Shown here: positions 1 to 64,000 of the stretch, piece after piece
Numbering within the stretch: the stretch's first letter is position 1
Layout: each line of letters opens with the position of its first letter
NCBI GenBank assembly: GCA_017880905.1
Contig: JADGRO010000023.1
Span: 1 to 64,000 of the forward strand
DNA: 64,000 bases
Direction of reading: 5' to 3'
From: Methylotenera sp.
GTDB taxonomy: Bacteria > Pseudomonadota > Gammaproteobacteria > Burkholderiales > Methylophilaceae
The notes under the pieces: model-generated
The model's input: the letters and a program-made list of their open reading frames with translations, nothing else
Database searches by the model: none
Told to the model about the DNA's origin: nothing
Program-made: the position numbers and the translations under genes

Positions 1-1
1 C

Positions 2-127
2 ACCACCAAACTTTTTAGATAAAATAGTGGTAATCGCTGCAGTCAACGTTGTTTTACCATGATCTACGTGTCCAATCGTCCCCACGTTCACGTGCGGCTT
101 GGTACGTTCGTATTTGCCTTTTGCCAT
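2..127 (-). CDS. tuf: Elongation factor Tu, N-terminal 42 codons (runs off the window)
   Basis: Delivers aminoacyl-tRNA to the ribosome as a GTP complex. The 42 visible residues start [20 protein letters not shown] and contain the P-loop GHVDHGKTT, diagnostic for EF-Tu; the rest lies beyond base 1. It follows four tRNA genes in the same direction, the arrangement known from thrU-tyrU-glyT-thrT-tufB of enterobacteria, so it is probably co-transcribed with them. A second tuf copy is common in this group but cannot be judged here. Confidence 0.97.
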
Positions 128-204
128 TTTTTAATCCTTTACGTAATCTTTAATTAATTAAAATTTTATTAACTTAATTTTTAGCTTTGTTTTTACTACT
201 TCTA

Positions 205-232
205 AAAGTTTTATTTAACTTAATAAAACTTT
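205..232. repeat. Perfect 11-bp inverted repeat in the tRNA-tuf spacer
   Basis: AAAGTTTTATT (205-215) is matched by its exact reverse complement at 222-232 with a 6-base loop. It lies in the 142-base spacer between tRNA-Thr and tuf and would form an A/U hairpin in the tuf leader. It is not GC-rich and has no clear U-tract after it in the direction of transcription, so it does not look like a strong terminator. A processing or leader structure is possible but unproven. Confidence 0.5.
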
Positions 233-269
233 AACACCGCACTCTCTCATCCAAACCAGTACTACTTTC

Positions 270-344
<75 letters not shown>

Positions 345-376
345 GCTTAGTACAATTCCATATAAACTCAATTGTT

Positions 377-452
377 TGGAGCGGGCGACGAGGCTCGAAC
401 TCGCGACATTCAGTTTGGAAAACTGAAGCTCTACCAACTGAGCTACACCCGC
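377..452 (-). tRNA. tRNA-Gly (TCC)
   Basis: The reverse strand has acceptor GCGGGTG, D-arm TAGCTCAGTTGGTAGAGC, anticodon stem TCAGT/ACTGA with loop TTTCCAA (anticodon TCC), T-loop TTCGAGC and an encoded CCA. It is 76 nt with CCA and lies between tRNA-Thr(GGT) and tRNA-Tyr, all on the minus strand. Confidence 0.96.
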
Positions 453-558
453 TTCGCATCTCTGAGCTCAAATCAACCCTTGCACTCCCAACCCTACGCC
501 TGCATACCCGCCAAAACCGATACCGACAAGCTCTTTACCACCACTACAAATCCGATTT

Positions 559-643
559 TGGTGGAGGAGGCTGGATTCGAACCAGCGTACTCAGAGAGAA
601 CGGATTTACAGTCCGTCGCCTTTAACCACTCGGCCACCCCTCC
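559..643 (-). tRNA. tRNA-Tyr (GTA)
   Basis: A class II tRNA of 85 nt with a long variable arm. The acceptor GGAGGGG pairs with CTCCTCC, the anticodon loop carries GTA (CTGTAAA), the T-arm is GCTGG-TTCGAAT-CCAGC, and CCA is encoded. It sits in the same minus-strand cluster. Confidence 0.97.
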
Positions 644-763
644 TAACCGAACCCGCGATTATGCTTAATTTTTGACATGCTGTCAAACAATATAGGCATG
701 AAAAATCAATAATTATCGAATATATTTAATGGGGTTTAAATCATTGAAGTTCGGTCGAGATTT

Positions 764-839
764 TGGTGCCGGATGTCGGAATCGAACTGACGACCTTCGC
801 ATTACAAGTGCGCTGCTCTACCAACTGAGCTAATCCGGC
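764..839 (-). tRNA. tRNA-Thr (TGT)
   Basis: The reverse strand has acceptor GCCGGAT/ATCCGGC, D-arm TAGCTCAGTTGGTAGAGC, anticodon loop CTTGTAA with anticodon TGT, T-loop TTCGATT and an encoded CCA. It is the first tRNA of the Thr-Tyr-Gly-Thr-tuf transcript. The two Thr anticodons (TGT and GGT) differ, so this is not a simple duplication. Confidence 0.96.
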
Positions 840-856
840 TTTTTCTTGAAGGCGAG

Positions 857-862
857 ACTATA
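857..862 (-). promoter_or_regulatory. Possible -10 box of the tRNA-tuf operon promoter
   Basis: On the minus strand TATAGT occurs 17 bases before the first tRNA and is followed by the GC-rich segment CTCGCC, as in discriminators of stringently controlled stable-RNA promoters. The -35 region is a poor match (about AGTCGT or TAGTCG at 17-18 bp), so the call rests mainly on position and the -10 sequence. Confidence 0.45.
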
Positions 863-914
863 GCACTTTTTATAAATCGACGACTAGCCCTATTGAGAAA
901 ATTTTTACTACTTA

Positions 915-1358
915 CTACTTTACAATTGTTAGTGTTGGCTTCTTTTTTCGGGGAGTTACTTCGCCCGTAACATCACCTTTAGATTCAAGTGGAATAAGCA
1001 CTGGTGCTAACTTGGGCTCGACTGCATCTGAGCCAGCTTGCGTACCAACTTCAAAGAACATGCCTTGACCATTTTCACGCGCGAAAATGCCTTTTACTGC
1101 ATTCATCGGCACATATAAATTTTGTGAAACGCCGCCAAAACGCGCAGAAAACACAATCGCCTCGTTATCGATATGCAAATCTTTAGTGGCCGTATAGTTA
1201 AGATTAAGTACAATTTCACCATTTTTTACATACGTCATTGGCACACAAGTTTGTGCGCTAACAGCAACCAGCAAATGCGGCGTTAAACCATTATCTACAC
1301 ACCATTCGTGAATGGCACGTACCACATAGGGTTTGGTTGGAATCAACCCATCAGCCAC
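915..1358 (-). CDS. sspB: ClpXP adaptor SspB
   Basis: SspB binds SsrA-tagged proteins released from stalled ribosomes and tethers them to ClpXP for degradation in the cytoplasm. The 147-residue protein starts MADGLIPTKPYVVRAIHEWC and has the folded substrate-binding part in about the first 110 residues. A flexible acidic/polar linker follows, then a C-terminal stretch KKKPTLTIVK that resembles the ClpX-binding (XB) tail of known SspB proteins. It lies 2 bases after sspA, the usual sspAB pairing. Confidence 0.95.
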   Translation of the reverse strand: MADGLIPTKPYVVRAIHEWCVDNGLTPHLLVAVSAQTCVPMTYVKNGEIVLNLNYTATKDLHIDNEAIVFSARFGGVSQNLYVPMNAVKGIFARENGQGMFFEVGTQAGSDAVEPKLAPVLIPLESKGDVTGEVTPRKKKPTLTIVK

Positions 1359-1360
1359 AA

Positions 1361-1960
1361 TTACTTCCTCATCGCCTTTTCTGAAGGTGTCATTGCGTCG
1401 GCATATAGAGGCCGTGAAAACAGGCGTTCAGCGTATTTCAACAATGGCGCAGCCTGATTTGGCAAATCGATTCCATAATGGCCCAATCGCCATAAAAGTG
1501 GCGTCACTGCTACATCTAACATCGAATATTCATCACCCAACAAATAATTTTGTTTGCTAAAAATTGGCACAATTTGCGTTAAATTATCACGTATGGTTTT
1601 ACGCGCAGCATCGGCTTTTTCTTCATCACCAGATTCAATATCCTTGATGTGATCAAACAAATCTTTTTCAAAGTTATACAAAAATAACCTTGCACGTGCG
1701 CGCATCACCGGGTCGGCTGGCATCAGCTGCGGATGCGGAAAACGCTCGTCGATATACTCATTGATAATATTGGCTTCGGATAGCACCAAATCGCGCTCTA
1801 CCAAGACTGGCACTGCACCGTAAGGATTTAATACTGCCAAATCTTCTGCCTTATTGGCCAAATCCACATCAATTACTTCAAAATCCATGCCTTTTTCAAA
1901 AAGCACAATACGACAGCGGTGGCTGAATGGATCAACCGACCCCGAGTAGAGTTTCATCAT
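1361..1960 (-). CDS. sspA: Stringent starvation protein A (GST fold)
   Basis: SspA is a glutathione-S-transferase-fold protein that binds RNA polymerase and affects transcription during starvation; it has no GST activity. The 199-residue sequence has an N-terminal thioredoxin-like domain (about 1-80) with NPYGAVPVL and SEANIINEYID, and then an all-helical domain. The conserved surface motif PHP is at residues 75-77. The start is either of two adjacent ATG codons. It follows petC by 44 bases and precedes sspB, so bc1 and ssp genes probably share transcripts. Confidence 0.95.
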   Translation of the reverse strand: MMKLYSGSVDPFSHRCRIVLFEKGMDFEVIDVDLANKAEDLAVLNPYGAVPVLVERDLVLSEANIINEYIDERFPHPQLMPADPVMRARARLFLYNFEKDLFDHIKDIESGDEEKADAARKTIRDNLTQIVPIFSKQNYLLGDEYSMLDVAVTPLLWRLGHYGIDLPNQAAPLLKYAERLFSRPLYADAMTPSEKAMRK

Positions 1961-2004
1961 TTTTTAATACTTCCTATTTTACTAAATGTTATTACTTTTG
2001 ACTT

Positions 2005-2709
2005 TTACTTTATGTCGCGCCAGTAGGCTTTTTTAAGCTTGATTGTCAGCACCAGCAACACGCCTAAAAACAACAGCGCCCATATGCCAATGTGCTTGCG
2101 TTGCTGCTTGGCAGGCTCAGCCATAAACGCCATGTAATTAGTCAAATCACCCACAAACGCGTTGTATTCTGATGGGGTTAATTTGCCTGGCTTTACCAGT
2201 TCCAATTCGTGTGTTTCATGATTCAACACTTGCTCGCCCTGCAATTCATACAACACATGCGGCATGCCTACTTTGCAAGTTTGCGGGTCAAAGACACAAT
2301 TACCCCAACCGGTCGTGCTTGTTTCATCACGATAAAACCCCCGCAAATACGCGTACACCCAATCGAAACCCCGCGCGCGCACTTCTACCGACAAATCAGG
2401 CGGCGCAACACCAAACCATTTTTTTGCGTCTTTCGGATTCATCGATGTGGTCATCGTATCGCCGACCTTTTCGCCCGCAAATAGCAAGTTATCTTTAATT
2501 TGCTTTTCGGTAAGACCAATATCTTTAAGGCGGCTGTAGCGCATGTAATTGGCACTATGGCAGTTGAGGCAATTATTGATGAATGTACGAGCACCGCGCT
2601 GTAGCGATGCGTAGTCAGCCGCATCAATTGGCGCAGTAACGCCGATTGCAGCTTCGTTAGCAAAAGCAACTAAAGGCAAAAACACCAAACTTATAATGAG
2701 TTTTTTCAT
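2005..2709 (-). CDS. petC: Cytochrome c1 of the bc1 complex
   Basis: This is the electron carrier of the ubiquinol:cytochrome c oxidoreductase, facing the periplasm. The 234-residue precursor has a Sec signal peptide (cleavage near AFA-NEA, about residue 18), one haem c site CLNCH (C47, C50, H51), a likely Met ligand region at VGMPHVLYEL, and a C-terminal membrane anchor around residues 207-225. It starts 4 bases after petB. Confidence 0.96.
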   Translation of the reverse strand: MKKLIISLVFLPLVAFANEAAIGVTAPIDAADYASLQRGARTFINNCLNCHSANYMRYSRLKDIGLTEKQIKDNLLFAGEKVGDTMTTSMNPKDAKKWFGVAPPDLSVEVRARGFDWVYAYLRGFYRDETSTTGWGNCVFDPQTCKVGMPHVLYELQGEQVLNHETHELELVKPGKLTPSEYNAFVGDLTNYMAFMAEPAKQQRKHIGIWALLFLGVLLVLTIKLKKAYWRDIK

Positions 2710-2713
2710 ATTA

Positions 2714-4009
2714 TTAGTACGTCACCCTTTCTGGCACTGGCAAAGTCTTATCTTTTGAAGTGTACCAAGGCATCAGGATGAAAAATGCAAAGTAAATAAA
2801 TGTGAATATTCGAGCAACCCAAGTGGCGCAATCCCTAGTATCTACAATATCTTTAGACCATTCGCCCAATTGTCCCCATACAGTAGTAGGCACTGTGCCC
2901 AAATAACCAAGCACAAAAAAACTCACCACAAAAGCTGCCAACCAGCGTTTATATAGCGAACCACGATAGCGAATCGATTTCACCGGGCTTCTATCTAACC
3001 AAGGCAATAATGCAAACGCCATTACCGATAAACCCATCGCAGCGACGCCAGGAAACTGCGAGTTCATAACTGGCGGCACCGCGCGTAATATAGAATAATA
3101 CGGTGTGAAGTACCACACAGGTGCGATATGCGCTGGCGTTTTGAGAGAATCAGCTGGGATGAAATTATTCGCCTCTAAAAAGTAGCCACCCATCTCTGGC
3201 GCAAAGCAAATAATTGCCGCGAACACAATTAAAAACACCACTACACCGACCAAATCTTTCACCGTGTAATAGGGGTGAAACGGGATGCCGTCTAACGGAA
3301 TGCCGGTTTTTTTGTCTTTCTTTTCCTTGATTTCTACACCGTCTGGGTTGTTAGAGCCCACTTCGTGCAAAGCGATTAAATGCGCTGCTACCAAGCCCAA
3401 CAACACCATCGGCAACGCAATGACATGAAATGCGAAAAAACGATTCAATGTTGCATCCGATATCAAATAATCGCCGCGTAGCCATTCTGATATATCAGGC
3501 CCAATAAAAGGAATAGCGCTAAACAGGTTCACGATTACTTGCGCCCCCCAGTAAGACATTTGACCCCAAGGCAATAGGTATCCAAAAAACGCTTCACCCA
3601 TTAAACACAAGAAAATCGCTACTCCAAACAACCAAATGAGTTCGCGTGGATTGCGGTATGACCCGTAAATAACGCCTCGGAACATATGTAAATACACCAC
3701 AATAAAGAACATGGATGCGCCAGTAGAATGCATATAGCGAATGATATTGCCGCCAAACACATCGCGCATGATATATTCAACTGAAGCAAATGCTTGTGCA
3801 GCATCTGGTTTGTAGTGCATTGTCAAGAAAATACCGGTGACGATTTGCAACACCAGTACTAGCATGGCGAGCGAACCAAAAAAGTACCAAAAATTGAAAT
3901 TTTTGGGTGCGTAATATTCGGTTAAGTGATTTTTAATGTTGCTGGTGAGCGGAAAGCGCGCGTCTATCCAGCCCATAATGCCTTTTGTTTCTACAATTTT
4001 ATTAGCCAT
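2714..4009 (-). CDS. petB: Cytochrome b of the bc1 complex
   Basis: The membrane subunit that oxidises ubiquinol and carries haems bL and bH. The 431 residues form a full-length protein with eight or more membrane segments. Candidate haem ligands are H94 and H108 in one helix and H195 and H210 in another. The Qo-site motif reads PVWY instead of PEWY, a variant I recall from beta- and gammaproteobacteria. Its start overlaps the 3' end of petA by 8 bases, which implies translational coupling. Confidence 0.97.
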   Translation of the reverse strand: MANKIVETKGIMGWIDARFPLTSNIKNHLTEYYAPKNFNFWYFFGSLAMLVLVLQIVTGIFLTMHYKPDAAQAFASVEYIMRDVFGGNIIRYMHSTGASMFFIVVYLHMFRGVIYGSYRNPRELIWLFGVAIFLCLMGEAFFGYLLPWGQMSYWGAQVIVNLFSAIPFIGPDISEWLRGDYLISDATLNRFFAFHVIALPMVLLGLVAAHLIALHEVGSNNPDGVEIKEKKDKKTGIPLDGIPFHPYYTVKDLVGVVVFLIVFAAIICFAPEMGGYFLEANNFIPADSLKTPAHIAPVWYFTPYYSILRAVPPVMNSQFPGVAAMGLSVMAFALLPWLDRSPVKSIRYRGSLYKRWLAAFVVSFFVLGYLGTVPTTVWGQLGEWSKDIVDTRDCATWVARIFTFIYFAFFILMPWYTSKDKTLPVPERVTY

Positions 4010-4664
4010 GATTTAAGCCCCCCGCCTTTGCATCTTCACCGATCAACAAAGTGGTATCATTTAAGTATTGATGTGGCGGCACAACTAAATTAGTAGGTGC
4101 AGGCGAGCCTTTAAACACACGGCCTGCAAGGTCGAACTTGGAACCGTGGCAGGGGCAGAAAAACCCGCCTGACCAGCTATCCCCCATATCGCCGCCTGCC
4201 TGCATTTTGGTGGTGGGCGAGCAACCCAAATGTGTGCAAATGCCCACAACTACAGAAATATTTTCTTTAATTGAGCGGTGCAAATTCTTACAATACGTCG
4301 GCTGTTGAGAGCTTACATCACTATTGGGGTCAGAGAGTTGATCATTATGCTTGCTCAATTCTGATGTCTGCTCGGGTGTACGGCTTATAATCCACACTGG
4401 CTTACCGCGCCATTCTGCAGTCATGATAGTACCTTGTTGAACTTTACTGATATCCACTTCAACCGGTGCACCCGCAGCTTTGGCACGCTCACTAGGCAGC
4501 ATACTGCCTACAAATGGCACTGCCACAGCAACCGCGCCAATGGCGCCTGTACAGGCGGTTGCAGTGATTAAAAAATTACGTTTTTCTAAATCGACTTTTG
4601 TGGGTGTTGTGAATGATAAAGCGCTACTTTTGTCAATGCTTCTTTTAATCTTGGTGTCTGCCAT
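4002..4664 (-). CDS. petA: Rieske iron-sulfur subunit of the bc1 complex
   Basis: It carries the [2Fe-2S] cluster that takes the first electron from ubiquinol. The 220 residues contain the two ligand boxes CTHLGC (C143, H145, C148) and CPCHGS (C170, C172, H173). The N-terminus has a Tat-like signal/anchor, but the twin-arginine position reads EKRNFLI, with KR instead of RR. Rieske proteins are usual Tat substrates and a complete tatABC lies 3-4 kb away. It is the first gene of petABC and has a candidate promoter upstream. Confidence 0.96.
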   Translation of the reverse strand: MADTKIKRSIDKSSALSFTTPTKVDLEKRNFLITATACTGAIGAVAVAVPFVGSMLPSERAKAAGAPVEVDISKVQQGTIMTAEWRGKPVWIISRTPEQTSELSKHNDQLSDPNSDVSSQQPTYCKNLHRSIKENISVVVGICTHLGCSPTTKMQAGGDMGDSWSGGFFCPCHGSKFDLAGRVFKGSPAPTNLVVPPHQYLNDTTLLIGEDAKAGGLNHG

Positions 4665-4731
4665 TTGTTTCCTTTACCTTGCCCTTTTGAACTGTGATTG
4701 AGTTCACACTACAGCCTCGCCAGAAGCCGTG

Positions 4732-4760
4732 AGTATACATTTTTTCATAATATACTCCAA
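4732..4760 (-). promoter_or_regulatory. Candidate sigma-70 promoter of petABC
   Basis: On the minus strand TTGGAG (4755-4760) and TATACT (4732-4737) are separated by 17 bp, about 70 bases before the petA start. The -10 box is good and the -35 box matches only TTG of the consensus. The surrounding 188-base spacer (4665-4852) contains no gene. Confidence 0.45.
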
Positions 4761-4852
4761 ATTTAATTGCATAAGTATTTGAAATAAAACGACTAAATAC
4801 GCTTATTTAAGTAATTGAAAATTCTAGCTTAAAAGTTAAGTCTAAAGTAGGT

Positions 4853-5590
4853 CTAAACAGGATTATCACAATCTATAAATTCGTGTTGCAAGCCAAATTT
4901 TTGCGCCAAATGTTCACCCAACGCTTGTATACCGTAGCGTTCTGTTGCGTGATGCCCGGCTGCGATATAAGCCATGCCAGATTCACGCGCCACATGCACA
5001 GTTTGCTCTGAGATTTCACCGCTAATATATACGTCTACATTGGCAGCAGCGGCTTGCTCTATATAGCCTTGCGCCGCCCCAGTGCATAGGGCGATGTGTT
5101 TAATTGGTTTCGTTAAATCGCCAATCACTAGTGGTTTACGTTTAAGTTTTTCCTCAATAACCGTGGCAAAACTTTTTAGCGATTGTGGACTATCTAACTC
5201 AATCATAGCCAGCATCTCGACCCAGCCCGTGACGCTCAGCCCCAGCTGCTTGGCCAGCATGACGTTGTTGCCCAACTCCGGATGCGCATCTAAGGGTAAA
5301 TGAAAGGCGAACAAATTGATTTCATGTTGCAACAAAAATTGAAGTCGGCGCTTTTTAATACCGGTAATCGGCAAGGCTTCATTGCGCCAAAAATAGCCAT
5401 GATGTACTAATACGGCATCCGCATTGGCTTGCAGGGCAGCTTGTAGCAAATCCATACTTGCTGTTACGCCTGTGACAATTTTGTTGATTTCACGCTTGCC
5501 CCCCACCTGCAACCCATTTGGACAATAATCGTTAAAGCGCTCGGCTTGCAATAATTGATTTAAATAATCGCTCAGGTCATCTATTTTCAT
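4853..5590 (-). CDS. Nif3/YbgI-family dinuclear metal protein (DUF34)
   Basis: A 245-residue member of the widespread Nif3-like (GTP cyclohydrolase 1 type 2-like) family. These form toroidal hexamers with two metal ions per subunit; the reaction is not settled. The metal ligands are visible in VLVHHGYFWR (about residues 61-70) and near the C-terminus in AGHHATERYG. The sequence starts MKIDDLSDYLNQLL, typical for the family. It is divergent from the HtrA protease gene with only 47 bases between, so the two promoters must be close together. Confidence 0.92.
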   Translation of the reverse strand: MKIDDLSDYLNQLLQAERFNDYCPNGLQVGGKREINKIVTGVTASMDLLQAALQANADAVLVHHGYFWRNEALPITGIKKRRLQFLLQHEINLFAFHLPLDAHPELGNNVMLAKQLGLSVTGWVEMLAMIELDSPQSLKSFATVIEEKLKRKPLVIGDLTKPIKHIALCTGAAQGYIEQAAAANVDVYISGEISEQTVHVARESGMAYIAAGHHATERYGIQALGEHLAQKFGLQHEFIDCDNPV

Positions 5591-5637
5591 GTGTTTTCAC
5601 CTATACTTATATGCATTCAATTGTAATTTTTTAACAT

Positions 5638-6792
5638 ATGCAACGAATTTGGCTTATTTTTGCACAATCTGTGACTGCCTGCTTAGGCTTATTGTTTGTG
5701 CTTCGCCTTTTTTACCCGCATCTGCTGACAACAGGACAAGAGCCTATTGTCATCAATCAAGTAGAATCAAGTACCGCAGCTAATTCTAAAGGTAGCTACA
5801 GCAATGCCGTAAAAAAAGCCATGCCTGCAGTGGTGAATATTTTTACCTCTAGCAAGATAGATACTCCCAGTCCTAATGAACAATATAAAGATGACCCATT
5901 ATTCAGGCATTTTTTTGGGGATCAGTTGGAAGATGAAGACAGTCAACCCGAAAACAGCTTGGGTAGCGGTGTAATTGTAAGCGCACAAGGCTTAATTTTA
6001 ACTAATGACCATGTAGTGGCTTCTGCGGACGAAATCGAAGTGGCACTTGCAGATGGCAGAAAATTATCAGCCAAAGTAGTTGGTACGGATCCCGATACTG
6101 ATTTAGCCGTGTTAAAAGTGGAAGCAGAAAAATTGCCTGCCATTACCTTTGCAGCCTCTGAAAAACTCAATGTAGGTGATGTGGTGCTGGCTATTGGCAA
6201 CCCTTTTGGTGTGGGGCAAACCGTTACGCAAGGCATAGTTAGCGCACTTGGACGCAACCATTTGGGCATTAATACTTACGAAAACTTTATTCAAACCGAT
6301 GCCTCGATTAACCCTGGCAACTCTGGCGGTGCTTTGATTGATGCTGAAGGCAACTTGGTTGGCATCAATAGTGCCATTTATTCGCGTAGCGGCGGCAGCA
6401 TGGGTATTGGTTTTGCGATTCCGGCAAGCTTAGCTAAACAAGTGATGGAACAAATTGCTATGCACGGCAGTGTGACGCGCGGTTGGATAGGTATCGAAGC
6501 GCAGGATATAACGCCTGAATTGGCTGAATCATTCAAGCTCAACCAGGCACGCGGCTCACTGATTGCGGGGATATTGCGCGATAGCCCAGCTGATATGGCA
6601 GGACTCAAAGCTGGCGACGTTTTACTTGCCATTAATGACAAAGAAGTGAACGATAGTAGTGGCATGCTGAATTTAATAGCCGCACTAAAACCCAATGAAA
6701 AAGCGGTATTAAAAATCGCCAGAAATGAAAAAGAAATCAAAGTAAACATAACGGTTGGCAAGCGTCCTAAACCAGCCGTAGCGCGCAAGTAG
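5638..6792 (+). CDS. HtrA/DegS-type membrane-anchored serine protease
   Basis: A periplasmic quality-control or signalling protease. The 384 residues have one N-terminal hydrophobic segment (about 4-28) that may act as an anchor, a trypsin-like domain with triad H125 (TNDHVV), D155 (DTDLAVLKV) and S229 (GNSGGALID), and a single PDZ domain from about 281 to 375. One PDZ plus an anchor resembles DegS/AlgW more than DegP, which has two PDZ domains. Whether it cleaves an anti-sigma factor cannot be told; no rseA-like gene is adjacent. Confidence 0.92.
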   Translation: MQRIWLIFAQSVTACLGLLFVLRLFYPHLLTTGQEPIVINQVESSTAANSKGSYSNAVKKAMPAVVNIFTSSKIDTPSPNEQYKDDPLFRHFFGDQLEDEDSQPENSLGSGVIVSAQGLILTNDHVVASADEIEVALADGRKLSAKVVGTDPDTDLAVLKVEAEKLPAITFAASEKLNVGDVVLAIGNPFGVGQTVTQGIVSALGRNHLGINTYENFIQTDASINPGNSGGALIDAEGNLVGINSAIYSRSGGSMGIGFAIPASLAKQVMEQIAMHGSVTRGWIGIEAQDITPELAESFKLNQARGSLIAGILRDSPADMAGLKAGDVLLAINDKEVNDSSGMLNLIAALKPNEKAVLKIARNEKEIKVNITVGKRPKPAVARK

Positions 6793-6812
6793 GCTCCTAG
6801 GGGAAAACAAGC

Positions 6813-7364
6813 ATGGGGATGCGTTACGAGGCGCTTAACAATAAACTAATCGAGTTTATTAGGGCTCAAAAAATGTTTTTTGTGGGCACTGCCGCTGAGA
6901 CTGGGCGGGTTAATGTTTCCCCCAAAGGCATGGATTCTCTGCGAGTTGTTGACAATAAGCAGGTGCTTTGGCTAAACGTTACGGGTAGAGGCAACGAAAC
7001 CTCGGCGCACATTCAGCAAAACTCCCGTATGACCTTGATGTTTTGCGCACTTGAGGGATCCCCGCTCATATTGCGAATTTATGGTAGCGCTAAAGTGATC
7101 CATAAAAATGATGCTAAGTGGGAAAAGCTTTTTGCTTTATTTACCCCGTTGCCAGGCGCGCGCCAGATTTTCGATTTATCCATTGAAATGATACAGACTT
7201 CTTGCGGCATGGGCGTGCCTTATTATGATTACAGCAGTGACCGTGAATTGTTGAACGACTGGGCGCAAAAAAGAGGTGACGAAGCAATAAAACAATATTG
7301 GTTAGAGAAAAATCAGTTGAGTATCGACGAGATACCCACCAACATCGCCATAAAAAATACTTAA
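6813..7364 (+). CDS. PNPOx-fold flavin-binding family protein
   Basis: A 183-residue protein of the pyridoxamine-phosphate-oxidase-like split-barrel superfamily. The N-terminal half has the typical strands with FVGTAAETGRVNVSPKGMDSLRVV and WLNVTGRGNETSAHI, where FMN usually sits. It is not PdxH itself, because the PdxH C-terminal motif is absent. The substrate is unknown. Its 3' end overlaps tatC, on the opposite strand, by 4 bases. Confidence 0.8.
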   Translation: MGMRYEALNNKLIEFIRAQKMFFVGTAAETGRVNVSPKGMDSLRVVDNKQVLWLNVTGRGNETSAHIQQNSRMTLMFCALEGSPLILRIYGSAKVIHKNDAKWEKLFALFTPLPGARQIFDLSIEMIQTSCGMGVPYYDYSSDRELLNDWAQKRGDEAIKQYWLEKNQLSIDEIPTNIAIKNT

Positions 7365-8095
7365 GCTTTGATTGAATTAGCTTTAGGTTGCGAAAATTGT
7401 GCCACAAGGACGCCCGCCTCATAGAGCAACCACAGTGGAACTGCCAGCATAAACTGCGAAATAATATCGGGCGGCGTAAAAATGGCGCCAATAATAAATG
7501 CGCCTACAATCACGTAACTACGCATCTCTTTAAGCTGTGCAACTGTCACCCAACCAAAACGCACGGTTAATACTACTGCGATTGGCACTTCAAACGCTAA
7601 TCCAAACGCCATGAACAGCGTTATGACAAAATCGAGATATTGCGAAATATCCGTCATCACCGCCACCCCAGCTGGGGCGCTTTTTACCATAAAGCCAAAT
7701 ACCACAGGAAACACCGCAAAATAGGCAAATGCCATCCCTGTTAGAAACAGTACGCAGCTGGCTAAAATCACTGGTAGCATGAGTTTTTTTTCGTGCGCAT
7801 AAAGCCCAGGTGCAACAAACGCCCAAATTTGATACAGAGTATGCGGCAATGAAATCACAAAAGCTGCCAACATGGCAACTTTCATCGGCACAAAAAATGG
7901 TGTTGTGACGGCTGTCGCTATCATCTGCCCACCAACTGGTAACTTGGCTAACATGGGCGCTGCAAGCAGTGCATAAATTTTATTCGCGAATGGAAATAAA
8001 CTAAAAAAAACTATCACAAAGCCTAGCACGATTCTAAGTAGGCGATTTCGTAGCTCAATTAAATGCGAAATAAATGATTCGGTAGGTGTCATCAA
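7361..8095 (-). CDS. tatC: Sec-independent translocase subunit TatC
   Basis: The receptor for twin-arginine signal peptides in the inner membrane. The 244 residues have six membrane segments and the signature start TESFISHLIELRNRLLR. The cytoplasmic N-terminus and first loop with conserved glutamate and arginine residues are in place. It is last in hinT-tatA-tatB-tatC and follows tatB by 4 bases. Confidence 0.97.
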   Translation of the reverse strand: MMTPTESFISHLIELRNRLLRIVLGFVIVFFSLFPFANKIYALLAAPMLAKLPVGGQMIATAVTTPFFVPMKVAMLAAFVISLPHTLYQIWAFVAPGLYAHEKKLMLPVILASCVLFLTGMAFAYFAVFPVVFGFMVKSAPAGVAVMTDISQYLDFVITLFMAFGLAFEVPIAVVLTVRFGWVTVAQLKEMRSYVIVGAFIIGAIFTPPDIISQFMLAVPLWLLYEAGVLVAQFSQPKANSIKA

Positions 8096-8099
8096 CTAT

Positions 8100-8438
8100 T
8101 CACTTTACCGATTTAACGCGCTTAGAAGTTGGGGCTTTTGTTTTTGACTTACTAGATTTATTAGTGCCTGTGGGAATTTTTTGAGTGGTTTTGGTAGCTA
8201 GATTTTTAATTCCAGCTTCTGAACTTTCGACTGATTGCTTAATTTCTTGCTGCAATTTTTGCAATTCTTCAAAACGCATTTCGCGATTTACTTCTTCTCT
8301 CACTTGCGCCATATAGCGCTGCATGCGGCCTACAAATGCTCCCACTGTACGTGCTACTTTTGGCAGCTTTTCTGGCCCAATCACCAGCAAGGCTACCACC
8401 GCTATTACTAGCAACTCCGAAAAAGAAACATCAAACAC
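8100..8438 (-). CDS. tatB: Sec-independent translocase subunit TatB
   Basis: Works with TatC in signal-peptide recognition. The 112-residue protein begins MFDVSFSELLVIAVVALLVI, a single short membrane helix followed by the GPEKLPKVAR hinge, an amphipathic helix, and a charged cytoplasmic tail rich in Lys, Ser and Thr. The length and MFD start distinguish it from TatA. Confidence 0.95.
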   Translation of the reverse strand: MFDVSFSELLVIAVVALLVIGPEKLPKVARTVGAFVGRMQRYMAQVREEVNREMRFEELQKLQQEIKQSVESSEAGIKNLATKTTQKIPTGTNKSSKSKTKAPTSKRVKSVK

Positions 8439-8447
8439 TTTGAGTAA

Positions 8448-8657
8448 TTACTGCTTAGTCTTCTTGGTGACTTCGCCTTCAATCGTCGTGCCAGTTTTTT
8501 CGTCACCTTCAGCCACTTGCTCATCATTCATGGCTTTTTTAAACTCTCTCACTGCGCCACCCACGTCGCTACCAATATTACGTAATTTTTTAGTGCCAAA
8601 TATCAACACCACAATCAACAACACAATTAACCAATGCCACAAACTGAATGAACCCAT
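8448..8657 (-). CDS. tatA: Sec-independent translocase subunit TatA
   Basis: The pore-forming component of the Tat system. It is 69 residues with an N-terminal helix ([12 protein letters not shown]), the [10 protein letters not shown] hinge and an amphipathic helix ending [11 protein letters not shown]. It is the first tat gene and lies 14 bases after hinT. Confidence 0.96.
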
Positions 8658-8671
8658 GTCGTTCTCCTAAA

Positions 8672-8998
8672 TTAAACTTTTCCGCCACCAAACACATGCG
8701 CATGTATATGAAATACCTCTTGCCCGCCTTCACGACCAGTATTAATGAGAGTTTTAAAGCCTGAAAGGCTTTGCTCAGCCGCCAATTTAGGCGCCAACAA
8801 TAACACTTTCCCCAGCAAAGTTTGATGTGTCACATCACAATCTTTTAAGGTTTCTACATGCAATTTTGGCACAATCAAAAAGTGTACTTTCGCCATCGGT
8901 TTGATGTCGTTAATTACAATTACATCATCATCTTCGTAGATTCTTTTAGCGGGAATTACACCATTAACAATTTTGCAAAAAATGCAATCTGTACTCAT
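8672..8998 (-). CDS. hinT: HIT-family purine nucleotide hydrolase (HinT type)
   Basis: HinT hydrolyses nucleoside phosphoramidates and adenylylated amines. The 108 residues include the N-terminal CIFCKIVNG zinc-type segment and the histidine triad H97-I-H99-A-H101 near the C-terminus. The start codon overlaps the end of hisE (ATGA), so it is translated with the his genes. The link hisIE-hinT-tatABC is a common betaproteobacterial order. Confidence 0.93.
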
Positions 8999-9324
8999 TT
9001 TGAGTCTCTTTGCTCTTTCTCAGTAATACCCGATAAACCTTCACGACGTGCCAACTCGTCCAAAACATCTTGCGGCTTTAAATCAGCCTTGGCGAGCATC
9101 ACAAGCGTATGAAACCACAAATCAGCCGTTTCATAAATAATCTCTTCTCTATTGCCACCTTTGGCTGCAAGCACAGTTTCAGTAGCTTCTTCGCCCACTT
9201 TCTTGAGAATACCGTCCATACCCTTGGCGTACAATTTTGCCACGTAAGATGATGCTGGATCAGCGCTTTTGCGCTGCTCCAGCAACTCTGCTAATCGATT
9301 TAACACATCGCTCATATATTTCAA
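8995..9324 (-). CDS. hisE: Phosphoribosyl-ATP pyrophosphatase
   Basis: Second step of histidine synthesis, PR-ATP to PR-AMP. The 109-residue all-alpha MazG-like protein shows [14 protein letters not shown] and [13 protein letters not shown], which carry the acidic metal-binding residues. It is separate from hisI, whereas enterobacteria have a HisIE fusion. It overlaps hisI by 4 bases upstream and hinT by 4 bases downstream. Confidence 0.96.
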
Positions 9325-9716
9325 TCGTGATAAATATCTTTTGGGTCTTTAATCACTGGCTGGTCTATTAGCCAATTTTTATTTTCTAACTTTTTAAAAA
9401 AACAATTGTGGCGACCCGTATGGCAAGCAATACCACCGATTTGCTCCACGCTTAGCAAAATTACATCTTCATCGCAATCCACGCGGATTTCATGCACTTT
9501 TTGAGTATGACCAGACTCTTCGCCTTTACACCACAATTTATTACGTGAACGCGACCAATACACTGCTTGTTTGGTTTCATTAGTCAATTGCAAGGCTTCG
9601 CGATTCATCCACGCAACCATCAATATTTTCCCCGTACCTTGCTCTTGCGCAATCGCAGGCACAAGACCGTCTGAGTTCCAGTTTATTTCGTCCAACCAAT
9701 TCATTTTCTTGGCCAA
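9321..9716 (-). CDS. hisI: Phosphoribosyl-AMP cyclohydrolase
   Basis: Third step of histidine synthesis, opening the purine ring of PR-AMP. The 131 residues contain [30 protein letters not shown], the metal-binding DCDED and the CHTGRHNCF motif with its conserved cysteines. It follows hisF by one base and overlaps hisE. Confidence 0.97.
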
Positions 9717-9717
9717 C

Positions 9718-10485
9718 TCACAAACGCACCTCTATACCCTGCTGCTGCATATATTCTTTAGCTTGTTCCACCGTATATTCGCCATAGTGAAAAATACTTG
9801 CCGCCAGCACTGCATCTGCGCCGCCGAGGATAATACCATCCACCAAATGCTGCAAATTACCCACACCGCCAGAGGCGATTAATGGTACATCTACGGCATT
9901 AGATATGGCACGATTCAACTGATTATTAAAACCAATTTTTGTTCCATCACGATCCATGCTCGTTACCAGCAACTCACCCGCGCCAAGACTTACCATATAT
10001 TCCGCCCATTTTACGGCGTCCAAACCCGTTGGGTTACGGCCACCGTGGGTAAATACTTCCCACTCGAATGGTTGATTGTCTACCTTTTTGGCATCTATGG
10101 CTACTACGATGCACTGCGAACCAAAGCGCGCCGTGGCATCTTGCACCATCTTTGGATTAAGCACTGCAGTAGTATTGATGCTTACTTTATCTGCACCTGC
10201 ATTAAGCAAGCGGCGCACATCTTCTACCTCGCGCACACCACCACCCACTGTGAGTGGGATAAACACTTGACAGGCAACAGCTTCGATAATATGAAAAATC
10301 AAATCACGGTTATCCGAGCTAGCGGTAATATCTAAAAAGGTAAGTTCGTCCGCACCTTGGTCGTCATAGCGCTTAGCAATTTCAACAGGATCTCCCGCAT
10401 CGCGTAACTCTAAGAAATTTACGCCTTTCACAACGCGGCCATCGGTAACATCAAGGCAAGGTATGATTCTTTTGGCTAGCCCCAT
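9718..10485 (-). CDS. hisF: Imidazole glycerol phosphate synthase, cyclase subunit HisF
   Basis: A TIM-barrel enzyme that uses ammonia from HisH to make imidazole glycerol phosphate and AICAR. The 255 residues begin [22 protein letters not shown] with the first catalytic Asp (D11); the second lies in VVAIDAKK (about D130). It shares one base with hisA (TGATG), a sign of coupled translation. Confidence 0.97.
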
Positions 10486-11222
10486 CAGCTCAGCTCGTCA
10501 GCTAGTTTTTGCGCAGCCGCAAAGTCTATTGTGCCTTCATAAATCGCACGGCCAGTGATCGCGCCAATAATACCTTCATGCGCAACTGCACACAGTCTTT
10601 TAACATCTTCCAGATTAGTTAAACCGCCACTGGCAATGACAGGGATTGTTAGCGCTTGTGCCAATGCCACAGTCGCCTCTATATTCACCCCTGAGAGCAT
10701 ACCATCGCGACCAATATCGGTATAAACAATTGAATTAACACCATAATCTTCAAATTTTTTGGCTAAATCTATCACATCATGACCAGTGAGTTTAGACCAA
10801 CCATCAATGGCCACTTTGCCGTCTTTAGCATCTAATCCGACCATGATTTGACCTGGGAAAGCATAGCACGCCTCATGCAGAAAACCTGGCGTTTTCACTG
10901 CGGCTGTCCCAATAATTATATAACTAATGCCATCGTCTAAATAGCGCTCAATGGTATCTAAATCACGAATGCCGCCGCCTAATTGGATAGGAATGTCGCC
11001 ACCGACTGCACTGACGATAGACTTAATCGCACTTTCGTTTACAGGCTTGCCTGCAAACGCACCGTTCAAATCCACCAAGTGTAGCCGCTTGCCCCCAAGA
11101 TCAAACCAATGCCGCGCCATGGCGCCTGGATCTTCTGAAAACACGGTGGATTCTTCCATGATGCCTTGTTTTAAACGGACGCAGTGGCCATCTTTGAGAT
11201 CAATTGCAGGGATGATAAGCAT
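10485..11222 (-). CDS. hisA: ProFAR isomerase HisA
   Basis: Fourth step of histidine synthesis, an Amadori rearrangement of ProFAR to PRFAR. It is a 245-residue TIM barrel with [17 protein letters not shown] (D8), QLGGGIRDL and [12 protein letters not shown]. Its paralogue hisF follows directly. The gap of 45 bases to hisH is the largest within hisBHAFIE. Confidence 0.97.
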
Positions 11223-11267
11223 GATTTTGGTTATTGGTTTAAATAAAACATAGGACGATAGCGTTAT

Positions 11268-11912
11268 TTAAGGTTTCCAGTTTACAAAGTTGCTGAGTAA
11301 TTGCAAGCCAGCTTGTGCACTTTTTTCTACATGAAATTGTGTTGCAAAAATATTATCGTGCGCAATCGCACTAGTAAAGCGGCTTGGATATTCGGTTACC
11401 CCCGCCGTAACAGTGTTATCTTGCGGCGCTACGTAATAGCTATGCACATGATAAAACCGAGTCGCATCTGCAACGCCCACCCACAAGGGGTGCAGTTGCA
11501 GCTGATACACTTGATTCCAGCCTATATGTGGCACTTTTAGTTTGTTGCCTTTTTCATCAAACATTTGGTCACTAGCAAAGTGCTTAACATCACCTTTTAA
11601 CAAGCCCAAACCAGCAGTATCGCCTTCTTCAGAGTGATCAAACAATAGTTGCATGCCAATACAGATTCCAAAAAAAGGCTTATTTTTAGCAGAATCAATA
11701 ATGACTTCGTGCAAATTACGGGCATCCAGCTCGCGCATGCAATCTGGCATAGCTCCTTGACCAGGAAATACCACCCTCTCCGCGCTTTGAATCAGGTCTG
11801 GATCACTGGTAACAACCACCGATTTGCCCGAAGCCACGTGTTCAACCGCCTTAGACACCGAGCGCAAATTGCCCATGCCGTAATCAACAACCGCAATATC
11901 TACTTTTTGCAT
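11268..11912 (-). CDS. hisH: Imidazole glycerol phosphate synthase, glutaminase subunit HisH
   Basis: A class I glutamine amidotransferase that supplies ammonia to HisF. The 214 residues carry the triad C84 (GICIGMQ), H194 and E196 (TQFHVEKS), with the oxyanion region PGQGAMPDC. It lies 19 bases after hisB. Confidence 0.97.
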   Translation of the reverse strand: MQKVDIAVVDYGMGNLRSVSKAVEHVASGKSVVVTSDPDLIQSAERVVFPGQGAMPDCMRELDARNLHEVIIDSAKNKPFFGICIGMQLLFDHSEEGDTAGLGLLKGDVKHFASDQMFDEKGNKLKVPHIGWNQVYQLQLHPLWVGVADATRFYHVHSYYVAPQDNTVTAGVTEYPSRFTSAIAHDNIFATQFHVEKSAQAGLQLLSNFVNWKP

Positions 11913-11931
11913 TGTGAGCCGAACTTAATGT

Positions 11932-12519
11932 TTATAAACTGCCTTTAGTGGACGGCGTAATGCCTGACATGCGTTCGTCATAGGTAATTGCCATGCGCAA
12001 TGCGCGGCCAAAGGCTTTGAATATGGTTTCAGACTGGTGATGTGAGTTATTGCCTTTGAGATTATCAATATGCAGCGTCACATTGGCGTGATTCACAAAG
12101 CCTTGGAAAAATTCGTGTATCAAATCAACATCAAATTCGCCAATTGCGGCCCGCGTAAATTCGCAATTAAACTCTAAACCTGGTCGGCCAGATAAATCGA
12201 GCACCACGCGGCTTAGCGCCTCATCTAGCGGCACATAGGCGTGACCATAGCGATTAATGCCTTTTTTATCTCCAATTGCCTTTGCAAACGCTTGGCCAAG
12301 CGTAATGCCTATATCTTCTACCGTGTGGTGTGCATCAATATGCAGATCGCCCTTAGCCTGCACGCTAATATCCATCATACCATGACGCGCTACCTGATCC
12401 AACATGTGATCTAAAAAACCTAAACCGGTGCTAAATTGAGATTGACCCGAGCCATCAATATTAATGGCAACAGTAATTTGAGTTTCAAGTGTGTTACGGG
12501 TGACTTCTGCTTTGCGCAT
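11932..12519 (-). CDS. hisB: Imidazoleglycerol-phosphate dehydratase
   Basis: Dehydrates imidazole glycerol phosphate using bound manganese. The 195-residue protein is monofunctional, with the HHTVEDIG and [15 protein letters not shown] metal motifs and no histidinol-phosphatase domain; that activity must come from another gene. It is the first gene after the hps terminator, so it may need its own promoter. The 98-base spacer 12520-12617 holds only a weak GTGC-TTTC-GCAC hairpin (12576-12587). Confidence 0.97.
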
Positions 12520-12617
12520 GAGCGTTTTAACTAATTGATAATTAATAATTTAACAGCATTTTAACCTAAAGTGGTGTGCTTTCGCACTAAATTGTTTATC
12601 GAAAAACAAAAGCGCAA

Positions 12618-12649
12618 TAAAAAAGCCGACCTAATGGCCGGCTTTTTTA
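12618..12649 (-). terminator. Rho-independent terminator after hps
   Basis: GCCGaCC and GGcCGGC form a stem around TAAT, with A-runs before and a T-run after, directly downstream of the hps stop codon on the minus strand. It separates hps from hisB and should also stop read-through from hisGDC. Confidence 0.85.
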
Positions 12650-12662
12650 ATTCAAAACAAAA

Positions 12663-13526
12663 TTATTTTGCTTCTTCAGCTGGCGCTGCTTCTGCAGGAG
12701 CTGTTTCTGTGGGTGCCGCTTCAGCTGGAGCTGCTGCATCTGCTGCTGGAGCCGCTTGTTCTACCGCAGCCGGCGCTGCTGCTGGCGTTTCTTCAGCAGG
12801 TTTACCACCTTTAAGCAAATACAAACCAAGCAATACTGCCCCTGCAATCAATGCCCATGGTAATAATTTACCCATGCCACCCGCACTTGCGTTGCCTGCA
12901 TGAGCCAAGCCTGTAATTTCAGCCGCTGAAGCTGCTGGATCTGCTGCGCCGTAAATTGCGGCGCCTGCAACCACAATATCAGCACCTGCATCCACCACTT
13001 GGCGTACTGTTGCTGCTTTTACGCCACCTGCTACGGAAACTTTAGCCCCCGTGTTTAAACCGGTTATCATAGCCAAATCAGCAAAAGGAGTTTGGCCAGC
13101 AGCTTGTTGGTCTAAGCCTGTATGCACGCCAATGATGTGTGCACCTAATTTAGCCACCTCTAATGCGCGCGCTTTTTTATCGCCAACGTTGATCAAATCC
13201 ACTTGTGCTTGTTTGCCGTATTTGTTAGCCACATCCACTACACCTTTGATAGTGCCAATATCAGCGCAACCTAGCACTGTGCAAATATCTGCACCGGCTT
13301 TGTAGAATGGCTCGGCTTCGTAGAAACCAGCGTCCATTGTTTTCAAATCAACTAAGATTTTATTGTTTGGAAATTTTGAGCGAAGCGTTTTAAGTAACTC
13401 AATACCATTATGCTTAATGCATGGAGTACCGATTTCTAAGATATCTACGTGTGGCGCAACTTTGGTCGCTAATGCAACAGTCGCGTCAAAATCTAGTGAA
13501 TCTAATGCCATTTGGGTTTGTGCCAT
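12663..13526 (-). CDS. hps: 3-hexulose-6-phosphate synthase with a C-terminal membrane anchor and Ala/Pro/Glu-rich tail
   Basis: Condenses formaldehyde with ribulose 5-phosphate, the first step of the RuMP cycle. Residues 1-210 are a complete HPS (orotidine-decarboxylase-like barrel) with DILEIGTPCIKHNG, VDLKTMDAGFYEAEPFYKAGAD, GVHTGLDQQAAGQTPF and VSVAGGVK. A glycine-rich linker, a hydrophobic segment (about 221-238, KLLPWALIAGAVLLGLYLL) and a 47-residue tail of almost only Ala, Pro, Glu and Thr follow. HPS is normally about 210 residues and soluble. The start is the ATG after an ideal GGAGGAA, 11 codons inside the longest frame. It sits alone between hisC and hisB with its own promoter and terminator. 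The catalytic call is secure; membrane attachment is inferred. Confidence 0.93.
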   Translation of the reverse strand: MAQTQMALDSLDFDATVALATKVAPHVDILEIGTPCIKHNGIELLKTLRSKFPNNKILVDLKTMDAGFYEAEPFYKAGADICTVLGCADIGTIKGVVDVANKYGKQAQVDLINVGDKKARALEVAKLGAHIIGVHTGLDQQAAGQTPFADLAMITGLNTGAKVSVAGGVKAATVRQVVDAGADIVVAGAAIYGAADPAASAAEITGLAHAGNASAGGMGKLLPWALIAGAVLLGLYLLKGGKPAEETPAAAPAAVEQAAPAADAAAPAEAAPTETAPAEAAPAEEAK

Positions 13527-13534
13527 GATGCTTA

Positions 13535-13541
13535 TTCCTCC
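13535..13541 (-). promoter_or_regulatory. Strong ribosome binding site of hps
   Basis: GGAGGAA on the minus strand ends 8 bases before the ATG at 13526. It is the strongest Shine-Dalgarno sequence noticed in the window and fixes the start; the more upstream ATG at 13559 is rejected. A strong site suits an enzyme expected to be abundant in a RuMP methylotroph. Confidence 0.85.
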
Positions 13542-13600
13542 GAGCTCGTTTATATTCAATTAAAAATTTAATATTTTGCTGTTAATTCAAATTAATTTTA

Positions 13601-13623
13601 CAAAATATTAATAGGATATTTTG
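13601..13623. repeat. Perfect 8-bp inverted repeat in the hps leader
   Basis: CAAAATAT (13601-13608) and ATATTTTG (13616-13623) are exact reverse complements around a 7-base spacer. A second small palindrome, TGTGC-GTTT-GCACA (13622-13635), adjoins it at the expected transcription start. They could be an operator or an mRNA-stabilising hairpin; nothing in the sequence decides. Confidence 0.55.
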
Positions 13624-13634
13624 TGCGTTTGCAC

Positions 13635-13664
13635 ATAATAACCGCAATTTGGTATTTCTTTCAA
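13635..13664 (-). promoter_or_regulatory. Sigma-70 promoter of hps
   Basis: Minus strand TTGAAA (13659-13664; 5 of 6 consensus bases) and TATTAT (13635-13640; 5 of 6) lie 18 bp apart in the hisC-hps spacer. Transcription would begin near 13628 and give a leader of about 100 bases, rich in A/T and containing inverted repeats. Confidence 0.6.
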
Positions 13665-13675
13665 CAATTTAGTGA

Positions 13676-14737
13676 TTATTTAAGAATTGCACTCAATGCA
13701 TTAATGAGCTGCTTTGATTGTCCATCAGTGCCGATGGTGATGCGCAAGTAATTAGAAATACGTGATGGTTTTTGAAAATGTCGCACCACAATACTTTTAT
13801 CACGGAGTTTTGCGGCCAAATTTTCACCAGCCAGTGTTTTGTGCCTTGCAAATATAAAATTGGCACCCGAAGGCAAAACTTCAAAATGAAGTGCCTGCAA
13901 CCCTTTAACTAATACGCCTCTCGAAGCGATGACTTTTTTTCTGGTTTCTTCAAAATATGCTTTATCTTGCATTGCTGCAATCGCACCAGCTTCGGCAAAA
14001 CGGTCTATCGGATAAGAATTAAAGCTATCCTTTACGCGAATTAGTGCTTCAATCAAATCTTTATGCCCAAGTGCATAACCCACACGCAAGCCCGCCAGTG
14101 AACGCGCTTTTGAAAGTGTTTGCGTCACCAGCAAGTTCGGGTATGTACTAATAAGATTAACCGCAGATTCTGTACCAAAATCCACGTACGCTTCGTCAAT
14201 TACTAGCACGGATTCCGTGTTGATTTTCAACAGACTTTCAATTTCCGTCAAAGCCAAAGGCACGCCTGTCGGCGCATTCGGGTTAGCGAAAATAATGCCC
14301 CCATTTGGTTTGTCGTAATCTTTCACATCAATTTCGAAATTTCCATTGAGCGGAATTTCCTCATACTCAATGTCATATAAACAGCAATAAACTGGATAAA
14401 AACTGTAAGTAATATCAGGGAAAAATAACGGTCGACTGTGTTTAAGCAACGCTTGAAATACATGCGCCAGCACTTCGTCTGAACCATTTCCGACAAACAC
14501 TTGGTTGGTCTGTAAACCATAATAATCTGCAATTGCAGCCTTAAGTTTATCTGAATTAGGGTCTGGGTAAAGCCGTAAACTATCTGCCGCCTCAGCCTGC
14601 AAGGCACGTATTACTTGGTGGCTAGGGCCATAAGGATTTTCATTGGTATTGAGTTTAACTAAATTATCCAGCTTGGGCTGCTCGCCAGGTACATAGGGAA
14701 TCAACTTATGTACTACGTCGCTCCAAAACTTACTCAT
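13676..14737 (-). CDS. hisC: Histidinol-phosphate aminotransferase
   Basis: PLP enzyme converting imidazole acetol phosphate to histidinol phosphate. The 353 residues show [26 protein letters not shown], the IDEAYVDF strand and the PLP lysine K210 in [16 protein letters not shown]. It follows hisD by 10 bases. Downstream comes the hps cassette instead of hisB. Confidence 0.96.
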
Positions 14738-14747
14738 AAAACTCTAC

Positions 14748-16046
14748 TCATTTTTTTAGTCGGTATTCTGCTGAGCGTGCATGCGCCTGCAAACCCTCGC
14801 CTTGCGCGAGTGTTGATGCGACGCGGCCCAACACCTGCGCACCTTCTTGCGACACCATAATCAAACTGGAACGTTTTTGAAAATCGTACACACCGAGAGG
14901 CGAGCTAAAACGTGCCGTGCGCGAAGTCGGCAAAACATGGTTTGGTCCTGCGCAATAATCGCCAAGCGCCTCGCAGGTATCTCGCCCCATAAAAATGGCA
15001 CCGGCATGCTTGATTTTTTTGGCCATTTCCAGCGGATTTTCAACTGACAATTCCAAGTGTTCTGGCGCAATATAGTTGCTGATTTCAACCGCTTCGTCTA
15101 AATTTTTCACCAAAATCAGCGCGCCACGATTAGTAATCGACGTATTCACAATATCTTTACGCGGTAAAGTTTCTAATAACTTTTGCATGCTAGCAACTAC
15201 TTTATCTAAAAAGTCCGCATCGGGCGTAAGCAAAATAGCCTGCGCCAATTCGTCGTGCTCGGCCTGGCTGAATAAATCCATGGCAATCCAATCGGCATTG
15301 GTTTTACCATCGCAAATCACCAAAACTTCCGATGGCCCAGCCACCATATCAATGCCCACCACGCCGAATACACGGCGCTTAGCGGCCGCCACATAAGCGT
15401 TGCCTGGTCCTACAATTTTATCGACATGCGGAATGGTTTGCGTACCATACGCCAGCGCACCTACTGCTTGCGCGCCACCAATGCAAAATATGCGATCAAC
15501 CCCTGCTATAGCTGCAGCAGCGAGTACCAAGGCGTTTTTCTCACCATTGGGCGTTGGTACCACCATAATGAGTTCTTGCACACCAGCCACTTTAGCTGGG
15601 ATTGCATTCATGAGCACGCTAGAAGGATACGCCGCTTTGCCGCCCGGTACATATAGCCCTACACGGTCTAGTGCCGTAATTTGCTGGCCAAGTAAGGTGC
15701 CGTCTGGCTCGTTGTATGTCCAAGATTGCATCAATTGCTTTTCGTGGTAACTTTTTACGCGATTCGCTGCTACCTGCAAAGCCGTGCGCTGATTGCCCGG
15801 TAGGCTACTTAATGCTGCTGTTAGTTCAGCTTTGCCGATTTCAAGCTCAGCTAAACTCTTAACATTGGTTTTATCAAAACGGTTGGTGTACTCCAGCACC
15901 GCCATATCGCCACGCGCTTTCACGTCTTTTAAAATATTGGCGACCACTGCGTCAACGCTGTCATCTTGCGCAGTTTCAAAAGCCAACAAGGCTTTTAAAT
16001 CAGCTTCAAATGTATTTTCATTGGTAGATAAACGCCTAATGTTCAT
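14748..16046 (-). CDS. hisD: Histidinol dehydrogenase
   Basis: Zinc enzyme that oxidises histidinol to histidine with two NAD+. The 432 residues are full length and include [49 protein letters not shown] and the catalytic-region IAPEHLEL. Its start overlaps the end of hisG by 4 bases. Confidence 0.97.
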
Positions 16047-16681
16047 TTTTTTATGGCTGAGCTAAATGCATCTAAAATCGGCTGCAATTGGCTTCTATTA
16101 AGCTTGAGCGAGGCTTGATTCACAATCAATCGCGAGCTGATATCGCCTACCTCCTCCACCGCTTTAAGATTGTTGGCGCGCAGGGTGTTGCCTGTGCTCA
16201 CCAAATCCACAATCGCATCGGAAAGCCCAACCAGCGGGCCAAGCTCCATTGAACCATAAAGCTTAATCAAATCGACATGCATGCCTTTGGCGGCAAAGTG
16301 TTCGCGCGCCGCTTTGACATATTTAGTCACGACCTTGAGCCGCGCGCCTTGGCGAATTGAGGCTTCGTAATCAAAATCGTTACGCACCGCCACCATCATT
16401 TTGCACTTAGCTATATTTAAGTCTAGCGGCTGATACAAACCCTCACCGCCGTGTTCATCCAACACGTCTTTGCCTGCAATGCCCAAGTCTGCCGCGCCAT
16501 ATTGCACATAAGTCGGCACGTCGGTCGCGCGTACAATAATTAAGCGCACATTGTCACGATTGGTTGGTAGGATAAGTTTGCGCGAAGATTCAGGGTCTTC
16601 TAACGCGCGAATACCCGCCGCCGCTAAAAGTGGCGTGGTTTCTTCGAATATTCTGCCTTTACTTAATGCTATCGTTATCAT
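16043..16681 (-). CDS. hisG: ATP phosphoribosyltransferase, short form
   Basis: First and rate-controlling step of histidine synthesis. At 212 residues it lacks the C-terminal regulatory domain, so it belongs to the short HisG type that needs the HisZ subunit; hisZ is not in this window. The phosphoribosyl-binding [18 protein letters not shown] is intact. It follows murA by 3 bases, the usual betaproteobacterial order. Confidence 0.96.
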
Positions 16682-16684
16682 TTT

Positions 16685-17953
<1,269 letters not shown>

Positions 17954-18262
17954 CTATGCTCCAGCTAGCAAGGTCTGCAACTCACCACTCTCAAACATGG
18001 CACGCATAATATCTGCGCCACCTACAAATTCACCTTTCACATAAAGTTGCGGAATGGTCGGCCAACTGGCATATTGTTTAATACCCTCGCGTATTTCTTG
18101 GTCTGCAAGCACATCTACCGTCACATATTTGGCATTGCAAGCATCTAAAATTTGTGTGGCTAAATTGGAAAAGCCGCATTGTGGAAACTTTGGGTTGCCT
18201 TTCATGTAAAGCACCACTGGGTTACTGGTCACTGTTTCTTTAATTTGCGCTTGTGCGTCCAT
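17954..18262 (-). CDS. grxD: Monothiol glutaredoxin (Grx4/GrxD type)
   Basis: A CGFS-type glutaredoxin that carries and delivers [2Fe-2S] clusters. The 102 residues include KFPQCGFS (C29), the TVP-type [20 protein letters not shown] motif and glutathione-binding residues. It lies 17 bases from the BolA-family gene in the same operon. Grx-BolA heterocomplexes are established elsewhere, so this pair probably works together. Confidence 0.95.
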
Positions 18263-18279
18263 TTACTTCTCCAATACAT

Positions 18280-18528
18280 TTACTTTGCATTCAATTCTTG
18301 CCATTTTTCGGGTGTATAAGTTTTCATCGAGAGAGCATGTATCTCAGCGCGCATGCGATCACCCAAGGCACCATACACCAGCTGATGCTGCTGAACCATA
18401 GATTTACCCTCAAATGCTGGACTTACAATCATGGCTTCAAAATGTGTACCGTCATCGCCACGCACTTCAATAAAATCGCAGCTTAAATGCTGTGTGATAT
18501 AGCTTTCTAACTGCTTAGCACTTAGCAC
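18280..18528 (-). CDS. ibaG: BolA-family protein (IbaG/YrbA type)
   Basis: An 82-residue BolA-fold protein with [35 protein letters not shown]. The conserved C-terminal histidine of the motif is present ([16 protein letters not shown]). E. coli has ibaG between mlaB and murA; here an ABC exporter and grxD are also in that interval. It is likely a cluster-transfer partner of the adjacent glutaredoxin. Confidence 0.92.
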
Positions 18529-18532
18529 TAAA

Positions 18533-19321
18533 TCAACCTCTTAATCGATAACCGGATTTTAACATTTTTAAGGCTAGCCATGCTAACACCAATAAAAATG
18601 CGGCAACTACGCCAATACTAATCCACGGTGAAATATCGCCTTTGCCAAAAAAACCATATCTAAAACCATCTATCATATAAAAAAATGGGTTGAATTTTGA
18701 TACCGTCTGCCAAAATGGTGGCAACGAATGGATAGAATAAAACACGCCTGATAAAAACGTGAGCGGCATAATCACGAAGTTTTGGAATGCTGCCATTTGG
18801 TCAAATTTATCTGCCCAAATGCCAGCAATAATGCCAAATGTGCCAAGTAGCGCACTCCCCAAAAGCGCGAATGCGAAAATCCACAATGGGTGCACAATAG
18901 GTAAATCGACAAACCAAATCGCTACTAAATAAATACTCAAGCCCACCATTATGCCGCGTACGATTGAGGCCGCTAAAAATGCGATAAAAAACTGCAAATA
19001 GGTGAGCGGCGTAAGCAAAATAAAAATAATATTACCCATGACTTTTGACTGAATGAGACTGGAAGAGCTGTTTGCAAAAGCATTTTGTAGTAGCGACATC
19101 ATGATGAGACCAGGAATCAAAAATGCTGTATAAGGCACGTTTTTATACACCTGCACATGGCCTTGCAACACATGTGAGAATATCAACAAATAGAGCAATG
19201 CGGTGAGTACGGGAGAAGCCACCGTTTGGAATGCTACACGCCAAAAACGTAAAACTTCTTTTTTGAAAAGTGTGTAGGTGCCCCGCCACTGCTGAGATAC
19301 AAGATTATCAATTAAAATCAT
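18533..19321 (-). CDS. ABC-2 type exporter permease (YadH type)
   Basis: A 262-residue inner-membrane permease with about six membrane helices and the family stretch [20 protein letters not shown] near the C-terminal third. It partners the ATPase encoded just upstream, overlapping by 4 bases. The substrate of YadGH-type exporters is not established. Confidence 0.9.
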
Positions 19322-20223
19322 TTGCTGCCCACTAACGACATAAACACATCTTCCAAATCGGCTTCGAATAATTGCATATCTTCAATATTAATCTTGGCTT
19401 TACGCAATTCGCTCAACACATATTCCAATTGATTTGGCTCTGTAAGCGCTAGTGTGTAAACACCATTTTCGCCACTTTTTAGCATCGGTAATAATGTAGT
19501 TGGAAGCACCGCATTACCAAGTTTTAGCCGCAAATTTTTACCTGCGAGCTTTTCTAATAAGTTTGCGGTTGTGTCCAATGCAACAATCTCGCCCTGCTTC
19601 ATCATCGCCACGCGCTCACATAGCGTCTCCGCCTCTTCCAGATAATGCGTGGTTAAAATAATAGTGTGGCCATCGCGATTGAGTTGTTTAATAAAGCCCC
19701 ATAACATCTGTCGTAACTCAACATCCACGCCCGCGGTAGGCTCATCCAACACGATTACAGGCGGCTTGTGTGCCAGCGCTTGCGCAATCAGGGCACGACG
19801 CTTCATGCCACCGGAAAGCTTACGCATATTGGTGTGCGCCTTATCGGTTAAACCTAGGTTTTCAATCACTTCATCCACCCAAGCGTCATTCTCACGACCA
19901 CGACCAAAATAACCCGCTTGAAAGCGTAGCATTTCACGTACATTAAAAAATGGATCGAACACCAATTCCTGCGGCACCACGCCCAACACCATACGTGCAG
20001 CTTGGTAATCATCCACCACATCGTGTCCCATCACAGAAACCTTACCCTGTGTGGGCTTAAGCAAGCCAGCCAAAATATTAATAAGCGTCGATTTTCCCGC
20101 ACCATTCGGGCCAAGCAATGCAAAAAATTCGCCCTGGTTGATAGTTAAATCAATGCCATTAAGCGCATGCAAATTGCCAAAACGCTTGTGGACTTGTTCT
20201 ATTTTTATTGCTGGAACTGTCAC
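19318..20223 (-). CDS. ABC exporter ATP-binding protein (YadG type)
   Basis: 301 residues with Walker A GPNGAGKST (about 36-44), signature LSGGMKRR, Walker B VIVLDEPTAGVD and switch His in ILTTHYLEEAE. The C-terminal 80 residues form the variable domain seen in drug/polysaccharide ABC-2 ATPases. It pairs with the downstream permease. A terminator separates the two from mlaB. Confidence 0.92.
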   Translation of the reverse strand: MTVPAIKIEQVHKRFGNLHALNGIDLTINQGEFFALLGPNGAGKSTLINILAGLLKPTQGKVSVMGHDVVDDYQAARMVLGVVPQELVFDPFFNVREMLRFQAGYFGRGRENDAWVDEVIENLGLTDKAHTNMRKLSGGMKRRALIAQALAHKPPVIVLDEPTAGVDVELRQMLWGFIKQLNRDGHTIILTTHYLEEAETLCERVAMMKQGEIVALDTTANLLEKLAGKNLRLKLGNAVLPTTLLPMLKSGENGVYTLALTEPNQLEYVLSELRKAKINIEDMQLFEADLEDVFMSLVGSK

Positions 20224-20263
20224 CGACGACTCAATTCAAGACTCAATTCGATAGGTAAATCAC

Positions 20264-20294
20264 AAAAACGAAACCCCACCGTGTAGATGGGGTT
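20264..20294 (-). terminator. Rho-independent terminator after mlaB
   Basis: Minus strand AACCCCA and TGGGGTT (20288-20294 and 20272-20278) form a 7-bp stem followed by TCGTTTTTGTG, 40 bases beyond the mlaB stop. It separates the mla operon from the ABC exporter genes. Confidence 0.75.
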
Positions 20295-20333
20295 ACAGTA
20301 TAAAAATTAAATAGGGCAAAACTATAACGAGCA

Positions 20334-20621
20334 CTAATTGATTAACTCGACCACACCATATAGCTGCGTTAAACTGGTTAAATTTGCTGGCAAATTCATC
20401 AACTTTAATGATTGATTTTCTCGCTGCGCGCGCCGTTTCCACTCCAAAATCAAACTGATAGTTGATGTATCAATATTGGTCACATTCGCAAAATCAACCA
20501 TCGTGTTAGCTGCAATAGGCAACGATTTACTTGCTTCTAAAATCGCCGACACCGTGCCGATAACCACTCCACCACTAACGTTCCAACAGTTATCAATTTG
20601 CGCTATTTGTGCTTGTGACAT
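20334..20621 (-). CDS. mlaB: MlaB-type STAS-domain protein
   Basis: The cytoplasmic STAS subunit that stabilises the MlaF ATPase. The 95 residues have the STAS core with MVDFANVTNIDTSTISLILEW, where the conserved Thr/Ser of the switch loop lies. It is the last mla gene and starts one base after mlaC ends. Confidence 0.88.
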   Translation of the reverse strand: MSQAQIAQIDNCWNVSGGVVIGTVSAILEASKSLPIAANTMVDFANVTNIDTSTISLILEWKRRAQRENQSLKLMNLPANLTSLTQLYGVVELIN

Positions 20622-20622
20622 G

Positions 20623-21246
20623 TTAGTTATGATTGGAAGCGGTTTTAGCCTGCGCCGCTTTATTTTTATCAGTCAATTTTTTAATCAGGCTGTCTAAACC
20701 ATTTTGGCGAATTTCTTGCGCAAACTGACCACGATAATTAGTCACCAAGCTCACGCCTTCAATCACAATATCGTACACTTTCCAAGCTTCCGGCTGCTTT
20801 ACAAGCGTATAATCCACCTCAATAGGCTGACCACCTGGTTGCACTATTTGCGTTTTTACCGAGGCAATATCTGAATCACCCATCAAACGAAACGGTTTAT
20901 ATTCAATGGTTTGATTCCTGTATTTAGAAAGTGCAGACGCATAAGTACGTATCAGCAATGTGCGAAATTCATTTTGAAACCCAGCTTTTTGGTCTGGCGT
21001 AGCAATTGTCCAGTTTTTGCCTAATACCATACGCGAAACTTTATCAAAATCGAAATTTGGCACGATTTTTTGTTCCGCCAAAGTAAATATTTTTTCTTGA
21101 TCGCCCGCTTGGATATCTTTATCGCTTTTAACTGTGGCCAATACATCTTCGGCAGTCCTTTTGACAAGTTCATCCGGGCCTTCAACTGCAAAGCTAGCCA
21201 CACTAAAACATAGTAAACTTAATGCAATAAAAAATTGTTTCATCAT
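20623..21246 (-). CDS. mlaC: Phospholipid-binding periplasmic protein MlaC
   Basis: Shuttles phospholipids across the periplasm between the outer membrane and MlaFEDB. The 207-residue precursor has a Sec signal peptide ending near SFAVEG, then the MlaC/Ttg2D fold with FDFDKVSRMVLGKNW, LLIRTYASAL and VYDIVIEGVSLVTNYRGQF. The gene lies between mlaD and mlaB. Confidence 0.95.
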   Translation of the reverse strand: MMKQFFIALSLLCFSVASFAVEGPDELVKRTAEDVLATVKSDKDIQAGDQEKIFTLAEQKIVPNFDFDKVSRMVLGKNWTIATPDQKAGFQNEFRTLLIRTYASALSKYRNQTIEYKPFRLMGDSDIASVKTQIVQPGGQPIEVDYTLVKQPEAWKVYDIVIEGVSLVTNYRGQFAQEIRQNGLDSLIKKLTDKNKAAQAKTASNHN

Positions 21247-21266
21247 TTTTAAAATCCTTTTTAGCT

Positions 21267-21836
21267 TTATTTAGGCGCGGCTGCACCTTTACCTTTATTA
21301 TTGATCTGATCTAACGGGTTTGCAGTTAACCCATCATCAGCAGATTTAGTTGATGCCTTGGTTGAAGATACATCATCTTTATTTTCCGAGGCTTTATTGA
21401 ACAAAAATTGACTGATCATTTTTTCTAACACAATGGCATCTTGCGTATGCGTTATTTTATCTCCATTTTTAAGTTTCGCTTCATCGCCGCCTACCTCCAA
21501 GCCAACATACTGCTCCCCTAACAGGCCCGCAGTATAAATATTTGCAAAAGTATCCTTCGGAAAGCTATAACGTTTGTCAATATTGAGACTTATCACTGCT
21601 TCATAAGTTTCCGTGTCGAATTTAATTTTGCCTACACGTCCTACTACTACGCCAGCACTCTTTACTGGTGCACGTGGCTTTAAACCGCCGATATTTTCAA
21701 AGTTGGCAATCACCGTATAGGTGGGGCCTAATTTACTAGTAGTTAAATTACCCACCTTCATCGCTAAGCCCAGCAAAGCCGCCACGCCCAAAGCGACAAA
21801 AATACCTACCCATAAATCTATCGTTGTTCTTTCCAT
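21267..21836 (-). CDS. mlaD: MCE-domain protein MlaD
   Basis: A membrane-anchored periplasmic protein that forms a hexameric ring over MlaE. The 189 residues have an N-terminal anchor (about 7-28), one MCE domain with GGLKPRAPVKSAGVVVGRVG and TAGLLGEQYVGLEVGG, and a long polar tail rich in Lys, Ser and Asp. It follows mlaE by 16 bases. Confidence 0.95.
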   Translation of the reverse strand: MERTTIDLWVGIFVALGVAALLGLAMKVGNLTTSKLGPTYTVIANFENIGGLKPRAPVKSAGVVVGRVGKIKFDTETYEAVISLNIDKRYSFPKDTFANIYTAGLLGEQYVGLEVGGDEAKLKNGDKITHTQDAIVLEKMISQFLFNKASENKDDVSSTKASTKSADDGLTANPLDQINNKGKGAAAPK

Positions 21837-21852
21837 TACTCACTCCCGCATG

Positions 21853-22647
21853 CTATACGCTTATCATAAATGAAGTTAATACAAAATCTAATATCAACAC
21901 GGTAAGCGATGAAGTCACTACCGTTCTTGTCGTCGCACTACTCACCCCTTCAGCTGTGGGTGGCGCATCATAACCTTCAAACAGTGCAATCATGGTACAC
22001 GCCACGCCAAATACCAAGCTTTTAATCACGCCATTGACAATATCAAGTCGCCAATCCACATTGGCCTGCATTTGCGACCAAAATGCGCCTGCATCCACGC
22101 CAATTAGCGGCACCGCCACCAAATAGCCACCCAAAATACCCACCATAGAAAATATGGTGGCTAAAATCGGCATAGCAATCACCCCCGCCCAAAAACGTGG
22201 GGCAATCACACGTGAAATGGGATTAACTGCCATCATTTCCATGGCAGATAATTGTTCTGTCGCTTTCATTAAACCTATTTCCGCGGTAATTGCTGTACCT
22301 GCACGACCTGCGAATAATAAAGCAGTAACTACCGGTCCTAACTCACGCACTAATGCCAACGCTACCAATACGCCAATAGCTTCCGATGATCCATATCGTT
22401 GTAGCGTGTTGTAGCCTTGTAAAGCCAGCACCATACCAACAAAAAATGCAGAAACCAAAATAATGATGAGTGACAATACACCTGTAAAATACACTTCACG
22501 AATGATTAAATGAAACCTGCGGAAGCTTTCGCCAGACGAAATGAGCGTTAGCCCAAAAAACCGCGCGCCTGCGCCTAGCCGCCAAATACGCTTGGTAACA
22601 CGATGCCCCAAGGTGCGCAAGGGACGAAGGCGGGAGCGCTTTATCAT
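21853..22647 (-). CDS. mlaE: Phospholipid ABC transporter permease MlaE
   Basis: The permease dimer subunit of the Mla complex. The 264 residues include the family sequences LVRELGPVVTALLFAGRAGTA, AEIGLMKATEQLSAMEMM and five or six membrane helices. It overlaps the 3' end of mlaF by 4 bases. Confidence 0.95.
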   Translation of the reverse strand: MIKRSRLRPLRTLGHRVTKRIWRLGAGARFFGLTLISSGESFRRFHLIIREVYFTGVLSLIIILVSAFFVGMVLALQGYNTLQRYGSSEAIGVLVALALVRELGPVVTALLFAGRAGTAITAEIGLMKATEQLSAMEMMAVNPISRVIAPRFWAGVIAMPILATIFSMVGILGGYLVAVPLIGVDAGAFWSQMQANVDWRLDIVNGVIKSLVFGVACTMIALFEGYDAPPTAEGVSSATTRTVVTSSLTVLILDFVLTSFMISV

Positions 22648-23447
22648 GCTTCAAACCCCAGCAAATCGCGCTTGTAATCGCCAGCCGCATAATGAAACGG
22701 CACTGGTCCGTCTTTTTCGCCATGCACAAATTGATGTACGAATGGCAAACTGGAATTTTGTAAATCTTTTGGCGTACCTTCTGCTGCAACCACACCGTCG
22801 GCCACAAAATAAACATAATCTGCAATTGAAAAAGTTTCTTTTACATCGTGTGAAACAATAATAGAAGTCGTGCCAAGTGCATCGTTAAGCGTGCGAATTA
22901 AAACACAAATCACGCCCATCGAAATAGGGTCTAACCCTGCAAAAGGTTCATCGTACATCACAATATCAGGGTCTAGCGCAATAGCGCGCGCCAAGGCCAC
23001 GCGCCGCGCCATACCTCCAGAAAGCTCCGCTGGCATCAGCTTGTGTGCACCACGCAAACCAACAGCATTGAGTTTCATCAATACCAAGTCATGAATCATG
23101 CTCTCGGGTAGATCGGTATGTTCACGGATTGGGAAAGCCACGTTTTCAAACACAGATAAATCAGTAAACAACGCACCGTGCTGAAACAACATACCCATTT
23201 TGCGACGTAGTAGATATATACCTTCACGGCTTTGCTGGTGCACCACCTGTCCATCAACTCGGACTTTGCCCTTATTAGGCTTAATTTGCCCGCCGATTAA
23301 GCGTAGCAGCGTAGTTTTTCCGCTGCCGCTGCCGCCCATAATAGCTACTATTTTGCCGCGTGGAAACACCATATTGATGCCCTGATGCAACATGCGGCCT
23401 TTGTAGCCAAACGAGAGATTGTCGATTTCGACGATATTTTGAGTCAT
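22644..23447 (-). CDS. mlaF: Phospholipid ABC transporter ATPase MlaF
   Basis: ATPase of the Mla system. It has Walker A GGSGSGKTT, signature LSGGMARR, Walker B IVMYDEPFAGLDP and switch VSHDVKETF. I take the ATG at 23447 (MTQNIVEIDNLSFGYKG), giving 267 residues that line up with the family; an in-frame ATG at 23477 would add ten residues. Neither start has a clear Shine-Dalgarno site. It is the first gene of mlaFEDCB. No mlaA is present in this cluster. Confidence 0.94.
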   Translation of the reverse strand: MTQNIVEIDNLSFGYKGRMLHQGINMVFPRGKIVAIMGGSGSGKTTLLRLIGGQIKPNKGKVRVDGQVVHQQSREGIYLLRRKMGMLFQHGALFTDLSVFENVAFPIREHTDLPESMIHDLVLMKLNAVGLRGAHKLMPAELSGGMARRVALARAIALDPDIVMYDEPFAGLDPISMGVICVLIRTLNDALGTTSIIVSHDVKETFSIADYVYFVADGVVAAEGTPKDLQNSSLPFVHQFVHGEKDGPVPFHYAAGDYKRDLLGFEA

Positions 23448-23546
23448 TAGTATGGTGCGTTTAAATTTTGTAATCATTCTAAATCAAAACGAGACTAAAT
23501 CAAACGTAAACCTAGCAATAGAGAAAATGGGGTTGCGCAAAACAAA

Positions 23547-23567
23547 AAGCCCGCACAAGGCGGGCTT
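23547..23567 (-). terminator. Rho-independent terminator after the prepilin gene
   Basis: AAGCCCGC and GCGGGCTT pair around a short loop. On the minus strand the stem is followed by TTTGTTTTG, 25 bases beyond the stop codon of the prepilin gene. It also separates that gene from the mla operon. Confidence 0.8.
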
Positions 23568-23591
23568 CGAATCATTAAACTTCTATCTTGC

Positions 23592-24257
23592 TCAGAATGA
23601 CATGCAAACCGTATAGGGAGTAGAATCAACAGGTGCATTAACACCATTAGTAGCCGCTCCACCCTGTACCTGAATTCTTACAGAACCAGTGTCCCCCACT
23701 CCATCATCAAGTGTAGTATCTAACTGCTTAGCAAACTTGCCCAATATACCATCAGAGCAAACAACATATGCGCCTGAGATACCTCCAACTGTAGGCAGTA
23801 CTGTTGTTCCAGTAAAACCTGTTACGCTTTGGATTCCAATCAAACCACCATCAGCATTGCGAGGTTGATATGTATTTCCCGCAGTAGCACAATCGACTAC
23901 AGTAGACCCTGGCGCCAGACCTGCAAGACGAACATGCTGCCAAAACACGCATGATTCGTCACCATTGTTTGTTGTATTCCAAAGACCTTGAATAACGCCG
24001 TTACCCAATGCTCCAACAGTAGCTGCTGTGCCCCCAGTTACATGAGTAGCCGCAGCCGCATCATCGCCTGGCAAAGCTTTAAATTTATCTTGATAGCCAT
24101 AGATATAAACTTGCACATTCTGGAAATCGCGTGCCATGTTTTTTACTTTGGCACTATTAATCAGTTCTTGCCCTCTCAGCACACCACCTAGCAGCAAGCC
24201 AATAATCACTAAGACGATGGCGAGCTCGATTAGGGTAAACCCTGTTTGCTTATTCAT
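23592..24257 (-). CDS. Type IV prepilin-like protein
   Basis: A 221-residue protein with a class III signal: MNKQTG, then FTLIELAIVLVIIGLLLGGV, with cleavage expected after G6 and Glu at +5. The rest is a small globular domain with Thr/Gly/Ala-rich loops and several cysteines (CVFWQHVRLAGLAPG, VVDC, VVCSDGI, and C near the end in YTVCMSF) suited to disulfides. It is monocistronic, with its own terminator. A good SD (AAAGGA) precedes the ATG and a sigma-54 type promoter lies upstream. It could be a pilin or a pseudopilin-like surface protein; no assembly gene is adjacent. Confidence 0.88.
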   Translation of the reverse strand: MNKQTGFTLIELAIVLVIIGLLLGGVLRGQELINSAKVKNMARDFQNVQVYIYGYQDKFKALPGDDAAAATHVTGGTAATVGALGNGVIQGLWNTTNNGDESCVFWQHVRLAGLAPGSTVVDCATAGNTYQPRNADGGLIGIQSVTGFTGTTVLPTVGGISGAYVVCSDGILGKFAKQLDTTLDDGVGDTGSVRIQVQGGAATNGVNAPVDSTPYTVCMSF

Positions 24258-24324
24258 TGTGGTATCCTTTAACCTATTATCTGTGTGACATTATTGTTTA
24301 TTTGTCCACACTCAGCAAAAATAA

Positions 24325-24340
24325 TGCAAATAATATGCCA
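24325..24340 (-). promoter_or_regulatory. Sigma-54 type (-24/-12) promoter of the prepilin gene
   Basis: Minus strand TGGCATATTATTTGCA matches the consensus TGGCAC-N5-TTGCA at ten of eleven defined positions, with GG and GC exactly 12 bases apart. It would give a start near 24314 and a leader of about 57 bases before the prepilin ATG. The sigma-54 activator PilR is encoded in this window. Confidence 0.7.
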
Positions 24341-24424
24341 GCCCTGTAAAGCCTTATTATATAAGGTGTTCTAGCTGTTTTATAGGTTATAAAAAACAAA
24401 AAATAGATGAAATTTCATCGCTTG

Positions 24425-24441
24425 TGACAAAATATTGACAC
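24425..24441. repeat. TGACA direct repeats upstream of the sigma-54 promoter
   Basis: TGACA occurs at 24425-24429 and 24436-24440, 11 bp (one helical turn) apart, about 110-125 bp upstream of the predicted prepilin transcription start. On the minus strand they read TGTC, the core reported for PilR sites in Pseudomonas. This is the right distance for an activator site, but the repeat also lies about 65 bp before the divergent kinase gene. Confidence 0.45.
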
Positions 24442-24504
24442 TCTTTTTTTAGTCGCATTTTTAGATTATGCTAAGGCCACATTAAACACGTACAAAAAAC
24501 CCCT

Positions 24505-26229
24505 ATGCGCAACTATGCCAAAATTAACCAATTATTAACCGTGCACTCGCAGCGTATTTTAGCACTCATGCTAATCACACTGCACGTATTTTTAATTTGG
24601 GGTGACACTACAACTCCACTGCAGCGCACGTTTTTCTTATGTCACTACGGCTTATTTTTACTATGGCAGCCAGTATGGAGCAGTAGCGAAAAGCTCTCAA
24701 AACCTGCTATCGCATTATTCGTTAGCGTTGGTTTGATTGCCCTTTTTTACATCAATTGGTGGCTCACAGCGATATGGATATCCATTTTATTTGGGTTATT
24801 GGGCGGGCGGGTATTTTCAGAAGAAACAAAAGCCATGCGGATTATTCATATTCTTGCTGCAAGCTATTTGCTATCCATGCTATTACTGTGGGTGGTACCA
24901 AAACTATTAGATGCTTCTCAAGATTTAGAAGCTGCAAAATTTGTTATTCGTTATCTATTGCCCATACTACCCATCATTATTTTCTTTATTGGTAAACCGA
25001 CCTCTAAAACCGGTCAATTACCCATATTGGATTTCTTTTATACTTTATTATTGACCCTAGTCGCCTTTATTTTGGTACTAGCCAGTTATGCAATAGGTAC
25101 TTTGCATGCAGTTAATTATGTGCAAGTAATGTTTATTGCCATTTTTGGGTTGGCCTTCGCGCTTATTGCATTTAGTGTGCTATGGCGGCCTAGTACGCGT
25201 TTTTCCGGTGTAGAAATTTTAATGTCACGTTACTTGCTAAGTATAGGGATGCCGTTTGAAAAATGGGTTAAAAATATCGCGACTTTAGGAGAAGTTGAAT
25301 CAACGCCGAATGGCTTTGTAGTAGCTGCAATGGGTGAAATGACTGCTTTGCCTTGGGTAACGGGCGTTAATTGGTTAGCCGACGAAACGCAAGGCAAACT
25401 TGGCGAATCATCAAAGCATGTGACCAATTTTAACTTTAAAGATTTTCACATGACTTTGCATACGCGCTGGCAGATTTCACCCGCTTTGTATGTGCATGTA
25501 AAGCTACTCACGCAAATTATGGGCGAATTTTACGAAGCCAAACGCCGCGAGGAAACCTTGCGCCAAAACGCTTATATGCAAGCTTTTTACGAGACCGGAT
25601 CGCGCCTCACGCACGACATTAAAAACATTCTGCAATCGGTTGGGGCTTTAGTTTCGGCCGCCGAGCAAAGCAACAATAAAATGAGTGAGACTGATAACGA
25701 AGCACTGCTAAGCCTTATTCGCAGACAATTGCCCGTGCTTAATCAACGTATTGCCGCTACGCTGGATAAACTTAAAGCGCCGGGAGAAGAAAAGAAAAGG
25801 TTAGAGATAATGTCGGCTTGGTGGAAAAACCTGCAATTACGTCACAATCACGATGATATCGAATTTGTGGCTGAGCAATTACCCAGACAGGAAATTAATG
25901 CCGAAGTGTTAGATAGCGTGTTGGATAACTTGCTTAATAATGCGCTGGGAAAAATCAAATATCAACCCAATACTTCAATTAAAGTAGAAATGTTTGAGGA
26001 CGCTGAAAATGGCTTTTGTATTGATGTAACCGATACCGGTAAAGCGATGGATGGACAAATTGCAAACGATATATTTAAAAAACATATCGCCTCACACAAT
26101 GGTTTAGGAGTGGGTTTGTTTCATGCCGCACAAGATAGCAAACTTGCGGGTTATGAGTTAAGTTTGGTAAGTAACGTAAATGGTGCGGTGCGTTTTAGAG
26201 TAGAACTCATGCCAAACCCAAGCAAATAA
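24505..26229 (+). CDS. Orphan membrane sensor histidine kinase (HDIKN type)
   Basis: A 574-residue kinase. Residues about 15-226 form seven or eight membrane helices, about 240-345 look like a GAF-type sensing domain, the phospho-acceptor is H370 in TGSRLTHDIKNILQSVG, and a GHKL ATPase domain follows with N-box LDNLLNNALGKI, DVTDTGKAMDG and GLGVGLFHAA. The HDIKN box and domain order resemble the PrsK subfamily. No response regulator is adjacent. The signal is unknown. It is divergent from the prepilin gene and faces cytochrome c4 with a 16-base gap. Confidence 0.88.
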   Translation: MRNYAKINQLLTVHSQRILALMLITLHVFLIWGDTTTPLQRTFFLCHYGLFLLWQPVWSSSEKLSKPAIALFVSVGLIALFYINWWLTAIWISILFGLLGGRVFSEETKAMRIIHILAASYLLSMLLLWVVPKLLDASQDLEAAKFVIRYLLPILPIIIFFIGKPTSKTGQLPILDFFYTLLLTLVAFILVLASYAIGTLHAVNYVQVMFIAIFGLAFALIAFSVLWRPSTRFSGVEILMSRYLLSIGMPFEKWVKNIATLGEVESTPNGFVVAAMGEMTALPWVTGVNWLADETQGKLGESSKHVTNFNFKDFHMTLHTRWQISPALYVHVKLLTQIMGEFYEAKRREETLRQNAYMQAFYETGSRLTHDIKNILQSVGALVSAAEQSNNKMSETDNEALLSLIRRQLPVLNQRIAATLDKLKAPGEEKKRLEIMSAWWKNLQLRHNHDDIEFVAEQLPRQEINAEVLDSVLDNLLNNALGKIKYQPNTSIKVEMFEDAENGFCIDVTDTGKAMDGQIANDIFKKHIASHNGLGVGLFHAAQDSKLAGYELSLVSNVNGAVRFRVELMPNPSK

Positions 26230-26245
26230 TTAGTACAAGGCTTGT

Positions 26246-26875
26246 CTAACGTAAGCCTTGCATATAGTCGGCCACGGCTTGCATTTCGGCATCGGTCATT
26301 TTGGCGGCAATCGCTGTCATCATTGGCGCATTGGCACGTTCACCAGTGCGGAAAGTTCTCAATTGTGCAAGTGTATAATCTGCATGTTGCGCGGCCAAAC
26401 GTGGAAATTGCTTAGGTAACCCTGCACCGTTTGCGCCATGGCATGAAGCACATGCTGGTACACCGGTAGCTGCAATGCCGCCACGATAAATTTTTTCGCC
26501 GAGTGACCCAGCACCGTTACTTTTGGCTTTGGCTAGATTAATTTTTTGGCTAGAGAAATAATGAGCTAAATTTTTCATATCATCTGTACTTAAATTAGCC
26601 ACTTGTGGCGCCATTACTGAGTTAGTACGTGATCCATCTTTAAAATTACTGAGCTGTTTAAGCAAGTAATCAGCGTGCTGGCCTGCCAGTTTTGGGTTAA
26701 GTGAAATCACGCTATTGCCATCAGCCGCATGGCAAGCCGCACACACGGTTTGCACTGTTTTATCAGTTGCGCTTTTTTCTGCTAGTGCTGGTGCTTTTTT
26801 CGTATCGGCTGCAAATGCAGACGAAGCCAATAAACTTGACAGCGCCAAGGTCAGAACACTCATTCGCTTAATCAT
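26246..26875 (-). CDS. Cytochrome c4 (dihaem)
   Basis: A periplasmic dihaem c-type cytochrome that passes electrons from the bc1 complex towards terminal oxidases. The 209-residue precursor has a signal peptide cleaved near AFA-AD, and two haem sites: CAACH (C45, C48, H49) and CASCH (C142, C145, H146), each in a domain with a similar KLAGQHADYLLKQL or RLAAQHADYTLAQL helix. It is divergent from engB. Confidence 0.94.
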   Translation of the reverse strand: MIKRMSVLTLALSSLLASSAFAADTKKAPALAEKSATDKTVQTVCAACHAADGNSVISLNPKLAGQHADYLLKQLSNFKDGSRTNSVMAPQVANLSTDDMKNLAHYFSSQKINLAKAKSNGAGSLGEKIYRGGIAATGVPACASCHGANGAGLPKQFPRLAAQHADYTLAQLRTFRTGERANAPMMTAIAAKMTDAEMQAVADYMQGLR

Positions 26876-26989
26876 TGCTGAACTTTCCTAACTATTTAAT
26901 TAGATTAATATCTTATCAAAAATCAATTGTTCATGATAGCATTTAAGCATAAACCCAACGCTGTTATTGTTTGAATTTGAGAGAGTTAA

Positions 26990-27610
26990 ATGCCTTTGTT
27001 TCAAAACGCAACATTTTTTATTTCCGCCCACCATTTGCGCGATTTGCCACCCGCAAGCGGTATTGAAGTGGCTTTTGCAGGCCGCTCTAATGCGGGAAAA
27101 TCCAGCGCACTCAACACTCTCGCCAACCATAATCGCTTAGCTTACGTAAGTAAACAACCTGGACGCACACAGCTGATTAATTTTTTCACGTTGGGTAATG
27201 ATAGGCACTTGGTCGATTTACCAGGATATGGTTATGCCAAAGTGCCCGAAGCTATGCGCGCGCACTGGCAAAGCATATTGGCACGCTATTTATCTGAGCG
27301 AACCAGTTTAGGCGGTTTAGTGTTGGTGATGGATAGCCGTCACCCACTTACGCCGCTGGATCGTCAGATGTTGGATTGGTTTTGCCCGAGCGGCAAACCT
27401 GTACACGTGCTGCTGACAAAATCTGATAAGTTATCACGCAACGAAGCCACTTTGACCTTAAATAAGGTGCACAAAGAGCTTAAAGCAACATGGGGGAATT
27501 GCAGCGTACAGTTGTTCTCCAGTCTTAAAAAACAAGGTGTCGAAGAAGCAGAAAAAGTAATTGGTTTATGGCTTTTTGGTAAAGACCAAATCCCAAACAC
27601 CGTGACCTAA
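26990..27610 (+). CDS. engB: Ribosome biogenesis GTPase EngB (YsxC/YihA)
   Basis: A GTPase needed for late large-subunit assembly. The 206 residues have G1 [10 protein letters not shown]2-region [11 protein letters not shown]3 DLPGYGYAK and G4 TKSDKL. The last 15 codons overlap the 3' end of trmB on the other strand by 45 bases. Divergence from a c4 cytochrome gene is common in proteobacteria. Confidence 0.96.
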
Positions 27611-28258
27611 TTTCAACCCGCGGTTTTCAAATTTGGTCAGCGGTCGATAAGCTGGTTTTTCTGCGTAATCCGCTACCGTGTTTTGCAGTTGAGGCTCAGC
27701 TTTTAGTACTTCTAGAACCCGTTCTGCATACTCCTGCCAATCAGTCGCCACATGTATATAGGCGTCTGCTTTTAGTTTAGCGCATAACAATTTTACAAAC
27801 TCAGCTTGAATTAACCTGCGTTTGTGATGACGCTTTTTATGCCACGGATCGGGAAAGAAAATGTTCACACCATCCAGACTCGCATCCGCCAACATGTGTT
27901 GCAGCACTTCCACCGCATCGTGCTGAATAATGCGGACATTAGTAAGCGCTAACTCTTCTATTTGTTTAAGCAGGCTGCCAATTCCCGGCGTATGTACTTC
28001 CACTGCTACAAAATCACAATCAGGCAAAGTTTGCGCAATTTTGGCGGTCGCGTCACCCATACCAAAACCAATTTCGAGGATTTTTTTGCTCTTTTTTCTG
28101 CCAAACAATTCATCTAAATCGAGCAAGTTTTCGGCATAATCAACACCAAATTTTGGCCAAGTAATTACCAGCGCACGTGCCTGGCCTTTGGTCAAGCGAC
28201 CCTGGCGCAACACAAAGCTGCGAATGCGGCGGCGGTGGATATTTTCAATTTCATTCAT
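27566..28258 (-). CDS. trmB: tRNA (guanine-N7-)-methyltransferase
   Basis: Makes m7G46 in tRNA with SAM. It has motif [16 protein letters not shown], the NTFPDPW-like [15 protein letters not shown] and the C-terminal [11 protein letters not shown] take the ATG at 28258 ([16 protein letters not shown]; 230 residues), as residues further upstream are unlike the family and overlap midA; an ATG at 28267 is possible. Its last 45 bases overlap engB. Confidence 0.95.
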
Positions 28259-28274
28259 GGCGCGCATTATACGC

Positions 28275-29438
28275 TTACAAAGTATGCACTTTATCGCCCT
28301 GCACAAAGCCAATCAGCGGTGTATCCATATTTTTGGTGAATACGATGACCTTAAACAACTCGCCCATTTCGGCGGGCGACATGAGTTTTTGCGCGGCAGC
28401 GGCGAGCTTGATGTAGCTCGCGTCTTGTGGCGAAAACTGTTGTAGGATTTCTAAAATACCACAATTGATTAAAAATTGTGCTTGATTCACATAGCCTGCA
28501 GGCCTTATTCCATGAGCATCTGCGGCTTGTGAAATTTGCGTAAAATTAACATGCGCAGTGATATCCTGTAAGCCTATATTGATGAGGGGGTTGCTATGCG
28601 CTTGATGTTGATAATGACACATCAGTGTACCTTGGCTACGTTGCGGATGATAATATTCTCGGCTACCGAAACCATAATCAACGAGCAAAATTGCGCCTGT
28701 TTTTAGCATCTCTGCCAAGCTATGTACCAAGCCAGAAGCAGCAGGACAAACCTCAGTTAAATAATCGTTTGGCAATGAGTAAACACTAACTTCATCATGC
28801 AGTTTGCCTTTTTCCAGCGGCTTATCTTGCCAAATAAATTCTTTATCAAAAGCTACACCTCGCTCCAGCAACCCTTTCGCAGTGCTATGGATAAGATGTA
28901 CCGGAATTGCATCCAAAACTTCGTTACCCAACACTAAGCCTGTAAAGCTCTGTGGCAAAATGTCGAGCCAAACCACGCTATTAAATAATTCCGTCGATAA
29001 TTTTTTCTGTAATATTTCACGCTGAATTTGACGCAAGTATGTGCTTACTTCCAAAATAAAATATTGGGTTGGCAAACTGTGTAAGTTTTCTAGTTCTAAC
29101 AACAAATCAGCTGCTAATCGACCCGTACCAGCACCAAGCTCAAGAATATTACCTTGCGTTTCTGCCAGCACTTGCGCCGCTTGTCGCGCTAAAGTTTGTG
29201 CAAAAAGCGGCGAAATTTCAGGTGCAGTCACGAAATCACCATCTATACCGAACTTTTTAGCGCCGCCGCTATAATACCCTAAGCTGGGCGTATATAAGGA
29301 CATGTGCATAAAATCTGCAAAGTTAATCCAACCGCCCGCCTGTTTAATTTTTTGCTGAATTAACTCGGCTAATTGCCGGCTTTGTGCCCGAAGCGCCGGC
29401 GCAGGAACAGGTAATGCTGAAATAGGTGATGTTGGCAT
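28275..29438 (-). CDS. MidA/NDUFAF7-family SAM-dependent methyltransferase
   Basis: 387 residues of the COG1565 family, with [39 protein letters not shown], the SAM motif [16 protein letters not shown] and [15 protein letters not shown]. The mitochondrial homologue methylates an arginine of complex I; the bacterial target is not known. It is divergent from the pteridine reductase gene, with 38 bases between. Confidence 0.9.
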
Positions 29439-29476
29439 AAGCCATTATAATATTCGATTACAAAAGTGAGTAAAAT

Positions 29477-30244
29477 TTGAACCCTAAGCAAAAAAATAAA
29501 GGTCTAAGCAATAAGGTAATACTGATTACCGGTGGCGCCAAGCGAGTAGGCGCGGCGATTTGCCGAATGCTGCACAAAGAAGGGGCGCACCTGATGATAC
29601 ATTATCGCAGCTCCGCATTTGAGGCACGCGCGCTACAAACCGAGCTGAACTTACATCGCCCAAACAGTGTGGCGATTATTCAAGCTGATTTGATTAATAT
29701 AGAGATTCTGCCAAAATTGGTGAATGAAACAGTTAACCGCTTTGGCAGGCTGGATGTGCTGATTAACAACGCTTCGAGCTACTATCCCACCGAGCTATGT
29801 AAGATTGATGAGGAGCAATGGCAAGACCTGATGGGCACCAACCTTAAAGCACCGTTATTTCTATCGCAAGCCGCCGCGCCGGAGCTGCGCAAAAACAACG
29901 GTTGCATAGTGAATCTTACTGACATGCATATCGAGCGCCCGAAAAAAGGCTACATTGTGTATAGCGTAGCTAAAGCCGGCTTGGTGACGCTCACTAAATC
30001 ACTCGCGCATGAGCTTAGCCCCGAAGTACGCGTGAATGCTGTTGCGCCGGGGCCAGTGTTGTGGCCGGAGGATAACCCCCAATTTAACGAGGCATATCGC
30101 CAACGCGTCATCGCACAAACCCTGCTCAAACGCATCGGCGAGGGCAACGACGTAGCCAAAGCAGTGAAATTTTTAATTTATGATGCGCCATTTGTGACTG
30201 GCCATGTGCTGGCAGTGGATGGCGGCAGATCACTCAATTTATGA
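29477..30244 (+). CDS. folM: Pteridine reductase-like short-chain dehydrogenase (FolM type)
   Basis: 255-residue SDR. It has [12 protein letters not shown] for NADPH binding (the Arg is typical of pteridine reductases), NNASSYYP, and the catalytic YSVAKAG (Y-x3-K). It probably reduces dihydromonapterin or dihydrofolate. The start is TTG at 29477; no in-frame ATG fits because the Rossmann fold begins about 15 codons later and upstream frames have stops. It overlaps ttcA by 4 bases. Confidence 0.87.
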
Positions 30245-31191
30245 TAAAACATTTACCCGACAACGCCTCTGGCAATTTTGTTAAGTTGCGTAACAGCCTA
30301 GTTACTTCCACTGGCAAAGCAATTGGGGATTACAACATGATTGAAGAAGGCGACACTGTGCTAGTGTGCATGAGTGGCGGCAAAGATAGTTACACCCTGC
30401 TAATGATGTTACTGGCTCTGCAAGAACGCGCGCCGATTGAGTTTAAGCTCATCGCCATGAATTTGAATCAAAAACAGCCAAATTTTCCTGAGCATATTTT
30501 GCCTGAATATTTTAAAAGCTTAGGCATTGATTACCTCATTGTGGAAGCTAACACGTATTCGGTGGTGAAAAAAAAAATCCCCGAAGGCGCAACTACTTGT
30601 AGTTTGTGTTCGCGCTTGCGCCGCGGCATTATTTACACCACAGCTAAACGGCTGGGAGCCAATAAAATAGCACTTGGACACCACAGAGACGACATTGTAG
30701 AAACGCTATTTTTGAATATGTTTTTTGGTGCAAAACTCAAAGCCATGCCACCAAAACTCGCTACCAATGACAAACAAAATATTGTCATCCGCCCGCTAGC
30801 GTATTGTAGCGAGCGCGACATAGCCAGTTATGCGCGGCAAATGAATTTTCCAATTATCCCTTGTGATTTATGTGGCTCGCAGCCTAATTTACAACGCCAA
30901 AAAGTAAAAGAAATGCTAAACGCTTGGGAGCACGAACAGCCTGGCCGCATAAATAATATCTTTCGAGCAATTACCAACGTTGAGCCATCGCATTTGGCGG
31001 ATGTTAATTTATATGATTTTAAAAGTTTAAGCCAAGCAATTGAATCGAATGAAGACCCCTTATTTGGTGATATTGCAGAACAAGAAAAACCCTCGCAGTT
31101 GTTCGATATTCAGTTAACTGATGACGCCAATATCACGTTTACGCGTGGAGCCAAGAGTGAAACCATAAGCGAAACCAAGGAAAATAGCTAA
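30241..31191 (+). CDS. ttcA: tRNA 2-thiocytidine(32) synthetase TtcA
   Basis: Iron-sulfur enzyme that makes s2C32 in tRNA. The 316 residues show the PP-loop [15 protein letters not shown] and CDLC cysteine pairs for the [4Fe-4S] cluster, and [14 protein letters not shown]. The extension after about residue 260 is Asp/Glu-rich and variable. Its ATG overlaps the folM stop. Confidence 0.95.
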
Positions 31192-31192
31192 C

Positions 31193-32086
31193 ATGACACT
31201 TAAGGTGAATCCAGTACTCGAGTTGACTTTTAGTAGCTTTACGCCCGCGGTCAACAGCGCACAGCAGCAAGCGTATTTAAGCCATTTGGAGCACGGCGGT
31301 ATCTTATTTTTACCAAATTTAGGTTTTGAATTTGCTGCAGATGAAACGCGTTTTTTGTCGCCGGATTGGTCGGACGGTAAATCAAAAAATATTTATCTAA
31401 GTGGTAATGAACGCCATATTAAAGGCGCGAAAGGTAATGTGGAAGAGCTAACAGCGATGTCCGCTTTGATTGAGCGCTACTCGCAAAACGCAACCGCTTT
31501 AATCGCGCATTTGCTGCCCAGTTACATGCTGCACGCCAAGCCCGCCAATACCAGCTTGCGCTGTGTAGAAGCCGCCGGTAGAAAATCCAGTTGGCGTAAA
31601 GATGACCGCCGTTTGCATGCGGATGCTTTTCCGTCCAAACCCACGCATGGCGAGCGCATTTTGCGCGTTTTCACCAATGTAAATCCGCACAACAAGCCAC
31701 GCGTATGGAACGTTGGCGAGCCATTTACCGACATGGCAGCTAAATTTTTACCAAAAGTGCCTAAATATAGAGCAGCCCAAGCCAAATGGTTAAAGTTGCT
31801 TGGCATCACTAAAACTTTGCGTGGCGAATACGACCACATCATGCTGCATTTGCACGATTTAACCAAGGCAGACACCGATTACCAGGCCAATGCACCGCAA
31901 TTGCGCTTTGAGTTTCCCGCTAACTCAACATGGGTGGTGTATTCTGACCTCGTGTTACATGCTGTTTTGAGCGGCCAACACATGATGGAACAAACGTTTC
32001 ATTTGCCTCAAGAGAAGTTGAGCTTTCCTGCAGTATGCCCAAAATATATTATTGAGCACATAGCAAAACGTCACATAAATTGTTAG
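31193..32086 (+). CDS. kdoO: Kdo hydroxylase (2-oxoglutarate/Fe(II) dependent)
   Basis: Hydroxylates the 3-position of a Kdo sugar in lipopolysaccharide inner core. The 297 residues have the iron ligands H142-x-D144 (RRLHADAFPS) and a distal H256 (SDLVLHAVLSGQH), plus conserved LRCVEAAGRKSSWRKDD and FTNVNPHNKPRVWNVGEPF. It starts one base after ttcA ends. The call is from recognition of the family; no LPS gene is next to it. Confidence 0.85.
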   Translation: MTLKVNPVLELTFSSFTPAVNSAQQQAYLSHLEHGGILFLPNLGFEFAADETRFLSPDWSDGKSKNIYLSGNERHIKGAKGNVEELTAMSALIERYSQNATALIAHLLPSYMLHAKPANTSLRCVEAAGRKSSWRKDDRRLHADAFPSKPTHGERILRVFTNVNPHNKPRVWNVGEPFTDMAAKFLPKVPKYRAAQAKWLKLLGITKTLRGEYDHIMLHLHDLTKADTDYQANAPQLRFEFPANSTWVVYSDLVLHAVLSGQHMMEQTFHLPQEKLSFPAVCPKYIIEHIAKRHINC

Positions 32087-32123
32087 TAAACCATTAAACT
32101 TAGGCACTTTATGCATTGACTTG

Positions 32124-32153
32124 TTGTCTAGTTGGCAATTAGCTTGCTATCAT
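32124..32153 (+). promoter_or_regulatory. Candidate sigma-70 promoter of topA
   Basis: TTGTCT (32124-32129) and TATCAT (32148-32153) with an 18-bp spacer, about 30 bases before the topA start. A better -35 (TTGACT at 32116) is too far upstream. A moderate match only. Confidence 0.4.
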
Positions 32154-32188
32154 CTCGCCAATTCTTTAATTCCATCAACCAAAAATAA

Positions 32189-34705
32189 ATGTCCAAACTG
32201 TTAATTGTTGAATCGCCTTCCAAAGCCAAAACACTCAAAAAATACCTCGGTAATGATTTTGAAGTATTGGCATCCTACGGTCATGTGCGCGATTTAATTC
32301 CCAAAAATGGTGCGGTTGACCCTCTCAACAATTTCGCCATGAAGTACGAAATTATCGATCGCAACAGTAAGCACGTGGATGCAATTGCCAAGGCGGTTAA
32401 GGGCGCCGATAGCATTTACCTCGCAACCGACCCAGATCGCGAAGGCGAAGCCATTTCGTGGCATATTGCCGAAATTCTGCAAGCAAAAAATTTACTTAAA
32501 AACAAATTATTAAAACGCGTTGAATTTAACGAAATCACGCAAACCGCAGTCAAACACGCGATTGAAAACCCGCGCGATATTTCGATGAATTTGGTCAATG
32601 CACAACAAGCGCGCCGCGCACTGGATTATTTGGTAGGCTTTAATTTATCGCCATTGCTTTGGAAAAAAATCCGTAGAGGTCTTTCTGCAGGTCGCGTACA
32701 AAGCCCTGCGCTACGCCTGATTGTAGAGCGCGAATTGGAAATCGAAGCGTTCAAAAGCCAAGAATATTGGACAATACACCTAGACGCACTGAAACACTCG
32801 CATAGCTTTAGCGCTAAGTTGATTCAATACAATGGCGAGAAAATCGAGCAATTTAGCGTCATCAATCACGACCAACAAACTGACATTGTTGCCAAGTTGC
32901 TGATTGCAAGCGCAGGTAAAACCACTGTTTCACGTGTTGAGAAAAAGCAGCGTAGCCGCAGCGCTGCCGCACCATTTACTACATCCACATTGCAACAAGA
33001 GGCTGTGCGCAAACTCGGTTTTACCACTAGCCGTGCCATGCGTGTGGCACAACAGCTCTACGAGGGTGTGGATATTGGCAGCGGGACTGTTGGTTTGATT
33101 ACTTATATGCGTACCGATTCATTTAGCATGGCAGCTGAAGCGGTAATGAGTATCCGTGACTACGTGAAGAAAAATTTTGAGGTAGATTACTTACCAAAAT
33201 CGCCGATTATGTACAAAACCAAAGCCAAGAATGCGCAAGAAGCGCATGAGGCGATTCGCCCCACCGATATTTTTCGCACGCCAACTGCGATGCGTAAATA
33301 CCTGAATGACGAGCAATTTAAACTATATGAAATGATTTGGAAACGAAGTGTAGCTTGTCAAATGTCACCCGCCAAATTTGATGCGGTAAGCGTAGATTTG
33401 ACTGTGGGTAGTGAAGCCAATTTATTCCGTGCCAGCGGCCAAACGCTCGTTTTCCCAGGCTTTATCGCAGTATATATGGAAGGCCGCGATGACGAAGAAA
33501 ATGAAGATGGTGAAAGTAAATTACCGCACTTAGAAACTGGTGAAGTATTGAATGTAGAAAAAATCTACGGCGACCAGCATTTTACCGAACCGCCACCACG
33601 TTATGGCGAGGCCAGTTTGGTGAAAGTGCTAGAAGAGTATGGCATTGGTCGCCCTTCTACTTACGCCAGCATCATTTCGACCTTACAAGATCGTGAATAT
33701 GCTTTGCTAGATAAAAAACGTTTTACGCCAACTGAGGTTGGGCGCGTGGTAAATAAATTTTTAACCGAGCATTTTACCAAATATGTAGATTACGATTTTA
33801 CCGCCAACCTAGAAAACGCACTGGATAGCGTAGCGGAAGGCGAACGCGAGTGGATTCCACTGATGGACGAATTTTGGCAAGGCTTTAACCAACAATTGCT
33901 CAGCAAAGCCGATGTGGACAGACCAGGCAATGAATTGCTTGATGAAACCTGTCCAAAATGTGGCAAACCGCTGCAAAAACAACTCAGCCGTTTTGGCAGT
34001 TTTATTGGCTGCACGGGCTATAACGACACACCAAAATGCGATTACAAACGCAGTATGAATGGCACGGCGCAAACAGGTGCAGACCCGGTTGTAATTGGCT
34101 TAGATACTGAGTCTGGCAAAGAAATTTACTTGATGAATGGTCCGTATGGCCCATATTTACAAGTGGGCATGGCTATTGAAGGCGAAAAGAAAAAACCAAA
34201 ACGCGTGAGTATTCCCAAAGAAATCCCATCGGCCAATGTGAATATCGACATTGCCAATATGTTGCTATCACTGCCGCGCGATTTGGGTTTGCATCCTGAA
34301 ACCAATAAAAAAATCATCGCCAATATTGGTCGCTTCGGCCCGTATGTGAATCACGATGGTAAATTTAAATCGATACCAAAATCTGAGAGTGTGTTCAGTA
34401 TTGATTTAGCAGGTGCGGTTGCCTTGCTAGCAGCCGCCAATATTGGCCCTGCACCAATTGCTGATTTAGGCCCTCACCCATCTGGTGAAGGTCGCATTGA
34501 AGTGTTTGCAGGCCGTTATGGACCTTATGTGCAGCATGGAAAGATACGCGCAACCTTACCAAAAAGTATGACACCTGAAGAATTAACTCTGGAAGAAGCA
34601 CTTACTTTATTGACTGAGAAAGCAGCAAAAGGAGCTCCGACTAAAAAAACCCTTACAAGAAAAGCTGGCGCCAAAAAAACAGTGCCTAAAAAACCCAAAA
34701 AATAA
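32189..34705 (+). CDS. topA: DNA topoisomerase I
   Basis: Relaxes negative supercoils. The 838 residues have a Toprim domain (E9; DPDREGEAIS at 81-90), active-site Tyr Y306 in ITYMRTDS, then one four-cysteine zinc element (CPKCGKP...GC...KC), three Topo-C repeats with GPYGPYLQVG, GRFGPYVNHDGK and GRYGPYVQHGK, and a Lys-rich C-terminal tail. The single zinc finger differs from the E. coli enzyme. Confidence 0.97.
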   Translation: MSKLLIVESPSKAKTLKKYLGNDFEVLASYGHVRDLIPKNGAVDPLNNFAMKYEIIDRNSKHVDAIAKAVKGADSIYLATDPDREGEAISWHIAEILQAKNLLKNKLLKRVEFNEITQTAVKHAIENPRDISMNLVNAQQARRALDYLVGFNLSPLLWKKIRRGLSAGRVQSPALRLIVERELEIEAFKSQEYWTIHLDALKHSHSFSAKLIQYNGEKIEQFSVINHDQQTDIVAKLLIASAGKTTVSRVEKKQRSRSAAAPFTTSTLQQEAVRKLGFTTSRAMRVAQQLYEGVDIGSGTVGLITYMRTDSFSMAAEAVMSIRDYVKKNFEVDYLPKSPIMYKTKAKNAQEAHEAIRPTDIFRTPTAMRKYLNDEQFKLYEMIWKRSVACQMSPAKFDAVSVDLTVGSEANLFRASGQTLVFPGFIAVYMEGRDDEENEDGESKLPHLETGEVLNVEKIYGDQHFTEPPPRYGEASLVKVLEEYGIGRPSTYASIISTLQDREYALLDKKRFTPTEVGRVVNKFLTEHFTKYVDYDFTANLENALDSVAEGEREWIPLMDEFWQGFNQQLLSKADVDRPGNELLDETCPKCGKPLQKQLSRFGSFIGCTGYNDTPKCDYKRSMNGTAQTGADPVVIGLDTESGKEIYLMNGPYGPYLQVGMAIEGEKKKPKRVSIPKEIPSANVNIDIANMLLSLPRDLGLHPETNKKIIANIGRFGPYVNHDGKFKSIPKSESVFSIDLAGAVALLAAANIGPAPIADLGPHPSGEGRIEVFAGRYGPYVQHGKIRATLPKSMTPEELTLEEALTLLTEKAAKGAPTKKTLTRKAGAKKTVPKKPKK

Positions 34706-34730
34706 AAAAGCGGCTTTAAGCCGCTTTTTT
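34704..34730. terminator. Bidirectional Rho-independent terminator between topA and pbpG
   Basis: AGCGGCTT and AAGCCGCT form a perfect stem with A-run and T-run on either side, so it works in both directions. The topA stop lies at its left edge, and pbpG ends 16 bases to the right. Confidence 0.9.
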
Positions 34731-34745
34731 ATTTTAATTGATAAC

Positions 34746-35765
34746 TTAAGAAATCCTTCCAGACACTGCTGAAATTTCTTGACCGGTAGTGGTTGGCTTA
34801 GATTCGCTGTTATATTCCATCCATTTACGCACACGTTTAGCATCGCCTATGCGAGTTAACTTGCCGTAAGAATCAAGCAATACAACTATCGTCGGCTCAC
34901 CAGCGATTGTTACCTGCATTACTAGACAGCGTCCTGCCTCGTTAATAAAACCTGTTTTTGATAAACCAATTTCCCATTCGCCGCCACGTACCAAGCCATT
35001 GGTATTATTAAAATTAACAGGGTATTCGTGACCCTCAACATACACCTCGCGCGAAGGACTTGTAGTTGCCAACCTAATTTCTGGATATTGATATGCCGCT
35101 TGCACCATTTTTGCCAAATCTTCGGCAGTGGAAACATTTTCGCTATCTAAGCCTGTCGGATCTACAAAGTGCGTATTATTTTGGCCTAACTCCTGCGCTT
35201 TAGCATTCATTGCTTTTACAAAAACAGCTTTACCCCCTGGATAATTACTCGCAATCGCAGAAGCTGCACGATTTTCTGAAGCCATTAAAGCCACTTGCAG
35301 CATGTCGCCGCGTGTTAAGCTTGAACCCACAGAGAGTCTAGACCCTGAGCCTTTTAAATAATCGACATCTCCCTCCGAAACGGTAATTTCCTCATCCAAT
35401 GATTGCTTTGCATCCAGCATCACCATAGCTGTCATTAATTTAGTAATCGATGCAATTGGCGTAGGTAAGTTGGTGTTTTTCGCGTATATAACTTCACCGG
35501 TATTTTGGTTTATCACCAATGCCTTACTTGATGCCAACCTTAAAATACCGCTACCATTATAGCTATTTTCGGCTGTCAATTCCCGTTGCATCTGCAGACT
35601 GCGGGACGAACGATATCTAACGCTAACTCTTTGTGCTCCACTATAACGGCTCGAAACGATACGCTTGCTGATTTTTTTATGTGCTGCCAATACTTCAACT
35701 GGTGATGCCACCAAAGCAAGTGCCACATAAAATAACATCAATTTTTTAAAAATTAACTTCACCAT
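34746..35765 (-). CDS. pbpG: D-alanyl-D-alanine endopeptidase (PBP7/8 type)
   Basis: Periplasmic low-molecular-weight penicillin-binding protein that cuts peptidoglycan cross-links. The 339 residues have a signal peptide ending near VLAAHK, a basic linker, the SxxK motif S106-ITK, SEN at 163-165 and KTG at 270-272. There is no C-terminal amphipathic anchor as in PBP5, which favours PBP7. Confidence 0.92.
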   Translation of the reverse strand: MVKLIFKKLMLFYVALALVASPVEVLAAHKKISKRIVSSRYSGAQRVSVRYRSSRSLQMQRELTAENSYNGSGILRLASSKALVINQNTGEVIYAKNTNLPTPIASITKLMTAMVMLDAKQSLDEEITVSEGDVDYLKGSGSRLSVGSSLTRGDMLQVALMASENRAASAIASNYPGGKAVFVKAMNAKAQELGQNNTHFVDPTGLDSENVSTAEDLAKMVQAAYQYPEIRLATTSPSREVYVEGHEYPVNFNNTNGLVRGGEWEIGLSKTGFINEAGRCLVMQVTIAGEPTIVVLLDSYGKLTRIGDAKRVRKWMEYNSESKPTTTGQEISAVSGRIS

Positions 35766-35834
35766 TACAGTTTATCCTCGAAGATATTTGAAACCATAAT
35801 ATACAAAAAATAGTTAATTGTCATTCACTTAGCG

Positions 35835-35855
35835 AATATTTATAAAATAAATATT
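35835..35855. repeat. Perfect 9-bp inverted repeat in the pbpG-gcvH spacer
   Basis: AATATTTAT and ATAAATATT surround AAA. It lies in the 210-base divergent region 35766-35975, which has no gene and no recognisable glycine riboswitch. Being A/T only, it could be chance; an operator is possible. Confidence 0.4.
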
Positions 35856-35975
35856 AACATTTGTCAAATGCCATACTTTTTAACACAAATATTTTGCGTT
35901 TATGGATGTTTAACTTTATGCGAAAATAGCATTAATTTAATGAAATTAAATCTCCGAATAGACTAAGGTCTGACC

Positions 35976-36359
35976 ATGAATTCTCCAATTCAGTTGCATT
36001 ACACAGCAGAACATTTATGGGTAAACCATACCCCTGATGGGCATTGGCTTGCGGGCATTACTGATTTTGCACAAGATTCGCTCGGTGATATCGTTTTTAT
36101 CAATCCGCCAAATGTTGGCGACAGGCTTATAATGGGCACACCTTGTGGTGTGGTGGAATCAGTAAAAACGGGTTCTGATTTGTATGCCCCTATGAATGGT
36201 ATCGTGACGGATATCAACAAAAATTTATTGAACGCGCCTGAAGAAATTAACGATAAACCCTATACCGCATGGATATTCAAGTTTAAGCCAGATGATGTTA
36301 ACGATACTAAATATTTTTTAAGCGCTGAAGCTTATAAAAAATTGATTAAAGAAGATTAA
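35976..36359 (+). CDS. gcvH: Glycine cleavage H protein
   Basis: The lipoylated carrier of the glycine cleavage system. The 127 residues have the lipoyl lysine K64 in VVESVKTGSDLY, the usual LGDIVFINPP strand and a full-length C-terminus. No gcvT, gcvP or lipoate ligase gene lies within the window, so this copy is not in a gcv operon. Its stop codon touches the stop of the next, convergent gene. Confidence 0.95.
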   Translation: MNSPIQLHYTAEHLWVNHTPDGHWLAGITDFAQDSLGDIVFINPPNVGDRLIMGTPCGVVESVKTGSDLYAPMNGIVTDINKNLLNAPEEINDKPYTAWIFKFKPDDVNDTKYFLSAEAYKKLIKED

Positions 36360-37571
36360 CTATTTAGGCAATACAAACTTCACTTTCAACAACAGATCCT
36401 GTAATTCTGCTGTCAATTGATTGCGCAAATCGACCTCTAGCGCGGGCATTGTGGTCGCCAGTATGTGTTGAATATTTTCCCGCAACACCTCTTGCACCAC
36501 GGGCAAGTCAGCATTCACGGTTGATAGGAAATTATCCCGAACCTGCATACTTTGTGCTGTCATTTCCTCGGAAAATTTAATCTTCATTTCTTCTGCTGCA
36601 TCCGAATAAATACTTGGGATTGCCTCAGTTAAAATTGTACGCATTTGTTCCAGTGCATCTGTGTGCAACAAGCCCATTTGATGCTGCAAGTCTTGTTTAG
36701 CCTGCTGATTGATTGATTCATATTGACTGTTAAGCGCCTGACCGAACTGTGCTTGATGATCACTTATGGCCTGAGCCTGAAACGTCTGCAATTCTTGATT
36801 TAAATGCTGCCCAATCTGAATTGCGATGGCCTCCTGCTGTTCCGCCACAACAGAAGTATAAATATTGGGTATCGCCTCCATAAATGTAGTTCGCATCTGC
36901 GTCAGTGCATCCGTTTGCATGGAATCTAATTGTTGTTGTAGTTCGGTCTTGGCTTCTTGAATAATCGATTGAAAAACATTATTTAACTCTTTCCCCAGTT
37001 GCGCTTGATGGTCGCTTATCGATTGTGCTTGAAAAGCCTGCATTTCTTGATTTAAATTTTCCACGATACGCGCACTGGTATCGACTTGTAGCGCCTCAAC
37101 GTGTGAACTAATTTGAGTGTTTGCTGCCTGCACAGCTGTCTGCATCACATCTGTCAGCATGGAATCAACTTTTGAAACCGCATCACTCTGTAATGTAGCA
37201 ATTTTTTCCTCAAGATTTGCATGCGCCAAATCCGCACTGGCTTGATACATATGCGGTAACTCAGTTTTAAGATCAGCTTTAGTTTTATCGACAAAATCAA
37301 CCGTTTTGGCTTCAATGGAAGCTTGCGTCGTTACAATTTCATCCTGAAGCGCATTTATCACGTCATTTTTAAGCGCCTCACGCACATTTTCAGTCACTGA
37401 TTTGGTAATGTCAGCCTCTAATCTAGGCTTTATGTGTGCAGAAACGCGCGCAATCAATTCTGGCGTGATTATTGACGGGTCATCTTGTCGCACTGCCTTA
37501 GGTTCTGCCTCTGCGCTAGGCTTTGGCTGATAAACTTCTGTAAGTAATGGAATTTTTTTATCTGCCACCAT
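36360..37571 (-). CDS. Repeat-containing coiled-coil protein of unknown function
   Basis: 403 residues without signal peptide or membrane helix. The N-terminus (IPLLTEVYQPK) resembles the start of proteins found after holC in other betaproteobacteria; that is from memory. Residues 173-240 and 257-324 are near-duplicates (both have LNQE, FQAQ, ISDHQAQ, TDALxQMRT, EAIPxIY), offset 84 residues; weaker copies flank them (120-147, 325-350). The composition (Gln, Ala, Glu, Leu) predicts long helices. It follows holC by 5 bases, so a link to DNA polymerase III or cell-wide scaffolding is possible but unproven. Confidence 0.8.
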   Translation of the reverse strand: MVADKKIPLLTEVYQPKPSAEAEPKAVRQDDPSIITPELIARVSAHIKPRLEADITKSVTENVREALKNDVINALQDEIVTTQASIEAKTVDFVDKTKADLKTELPHMYQASADLAHANLEEKIATLQSDAVSKVDSMLTDVMQTAVQAANTQISSHVEALQVDTSARIVENLNQEMQAFQAQSISDHQAQLGKELNNVFQSIIQEAKTELQQQLDSMQTDALTQMRTTFMEAIPNIYTSVVAEQQEAIAIQIGQHLNQELQTFQAQAISDHQAQFGQALNSQYESINQQAKQDLQHQMGLLHTDALEQMRTILTEAIPSIYSDAAEEMKIKFSEEMTAQSMQVRDNFLSTVNADLPVVQEVLRENIQHILATTMPALEVDLRNQLTAELQDLLLKVKFVLPK

Positions 37572-37576
37572 ATCCT

Positions 37577-38014
37577 CTATTCAACAACTAAATTAGCCTG
37601 GCCAAAATCAATATTTTTAATTTCGTAGCCCCTATCGCGATAAAACTTATAACGTTGTCGCGCCACAGTTTTATCTTGCTCATCACCGCTCACCAGCTCG
37701 ATTAACTGGGTAAATCTGCTAAAAAAACTAGGTTCAATTGCTGTCAAATTAATCAACATATCGTCCTGAAATAATTGACTTTCTTGCCAATGCACAACTA
37801 CTGGCGTTTGTGCTGCTAGGGTATGATTAGCCAGCACATTTGGTAAAAAACTCTCCTGCTTATTTTGCCACAAATTTGCACTCACATTGCTTGCTGCATT
37901 TTGATCTTCAGTAAAAATGGTGACTTGGCGGCGCTTAATTAAAGCAGACAGTACCAAATCTGATATGACCTCTCGCTTATTAGCCACATTAAAATAAAAA
38001 TAGATGCGCGTCAT
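37577..38014 (-). CDS. holC: DNA polymerase III chi subunit
   Basis: Connects the clamp loader to single-stranded DNA-binding protein. The 145 residues begin MTRIYFYFNVANKREV and show the family stretches TIFTEDQNAASNVSANLWQ and VVVHWQ. It follows pepA by 19 bases; pepA-holC is a widely kept pair, normally followed by valS, which is not here. Confidence 0.93.
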   Translation of the reverse strand: MTRIYFYFNVANKREVISDLVLSALIKRRQVTIFTEDQNAASNVSANLWQNKQESFLPNVLANHTLAAQTPVVVHWQESQLFQDDMLINLTAIEPSFFSRFTQLIELVSGDEQDKTVARQRYKFYRDRGYEIKNIDFGQANLVVE

Positions 38015-38033
38015 TATTTACCTGGTTCACTCA

Positions 38034-39521
38034 TTATTTAACTTTTTGGGCACGTTGCACTAAAAATGTAGTTAAAAGCGGCACTGGACGTCCTGTACTA
38101 CCTTTTTCTTTGCCCGATTTCCAAGCCGTACCTGCGATATCCAAATGTGCCCAATCGTATTTCTTTGCATAGCGCGATAAAAAGCAAGCCGCGGTAATGC
38201 TACCGCCAGCACGCCCGCCAATATTGGCCATGTCAGCAAAATTACTGTCTAGCTGGTGTTGATAGTCTTGCCACAACGGCATGTGCCATGCGCGGTCATG
38301 CGATTTTTCACCAGCCGCTAACAATTCGTGTGCAAGCGCATCTTTGTTACTGAACAAGCCACTTGGATGATTCCCTAAGGCAATCACACACGCACCTGTC
38401 AGCGTTGCAATATCCACTACTGCGCTCGGCTCAAAGCGTTCGGCATAAGTCAACGCATCGCATAAAATCAAACGACCTTCGGCATCGGTATTCAATACTT
38501 CAATTGTTTGACCCGACATGCTGGTAAGAATATCACCCGGTTTAATAGCGCCGGCATCCGGCATGTTCTCACAGGTAGGAATAATGCCTATGACATTAAT
38601 CGCCAATTTCATCTCGCCAATGGCTCTAAACGTGCCCAGTACGCTGGCTGCGCCACACATGTCGTATTTCATTTCATCCATCTCAGCGCCAGGTTTAAGC
38701 GAAATACCACCAGTGTCAAACGTGATACCTTTGCCGACCAGCACCACTGGCCTTTGCGTTTTTTTACCTTTTAAATGCTGCAACACTATCAAACGCGGCG
38801 GCTCCACACTGCCCTGAGCCACACCTAAAAATGAACCCATACCCAACTTTTCAATTTGTGCCTTATCCAAAACTTCTATTTTAAACCCATAAGTTTTGGC
38901 GAGTTTTTTGGCTTGTTCACCCAAATATGTGGGTGTGCAGATATTGGGTGGTAAATTACCCAAATCTTTGGCAAAACTTACGCCAGCACTCAATGCCAAG
39001 CCATATTTTACAGCAGCTTCAGCTTGTGTGTTTTCAGATTTAGCAACATGAATCGCTATTTTATTTAACGCTTTTGGTTCAGCCTTTTTAGCTTTGATAG
39101 CATTCACTTGGTATGTCGTATCCATCACCACTTCTACCATTTGCGCCACTTTGCTGTGAATATCAGACTTTTTAATGTCTAATTCAGTTAAAAAAATACT
39201 CGCACTAGCAACGCCTTTTGGCAGGGCTTTAATCGCGGCGCGCACCGCTTGGCGATAATTGCGTTCGCTAAACTCAGCTTGTTTACCTAAGCCTACTAAT
39301 AAAACTCGCCCTGAGGCGATTTCCGCAACATGATGCAACACTAAGCTAGTATTTAACTTTCCATCCATATCGCCACTTTTTAGCACCGCACTAATGGCTT
39401 TGTTGGAGACGGTATCCAAAATTTTTGCAGAATCAGTCAATTTTCTGCCTTCAAATACGCCTACAATCACACAATCGACGCGTTGTTTTTCAGGATTTCC
39501 GTTTTTTATGCTAAATTCCAT
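38034..39521 (-). CDS. pepA: Leucyl aminopeptidase PepA
   Basis: Cytosolic M17 dizinc aminopeptidase. The 495 residues have the N-terminal macro-like domain and the C-terminal catalytic domain with VGKGITFDTGGISLKP, MKYDMCGAA and NTDAEGRLILCDAL. In E. coli PepA also binds DNA at cer and carAB. It is divergent from lptF over 122 bases. Confidence 0.97.
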   Translation of the reverse strand: MEFSIKNGNPEKQRVDCVIVGVFEGRKLTDSAKILDTVSNKAISAVLKSGDMDGKLNTSLVLHHVAEIASGRVLLVGLGKQAEFSERNYRQAVRAAIKALPKGVASASIFLTELDIKKSDIHSKVAQMVEVVMDTTYQVNAIKAKKAEPKALNKIAIHVAKSENTQAEAAVKYGLALSAGVSFAKDLGNLPPNICTPTYLGEQAKKLAKTYGFKIEVLDKAQIEKLGMGSFLGVAQGSVEPPRLIVLQHLKGKKTQRPVVLVGKGITFDTGGISLKPGAEMDEMKYDMCGAASVLGTFRAIGEMKLAINVIGIIPTCENMPDAGAIKPGDILTSMSGQTIEVLNTDAEGRLILCDALTYAERFEPSAVVDIATLTGACVIALGNHPSGLFSNKDALAHELLAAGEKSHDRAWHMPLWQDYQHQLDSNFADMANIGGRAGGSITAACFLSRYAKKYDWAHLDIAGTAWKSGKEKGSTGRPVPLLTTFLVQRAQKVK

Positions 39522-39643
39522 TTTAGTCCTTTTAACTTTTTTTACGTAAGTTTTACTTTGTTTACTAAATTATACTAATTATGCCTTCTTATTATCTAGC
39601 GTTTTGGCTTGAAATCAAAGCGCAATATTGAACAATTATTAAA

Positions 39644-40765
39644 TTGAGAATATTCAAAAAATCCTTATCGCACGAGCTTATCAGCACCGCTGGTGCTATG
39701 TTTTTTATACTGATTGGCATTGTCATCGCCCAACGTGCTGGTTATTTGGTGCAACTTGCCGCAAAAGGCATTTTGCCTAATGACGCAATTAATACTTTAC
39801 TTGGGTTTAATATGGTGAAGTTTCTGCCCATGATTTTGTCCTTAAGCATTTTTTTAGCAGTATTACTTACGCTAACACGTTGGCATCGCGATTCTGAGAT
39901 GGTGGTTTGGTTTAGCTCTGGTCTAGGACTCAATAGCTGGATACGCCCCATTTTAATTTTTGCGCTGCCTGTGATTATCATTATTTTAATTTTAAGCTTA
40001 TGGGTGATGCCCTGGGCCACGCAGAAAGGGCAGGATTATAAGGTACAACTTAAAAGTCGCGATGAGCTTTCTTCTATCAGCCCGGGTGTGTTTAAAGAAT
40101 CCGTTGATGGTAACCGCGTATATTTTGTAGAAAGCTTTGATGAGCTTGGCAATGTGGTTAAAAATATTTTTGTGCAGTCCATCCAACACCAAAAAACTGG
40201 GGTGATAGTAGCAGGTCTTGGCAGCCGCAAAAAAGAATCCAATGGCGATAATTTTCTAGTGATGGAAAAAGGTCGGCGCTATGAGGGCAAGCCAAATACT
40301 GCCGAAGTTTCGACCACAGAATTTGAACGCTATGCAATTCGTATCCAGGCCAAAGAAGCAGCACCAACGCCTTATACTAGACAAGCCATCCCGACTAAAC
40401 AATTGTTGCATGATACAAACTCTGGCAATAAGGCTGAATTTCAATGGCGTCTCGCTATTCCAATTTCGGCGCTAATATTGGTACTGCTGGCGATTCCACT
40501 GAGTTTTGTTGATCCACGTGCTGGGCGCTCGCTCAACCTTATTTTTGCCCTAGTTATTTATATTATTTACAATAATATACTCAGCATATTTCAGGCTTGG
40601 GTAACGCAAGGCAGGCTTAGCGCCATGATAGGCTTATGGCCTGTACATTTGTTTTTTGCGGCACTGGTCTTTTATATGTTTTATCGACGTAACCACTTGT
40701 TGCCGCTGGTGCCAAAACTTCCTGCTAATTTCTTTAGTTTGGGAACAACTCATAACATCCTATGA
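39644..40765 (+). CDS. lptF: LPS export ABC permease LptF
   Basis: One of the two permeases that lift lipopolysaccharide from the inner membrane. The 373 residues have six membrane helices around a periplasmic beta-jellyroll domain (about 130-260). The start is TTG at 39644 (MRIFKKSLSHELISTAG), which aligns with the family. It overlaps lptG by 4 bases. Confidence 0.94.
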   Translation: MRIFKKSLSHELISTAGAMFFILIGIVIAQRAGYLVQLAAKGILPNDAINTLLGFNMVKFLPMILSLSIFLAVLLTLTRWHRDSEMVVWFSSGLGLNSWIRPILIFALPVIIIILILSLWVMPWATQKGQDYKVQLKSRDELSSISPGVFKESVDGNRVYFVESFDELGNVVKNIFVQSIQHQKTGVIVAGLGSRKKESNGDNFLVMEKGRRYEGKPNTAEVSTTEFERYAIRIQAKEAAPTPYTRQAIPTKQLLHDTNSGNKAEFQWRLAIPISALILVLLAIPLSFVDPRAGRSLNLIFALVIYIIYNNILSIFQAWVTQGRLSAMIGLWPVHLFFAALVFYMFYRRNHLLPLVPKLPANFFSLGTTHNIL

Positions 40766-41850
40766 AAATTATTAAGCGCTATTTTTGGCAAGAAACCAGC
40801 TTCAATATTTTGATGATTATGCTTGGTCTGTTGGCCATGTTCTCATTTTTTGATTTGATTCAAGAGCTTGATAGCCTTGGTCAAGGTGATTATGGTATTA
40901 GTAAAATGTTGGTTTTTGTACTGCTAAGCATTCCCGGGCACGCTTATGATGTAGTGCCAGTCGCCGTACTGGTCGGCATGATGTACAGCTTAGGAACATT
41001 AGCGCGCAACTCTGAGCTTGTTGTCATGCGCGTCTCTGGCTTGTCTTTACTTAATATTGGCTTAATTCTCGTCAAAATTGGTTTGTTCTTCACTGTTATG
41101 ACCTTTTTAGTTGGCGAACTAATTACTCCTACCAGTGAAAAAATGGCACAGCGCATGCGCATTAAAGCGACTGATTCAGTTGTTGCACAAGACTTTAGGT
41201 CTGGCTTATGGGTAAAAGATGGCAAAAGTTTTGTGAACGTTGAAACCGTGTTGCCAGATGCCAGTTTATTGAATGTGCATATTTATGAATTTGATGAGAA
41301 TTTTAAATTGCGTAGTATCAGTAATGCCAAAAAAGGAGACTATGCAGATAATCGCTGGGTTTTAAGCAAAGTCATGCAATCAAAATTTAACACTTATAAT
41401 AAAATTGAAAAAAATAATGTCCAGACCCAGTTTTTTAGCAAAGCTAACTGGAAATCGTTAATCCGCCCTGAGTTATTAAATGTGTTACTTGTAGCTCCAG
41501 AAAAAATGTCTGCCTGGAATTTATATTCATTTATCAATCACTTAGAGACGAATAAGCAAAAAACTACCCGTTACGTAGTTGCACTTTGGGCAAAAATGAT
41601 TTACCCAATAGCGTGTATGGTAATGGTGATTTTAGCACTTCCATTTGGCTTTATTCAGCAACGTACAGGTGGTACAAGTACCAAGATTTTTATTGGAGTT
41701 ATGTTGGGCGTGGTATACCAAATTATGAATCGCGTGTTTATTCATTTGGGCGTGTTGAACGATTGGCCACCTTTAATGAGTGCGATTACGCCAACTATTC
41801 TATTTTTGATTGCAGGGCTGAGTCTGCTGTTTATGATCGAGCGCAGGTAA
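40762..41850 (+). CDS. lptG: LPS export ABC permease LptG
   Basis: Partner of LptF. The 362 residues begin MKIIKRYFWQETSFNILMIM with the same six-helix plus jellyroll architecture and the C-terminal FIQQRTGGTSTKIFIGVMLG stretch. It ends 4 bases from the convergent RDD gene, with no terminator between. Confidence 0.95.
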   Translation: MKIIKRYFWQETSFNILMIMLGLLAMFSFFDLIQELDSLGQGDYGISKMLVFVLLSIPGHAYDVVPVAVLVGMMYSLGTLARNSELVVMRVSGLSLLNIGLILVKIGLFFTVMTFLVGELITPTSEKMAQRMRIKATDSVVAQDFRSGLWVKDGKSFVNVETVLPDASLLNVHIYEFDENFKLRSISNAKKGDYADNRWVLSKVMQSKFNTYNKIEKNNVQTQFFSKANWKSLIRPELLNVLLVAPEKMSAWNLYSFINHLETNKQKTTRYVVALWAKMIYPIACMVMVILALPFGFIQQRTGGTSTKIFIGVMLGVVYQIMNRVFIHLGVLNDWPPLMSAITPTILFLIAGLSLLFMIERR

Positions 41851-41854
41851 ATTG

Positions 41855-42265
41855 CTAATCCACACGAATAAACCGTGTTTTCAGCAGTCTATCGTGCAAG
41901 AATAAGCAGTCTTTATCTACAAACACCCAAATAAAACCTAGCCCAATAGCCAGCATTGATAGGCTTGATAGCGCATATCGAATCAAGCCTTGCTTTATAC
42001 TTAAAGTCGAGTTTTGCTGATTTACCAGTTTGGTCTTCCAAGTTTTGGTTGCCAGCGTTTGCCCACTTTTGCACCAACACCAAATAAAATAAGCACCGGC
42101 AGCACACCATAAAATTAGCTGTAAAAAATAGTGTTTATAGTCGACAGTCGCGTCACCGAACAGCCTCACAAAAATCCATGTACACGCCATCCATAGCGCA
42201 AAAAGCAATAGCAGTTCATAGATACAGGCGGCAAAGAGTCTTAAGCGTGAAACATTTTGGGGCAT
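41855..42265 (-). CDS. RDD-family membrane protein
   Basis: 136 residues with three or four hydrophobic segments and the RDD pattern in modified form (RLRLFAACIYELLLLFAL, with Glu where Asp is usual; then GQTLATKTWKTKLVNQQ). The family function is mostly unknown. It is last in the sigma-DUF3619-DUF3106-RDD series. Confidence 0.82.
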   Translation of the reverse strand: MPQNVSRLRLFAACIYELLLLFALWMACTWIFVRLFGDATVDYKHYFLQLILWCAAGAYFIWCWCKSGQTLATKTWKTKLVNQQNSTLSIKQGLIRYALSSLSMLAIGLGFIWVFVDKDCLFLHDRLLKTRFIRVD

Positions 42266-42330
42266 ATCATATTCATTTTAGATGTTAAAAAGCCACGATA
42301 AGTGGGTGGGCTTAATCTACTAGCAAAAAG

Positions 42331-42840
42331 CTATTCCAAATCTGGTTCATAATTCGATTCAGCAGATTCTCTGCGCAATTTTTCGCGCTCCGCCTCGGGC
42401 AATTTTTGATGCTCAGCCCACTTTTTACGCACTTCGTCTTTTTTTTCTGGGCTTAGTGCGTGAAATTGCTGATAACGTTTACGCGCATTTTCACGTTCAT
42501 AAGGCGTCATGCGGCTCCAGCTATTGAGACGCTGTTGCACACGCTGTTGTTTTTGCACATCCATTTTTGGATAATCTTTGGCGATATCCAACATTTTTTC
42601 GCGCTGCCAAGGCCTTAAAGTATCCCACTCAGACCCCAACGGCGCCAACACTTTGCGCTCATCATCAGAAAGCTGACTCCATGCTTGTGTTGGCGCTTCA
42701 GTGCTTGTGTCATCGTTGAGTGATGACTTGATACTGCCAACATCGCCCATTGCCAAGTGGGTAATTTCAGCCAAATAGTCGAGTTCACTCGCTTGCAAGT
42801 TACATGCAACAAAAGCTAACAATAGTAAAAATTTATGCAT
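42331..42840 (-). CDS. DUF3106-type secreted protein
   Basis: 169 residues with a Sec signal peptide (MHKFLLLLAFVACNLQA-SE). The mature part is highly charged and helical, built of short similar units: WSQLSDDERKVLAPL, WDTLRPWQREKMLDIA, WSRMTPYERENARKRY, FHALSPEKKDEVRKKW and QKLPEAEREKLRRE. This makes a rod of basic/acidic helices, somewhat like periplasmic CpxP/ZraP-type chaperones, but I do not claim homology. It follows the DUF3619 gene by 31 bases. Confidence 0.82.
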   Translation of the reverse strand: MHKFLLLLAFVACNLQASELDYLAEITHLAMGDVGSIKSSLNDDTSTEAPTQAWSQLSDDERKVLAPLGSEWDTLRPWQREKMLDIAKDYPKMDVQKQQRVQQRLNSWSRMTPYERENARKRYQQFHALSPEKKDEVRKKWAEHQKLPEAEREKLRRESAESNYEPDLE

Positions 42841-42871
42841 TTATTCTTTAGTAATTTCTAAAAGAACTTAA

Positions 42872-43282
42872 TTATAGCTTAGCCTTTGCATTGTTAAGAG
42901 AAGGTTCAAAACCTCTATCTACAAATGCTTCTGGTGGCAAATCTGCACTCAATAAAAACGCGTCGCTAGACTCTTTGTGGCTAAATGACTGCATTAATAC
43001 AAAACCTACAATAATCGCCCCCATCGCCAAGCCAGTGCTGGCAATGCGATGATGCTCTGCCCATAAAAAAATACTACTCAAAGTGCCGTCATGGTTTATT
43101 CCGGCACCAGAAATCTGTTGTGCATGCGCCTTTACCGCACGCTGGCGGCCATTTTCAAGCTGCTTAAGTGTACGCAAACTCAAACGATTGGCGTGCGCGT
43201 CCAGCAAGCCCACGATTTGTTTGGCTTGCGCATCAATATTTTGTGTGTCTAATTCACTATTTTGTAAATTGTCTATGCTCAT
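42872..43282 (-). CDS. DUF3619-type membrane protein, possible anti-sigma factor
   Basis: 136 residues from the ATG at 43282 that overlaps the sigma gene stop (ATGA). The N-terminal half (about 1-80) is cytoplasmic and helical, with LLDAHANRLSLRTLKQLENGRQRAVKAH; one membrane helix lies at about 82-98; the remaining 40 residues face the periplasm. Position and topology are those of an anti-sigma factor, but no zinc-type HxxxCxxC motif is present. The function is inferred only. Confidence 0.75.
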   Translation of the reverse strand: MSIDNLQNSELDTQNIDAQAKQIVGLLDAHANRLSLRTLKQLENGRQRAVKAHAQQISGAGINHDGTLSSIFLWAEHHRIASTGLAMGAIIVGFVLMQSFSHKESSDAFLLSADLPPEAFVDRGFEPSLNNAKAKL

Positions 43283-43869
43283 GTTTCTGCTCCTAATTGC
43301 GATATTGCTCTGCTGCCTAAGCCATGCTTTTCTAACAAAGTTGCCAATGTGTGTACTGCACGCGAACAATGCGTTTTTACGCTTCCTTCGGAGCAGCCCA
43401 TCATTGCGGCGGTTTCTGCAACATCCATGTCCTCCCAATAACGTAATATGAAGGCTTCTCGTTGACGCGCGGGCAGCTTTTCCAGCGCCTTTTCAATCAT
43501 CCTCATGGTTTGGCTACGCTCAAGCTGAATAGCTGGATTACTCGACTCATCTTCTACATCAATGGTGTCGAGCGGATCTCTATCTTCTTCGCCGTCTTCA
43601 CCCGCGCCAAATGAGGAAAGCAGCGATGTCCACAAGTTGCGTACTTTTTGCCTGCGCCAATAGTCACGCATGGTATTTTGCAAAATGCGCTGAAATAACA
43701 TTGGGTATTCAGTTACCGGTTTATCGGCATATTTTTCAGCCAGCTTTAACATGGCATCTTGCACGATATCCAGGGCGGCATGATCATCGCGTACGGCGTA
43801 TACTGTTTGCTTAAATGCGCGCCGTTCTACATCCCGCAAAAAATCTGATAATTCTTGAGAACTTGCCAT
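43279..43869 (-). CDS. ECF-like RNA polymerase sigma factor
   Basis: 196 residues with sigma region 2 (about 8-80: FLRDVERRAFKQTVY, DIVQDAMLKLAEKY, FQRILQNTMRDYWRRQKVRN) and region 4 (about 130-185: LPARQREAFILRYWEDMDVAETAAMMGCSEGSVKTHCSRA). The linker has an acidic insert (GEDGEEDRDPLDTIDVEDE). It is the first gene of the unit with DUF3619, DUF3106 and RDD genes and is divergent from the zinc-ribbon gene. Confidence 0.9.
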   Translation of the reverse strand: MASSQELSDFLRDVERRAFKQTVYAVRDDHAALDIVQDAMLKLAEKYADKPVTEYPMLFQRILQNTMRDYWRRQKVRNLWTSLLSSFGAGEDGEEDRDPLDTIDVEDESSNPAIQLERSQTMRMIEKALEKLPARQREAFILRYWEDMDVAETAAMMGCSEGSVKTHCSRAVHTLATLLEKHGLGSRAISQLGAET

Positions 43870-44010
43870 GAGATTTGTTATTTAATTGGTAACGTAAGTA
43901 TATCAGCTTTAGGTTTTGCGCTAACTTAGGTTTTAAGCCTCAGTTTGTATTAGTCTAGCTTTTGGTTACAATCCCTTTATCTAGTTCAATTTGGAGAATT
44001 TTTAACTGTC

Positions 44011-44220
44011 ATGGCTCGCATTTTATTACTCATAGTTTTAGTTTGGATATTGTTTCAAATAGTGAAACGTATGGCTGCAAACACTGATTCCAAGCCATCT
44101 GCCAAACCCGATGAAAAATTTGTACAATGCGCCAATTGCGGTTGCCATATACCCGAAAGCGAAAGCCAAATCAAAAACAATAAAATAGTCTGCAACAGCC
44201 CTGAATGTCTACAAAAATAA
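44011..44220 (+). CDS. Small membrane protein with zinc-ribbon motif (PP0621 type)
   Basis: 69 residues: a membrane helix (3-18, RILLLIVLVWILFQIV), a polar linker, and a C-terminal CANCGCHIPESES...CNSPEC cysteine pattern that should bind zinc. It lies immediately before pilS (one base apart) and is probably co-transcribed. The PP0621 name comes from memory of proteins next to pilSR; the function is unknown. Confidence 0.82.
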   Translation: MARILLLIVLVWILFQIVKRMAANTDSKPSAKPDEKFVQCANCGCHIPESESQIKNNKIVCNSPECLQK

Positions 44221-44221
44221 T

Positions 44222-45883
44222 ATGGCGATAGACTTAATTGCCAACTTAAACTCCAATATAACCGCCACACGCTGGCGTGGCTTAAAGCTATATAACGCTT
44301 ATCGACTACTTGTCGCGCTACTGCTTTTGCTGTCGCAAGGCTTATTAAATAATGACCATTGGCTGCAAAATGCTAAGGCAGATATTTTCTCTGTACTAGC
44401 ACTTGGCTACTTTGTTTTTAGCGCCATTTCGGCAACTCTCAGTTGGTTTGAAAAGCCCAAAATTGATATTAGCCTTCCCATACAAATCATTGTTGATATC
44501 ATTTTTATTTTATTGCTAATGCACGCTCAAGAAGGCAGCCAAAGTGGTCTCGGCTTACTGTTAATCATCACCATTGCCAGCGCCAGTTTAATCAGCGAAG
44601 GCCGTTTAGCCTTATTTTACGCAGCTATCGCTAGCATTGGTGTATTGCTTGAGCAATCATATCGCATTCTATTTATAGCTCAATCTGCCAGCAATTACAC
44701 GCCGGCGGTATTACTATGTTTAGGTTGCTTTGCCACAGCTTGGCTGGCCTACAGCTTGGCCAAACGCACCAGAGAAAGTGAATTATTGGCCTCGCAACGT
44801 GGCTTAGATGTGCAGAATATGGCGCAAATTAATGCACTTATTACGCACGAAATGCAAGATGGCGTGCTGGTAGTAGACCAGTTCTTTAAAATTAAACATC
44901 ACAACAATCAAGCCAAGACATTGCTTGGTTTAGAAAGCGAAAATTGGCATGAAAAACCGTTGAATGAAGTTTCTCCCGAAATAACCGAAATGATGCAGCA
45001 CTGGCTGGGCGAAACAGAGCCATCGCGCGAGTTTGTACCTACCAATATTATGGCCTCCAATATTCTTAAGCTAAATACTTCTTCGCGTGAATTACGGCTT
45101 AGATTTTTGCCCATTTCAGAAAATCGCCGTCAAGGTGCTGTGATTTTTATTGAAGATTGGTCGCAAATGCAAACGCAAGCGCATCAAGTAAAACTAGCAG
45201 CGCTAGGCCGTTTAACTGCCAACATCGCGCATGAAATTCGTAATCCCTTAAGTGCAATCAGCCACGCCAATCAATTGTTGCAAGAAGAAGATACCGACCC
45301 TGCCACCAAACGCATGCTGCAAATTATCGGTGACAATGTACAGCGTCTAGACCAAATTATTAAAGATGTATTAGAACTGAATCGACGCGATCGTACCAAT
45401 CAGGAAATGGTTCAATTAGAACATTTTATTATCGATTTTTATACGCAATTTTGCGCGGTAGAAAAAATTCCTGAAACTTGCTTTAAACTCAACCTTATCA
45501 AAGCAGAAACGCTGATTTCATTTGACCGAAGGCATTTAAATCAAATTTTGTGGAACTTGTGTAAAAATGGCTGGCGCCACTGTAAAAAGTTAGAAAATAG
45601 CCTAAAATTAACGCTTACTTTGATAGATAAAACAAAAACGGTGCAAATTGAAATTAGCGATGATGGTGAAGGCATTCCCGATAGCGTGCGGAACCATTTG
45701 TTTGAGCCATTTTTTACTACCGAAAAATCTGGTACCGGGCTTGGCCTTTACATCGCACGCGAGCTTGCCGATGCCAATGGTGCAAAACTTCAATATAAAC
45801 CCTTAAGCCCTGATTCTAAAACAGGCTTGAGCTCTGTAACAGACTCTGGCTCACAATTTGTGATACATATCAAAAAGGTTTGA
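44222..45883 (+). CDS. pilS: Sensor histidine kinase PilS
   Basis: Controls type IV pilin transcription through PilR. The 553 residues have six N-terminal membrane helices (about 27-180), a PAS domain (about 195-310), H337 in TANIAHEIRNPLSAISH, and an ATPase domain with NLCKNGWRHCK and DDGEGIPDS...FEPFFTTEKSGTGLGLYIA. It precedes pilR by 6 bases. Confidence 0.94.
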   Translation: MAIDLIANLNSNITATRWRGLKLYNAYRLLVALLLLLSQGLLNNDHWLQNAKADIFSVLALGYFVFSAISATLSWFEKPKIDISLPIQIIVDIIFILLLMHAQEGSQSGLGLLLIITIASASLISEGRLALFYAAIASIGVLLEQSYRILFIAQSASNYTPAVLLCLGCFATAWLAYSLAKRTRESELLASQRGLDVQNMAQINALITHEMQDGVLVVDQFFKIKHHNNQAKTLLGLESENWHEKPLNEVSPEITEMMQHWLGETEPSREFVPTNIMASNILKLNTSSRELRLRFLPISENRRQGAVIFIEDWSQMQTQAHQVKLAALGRLTANIAHEIRNPLSAISHANQLLQEEDTDPATKRMLQIIGDNVQRLDQIIKDVLELNRRDRTNQEMVQLEHFIIDFYTQFCAVEKIPETCFKLNLIKAETLISFDRRHLNQILWNLCKNGWRHCKKLENSLKLTLTLIDKTKTVQIEISDDGEGIPDSVRNHLFEPFFTTEKSGTGLGLYIARELADANGAKLQYKPLSPDSKTGLSSVTDSGSQFVIHIKKV

Positions 45884-45889
45884 ATTTTA

Positions 45890-47281
45890 ATGGCACAATT
45901 TAACTGCTTGGTAGTTGACGACGAAACTGATATCCGTGAACTGGTAGTATTAACGCTAGAACGCATGGATATTAGGGCAGATAGCGCTTCGAATGTGGAA
46001 GAAGCAAAAGAACTGCTCGCCAAGAGAAGCTACAACTTGTGCTTAACTGATATGCGTTTGCCCGACGGATTGGGCCTAGAACTGGTACAACATATTTCAG
46101 CTAATTATATGGGCTTGCCGGTGGCGGTGATTACTGCTTATGGCAGCGCAGAGAATGCAGTATCCGCTTTAAAAGCGGGTGCTTTTGATTATTTAACCAA
46201 GCCTATTTCACTTAAGCAATTACGCCCGCTGGTGGAATCCGCACTCAAACTCTCCAGCACGGATGTCAAAGAAACACAAAATACGGCTGATTTAATTGGT
46301 AACTCACCTGCTATAGATTATGTGCGCACCATGATAGAAAAACTCGCGCGCAGCCAAGCACCTGTTTACATTAGCGGCGAATCGGGCAGCGGCAAAGAGC
46401 TCGCCGCTAGACTTATTCACAGCAACAGCTCGCGCCACGATAAAGCATTTGTTGCTGTCAACTGCGGCGCGATACCTGAAAACCTGATGGAAAGTGAATT
46501 TTTTGGCTACAAAAAAGGGGCATTTACGGGCGCAGCGCAAGATACTATTGGTCTATTTCAAGCAGCTAATGGCGGCACCCTATTTTTGGACGAAGTTGCT
46601 GATTTGCCACTCGCCATGCAAGTGAAATTATTGCGAGCAATTCAAGAGAAAAAAGTGCGCGCCGTGGGCGGCACTGCGGAAGAAGCGGTTGATGCACGAA
46701 TTATTAGCGCCACACATAAAAATTTAAGTACCTTGATGGAACAAGGCATGTTCAGACACGACTTGTACTACCGCCTGAATGTCATTCAACTCAAAATGCC
46801 GGCCTTGCGAGAGCGCCCTGAAGATATCCCCGAACTTACACAAAAATTATTGCAAAAACTGTGTCAGGCACAATCTATTGACGTTCCCGTGCTGGAAGAC
46901 AGTGCTAATAAACTGATTTCTGAGCTACATTTTGCCGGCAATGTGCGTGAGCTGGAAAACATGCTGGAACGCGCATTGGCCTTGTGTGATGGCCAAAAAA
47001 TCAGTGCCGATGATTTATTTGTAGGTGAAGAACCAAAAACCAGAAGTGAAGAAAAGACTAGCTTCGACCCTAGCCAAAATTTAGAAATCGGCTTACCAGA
47101 ATATCTGGAAGACATTGAAAAGCGCGCCATATTAAAAGCACTAGATAAAGCCAACAACAACAAAACTGCCGCAGCTAAATTATTAGGCGTAAGTTTTAGA
47201 ACATTGCGCTATCGACTGGCTAAATTGGGATTATCAAAAGACGATGATGCTGATTTAGAAAGCGACGAAAACGAAAATTAG
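45890..47281 (+). CDS. pilR: Sigma-54 response regulator PilR
   Basis: Activates sigma-54 promoters when phosphorylated by PilS. The 463 residues have a receiver domain with D54 (CLTDMRLPDG), an AAA+ domain with Walker A GESGSGKE and the sigma-54 contact loop GAFTGA, and a C-terminal Fis-type helix-turn-helix (NNNKTAAAKLLGVSFRTLRYRL). A plausible target is the prepilin gene at 23592-24257, which has a sigma-54 type promoter. It overlaps the convergent exchanger gene by 4 bases. Confidence 0.95.
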   Translation: MAQFNCLVVDDETDIRELVVLTLERMDIRADSASNVEEAKELLAKRSYNLCLTDMRLPDGLGLELVQHISANYMGLPVAVITAYGSAENAVSALKAGAFDYLTKPISLKQLRPLVESALKLSSTDVKETQNTADLIGNSPAIDYVRTMIEKLARSQAPVYISGESGSGKELAARLIHSNSSRHDKAFVAVNCGAIPENLMESEFFGYKKGAFTGAAQDTIGLFQAANGGTLFLDEVADLPLAMQVKLLRAIQEKKVRAVGGTAEEAVDARIISATHKNLSTLMEQGMFRHDLYYRLNVIQLKMPALRERPEDIPELTQKLLQKLCQAQSIDVPVLEDSANKLISELHFAGNVRELENMLERALALCDGQKISADDLFVGEEPKTRSEEKTSFDPSQNLEIGLPEYLEDIEKRAILKALDKANNNKTAAAKLLGVSFRTLRYRLAKLGLSKDDDADLESDENEN

Positions 47282-48279
47282 CTAAATACAAGACCTAGAT
47301 AAGCAACATATAAAGAACCATTTACCAGCAAATGCCACACTTTAATGCCGCCTTTAGCCATTAAATAACGTATCCAAATCGCAGCAATCAAGGTAATGAC
47401 TATGCCCCAAATTACCTCTTTGCGCGGCTCCCACGGTGTGAGCATAATTCCTATCGCCGGCAACAAAGTACCTTGAAACACCATAGCGCCAGTGATATTG
47501 CCAAACGCGAGCGTGTCTTTGCCCTTGCGTATCCACAAAATGCTATTCACTTTTTCGGGTAACTCGGTGGCGATTGGAATAATCAACAATGATAACAACA
47601 GCGCCGAAATGCCCATCATTTGTGCAGCGGCTTCGACACCATTAATAAAACCCTTAGTGCCAGCCACCAGCAGACCGAGGCCCAATAACAGCTGAACCAG
47701 AATCACCATCATGTTATTTGGTAAACCGATTTTGCATAAGAACATATCACTTTCTGCTTCAGTGGCATGCCCCTCTTCCACCAATCCTTTTGAAGCATGA
47801 ATGGTCATCATCACATAAACAAAATAAGTCATCACCATACAAGCACCCATGCTGTAATGCACGATTTTTAGGCTATGCGGCACATACATCGCAACGGCTG
47901 CTAAGAAAAAAGAGACAATGAAAAAATTTAGGTCTCGCAATAAACCAGTTCGCTCCGGCCTGAGATGGCCTTGAGTGCCACGACGCTTCCACACAGAAAT
48001 TGCCATTAAACAAATGGAAAGTGTAGACAACATTAACGGTGCCCCCAATATTGCACCTACGCCAATTTCTTCATTAGTTGTTACGTTTTGTGTGCCCGCG
48101 AGCAACGCTAGTAATGGCACCATGGTTTCAGGCAAAGCCGTACCAATGGCAGCAAATATAGAGCCGGTCACACCTTCTGAAATACCAAGCTTTTCGCCTA
48201 AATGTTCCAGCGCGTTAGTAAATACCTCTGCTGCAATTAAAATAACGACTAACATCGCTAAAAGCTGCACAAAAACCAT
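47278..48279 (-). CDS. Sodium/calcium exchanger-family membrane protein
   Basis: 333 residues with about ten helices and two alpha-repeats: SEGVTGSIFAAIGTALPETMVPL and SALLLSLLIIPIATELPEKVNSI, each with the acidic ion-binding residue. An H+- or Na+-coupled cation exchange is likely; the ion is not determined. It is divergent from ampD over 62 bases. Confidence 0.87.
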   Translation of the reverse strand: MVFVQLLAMLVVILIAAEVFTNALEHLGEKLGISEGVTGSIFAAIGTALPETMVPLLALLAGTQNVTTNEEIGVGAILGAPLMLSTLSICLMAISVWKRRGTQGHLRPERTGLLRDLNFFIVSFFLAAVAMYVPHSLKIVHYSMGACMVMTYFVYVMMTIHASKGLVEEGHATEAESDMFLCKIGLPNNMMVILVQLLLGLGLLVAGTKGFINGVEAAAQMMGISALLLSLLIIPIATELPEKVNSILWIRKGKDTLAFGNITGAMVFQGTLLPAIGIMLTPWEPRKEVIWGIVITLIAAIWIRYLMAKGGIKVWHLLVNGSLYVAYLGLVFS

Positions 48280-48341
48280 TTTTTACCTTTACAATAAACT
48301 ACTTAACAAACAGAATTTTAGCCGATAACGTCATTACTTAC

Positions 48342-48911
48342 ATGCCTAACCAACAATTAAAAAGCCATCAATTAAAATTAAATACTTTGGGTTATATTAA
48401 ATCTGCCAAACAAATCGCTTCGCCCAATTTTGACGCTAGACCCGACAACTGTTCGATTGATATGATTGTCATTCACAACATCAGCCTACCGCCCAATCAG
48501 TATGGGGGTTCTGGCATTATGCAATTATTTACCAATCGGCTTAACCCAAATGAGCACCCCTATTATGCAGAGGTTTACACGCGCAAAGTCTCGTCGCATT
48601 TTTTAATTCGACGCGATGGTGAGCTCATTCAGTTTGTATCGTGCTTGCAGCGCGCTTGGCACGCGGGGGAATCACATTGGCAGGGTCGTGAACGTTGTAA
48701 TGATTTCTCGGTCGGAGTAGAGCTGGAAGGCAGTGATTATGAGGCATTTAAACCTGCACAATATAAAACCCTTAAACAATTAATTAATGGTTTAAAAAAT
48801 ACTTACCCCATTCAACATATCGTTGGACATTCAGATATTGCTCCAGGGCGCAAAACCGACCCAGGGCCGAATTTCAATTGGAACGAAATTAATATTATTA
48901 AAAATACATAA
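48342..48911 (+). CDS. ampD: 1,6-anhydro-N-acetylmuramyl-L-alanine amidase AmpD
   Basis: Cytosolic zinc amidase of peptidoglycan recycling. The 189 residues hold the zinc ligands H45, H163 and D173, the catalytic E127 (GVELEGSD) and K171 (GRKTDPGP). There is no signal peptide, which separates it from AmiD. It starts a plus-strand group that runs into the RND pump genes. Confidence 0.95.
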   Translation: MPNQQLKSHQLKLNTLGYIKSAKQIASPNFDARPDNCSIDMIVIHNISLPPNQYGGSGIMQLFTNRLNPNEHPYYAEVYTRKVSSHFLIRRDGELIQFVSCLQRAWHAGESHWQGRERCNDFSVGVELEGSDYEAFKPAQYKTLKQLINGLKNTYPIQHIVGHSDIAPGRKTDPGPNFNWNEINIIKNT

Positions 48912-48916
48912 AATTT

Positions 48917-50044
48917 ATGCACAAAATTTCTTCATACCTGTTTATTGGATTGCTTGCATTGCTATTGCTGGCTTGTGGCGCAAAAGATGATAAAACAGTT
49001 GACAATTCAGAAAAAAAAGGCCAAAAGCCTACCCTTGTCACGGTGACGCAAGTGAAAAATCAAGCGATTGAAACTACTGAAGAGGCGGTAGGCTCGCTTG
49101 AAGGCTTGATAGACCCAACAGTGGCTGCAGAAGTGGCCGCACGTGTTGTTAAAGTGTATGTCACTGTTGGCATGCAAGTAAAACAGGGCGAGTTAATCGC
49201 CACCTTGGATGCCGCAGATTTTGGTATGCAGCGCAACGAAGCACAGGCAGAAGTAGCGCGCATTCAAGCTTTGTTAGAAAATCAAGCTAAAACTGTTGCG
49301 CGCAACCAGGCTTTGGTGAACAAAAATTTCATTTCACAAACTGCTGTCGATAACGACATCGCCCAACAAAATGTGCTCAAACAACAATTGGAAGCAGCCA
49401 GAGCACGTGTTGGTAGCATTAATCACGATAGCAGTAAAACCAGAGTGATTGCGCCTGTTAGCGGTATCATTGAGAAAAGATTAGTGGGTGCTGGTGACTT
49501 TGTACGTGTGGGTGACCCCATCGTACAAATTGTTTCTAAGCAAAAATTACGGGCGCATCTGCCCTTTCCAGAGCAGATTGGCGCGCAACTCAATCCAGGC
49601 TTAAAAGTACGTCTGACCACGCCTACCAGCGACAAGCCTGTCGAAACCGTGATTCACGAATTAAAACCGATGATTACTGAAGGTAGTCGTACCGTAGATG
49701 TGATTGCGGATATAGTCGATGCTTCTGGCTGGCAGCCCGGCGCCAGCGTCACTGGCACAGTAATTTTAGGCGAACAGTCCGCCGCCATGATGGTACCCGA
49801 GCAAAGCTTGGTGCTGCGCCCTGCGGGTGAGGTAGTGTATGTGGTGCGCGACAATACTGCTAATCAAGCTGTGGTAAAAACTGGCACACGCCAAAATGGC
49901 TTAATAGAGATTCTAGAAGGCTTGAAAGCCAATGATGTAGTAGTGGTAGATGGTGCAGGCTTTTTAACCGATAAAGCGCCAGTTACAGTTACTTCAAATT
50001 CAGTAGCAGAAAACTCTAAAATTCACCCAAAAATCAGTCAGTAG
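48917..50044 (+). CDS. RND efflux periplasmic adaptor (lipoprotein)
   Basis: 375 residues with a lipoprotein signal (LLALLLLACG, lipid on C20), a biotinyl-like half-motif pair (VYVTVGMQVKQGELIATLDAADF and RVIAPVSGIIEKRLVGAGDFVRVGDPIVQI), a coiled-coil hairpin (about 110-165) and a beta-barrel. It connects the RND pump to an outer-membrane channel. It lies 3 bases before the pump gene. Confidence 0.93.
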   Translation: MHKISSYLFIGLLALLLLACGAKDDKTVDNSEKKGQKPTLVTVTQVKNQAIETTEEAVGSLEGLIDPTVAAEVAARVVKVYVTVGMQVKQGELIATLDAADFGMQRNEAQAEVARIQALLENQAKTVARNQALVNKNFISQTAVDNDIAQQNVLKQQLEAARARVGSINHDSSKTRVIAPVSGIIEKRLVGAGDFVRVGDPIVQIVSKQKLRAHLPFPEQIGAQLNPGLKVRLTTPTSDKPVETVIHELKPMITEGSRTVDVIADIVDASGWQPGASVTGTVILGEQSAAMMVPEQSLVLRPAGEVVYVVRDNTANQAVVKTGTRQNGLIEILEGLKANDVVVVDGAGFLTDKAPVTVTSNSVAENSKIHPKISQ

Positions 50045-50047
50045 AAC

Positions 50048-53000
50048 ATGACGCTACCTGAGTTATCCATCAAACGCCACGTCCTCGCTTGGATGCTATC
50101 AGGCGTCATCATATTATTCGGCATTATCGCTTATCAGCGCATCGGCATTGACCGCATCCCATCAATTGATTTCCCCGTCATTACAATCAATACCACATTG
50201 CGTGGGGCAAACCCTGATGTAGTCGACACTTCTATCACCAGCGTGATTGAATCTGCCATCAATACCACACCGGGTATTGAGCATATTCAATCAGCCTCAT
50301 CGCCAGGAGTATCCAGCATCGCTATTACATTTGCACTGGATAAGAATATTGATGTGGCCTACAACGAAGTGCAATCCAAAGTTAGCCAAATATTACGTCG
50401 ATTACCTACTGACACCGATCCACCAACTGTGCAGAAAGTAGATACTAATGCATCACCCGTGATTTGGCTGGCTTTGAGTGGTGATCGCACAATCCAACAA
50501 CTCAATTTATACGCCAACAATGTACTGAAGAAGAAATTTGAAACAATTAGCGGCGTGGGCGAGGTGCAGCTGGGCGGACGACGCGATCGCGTGATTCGCA
50601 TCAATGTTTCGCCCGAGCGCATGGCAGCTTATAAGCTCACTGCTAAAGATTTAATCGATGCCTTCGATCGCGAACACGTACAGTTACCAGGCGGCTTTTT
50701 GGTCAGTGAGCAAGCTGAGCAATTGCTCAAACTCGACCTTGAGTTTCATAATACCAAAGAACTTGCCGATTTAGTCGTAGCAACGAAAGCCGGCGCATCC
50801 ATCCACTTAAAAGACATCGCGACGGTTGAAGACGGTATTACCGACAACAGACAAGTAGCACGCTACAACGGCAAACCCACAGTGGGCATCGGTATGGTAA
50901 AAATTTCCAATGCCAACACCGTAGAAATTATTAAAGAAGTCGAACGCAGACTTGATGAAGAGATTCGTCCCAACTTGCCGCCTGGTATGGCACTCGAAAT
51001 TTCCACCAATGATTCTATTTTTATTAACCAACTGGTCGCTTCGCTTAAAGAGCATTTGATTGAAGGCACACTGTTTGCTGCGCTCATCGTATTAATTTTT
51101 ATGCGATCCTTTAGCTCTACCTTAATGATTTGTATGGAAATTCCGGTCTCGCTCTTGGGCGCAATCGCGGTGATGTATTTTGCCGGTTACACCTTTAACA
51201 GTATGACGCTACTGGCCTTATTGCTGCTCATTGGCGTGGTGGTAGATGATGCAATCGTGGTGCGAGAGAGCATTTTGCGCCACATGTCGGGCGAAGTGGG
51301 TACGGGCTTAAGCGCGGCTGATCTGAAAAACCCGCAAGCAGTTGCCGCGTTCCGTACCCAAGCTACCGTTAACGGCAGCCGTGAGGTGGTATTTGCCGTG
51401 CTTGCCTCCTCGGCATCACTGGTGTGCATCTTCGCGCCGGTAATTTTTATGGATGGCATAATCGGCATGTTCTTTAAATCTTTTGCCGTGGTGGTGACAT
51501 TTGGCGTACTGGTCTCGCTGTTTGTTTCACTAACGCTCACCCCCATGTTGTGTTCGCGCTATTTAAGCCTCACGCACAATGAAAATGCACTTTACAGAGC
51601 CTTTGGCCGTGCTTTATCCAGCCTAGACGGTATTTACAAAAAACTACTTAATAATGCGCTCAATCACCGTGGCTTGGTGCTGCTGTTTACCGCCGTATTT
51701 GTTGGCTTAACAGGTTTTTACACACTCAAATATGTGCAAAAAGACTTTGTGCCAGAAGCGGATGAAAGCAGCTTTAGTGTTAACATTAAAACGCCCTTGG
51801 GCTCGAGTTTGGAGTACACAGATTCGCGCCTTAAATTAGTGGAAGCCACCATCGCTAGCCACAAAGGTGAAGTAGCGAGCTATTTTTCTACCATAGGTGC
51901 GGGTTCGCGTGGGCAAGTCAACCAAGGCAATATCAATGTGCGCCTAATACCTAAGGAAGAACGCGCTAAAAGCCAACAAACACTGATCAAAGACTTAAAA
52001 AAGGAGTTTGATAAGATTCCTGGTGTGCGCGCAATCCCGGCGCCAACATCTATCGTGCGCGGGCAGCGTTCGGAGAAATTGCAATTCAACCTGACAGGCG
52101 CTAATTTACAGGAGATTGGCCGTATTTCCCAACTGATGCAGCAAAGCTTAAGTAGCAACACTGACATGGGTAAAGTGGATGTAGACGTGCAGCTGGATTT
52201 ACCGCAACTGACTATGCAGATTGACCGAGCCCGTGCCGCGACTTTTGGCCTGAGTGCCAATGATATCGCCACCACAGTGAGCCTGTATGCGGGTGGCATC
52301 AATGTGGCAAAATACAATGACACCATCAGCGATGGTCAGCGCTACGACATCCGCTTAAAAGCGGACGAGGATGTACTTAAGCAAGCAACTGACTTAAATA
52401 AAATCTATCTCAGAAGCAGCAGTGGCGAATTAGTACGATTAGATGCAGTGGCCAGCTTTAAAACTGAACTTGGCGCTGCCGTGATTGGCCGCTACGATTT
52501 GCAATATGCAGTGAATTTTTATGCTAACCCTAACATGCCACTTGGCGAAGCGGTAGATTTAGTAAATAAAACTGCTACTACGCTGGTCCCACCCAGTTAC
52601 AAGCTCAAATATACCGGGCAAGCCGAAGAGCTGGGCAAAACCATGAAAAATGTAAAATTTGTATTTTTGCTGGCGTTTGTATTGCTCTATATGGTGCTAG
52701 CCAGCCAATTTAACTCGTTTATCCAGCCATTTATCATTATGCTCGCCCAGCCGCTCGCCATTATCGGCGGTCTAATCGCGCTACTTATTTCTGGCGATAC
52801 GCTGAATATTTTCTCCATGATAGGCTTGGTATTACTTATAGGCTTAGTCGCAAAAAATTCGATTCTGCTGGTGGACTTAACCAATCAATTGCGTGAAAAA
52901 GGCTATAGCATTAACGATGCGCTTAAGGAAGCTTGTCCAATCAGACTGCGCCCAGTACTCATGACCTCGCTCACCATTATTTTGGCGCTATTGCCCGCCG

Positions 53001-53161
53001 CAATTGGCTTAGGCGCAGGCAGTGAAACCAATAAGCCACTTTCTGTCGCCATTATCGGCGGCATGATTTCATCCACCTTACTCACTTTGGTGGTGGTGCC
53101 AGCGGCGTATTCATTGGTAATGAGTGGCATGCAGAGATTTAAATGGTTAGGTGAGCACTAA
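50048..53161 (+). CDS. RND (HAE1-type) efflux pump permease
   Basis: 1037 residues, full length for the family, with 12 membrane helices and two large periplasmic loops. Visible landmarks are the start MTLPELSIKRHVLAWML, VVDDAIVVRESILRHM with the proton-relay aspartates in the fourth helix, NVRLIPKEERAKSQQ and LVAKNSILLVDLTNQL. Proton-driven export; the substrate is unknown. No outer-membrane TolC-like gene is in the unit. Confidence 0.94.
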   Translation: MTLPELSIKRHVLAWMLSGVIILFGIIAYQRIGIDRIPSIDFPVITINTTLRGANPDVVDTSITSVIESAINTTPGIEHIQSASSPGVSSIAITFALDKNIDVAYNEVQSKVSQILRRLPTDTDPPTVQKVDTNASPVIWLALSGDRTIQQLNLYANNVLKKKFETISGVGEVQLGGRRDRVIRINVSPERMAAYKLTAKDLIDAFDREHVQLPGGFLVSEQAEQLLKLDLEFHNTKELADLVVATKAGASIHLKDIATVEDGITDNRQVARYNGKPTVGIGMVKISNANTVEIIKEVERRLDEEIRPNLPPGMALEISTNDSIFINQLVASLKEHLIEGTLFAALIVLIFMRSFSSTLMICMEIPVSLLGAIAVMYFAGYTFNSMTLLALLLLIGVVVDDAIVVRESILRHMSGEVGTGLSAADLKNPQAVAAFRTQATVNGSREVVFAVLASSASLVCIFAPVIFMDGIIGMFFKSFAVVVTFGVLVSLFVSLTLTPMLCSRYLSLTHNENALYRAFGRALSSLDGIYKKLLNNALNHRGLVLLFTAVFVGLTGFYTLKYVQKDFVPEADESSFSVNIKTPLGSSLEYTDSRLKLVEATIASHKGEVASYFSTIGAGSRGQVNQGNINVRLIPKEERAKSQQTLIKDLKKEFDKIPGVRAIPAPTSIVRGQRSEKLQFNLTGANLQEIGRISQLMQQSLSSNTDMGKVDVDVQLDLPQLTMQIDRARAATFGLSANDIATTVSLYAGGINVAKYNDTISDGQRYDIRLKADEDVLKQATDLNKIYLRSSSGELVRLDAVASFKTELGAAVIGRYDLQYAVNFYANPNMPLGEAVDLVNKTATTLVPPSYKLKYTGQAEELGKTMKNVKFVFLLAFVLLYMVLASQFNSFIQPFIIMLAQPLAIIGGLIALLISGDTLNIFSMIGLVLLIGLVAKNSILLVDLTNQLREKGYSINDALKEACPIRLRPVLMTSLTIILALLPAAIGLGAGSETNKPLSVAIIGGMISSTLLTLVVVPAAYSLVMSGMQRFKWLGEH

Positions 53162-53175
53162 GGAGATTTGCTTAC

Positions 53176-53598
53176 ATGAAAATTTTCATAATTATTTGTA
53201 CTTTTTTTGTTTTTCCATTGCAAGTGAGTGTTGCCGCCACATCAAACCACTACATTTATTATCCAAATTTAGCGAAAAAAGTTCTCTCAGACGATGCACG
53301 ATCTTTTGCTCAAGTATTGGCTAAATCAGAGGTCGTTCCAAATGGAGCCAAATTAGAAGAACTTGCCGAAATCTCCAGTAAGTATGTTCGCATCAATCCA
53401 ACCGAATTTCTTCGTGTCCAGGCAAAATATAATCACTGTTTCGGTGTGGGGTTCATGGGAGAAGACTATGTTGACAATCAATCGGCAAAAGTACGTGAGC
53501 GCAAACTACGCGAAATAGCACTTAATTCAATCTCGGAAAAATCACTGGTATCAATAAAACAAATATGCTTGGCTAAACTAAATCACTCTATCAAATAG
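53176..53598 (+). CDS. Small secreted protein of unknown function
   Basis: 140 residues with a clear Sec signal peptide (about 1-20, ending SVAA). The mature part is helical and has two cysteines (NHCFGVGF and KQICLAKL) that may form a disulfide. No family recognised. It follows the RND pump gene by 14 bases, with the start at ATG 53176 after AAGGAG, so it is probably co-transcribed. Its 3' end overlaps the broken GNAT gene by 8 bases. Confidence 0.75.
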   Translation: MKIFIIICTFFVFPLQVSVAATSNHYIYYPNLAKKVLSDDARSFAQVLAKSEVVPNGAKLEELAEISSKYVRINPTEFLRVQAKYNHCFGVGFMGEDYVDNQSAKVRERKLREIALNSISEKSLVSIKQICLAKLNHSIK

Positions 53599-54144
53599 GA
53601 CGTTTTAACGTTCTCACCTCAACCAACTTCGCCAAATACTGCAAATTGAGCCCTTCCACTTTAGGCTGCCAAAGTGCTGTGTTCTCTGGAAAATCTTTAA
53701 ATTCGCCAGTGCGCACATAGCCTAAGCGCTCGTAAAACGCGATGAGCTCTTGGCGCATTGAAATCACTGTCATGTGAAAGCCCACCACACGCCATTCTCG
53801 TAGAGTTATCGCTTCAGCGGCTTGTATGAGTATTTTGCCGTAGCCTTTATTTTGCAAGGTGGGTTTGACGGCTATCATGCCAAAGTGCACGGTGTTTTTG
53901 CCTGCAAGCTCTTGCCACTCGCAGCAGATAGTGGCGACAATTTCATCTTTCAGTACGCCGATTAAAATAAACGCATCTTTACGTTTGATGATTTTGCCCA
54001 CTTCCGCCGTGGTGGTACGTAGGCCATCTAAAATATCTGCTTCAGTTGTCCAGCCTTTGCGGCAGTTTCGCCGCGATAAGCGGAGTTAATAAGCTGTGCT
54101 ATTGAAGTTGAGTCAATAAGCTCAGCTTTGTGGAAATTTAACAT
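53591..54144 (-). pseudogene. GNAT acetyltransferase gene with a single-base frameshift
   Basis: Read from the ATG at 54144 the minus strand gives MLNFHKAELIDSTSIAQLIN...SAYRGETAA, then runs into a stop. Shifting frame at the AAA at 54056-54058 gives KGWTTEADILDGLRTTTAEVGKI and then continues to the stop at 53591 (ATICCEWQELAGK, LQNKGYGKILIQAAE, FYERLGYVRTG). The joined product is about 184 residues, a standard GNAT with the acetyl-CoA loop Q-x-K-G-Y-G. One A is missing compared with what the frame needs. It could be a real mutation, a sequencing error or slippage; the frame from the GTG at 54001 would lack the first 48 residues. Confidence 0.8.
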
Positions 54145-54171
54145 GTAAATTTTTGAATTAGTTTTTTTTGG

Positions 54172-55407
54172 TTAACTTTTATTCACTAGCTTTTGTACTA
54201 CCAAACTGCCCACCATATCACCCTGCACATTTACAGTGGTACGCAAGGTATCCAGCAGCCTATCAATTGGTAGCAATATCGCAATCGCTTCGGCAGGTAA
54301 TCCTACGCTTTGCAGTACCATCACCATGGTGACCATACCCGCGCTGGGGATGCCAGGCGCGCCGATAGCGGCTATCATGGCGGTGAAGAACACGATGAGT
54401 TGTTGCGTAAAGTTAAGATCCACGCCTACCAAATTAGCAATAAACAGTGCCGCAGCGGCTTCGTAAAGCGCAGTTCCATCCATATTGATGGTCGCGCCGA
54501 GCGGGATGACAAAACCTGCGATTTCTGGTTTAACCTGTAAATGTTGTGTGGTGCAGCGCAAGGTAATAGGCAGCGTGGCAGAACTTGAGCTGGTAGCGAA
54601 TGCCGTTACTAAAGCCTCGCGCGCGCCGCGCCAGAACCATAATGGCGATTTGCCGGTAAACAGGTACAAAATCAGGGGCAATATCACCACACCATGCAAC
54701 AAAGTAGTACCTATAACCACTGCCACAAACTTGGCAAGCGTGTTTAGCATGGCGACATCTTGCACGGCAACCAGTTTAATCAGCAACGCTGCGATACCAA
54801 AAGGCGCTAGGCGCATCACCCAGCCCACAATGGACATAGTGATTTCCAGCACTTCTTGTAACAATGATAAGATGTTTTTGTAACGTTCGCCGCCCATCAC
54901 CAGCGCGATACCCAAAATTAGCGCGAACATGACAACGGCTAATACATTGCCCTGCGACAGCGCTGCAAACGGGTTCACGAATAAACCATGTAAAAATTGC
55001 GCAAAAAATTCTGGCAAGGGCAATTGTTTTGCCTCAAAACTCTGCATGGCTTCGCTAAACATTGCCAAGTGCAAGCCACTACCTGGCTTGAAATAAAGGC
55101 TGGCGGACATGCCCAGCACAATCGCAATCGCCATGCTGCTGACAAAAAATAGCAATGTAGTCACCCAAACGCGGTGCATTTGTTGGTGTTGCCGCAGATT
55201 AGCGATTCCCACAGATATGCTACAAAACACCAGCGGAATCAGAATCATCTTGAGTAAATCAATAAACAGCGCACCTACTAGGCCAGCCACATACAAACCA
55301 CCATTAACTACGTGATTTTCTGCACCAAGACTGTGAAAATATAAACCAAGCATAACGCCAAAAATGGCGCCAATTAGAATTTGGATATTTAGGCTAGGTA
55401 GCTTCAT
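54172..55407 (-). CDS. Dicarboxylate/amino-acid:cation symporter (DAACS)
   Basis: 411 residues of the GltP/DctA family: eight helices and two hairpins, with the serine-rich hairpin TAFATSSSSATLPITL, NMDGTALYEAAAALF and AIGAPGIPSAGMVTM. It takes up glutamate, aspartate or C4-dicarboxylates with Na+ or H+; the exact substrate is undetermined. It follows rsmB by 14 bases. Confidence 0.93.
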   Translation of the reverse strand: MKLPSLNIQILIGAIFGVMLGLYFHSLGAENHVVNGGLYVAGLVGALFIDLLKMILIPLVFCSISVGIANLRQHQQMHRVWVTTLLFFVSSMAIAIVLGMSASLYFKPGSGLHLAMFSEAMQSFEAKQLPLPEFFAQFLHGLFVNPFAALSQGNVLAVVMFALILGIALVMGGERYKNILSLLQEVLEITMSIVGWVMRLAPFGIAALLIKLVAVQDVAMLNTLAKFVAVVIGTTLLHGVVILPLILYLFTGKSPLWFWRGAREALVTAFATSSSSATLPITLRCTTQHLQVKPEIAGFVIPLGATINMDGTALYEAAAALFIANLVGVDLNFTQQLIVFFTAMIAAIGAPGIPSAGMVTMVMVLQSVGLPAEAIAILLPIDRLLDTLRTTVNVQGDMVGSLVVQKLVNKS

Positions 55408-55421
55408 TTTTACTTCGATTT

Positions 55422-56702
55422 CTATTCTGCTTTGCTCTCAAACACCGCTGCAAAAAAACCATCGGTGCCATGTAAATGCGGCAAAAGTTTTAAGTATTTA
55501 CCGGTATCAAGCTTAATCTGTTGCTGCGCCAAAATTTCGTTTGCTGGCACTAAACTAAATTCCGGATTTGCGCTTAAAAACGCTTCTGCAATCGTTTCAT
55601 TTTCATCTCTTAACAAGCTACAGGTGGCGTAAATCAAGCGCCCGCCCGCCTTGGTGAGCTTTGCGGCACGTGCCAAAATATTGGTTTGCTTTATATTTAA
55701 TTCCGCTACATCTTGCTCAGTTTGGCGCCATTTTAAATCAGGATTCCTGCGCAAAGTACCCAGCCCGCTACAAGGTGCATCGACTAACACACGATCAAAC
55801 TTACCGTTTAAACGTTTTAATTTCTGATCATTTTCACTTGTAATAACCTGCGCGTGCAAGTTTGACAAACCCGAGCGTTTTAGGCGTTGCCCCAAATTGT
55901 GCAAACGTTTTTCAGATACATCAAATGCATACAAACGGCCAGTATTTTTCATCAACGCACCGATTGCCAAACTTTTTCCGCCTGCGCCTGCACAGAAATC
56001 TGCTACCATTTGACCACGTTTTGGCGCAACCAAATACGCCAATAATTGGCTGCCTTCGTCTTGTACCTCGATTTTGCCTTCGGTAAATAACACATGGCGA
56101 CTAATGTCCATACGGTTTGGCATGCGAATGCAGATAGGTGAATAAGGCGTCACAACAATAGTGTTTTCGTTAGATGTGTTTTCAACCAACATTTTTTTGA
56201 ATATATCGTCGCGGCTGCCTTTTATTGTATTCACACGCAAATCTAAACTTGCTTGCTCAAACATACTACGACAAATCGTCAGCGCTTCAGTTTCGCCATA
56301 CTCCGCCACCAGCTTGCTCCACAGCCAATCACGTACATCAGCCTGCACAGCCAAAGGCAAATTTTCAGTTGATTTGGCTTTAATCGCATGCGCCCACTCG
56401 GTTTGCTGTTCGTTCAATACCGATTCCACCTCGCGTATGCTTTTGCCTTGCACACGCAGTAGCCAAGCCAGTATAAGCTTACGCGCGTCGTCAGGATCAT
56501 TATCCTCACTTGCTGTGATAGTGCTTAAATAACGTAAACGACGCAGCACACCATACACACTCTCTGCCACAAAAGCACGATCTTTGGTGCCAAGCTCTCG
56601 ATTATTGCGAAAAAATTCGCTTAGCTTTGCATCTGCTGGGCTATTAAAATCAAGTAGATTTGCCAGAACCACTGCGGCCTGGCGGATTAAATTTGCATTC
56701 AT
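55422..56702 (-). CDS. rsmB: 16S rRNA m5C methyltransferase (RsmB/NOP family)
   Basis: 426 residues. The N-terminal NusB-like domain (about 1-140) is followed by a SAM methyltransferase domain with VADFCAGAGGKSLAIGAL, the catalytic motif DAPCSGLGTLRRNPD and YATCSLLRDENE. The target is probably C967 of 16S rRNA. It lies 17 bases after the DUF3108 gene. A different NOP member is possible, but the N-terminal domain favours RsmB. Confidence 0.9.
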   Translation of the reverse strand: MNANLIRQAAVVLANLLDFNSPADAKLSEFFRNNRELGTKDRAFVAESVYGVLRRLRYLSTITASEDNDPDDARKLILAWLLRVQGKSIREVESVLNEQQTEWAHAIKAKSTENLPLAVQADVRDWLWSKLVAEYGETEALTICRSMFEQASLDLRVNTIKGSRDDIFKKMLVENTSNENTIVVTPYSPICIRMPNRMDISRHVLFTEGKIEVQDEGSQLLAYLVAPKRGQMVADFCAGAGGKSLAIGALMKNTGRLYAFDVSEKRLHNLGQRLKRSGLSNLHAQVITSENDQKLKRLNGKFDRVLVDAPCSGLGTLRRNPDLKWRQTEQDVAELNIKQTNILARAAKLTKAGGRLIYATCSLLRDENETIAEAFLSANPEFSLVPANEILAQQQIKLDTGKYLKLLPHLHGTDGFFAAVFESKAE

Positions 56703-56719
56703 TATTTGCTTCTAAGTTG

Positions 56720-57814
56720 TTAATTATTTTGCGTTGGACGGCTAGTATTGATGCGGATTGCAACCAATTCATAGATTTTGCCATTTTTTTCAGTTTTGCG
56801 GATTTTTACCGGTATATATTGATAATCTATCGCCAACCAAACCTCGGTTCTTTCTTCATCGTCAATTCCGCTATGTATTATATGGATGGTTTTAAGCTCG
56901 CCTAACTTACTGTTAATGTTCTCTTCGCCTTCAAAACTGTAGTCGTAAATGGTTAGCTTTTTCCCAGTGGCAATTGGAATTTGCATTTTTTGCAAAGGCG
57001 CTACGTACATAAATTGATACATAAAACTCAGCAAATCCTGCGCGCCTTCAGGTAAATCTTCTGTTTTTGTGTCTTTAGCTGTCTGCAAAATAACTCTTTT
57101 AGCTTGCCAATCAAAATTGGCAGTACGTGTTTTATCTGCTTTGTTGCCAAAATGGTAAGAATAATTGACGGGCTGCAAACCAGTTTTAGTAAGAAAACCC
57201 TCACTTATTTGCAATAAATCTGGAAACAACAAAGCAGCTATACCAGTGCCCTGAGTAAGCCATTTGAGTTGATAGTGGCTGCCTTCGGTTAAATTATAGG
57301 TGATTTTAGCTGTACCTTCTGCGCTACCATCTATTTTTGTGGCCACATTAAAATCTGTTTCTACATACTGATACGCATTTTCGTTAATCACCAAACCCGC
57401 ATCCACTGGTTGTGGATCCGTTTGTGGCGGTTCAGGTTCGCTATTTTCTGCCAGCGGTGGAGGTTCAACTGGAGACGTTATTTCTGGTACTGTTGCTGGT
57501 ACTTCTACAGCAGTCATAGGCTTGTCGGTTTCGATTACTTCCTTCACCTTTTGTTTTGCAATAGGCTTAGGCGGTTTTACTGGGGCTGGTTTCGGAGCAA
57601 CAACTTCCTCAGGCTTGGGCGTTTCAACTTGCTTAACTACTGCCTTAGGCATTTGAATTCTAGCCTCTATTAGATGCATTTCATTTTTAAAGCTGGGTAG
57701 CGTCAAATAGAAACCATCAAATATGAGTAAATGTAATATCGCCGAAACACACAATGCAATCCCAAGCCGCTTATAGCCTGGGTCTTGCAGCATCTCAGCA
57801 AAATTATTCCACAT
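56720..57814 (-). CDS. DUF3108 protein with membrane anchor and proline-rich spacer
   Basis: 364 residues: an N-terminal helix (about 17-36), a TonB-like Pro/Lys/Val/Glu-rich stretch (about 50-135) that could span the periplasm, and a C-terminal DUF3108 domain (about 145-355). This domain resembles the whole product of the next gene upstream (both have TKTGL, GxQDLxSxxYQFM, TGKKL). It looks like a tandem duplication to which an anchor was added. The family function is unknown; it overlaps its neighbour by 11 bases. Confidence 0.82.
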   Translation of the reverse strand: MWNNFAEMLQDPGYKRLGIALCVSAILHLLIFDGFYLTLPSFKNEMHLIEARIQMPKAVVKQVETPKPEEVVAPKPAPVKPPKPIAKQKVKEVIETDKPMTAVEVPATVPEITSPVEPPPLAENSEPEPPQTDPQPVDAGLVINENAYQYVETDFNVATKIDGSAEGTAKITYNLTEGSHYQLKWLTQGTGIAALLFPDLLQISEGFLTKTGLQPVNYSYHFGNKADKTRTANFDWQAKRVILQTAKDTKTEDLPEGAQDLLSFMYQFMYVAPLQKMQIPIATGKKLTIYDYSFEGEENINSKLGELKTIHIIHSGIDDEERTEVWLAIDYQYIPVKIRKTEKNGKIYELVAIRINTSRPTQNN

Positions 57815-58529
57815 GAATATTAGTCAGCGTTTGCTCAAAATTATCGCCATCTTCATCCGTAAGTTTATAACGTACTGGCAAATAGTACTGATCTTCTGCT
57901 AGCCAAAGTTGTTTTTTATCGTCGTCTGCAGCTGCTTCATTTGAAATTTGCAATGTTTTATAACTGGTTTTTGCAATGTCTAATTTATAGTCACGCGCAA
58001 TCACCTTATATTGGTAATGATTTAATTTCTTGCCCGTGGTGAGCGTAACTTTGACTTCATCTTTTATAGGTGGATTAAACATAAATTGATAAACATAGCT
58101 CGCCAAATCCTGAGTACCTAGTTCTAATTTTTCGGTTTTCATTTCATCTTTTACTTGCATATTGAGCGTGTTTTTCGCCCAATTAAAATCAGCAATCAAA
58201 GTTTTCTTTGCACTGGTTCCTTGATGTAACTCGAAGCGGCTTGGCTTCAAACCAGTTTTGGTCACCGCACCAGTACTAGTAAGCTTGCGCTCTCCCAACA
58301 AAGCGTACACGCCTAAACCCTTAGTAATAGAGATTACGTGATATTGTTTGCCATTTTGTGTGAAGCTTTCTTCCACCTTGGCGAATTGCTTGCCGTTACG
58401 GGAAACATCGTATTCCAATTGAATGCTTTTGGGTAAAGCTTGCGCAAAACTCGCGTTAAAAAAGCATAAAAAAATAATACATTGTGATAGTTTCAACATG
58501 CCTTGCTTTCTGAGATTCAATGAAGCCAT
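57804..58529 (-). CDS. DUF3108 secreted protein
   Basis: Up to 241 residues with a signal peptide ending near FAQA (about 30). The mature part is a DUF3108 domain: GLGVYALLGERKLTSTG, TKTGLKPSRFEL, DLASYVYQFMF, WLAEDQYYLPVRYKL. The start may be ATG 58529 or ATG 58499; neither has a convincing Shine-Dalgarno site and both leave the signal peptide. It is probably a periplasmic beta-barrel-like protein. Confidence 0.84.
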   Translation of the reverse strand: MASLNLRKQGMLKLSQCIIFLCFFNASFAQALPKSIQLEYDVSRNGKQFAKVEESFTQNGKQYHVISITKGLGVYALLGERKLTSTGAVTKTGLKPSRFELHQGTSAKKTLIADFNWAKNTLNMQVKDEMKTEKLELGTQDLASYVYQFMFNPPIKDEVKVTLTTGKKLNHYQYKVIARDYKLDIAKTSYKTLQISNEAAADDDKKQLWLAEDQYYLPVRYKLTDEDGDNFEQTLTNIHVE

Positions 58530-58572
58530 TTAACGTGTCACAAAAAAATACGTTGTCTAAAACGATTTAAGG

Positions 58573-59622
58573 TCAAACCACCACAGTTGGCGCTTCACCA
58601 ATTTTTTGTGCACGAATGTGGCCAATTTCATACACAGTCTCACTGGCAGCTCCTAACAATTGTTTAGCTTGCGAAACGTGCTCTCTAGCCACAATTACCA
58701 CCATGCCAATACCGCAGTTAAAGGTTTTATACATTTCGCTGTGGGCAATATTACCTTGCGCTTGCAGCCATTGAAACAGTGGGGGTAAATCCCAGCTTTT
58801 TACATTAATTTCTGCTGTTAACCCCGCCGGTAACACGCGCGGGATATTCTCGGTAATGCCGCCACCCGTTATATGCGCCATGCCTTTTACTGGCAAGGCT
58901 TTGATGAGTTTAAGTAACGATTTCACGTAAATTTTAGTCGGTGCCATCACCACATCTTTGAATTTTCTTCCATGAAAGTCTGATTCAAAATCAATGCCTG
59001 ATTTTTCAATCAATTTGCGAATGAGCGAATAGCCATTGGAATGCGCGCCGCTGCTGGCGAAACCCAGCACCACATCGCCCACTTTAATCGTGCTGCCATC
59101 AATGATATTAGCTTTATCCACGCAACCCACCGCAAAGCCCGCTAAATCATATTCACCCGCCGGGTACATGCCTGGCATCTCGGCAGTTTCACCGCCCACC
59201 AGCGCACAACCAGATTGTTCGCAGCCTTCAGCAATGCCTTTAATTACTTGTGCGGCCACGCCTACTTCCAGCTTGCCACAGGCAAAATAATCGAGAAAAA
59301 ATAATGGCTCAGCACCTTGTACCAATACGTCGTTGACACTCATGGCGACCAAATCGATGCCCACTGTGTCGTGCTTATTCAGTTCGAATGCCAGCTTTAA
59401 CTTGGTGCCCACACCGTCGGTACCCGAAACTAAAATCGGCTCTTTAAACTTTTTTGGCACCGCAAACAGTGAGCCAAATCCACCGATTCCTCCGAGCACC
59501 TCTGGCCGCATGGTGCGCTTTGCGAAAGGCTTGATTAGCTCAACCAATGCGTCTCCCGCTTCAATATCCACACCCGCGTCGCGATAACTAATGGGAGTTT
59601 TATCTGTTGAATTTTTTATCAA
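58573..59622 (-). CDS. purM: Phosphoribosylformylglycinamidine cyclo-ligase
   Basis: Makes aminoimidazole ribonucleotide in purine synthesis. The 349 residues contain [60 protein letters not shown] and [17 protein letters not shown]. It is divergent from the AI-2E-family gene, the usual betaproteobacterial order; purN is not next to it. Confidence 0.97.
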
Positions 59623-59710
59623 AACTGGGCTCGCTTCTAAATCTTGAGTTTATTTATAACGTTGAAGGTTTATTTAAGTATAATTTGCTAAGTTATTATT
59701 TTAACGCACT

Positions 59711-60817
59711 ATGCCTAATCAACCAAAAAACAACGCGCGAAATCACACGAGCCATAATTTTTTTGTAGCTAATCGCTGGTTAATTTTAGTAGCGGTGTTT
59801 GTATTTTTTATTTATCTGCTGCTACCTGTGCTCACGCCATTTTTAATTGCTGCGATTTTAGCTTATATCTGCGATCCGCTTGTTGATAAGCTTAGCAGTT
59901 ACGGCGTAAGCAATTTCAAACTTGGCCGCACGTTCGCTACTATGCTTGTGATGCTCACCATATTCGGTATGTTTTTTTTATTATTTTTAATATTGATTCC
60001 GTTATTACAAAAAGAATCTGCGCTCATTGCTGAGCGACTTCCTGCCTTTATCGGACGCCTGCGCGATTCGATTGAACCTTGGCTACACACCAAATTCGGT
60101 ATTCACTTCGATGTAGACAGCGCAAAAATTCAAGAAATTATCACCAAAAATTGGAAAACAGCAGGCAGTATGTTTGGTGATGTACTTAAAAGCGCGGGCA
60201 GCCACGGTATGGCTTTAATCGGGTTAGTCGCAAATATTCTTTTATTACCTGTCGTGTTATTTTATTTATTGCGCGACTGGGATGGCTTTGTGTCCAGCAT
60301 TAGCCAACTCATACCGCGCGATTGGTATGATGAAGCCACAAGCATTGCTCGTGAAATTAACCAGGTGTTAGCCGAATTTTTACGTGGGCAATTGACTGTC
60401 ATGCTTGCGATGAGCTTATTTTACGCACTTGGGCTTTGGCTTGCGGGGCTTGATATGGCGTTGCCAATTGGTCTAATCGCTGGCTTATTGGGTTTTGTAC
60501 CCTATTTAGGCATCACCACAGGCATAGTATTGGCACTGCTTGTAGCAGCACTGCAATTTACCAGTTTTGGCCAAATCATTCCCGTTTTGGTGGTATTTGG
60601 GCTCGGTCAATTACTTGAAGGCATGGTACTCACGCCAAAACTCGTCGGACATCGTATCGGATTGCATCCCGTTATCGTGATTTTTGCATTGCTTGCAGGC
60701 GGCCAGTTATTTGGTTTTGCGGGCGTATTGCTCGCCTTGCCCGCAAGCGCAGCAATTGCAGTGGGTTTGCGCCACACCAAAAATAGTTATTTGGGTAGCG
60801 ATGCCTATCTAAAATAG
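59711..60817 (+). CDS. AI-2E/PerM-family membrane protein
   Basis: 368 residues with about eight helices: LVAVFVFFIYLLLPVLTPFLIAAILAYICDPLVD at the N-terminus, FLRGQLTVMLAMSLFYALGLWLAGLD and GFVPYLGITTGIVLALLVAALQF in the core. The family includes Na+/H+ antiporters and exporters; the specific role is unknown. It is followed by hda after 6 bases. Confidence 0.9.
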   Translation: MPNQPKNNARNHTSHNFFVANRWLILVAVFVFFIYLLLPVLTPFLIAAILAYICDPLVDKLSSYGVSNFKLGRTFATMLVMLTIFGMFFLLFLILIPLLQKESALIAERLPAFIGRLRDSIEPWLHTKFGIHFDVDSAKIQEIITKNWKTAGSMFGDVLKSAGSHGMALIGLVANILLLPVVLFYLLRDWDGFVSSISQLIPRDWYDEATSIAREINQVLAEFLRGQLTVMLAMSLFYALGLWLAGLDMALPIGLIAGLLGFVPYLGITTGIVLALLVAALQFTSFGQIIPVLVVFGLGQLLEGMVLTPKLVGHRIGLHPVIVIFALLAGGQLFGFAGVLLALPASAAIAVGLRHTKNSYLGSDAYLK

Positions 60818-60823
60818 TGCGGC

Positions 60824-61429
60824 ATGAAGCAACTTCTACTAGATATCAAACCAGCCGCTGCACCATCGCTGCAAAACTTTGTGGCAGGCCGTAATGCCGA
60901 AGGACTGGCTAGTCTTTACGGTGCTGTCGGCGGCCACGGCCAGCCAAGTTTTATTTATTTATGGGGTGAAAAAGGTAGTGGGAAAAGTCATTTGTTATCG
61001 GCCTGTGAGGCAATAGGGGCACGGGTAGTGGATGACGTACATTTACTCAATAACGATGCACAAATCGAATTATTTAACACTTACAACCAAATAAAAGCTG
61101 AAGATGGCATATTGATTACCGCTGGTTTGCACACCCCTACTCAGATGGGTCTGCGCGACGACCTTGCCACGCGTCTTGCTTGGGGGTTAGTGTATCAGCT
61201 GCATCCGCTCAATGATGATGAAAAAGCGCAAGCCTTAAAACAACACGCCAAAGAGCGCGGCATGAATTTGCCTAATGAAGTCGTTGATTACTGTTTGCGC
61301 TATTTGCGTCGCGATTTACCCACTTTAATGGCAACTTTAGATGCGCTCGACGAGTGGTCACTCATTGAGAAAAAACCAGTGACTGTACCAATGTTACGCA
61401 AATTGCTGCAATTAAATTTAGCACTTTAA
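60824..61429 (+). CDS. hda: DnaA regulatory inactivator Hda
   Basis: Works with the clamp to stimulate ATP hydrolysis by DnaA and so limit initiation. The 201 residues include the N-terminal clamp-binding motif QLLLDI, Walker A GEKGSGKSH, a DDVHLL Walker B and the AAA+ lid. There is no DNA-binding domain, so it is not DnaA. It overlaps the next gene by one base (TAATG). Confidence 0.94.
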   Translation: MKQLLLDIKPAAAPSLQNFVAGRNAEGLASLYGAVGGHGQPSFIYLWGEKGSGKSHLLSACEAIGARVVDDVHLLNNDAQIELFNTYNQIKAEDGILITAGLHTPTQMGLRDDLATRLAWGLVYQLHPLNDDEKAQALKQHAKERGMNLPNEVVDYCLRYLRRDLPTLMATLDALDEWSLIEKKPVTVPMLRKLLQLNLAL

Positions 61430-63066
61430 TGATTAGAATCACTGAAATCAAACTGCCTTTGTCCACCGCAACGGATAAAGGCCACACGGATACCGAAATT
61501 ATCGCCGCTGTGATTAATAAACTGGCGATTAGCGCAGCTGATCTAGTTACATTTTCCATCTTCAAACGCGGCGTTGATGCACGTAAGCCAAATGCTGTTT
61601 TATTGGTGTATACGCTCGATTGCGAAGTTAAAAATGAAGCAAAAATTTTAGCCAAGTTCGCCAAAGACCCACATGTAAAACCCGCACCAGATATCAATTA
61701 TCGCTTTGTAGCGAAAAATGATGACTCAAATAAGCCTCGCCCAATTGTAGTCGGTTTTGGTCCGGCAGGTATTTTTGCTGCACTCATTCTGGCACAATCT
61801 GGCTTTAAGCCGCTGGTACTAGAGCGTGGCAAAGCGGTGCGTGAGCGCACCAAAGACACTTGGGATTTTTGGCGCAAAAGTAAACTCAACCCGGAATCCA
61901 ACGTGCAATTTGGTGAGGGTGGCGCCGGCACGTTCTCTGACGGCAAGCTCTATAGCCAGATTAAAGACCCCAAACATTACGGTCGCAAGGTGCTGCAGGA
62001 ATTTGTAAAAGCCGGCGCACAGGAAGAGATTATGTATGTAAGCCACCCACACATTGGCACCTTTAGATTGGTGGGCATGGTAGAAGAAATGCGTAAAACC
62101 ATTATCAGTTTGGGTGGCGAAATACGCTTTGAAAGTCGGGTTGAAGATATCGAAATTGAGAATAATACTGTGCAAGCTGTGGTACTGGCTAGCGGCGAGC
62201 GCATTGCGACGAATCACTTGGTTTTGGCTGTAGGCCATAGTGCGCGTGACACCTTTGAAATGATTCACAAAAAAGGCATTTATGTTGAGGCCAAGCCATT
62301 TTCCATTGGCTTTCGCGTTGAGCACCCGCAAAGCCTTATCGATAAAGCACGCTACGGAAAAAACTATAGTGAAGACTTGCTCACCAAGCTAGGCGCGGCG
62401 GATTACAGGCTGGTGCACCATGCCAGCAATGGCCGCAGCGTGTATAGCTTTTGCATGTGCCCGGGCGGCACAGTTGTCGCGGCTGCGTCGGAAAAAGGTT
62501 GCGTGGTCACCAATGGCATGAGCCAATACTCGCGCAACGAGCGCAACGCCAATGCTGGTGTCGTCGTGGGCATTACACCTGAAGTGGATTATCCAGCGCA
62601 CCCGCTTGCTGGCATGCAATTACAACGTGAATTGGAAGCAAAAGCCTATACGCTGGGAGGCAGTAACTACGAGGCTCCCGGGCAATTGATTGGGGATTTT
62701 CTAGCCAATGTTGCTTCAACTAAATTTGGTGAAGTGCTGCCTTCTTATACGCCGGGCGTACATTTAACAAACTTAAACACTGCTTTGCCCGAGTTCGCCA
62801 TTAGTGCGATTCACGAGGCGATTCCTGCTTTTGCGAAACAGATTAAGGGTTTTGATTTGCCCGATGGCATACTCACAGGCGTTGAAACGCGCACCTCAAG
62901 CCCTATCCGCATTAAACGAGATGACGAAACATTGCAAAGTATCAACACCAAAGGTTTGTATCCATGCGGCGAAGGCGCGGGTTACGCAGGGGGCATATTG
63001 TCGGCAGGCGTGGATGGGATTAAAGTGGCTGAAGCGGTGGCTTTAAGTTTAGCTAGCCATCACTAA
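61429..63066 (+). CDS. NAD(P)/FAD-dependent oxidoreductase (COG2509 type)
   Basis: 545 residues. The N-terminal 85 residues form a small domain, then the FAD Rossmann motif VVGFGPAGIFAALILAQSG, NVQFGEGGAGTFSDGKLYS, LAVGHSARDTFEM and a C-terminal GEGAGYAGGILSAGVDG. The family is uncharacterised; the substrate is not known. The 3' end overlaps convergent soxZ by 18 bases. Confidence 0.87.
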   Translation: MIRITEIKLPLSTATDKGHTDTEIIAAVINKLAISAADLVTFSIFKRGVDARKPNAVLLVYTLDCEVKNEAKILAKFAKDPHVKPAPDINYRFVAKNDDSNKPRPIVVGFGPAGIFAALILAQSGFKPLVLERGKAVRERTKDTWDFWRKSKLNPESNVQFGEGGAGTFSDGKLYSQIKDPKHYGRKVLQEFVKAGAQEEIMYVSHPHIGTFRLVGMVEEMRKTIISLGGEIRFESRVEDIEIENNTVQAVVLASGERIATNHLVLAVGHSARDTFEMIHKKGIYVEAKPFSIGFRVEHPQSLIDKARYGKNYSEDLLTKLGAADYRLVHHASNGRSVYSFCMCPGGTVVAAASEKGCVVTNGMSQYSRNERNANAGVVVGITPEVDYPAHPLAGMQLQRELEAKAYTLGGSNYEAPGQLIGDFLANVASTKFGEVLPSYTPGVHLTNLNTALPEFAISAIHEAIPAFAKQIKGFDLPDGILTGVETRTSSPIRIKRDDETLQSINTKGLYPCGEGAGYAGGILSAGVDGIKVAEAVALSLASHH

Positions 63067-63366
63067 AATATCGCCCGAGCCCGTTTTACCCAAATTATCC
63101 ACCCAGTTCACGGCAATTTTGTCATTCACTTTTGCGCCTTTGATGCGGAAAGTGAGATACGGATTTTTTGATATACCCGTGCCCCATTGCATCTCTAGCA
63201 CGGGTTTATCGTTTAATGTCGCGGTAACCAGCTGAATAAAGTGCACAGGAATGAGCTGGCCAAAATCATCTTTTTTGCGGCCAGTGTCCATCGGGTGGCT
63301 GATAATCACTTTCACCTCTGTGATATAACCAGTCAACTTGGCGCGCATTTTCATATTCGCTTCCAT
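63049..63366 (-). CDS. soxZ: Sulfur carrier complex subunit SoxZ
   Basis: Immunoglobulin-fold partner of SoxY. The 105 residues have MRAKLTGYITEVKVIISHPMDTGRKKDDFGQLIPVHFI and end WVDNLGKTGSGDILVMAS, standard for SoxZ. It follows soxY by 12 bases. No other sox gene is visible in the window. Confidence 0.94.
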   Translation of the reverse strand: MEANMKMRAKLTGYITEVKVIISHPMDTGRKKDDFGQLIPVHFIQLVTATLNDKPVLEMQWGTGISKNPYLTFRIKGAKVNDKIAVNWVDNLGKTGSGDILVMAS

Positions 63367-63378
63367 TAAGCGTGTCCT

Positions 63379-63819
63379 TTAACCACAGCCGTTTTCAAGC
63401 ACAACCACATTTTTTGAAGCCGTAAAATAGCTGTCACCTGCTTTTACAATAATTTTGATGTCAGATGTTTCGGCCATTTTGATACGCGTTACTAGATAAG
63501 GCAGCGCGCCATTACTAAATACGAAATTGCCAATCAGTACCGTTGGGTTATGCTCCACAAGCACGCTAATGCTCTCGGTATTGGGGATACGGCTAGTGAT
63601 TTCAATCTGCACAATGGCACCATTTTCAGCGCGATCCGGAGCGATAATTTCTATTTCTTTACTGGAAGTTTCGCTATCAACCGCCAAGCCTTTTTCAGCA
63701 TCAGCAAGTTTATTGGCTTCAAATGCGGCTTTATTCCACACAGCAGCTAGCGCGTTGATAGGCAGCATTATTGCCGCAATGGCACCTGTTAAGAGTTTTA
63801 AAAATTCTCTGCGTTGCAT
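63379..63819 (-). CDS. soxY: Sulfur carrier protein SoxY
   Basis: Periplasmic carrier of sulfur intermediates on a C-terminal cysteine. 146 residues from the ATG at 63819 (MQRREFLKLLTGAIAA). The Tat signal has RR and a hydrophobic stretch, ending near NALA. The C-terminus is NGCG, with Cys second from the end; the usual form is GGCGG, so it is slightly shortened but keeps the cysteine. Its start overlaps the upstream stop (TGATG). An in-frame TTG at 63822 is less likely. Confidence 0.93.
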   Translation of the reverse strand: MQRREFLKLLTGAIAAIMLPINALAAVWNKAAFEANKLADAEKGLAVDSETSSKEIEIIAPDRAENGAIVQIEITSRIPNTESISVLVEHNPTVLIGNFVFSNGALPYLVTRIKMAETSDIKIIVKAGDSYFTASKNVVVLENGCG

Positions 63820-64000
63820 CAACTTAATCTCTTGTCAGCAAGTTTTTCATTTTCTTGCAAGCGGTGCAACTCTTTTAAGCGCGCCTCTACAATCGAATGC
63901 TCATAAAAATTGCCATCTTTGGCTTTTGTCGCAAATTCCATCTGTTCTATGGCTTTTTGTAAATTATATTGCCGAAAATACGATTCGCCTTGCGCCTGAA
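63819..64000 (-). CDS. C-terminal end of a probable BepA-like M48 metalloprotease (cut by the window)
   Basis: About 60 residues remain, starting GESYFRQYNLQKAIEQMEFATKA and ending NEKLADKRLS. The pattern AIEQMEFATKAKDGNFYEHSIVEARLKEL matches the tetratricopeptide C-terminus I recall in BepA-type proteases of this group; the catalytic part is outside. The stop overlaps soxY, so they are probably one operon. The family call is tentative. Confidence 0.5.
   Translation of the reverse strand, partial: QAQGESYFRQYNLQKAIEQMEFATKAKDGNFYEHSIVEARLKELHRLQENEKLADKRLS

Follow-up and report, generated by a model that had tools for sequence, protein, structure and literature searches.

The window analyzed here is a 64,000-nucleotide stretch of a contig from Methylotenera sp. 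(family Methylophilaceae), and it carries, between hisB and hisC, a gene for 3-hexulose-6-phosphate synthase (HPS), hps2, whose product continues past the catalytic domain into a predicted C-terminal membrane anchor. The coding strand is the minus strand; the plus strand at 12663-13526, on which the original prediction had read the gene, is full of stop codons. The features of the locus are:

11932-12519, minus strand: hisB, the downstream neighbor (NF002106, 369 bits, cut-off 283)
12618-12649, minus strand: hairpin plus T-run 3' of the stop codon, terminator-like (by eye and folding; absent from the terminator scan list)
12663-13526, minus strand: hps2, 3-hexulose-6-phosphate synthase with a predicted C-terminal membrane anchor, 287 amino acids, ATG start (ORF list, profile matches)
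12666-12809, minus strand: acidic Ala/Pro/Glu tail, residues 240-287, disordered in the model and probably on the periplasmic side
12810-12869, minus strand: hydrophobic helix with a K-x-LPW start, residues 220-239 (hydropathy, model, alignment)
12870-12908, minus strand: Gly/Ala/Ser linker, residues 207-219
12909-13526, minus strand: HPS domain (HUMPS-family TIM barrel), residues 1-206, with the D-x-K-x-x-D motif and a later His kept (profiles, alignment, model)
13534-13541, minus strand: Shine-Dalgarno-like GGAGGAAT (by eye)
13635-13664, minus strand: promoter-like TTGAAA-N18-TATTAT with the downstream core TTGCGGTTATNATG
13676-14737, minus strand: hisC, the upstream neighbor (TIGR01141, 312 bits, cut-off 276.55)

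The protein matches the curated HPS model TIGR03128 at 249.4 bits (cut-off 200; residues 5-205) and PF00215 over residues 5-204, and its AlphaFold2 model adopts the HUMPS TIM-barrel fold, with 3f4w and 3ajx, also the nearest solved structures by sequence, as the best Foldseek matches (probability 1.00; TM-scores by target of 0.86 and 0.87, respectively). Together with the open reading frame, the profile matches confirm the earlier description of an HPS domain that runs in frame into a Gly-rich linker, a hydrophobic segment and a tail of A, P, E and T. The solved HPS proteins share the whole catalytic domain, the motif residues and the fold with the window protein, but their chains (207 and 211 residues) end with the domain, whereas hps2 adds the linker, the helix and the tail. 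Pfam and NCBIfam profile searches found no second enzyme domain in the window protein. The known HPS fusions, HPS-PHI (NF041755), Fae-HPS (NF009833) and HPS-'ribonuclease regulator' (NF005442), are alike in joining extra sequence to an HPS domain, but the part added here appears to be a membrane device, not an enzyme; the latter two NCBIfam models also contradict the earlier statement that PHI (phosphohexulose isomerase) is the only known fusion partner. Residues D60, K62, D65 and H135, the equivalents (matched by motif rather than by superposition) of active-site residues mutated in 3-keto-L-gulonate-6-phosphate decarboxylase, are invariant in the alignments of 36 proteins with the anchor type of the window and 31 with the shorter type described below, which suggests that both anchored forms should be active enzymes.

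The tail proper comprises 48 residues (rather than the 47 reported originally), 41 of which are A, P, E or T. Over 19-residue windows, the Kyte-Doolittle mean of the protein peaks at 1.89 (starts at residues 220 and 221) vs. 1.52 for the best start before residue 200, and 1.89 was reached by 114 of 10,000 shuffles of residues 206-287. The AlphaFold2 model places a helix at residues 222-238 (pLDDT about 70), followed by the tail at pLDDT <50; hydropathy and model agree on a single hydrophobic helix, some 20 residues long, as in a single-pass membrane protein. On the same strand, both alternative reading frames across the tail are interrupted by stops, and the architecture recurs in 49 further his-linked HPS genes, each from a different genome. 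The extension is therefore neither chance nor the product of an assembly error or frameshift, and the concern, raised with the original prediction, that the homologs might all lack it does not hold either. A search of the 79-residue tail against the proteins of its own genome returned, besides itself, just two matches, an OmpA-like protein (E 0.03), in which a hydrophobic N-terminal segment precedes a stretch of Ala/Pro/Glu, and a translation factor IF-2-like protein (E 0.26), both named by eye, and the idea that the tail derives from a different protein of its genome was rejected. Spread by plasmids was also rejected, with no match in PLSDB.

Some features around hps2 hint at its expression. 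The core TTGCGGTTATNATG is present in 19 of 21 g1/g10 upstream regions, and the hairpin past the stop codon has a z of -5.3 and was equaled in stability by 0 of 200 shuffles; these two, with the Shine-Dalgarno-like site, suggest that hps2 may be transcribed separately. Consensus promoter and terminator scans gave no excess over shuffles (for promoters, 1 found vs. 3.0 expected). A TGTGC-N4-GCACA dyad upstream of the gene was dropped as a candidate, being missing from the 20 other g1/g10 upstream regions.

The same genome encodes a second HPS, which the original prediction did not mention: a protein of 211 residues without extension, encoded between the transaldolase (tal) and PHI (phi) genes (names checked) and 90% identical to the window HPS over the domain. 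The two-gene arrangement as such is already published. Beck et al. 2014 (PMC4109929) report two HPS genes of ~90% identity in all of their new Methylophilaceae strains: one lies in the histidine cluster, and the other is linked to HPI and transaldolase. These are the same loci as described here, the difference being that the HPS section of that paper is silent on C-terminal anchors. Within the open-licence literature, a scope that most subscription journals fall outside of, we found no description of HPS anchors and no paper pairing 'hexulose' with 'amphipathic' and 'methylotroph'.

To place the two copies in the context of the family, 150 Methylophilaceae genomes, an even draw from a larger group, were searched for HPS, 143 of which had a match, and 160 HPS genes from 116 Methylophilaceae genomes, chosen among the matches listed, were fetched with their surroundings; part of these loci were picked mostly by a match running past residue 213, which favors tailed genes. 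All 101 his-linked genes (i.e., those whose fetched stretch includes hisB or hisC; 100 genomes) carry a predicted C-terminal membrane device, vs. none of the 54 phi/tal-linked genes (48 genomes). The 101 devices comprise 50 with a transmembrane (TM) helix plus tail, as in the window, and 51 with a short amphipathic segment, an alternative in related genera that the earlier account lacked; for 95 of the 101, the fetched stretch contains both hisB and hisC. The remaining five of the 160 genes, with neither type of neighbor, showed the short form (four) or a variant of it (one). A second sample, baited with hisB and thus free of the match-length bias, covered 60 genomes taken by handle number (every fifth, in two series) and yielded 57 hisB loci. 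HPS was found in the stretch at 38 of these, partly the same genes as the 101, and was anchored in all 38 (20 short, 18 TM).

The cases without an anchored his-linked copy are concentrated in particular genera. Fourteen of the 19 hisB loci without HPS belong to genera g14 and g16, which have small genomes and only an unanchored HPS copy; the other five (G008, G011, G018, G031 and G041) have a short-tailed copy elsewhere, on another stretch, and the G031 locus, with only 305 bases upstream of hisB, is uninformative about an HPS neighbor. For 12 of the 116 genomes, none of the HPS genes fetched carried an anchor of the strict pattern, namely eight in g14/g16 plus G028, G064, G129 (91% complete, from a genus with TM forms, and with an unanchored copy only) and G031, whose tail fails the strict pattern and was counted as having no anchor. 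In g9, g12 and g19, the fetched stretches show no his genes near the anchored HPS. A partial HPS gene of G024, below the score filter and outside the 160-gene count, ends in GGLFGWLKKLFG. One gene counted among the 101 (L061, G058:C185:23100-28800) is flanked by hisB and, on the opposite side, by tal, and its HPS domain is identical to that of a phi/tal copy of G076; either the contig is chimeric or the two HPS loci have recombined. Outside the family, a class scan (E <= 1e-40) gave a thin sample of 11 HPS genes from 5 genomes, none with an anchor and two fused to PHI (L267 and L274), and a phylum scan placed 4 of 398 genomes above the cut-off, two of which (G000 and G010) are both Methylophilaceae.

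Across the 50 proteins of the TM form, the 19-residue Kyte-Doolittle maximum ranges from 1.67 to 2.66 (median 2.16), the charge of the linker from 0 to +3 and that of the tail from -4 to -21; this charge pattern, together with the cytosolic substrates, favors an orientation with the HPS enzyme inside and the tail outside. Between 31 and 110 residues lie beyond the helix, and since tail-anchored proteins in the strict sense have about 30 or fewer, that earlier designation does not apply in this sense. The K-x-LP[WY] start of the helix is common to 49 of the 50, which suggests one origin for the TM-form tail; in a domain-only tree, the TM forms do not all group together (5 changes, at least 3 of them forced). 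The pN/pS ratio of the TM helix is 0.41 vs. 0.08 for its domain (pooled pairwise values, with synonymous sites near saturation and the TM gene of G144, which contains a run of X, left out), a looser constraint, as expected if hydrophobicity is mainly what is needed. The Ala/Pro/Glu tail drifts, with order and length poorly conserved. An Ala/Pro-rich stretch of similar make-up was also observed just after the signal-like start of an ammonium-transporter-like protein (L096/L314, G100:C123; named by eye), and such stretches may be periplasmic in Methylophilaceae.

The short form ends, after a Gly/Ser linker, with GG-[LVF]-F-G-W-[LIV]-K-[KGSRN]-L-F-S or near variants (i.e., the GG-LFGWLKKLFS type). 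In 18 of 19 distinct tails, muH is 0.66-0.75 with modest shuffle P values of 0.018-0.038, the exception being FCCWLKKLFS of G031 (muH 0.59, P 0.10). In this the short form resembles an RNase E-type membrane-targeting helix, being short and amphipathic, with basic residues and with its bulky aromatics on a single face. The exceptional gene (L313, G031:C68, 1609-2301, minus strand) ends in GGGFCCWLKKLFS, with two adjacent cysteines where its relatives show F-G. AlphaFold2 models the short form as a helix, with low confidence for the short and TM anchors alike. With 48 of the 55 short-form genes used, pN/pS is 0.14 for the helix vs. 0.10 for its domain, again as pooled pairwise values with nearly saturated synonymous sites; many changes are synonymous and few alter amino acids, indicating that the short helix is under purifying selection. 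A C-terminal amphipathic membrane helix is also known from MinD, an otherwise unrelated protein.

A DNA pattern for the short motif occurs in 43 of the 150 Methylophilaceae genomes, once in each (reversed control, 0), and all 43 places coincide with listed HPS 3' ends. When the pattern was scanned against genome_contigs (GTDB collection), the first 120 matches listed, which do not amount to a census, comprised 88 RNase E homologs, 5 HPS, 5 Balneola-type DEAD-box homologs, 4 ATP synthase a-subunit-like proteins (by eye), 11 family-less proteins of Opitutae and 7 others; the RNase E name was checked on two examples by Pfam, one of them also by NCBIfam, and the DEAD-box name on an example as well. 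The RNase E examples checked, from Burkholderiales, show a GFFGWLKxLFG-type segment near residues 570-610. At a nearby position in E. coli RNase E, residues 568-582 form the membrane-targeting sequence, a 15-residue amphipathic segment described as necessary and sufficient for membrane localization (PMC4372235), and we infer that RNase E of Burkholderiales uses its segment as the same device. The RNase E sequence and the short HPS tail are alike in being amphipathic and in the matching segment, but the former is internal and the latter C-terminal. Further, RNase Y of B. subtilis is reported to do the membrane job of RNase E by means of a TM motif (PMC12594526); that is, an amphipathic helix is swapped for a TM helix, the same alternation as between the two HPS anchors.

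A few other proteins from the scan are worth recording in their own right. Proteins of Balneola-type genomes (L172, L179, L199, L209 and L256) end in GVFGWVKKLF[ND], the same kind of tail as that of the short HPS form, L172 carrying DEAD and Helicase_C domains. Eleven proteins, mostly from Opitutae (L153, L155, L156, L159, L164, L173, L186, L187, L197, L200 and L235), contain a GFFGWLKGLFGG-type segment between stretches that are long, disordered and charged (Pfam matched nothing in L155), and a small protein of a Thiotrichales MAG (L142, 7390-7620, plus strand), also with no Pfam match, ends in SSSGGGLFGWLKKLLGG.

The anchor can be separated from the catalytic domain. In 32 of 36 within-genome pairings, the two HPS domains share 84.6-95.9% identity, the others being three pairings at 62-64% in g6 and that of G144. 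In the domain tree (155 rows; incomplete genes and the G144 TM gene were left out), which was built by a quick method and is weakly supported in places, his-linked and phi/tal-linked copies interleave, and the phi/tal group requires 16 changes, at least 6 of them forced by well-supported branches. Exchange between the two copies would explain this interleaving. G021 offers a close view of such separation: its tandem his-linked copies (L048, G021:C4:1755500-1762500, 2801-4601, minus strand) are identical over 629 nt, after which one continues into the TM helix and tail and the other into the short amphipathic form. The anchor nevertheless stays with the his-linked copy despite exchange, and this is the best sign in these sequences that location, rather than catalysis, sets the two HPS copies apart. 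A divergent HPS lineage, ~62-67% identical to the main one, was also observed in g6, g12 and g19 (L310-L312, L079, L080, L087, L042, L078, L081, L100 and L101); it includes short-tailed genes as well as an untailed gene beside phi/tal, so that the tailed/untailed pair is present a second time.

The sequences themselves show that the anchors are present, conserved and restricted to the his-type second paralog, which keeps its active-site motif residues. Membrane anchoring of HPS is strongly supported by sequence; the membrane location, topology and activity of the anchored enzyme are our inference. The explanation that we favor, and regard as probably correct, is that the anchored second paralog provides a dedicated membrane-bound, catalytically competent HPS pool that traps formaldehyde on entry, the trapping role itself being our hypothesis. 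Under this hypothesis, Methylophilaceae would retain the second paralog in addition to the housekeeping tal-hps-phi copy, the distinction between the two being a C-terminal anchor in the inner membrane. In the window form, a single TM helix would hold the enzyme in the cytosol, with the acidic disordered tail in the periplasm, and the same job would fall, in other genera, to an amphipathic helix resembling the membrane-targeting segment of RNase E. HPS is known to act as a dimer, and the amphipathic hold on the membrane would be strengthened if the anchored enzyme works in this way. On the inner face of the membrane, the pool would then condense the formaldehyde arriving from periplasmic methanol/methylamine oxidation with ribulose 5-phosphate, with the outcome that free cytosolic formaldehyde is kept low. 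The original prediction of a membrane-held HPS is thus partly supported and largely right, apart from errors of detail: its anchor recurs in 101/101 and 38/38 his-linked genes in the form of two unrelated devices, while a role near periplasmic methanol oxidation is, here as there, what the anchor would imply.

Two observations bear on the generality of this explanation. Genera g14 and g16, as well as G129, with only the unanchored copy, weigh against a general need for an anchored HPS, and since the small-genome genera have a working HPS and RuMP pathway with no anchor, anchoring is dispensable for methylotrophy as such. Particulate (i.e., membrane-associated) HPS activity is known from Methylococcus capsulatus, a likeness as far as HPS with membranes is concerned, but the 11 HPS genes from outside Methylophilaceae have no anchor.

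Alternatively, the anchor could be real but serve another purpose, such as docking HPS to another membrane complex or providing a regulatory membrane form, perhaps tied to histidine/ribose-phosphate metabolism. The hisB-hisC position conserved in most genera would fit this alternative, as would the hint of separate expression given by the promoter-like site and the terminator-like hairpin. However, the anchored copy lies away from his genes in g9, g12 and g19, which makes the his link non-essential, and the invariant catalytic motif residues argue for an active enzyme, so that we consider this alternative rather unlikely, although one to be taken seriously. Encapsulation peptides, too, can take the form of a short amphipathic helix at a protein terminus that follows a flexible linker, and the short form, a linker plus an amphipathic terminal helix, has that general shape; the tails might accordingly be assembly peptides, or peptides loading HPS as cargo into a protein shell (a microcompartment or encapsulin), instead of anchors. 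Yet, the BMC shell family PF00936 and the encapsulin family PF04454 were found in 0 of 24 Methylophilaceae genomes (positive controls were found), and the alternative device, a hydrophobic TM helix, would have no place in a shell lumen; HPS as shell cargo was thus rejected as very unlikely. Finally, that the tails are neutral, functionless leftovers on a redundant second gene seems hardly credible, for although the high identity and interleaving of the domains fit exchange and the Ala/Pro/Glu tail drifts in order and length, no his-linked gene lacks the anchor and no phi/tal-linked gene has gained one despite that exchange, and the pN/pS ratios given above, near that of the domain for the short helix and higher for the TM helix, speak for constraint.

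Returning to the membrane-bound, formaldehyde-fixing pool, a bolder version can be put forward tentatively, with the odds rather against it in its full form. That is, the entry step of the RuMP pathway would operate in two places, with a soluble HPS made together with PHI and a membrane HPS forming a trapping layer beneath the inner membrane; in TM lineages, the acidic periplasmic tail would contact the methanol/methylamine dehydrogenases, coupling formaldehyde production and fixation across the membrane, and during evolution the anchor would have been swapped and the place kept.

Sequence identity alone does not explain why methylotrophs keep two near-identical HPS genes or how they control formaldehyde, which is toxic and diffuses freely. 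The rule described here, with his-linked copies anchored and phi/tal-linked copies unanchored, gives the second HPS gene a testable purpose, and the swap of unrelated anchors on one enzyme, which in one genome involves catalytic domains that are identical, represents a natural experiment on location. If the anchored HPS does sit at the membrane, two natural anchors would be available for synthetic methylotrophy, and spatial organization, not kinetics alone, would matter for formaldehyde assimilation in Methylophilaceae.
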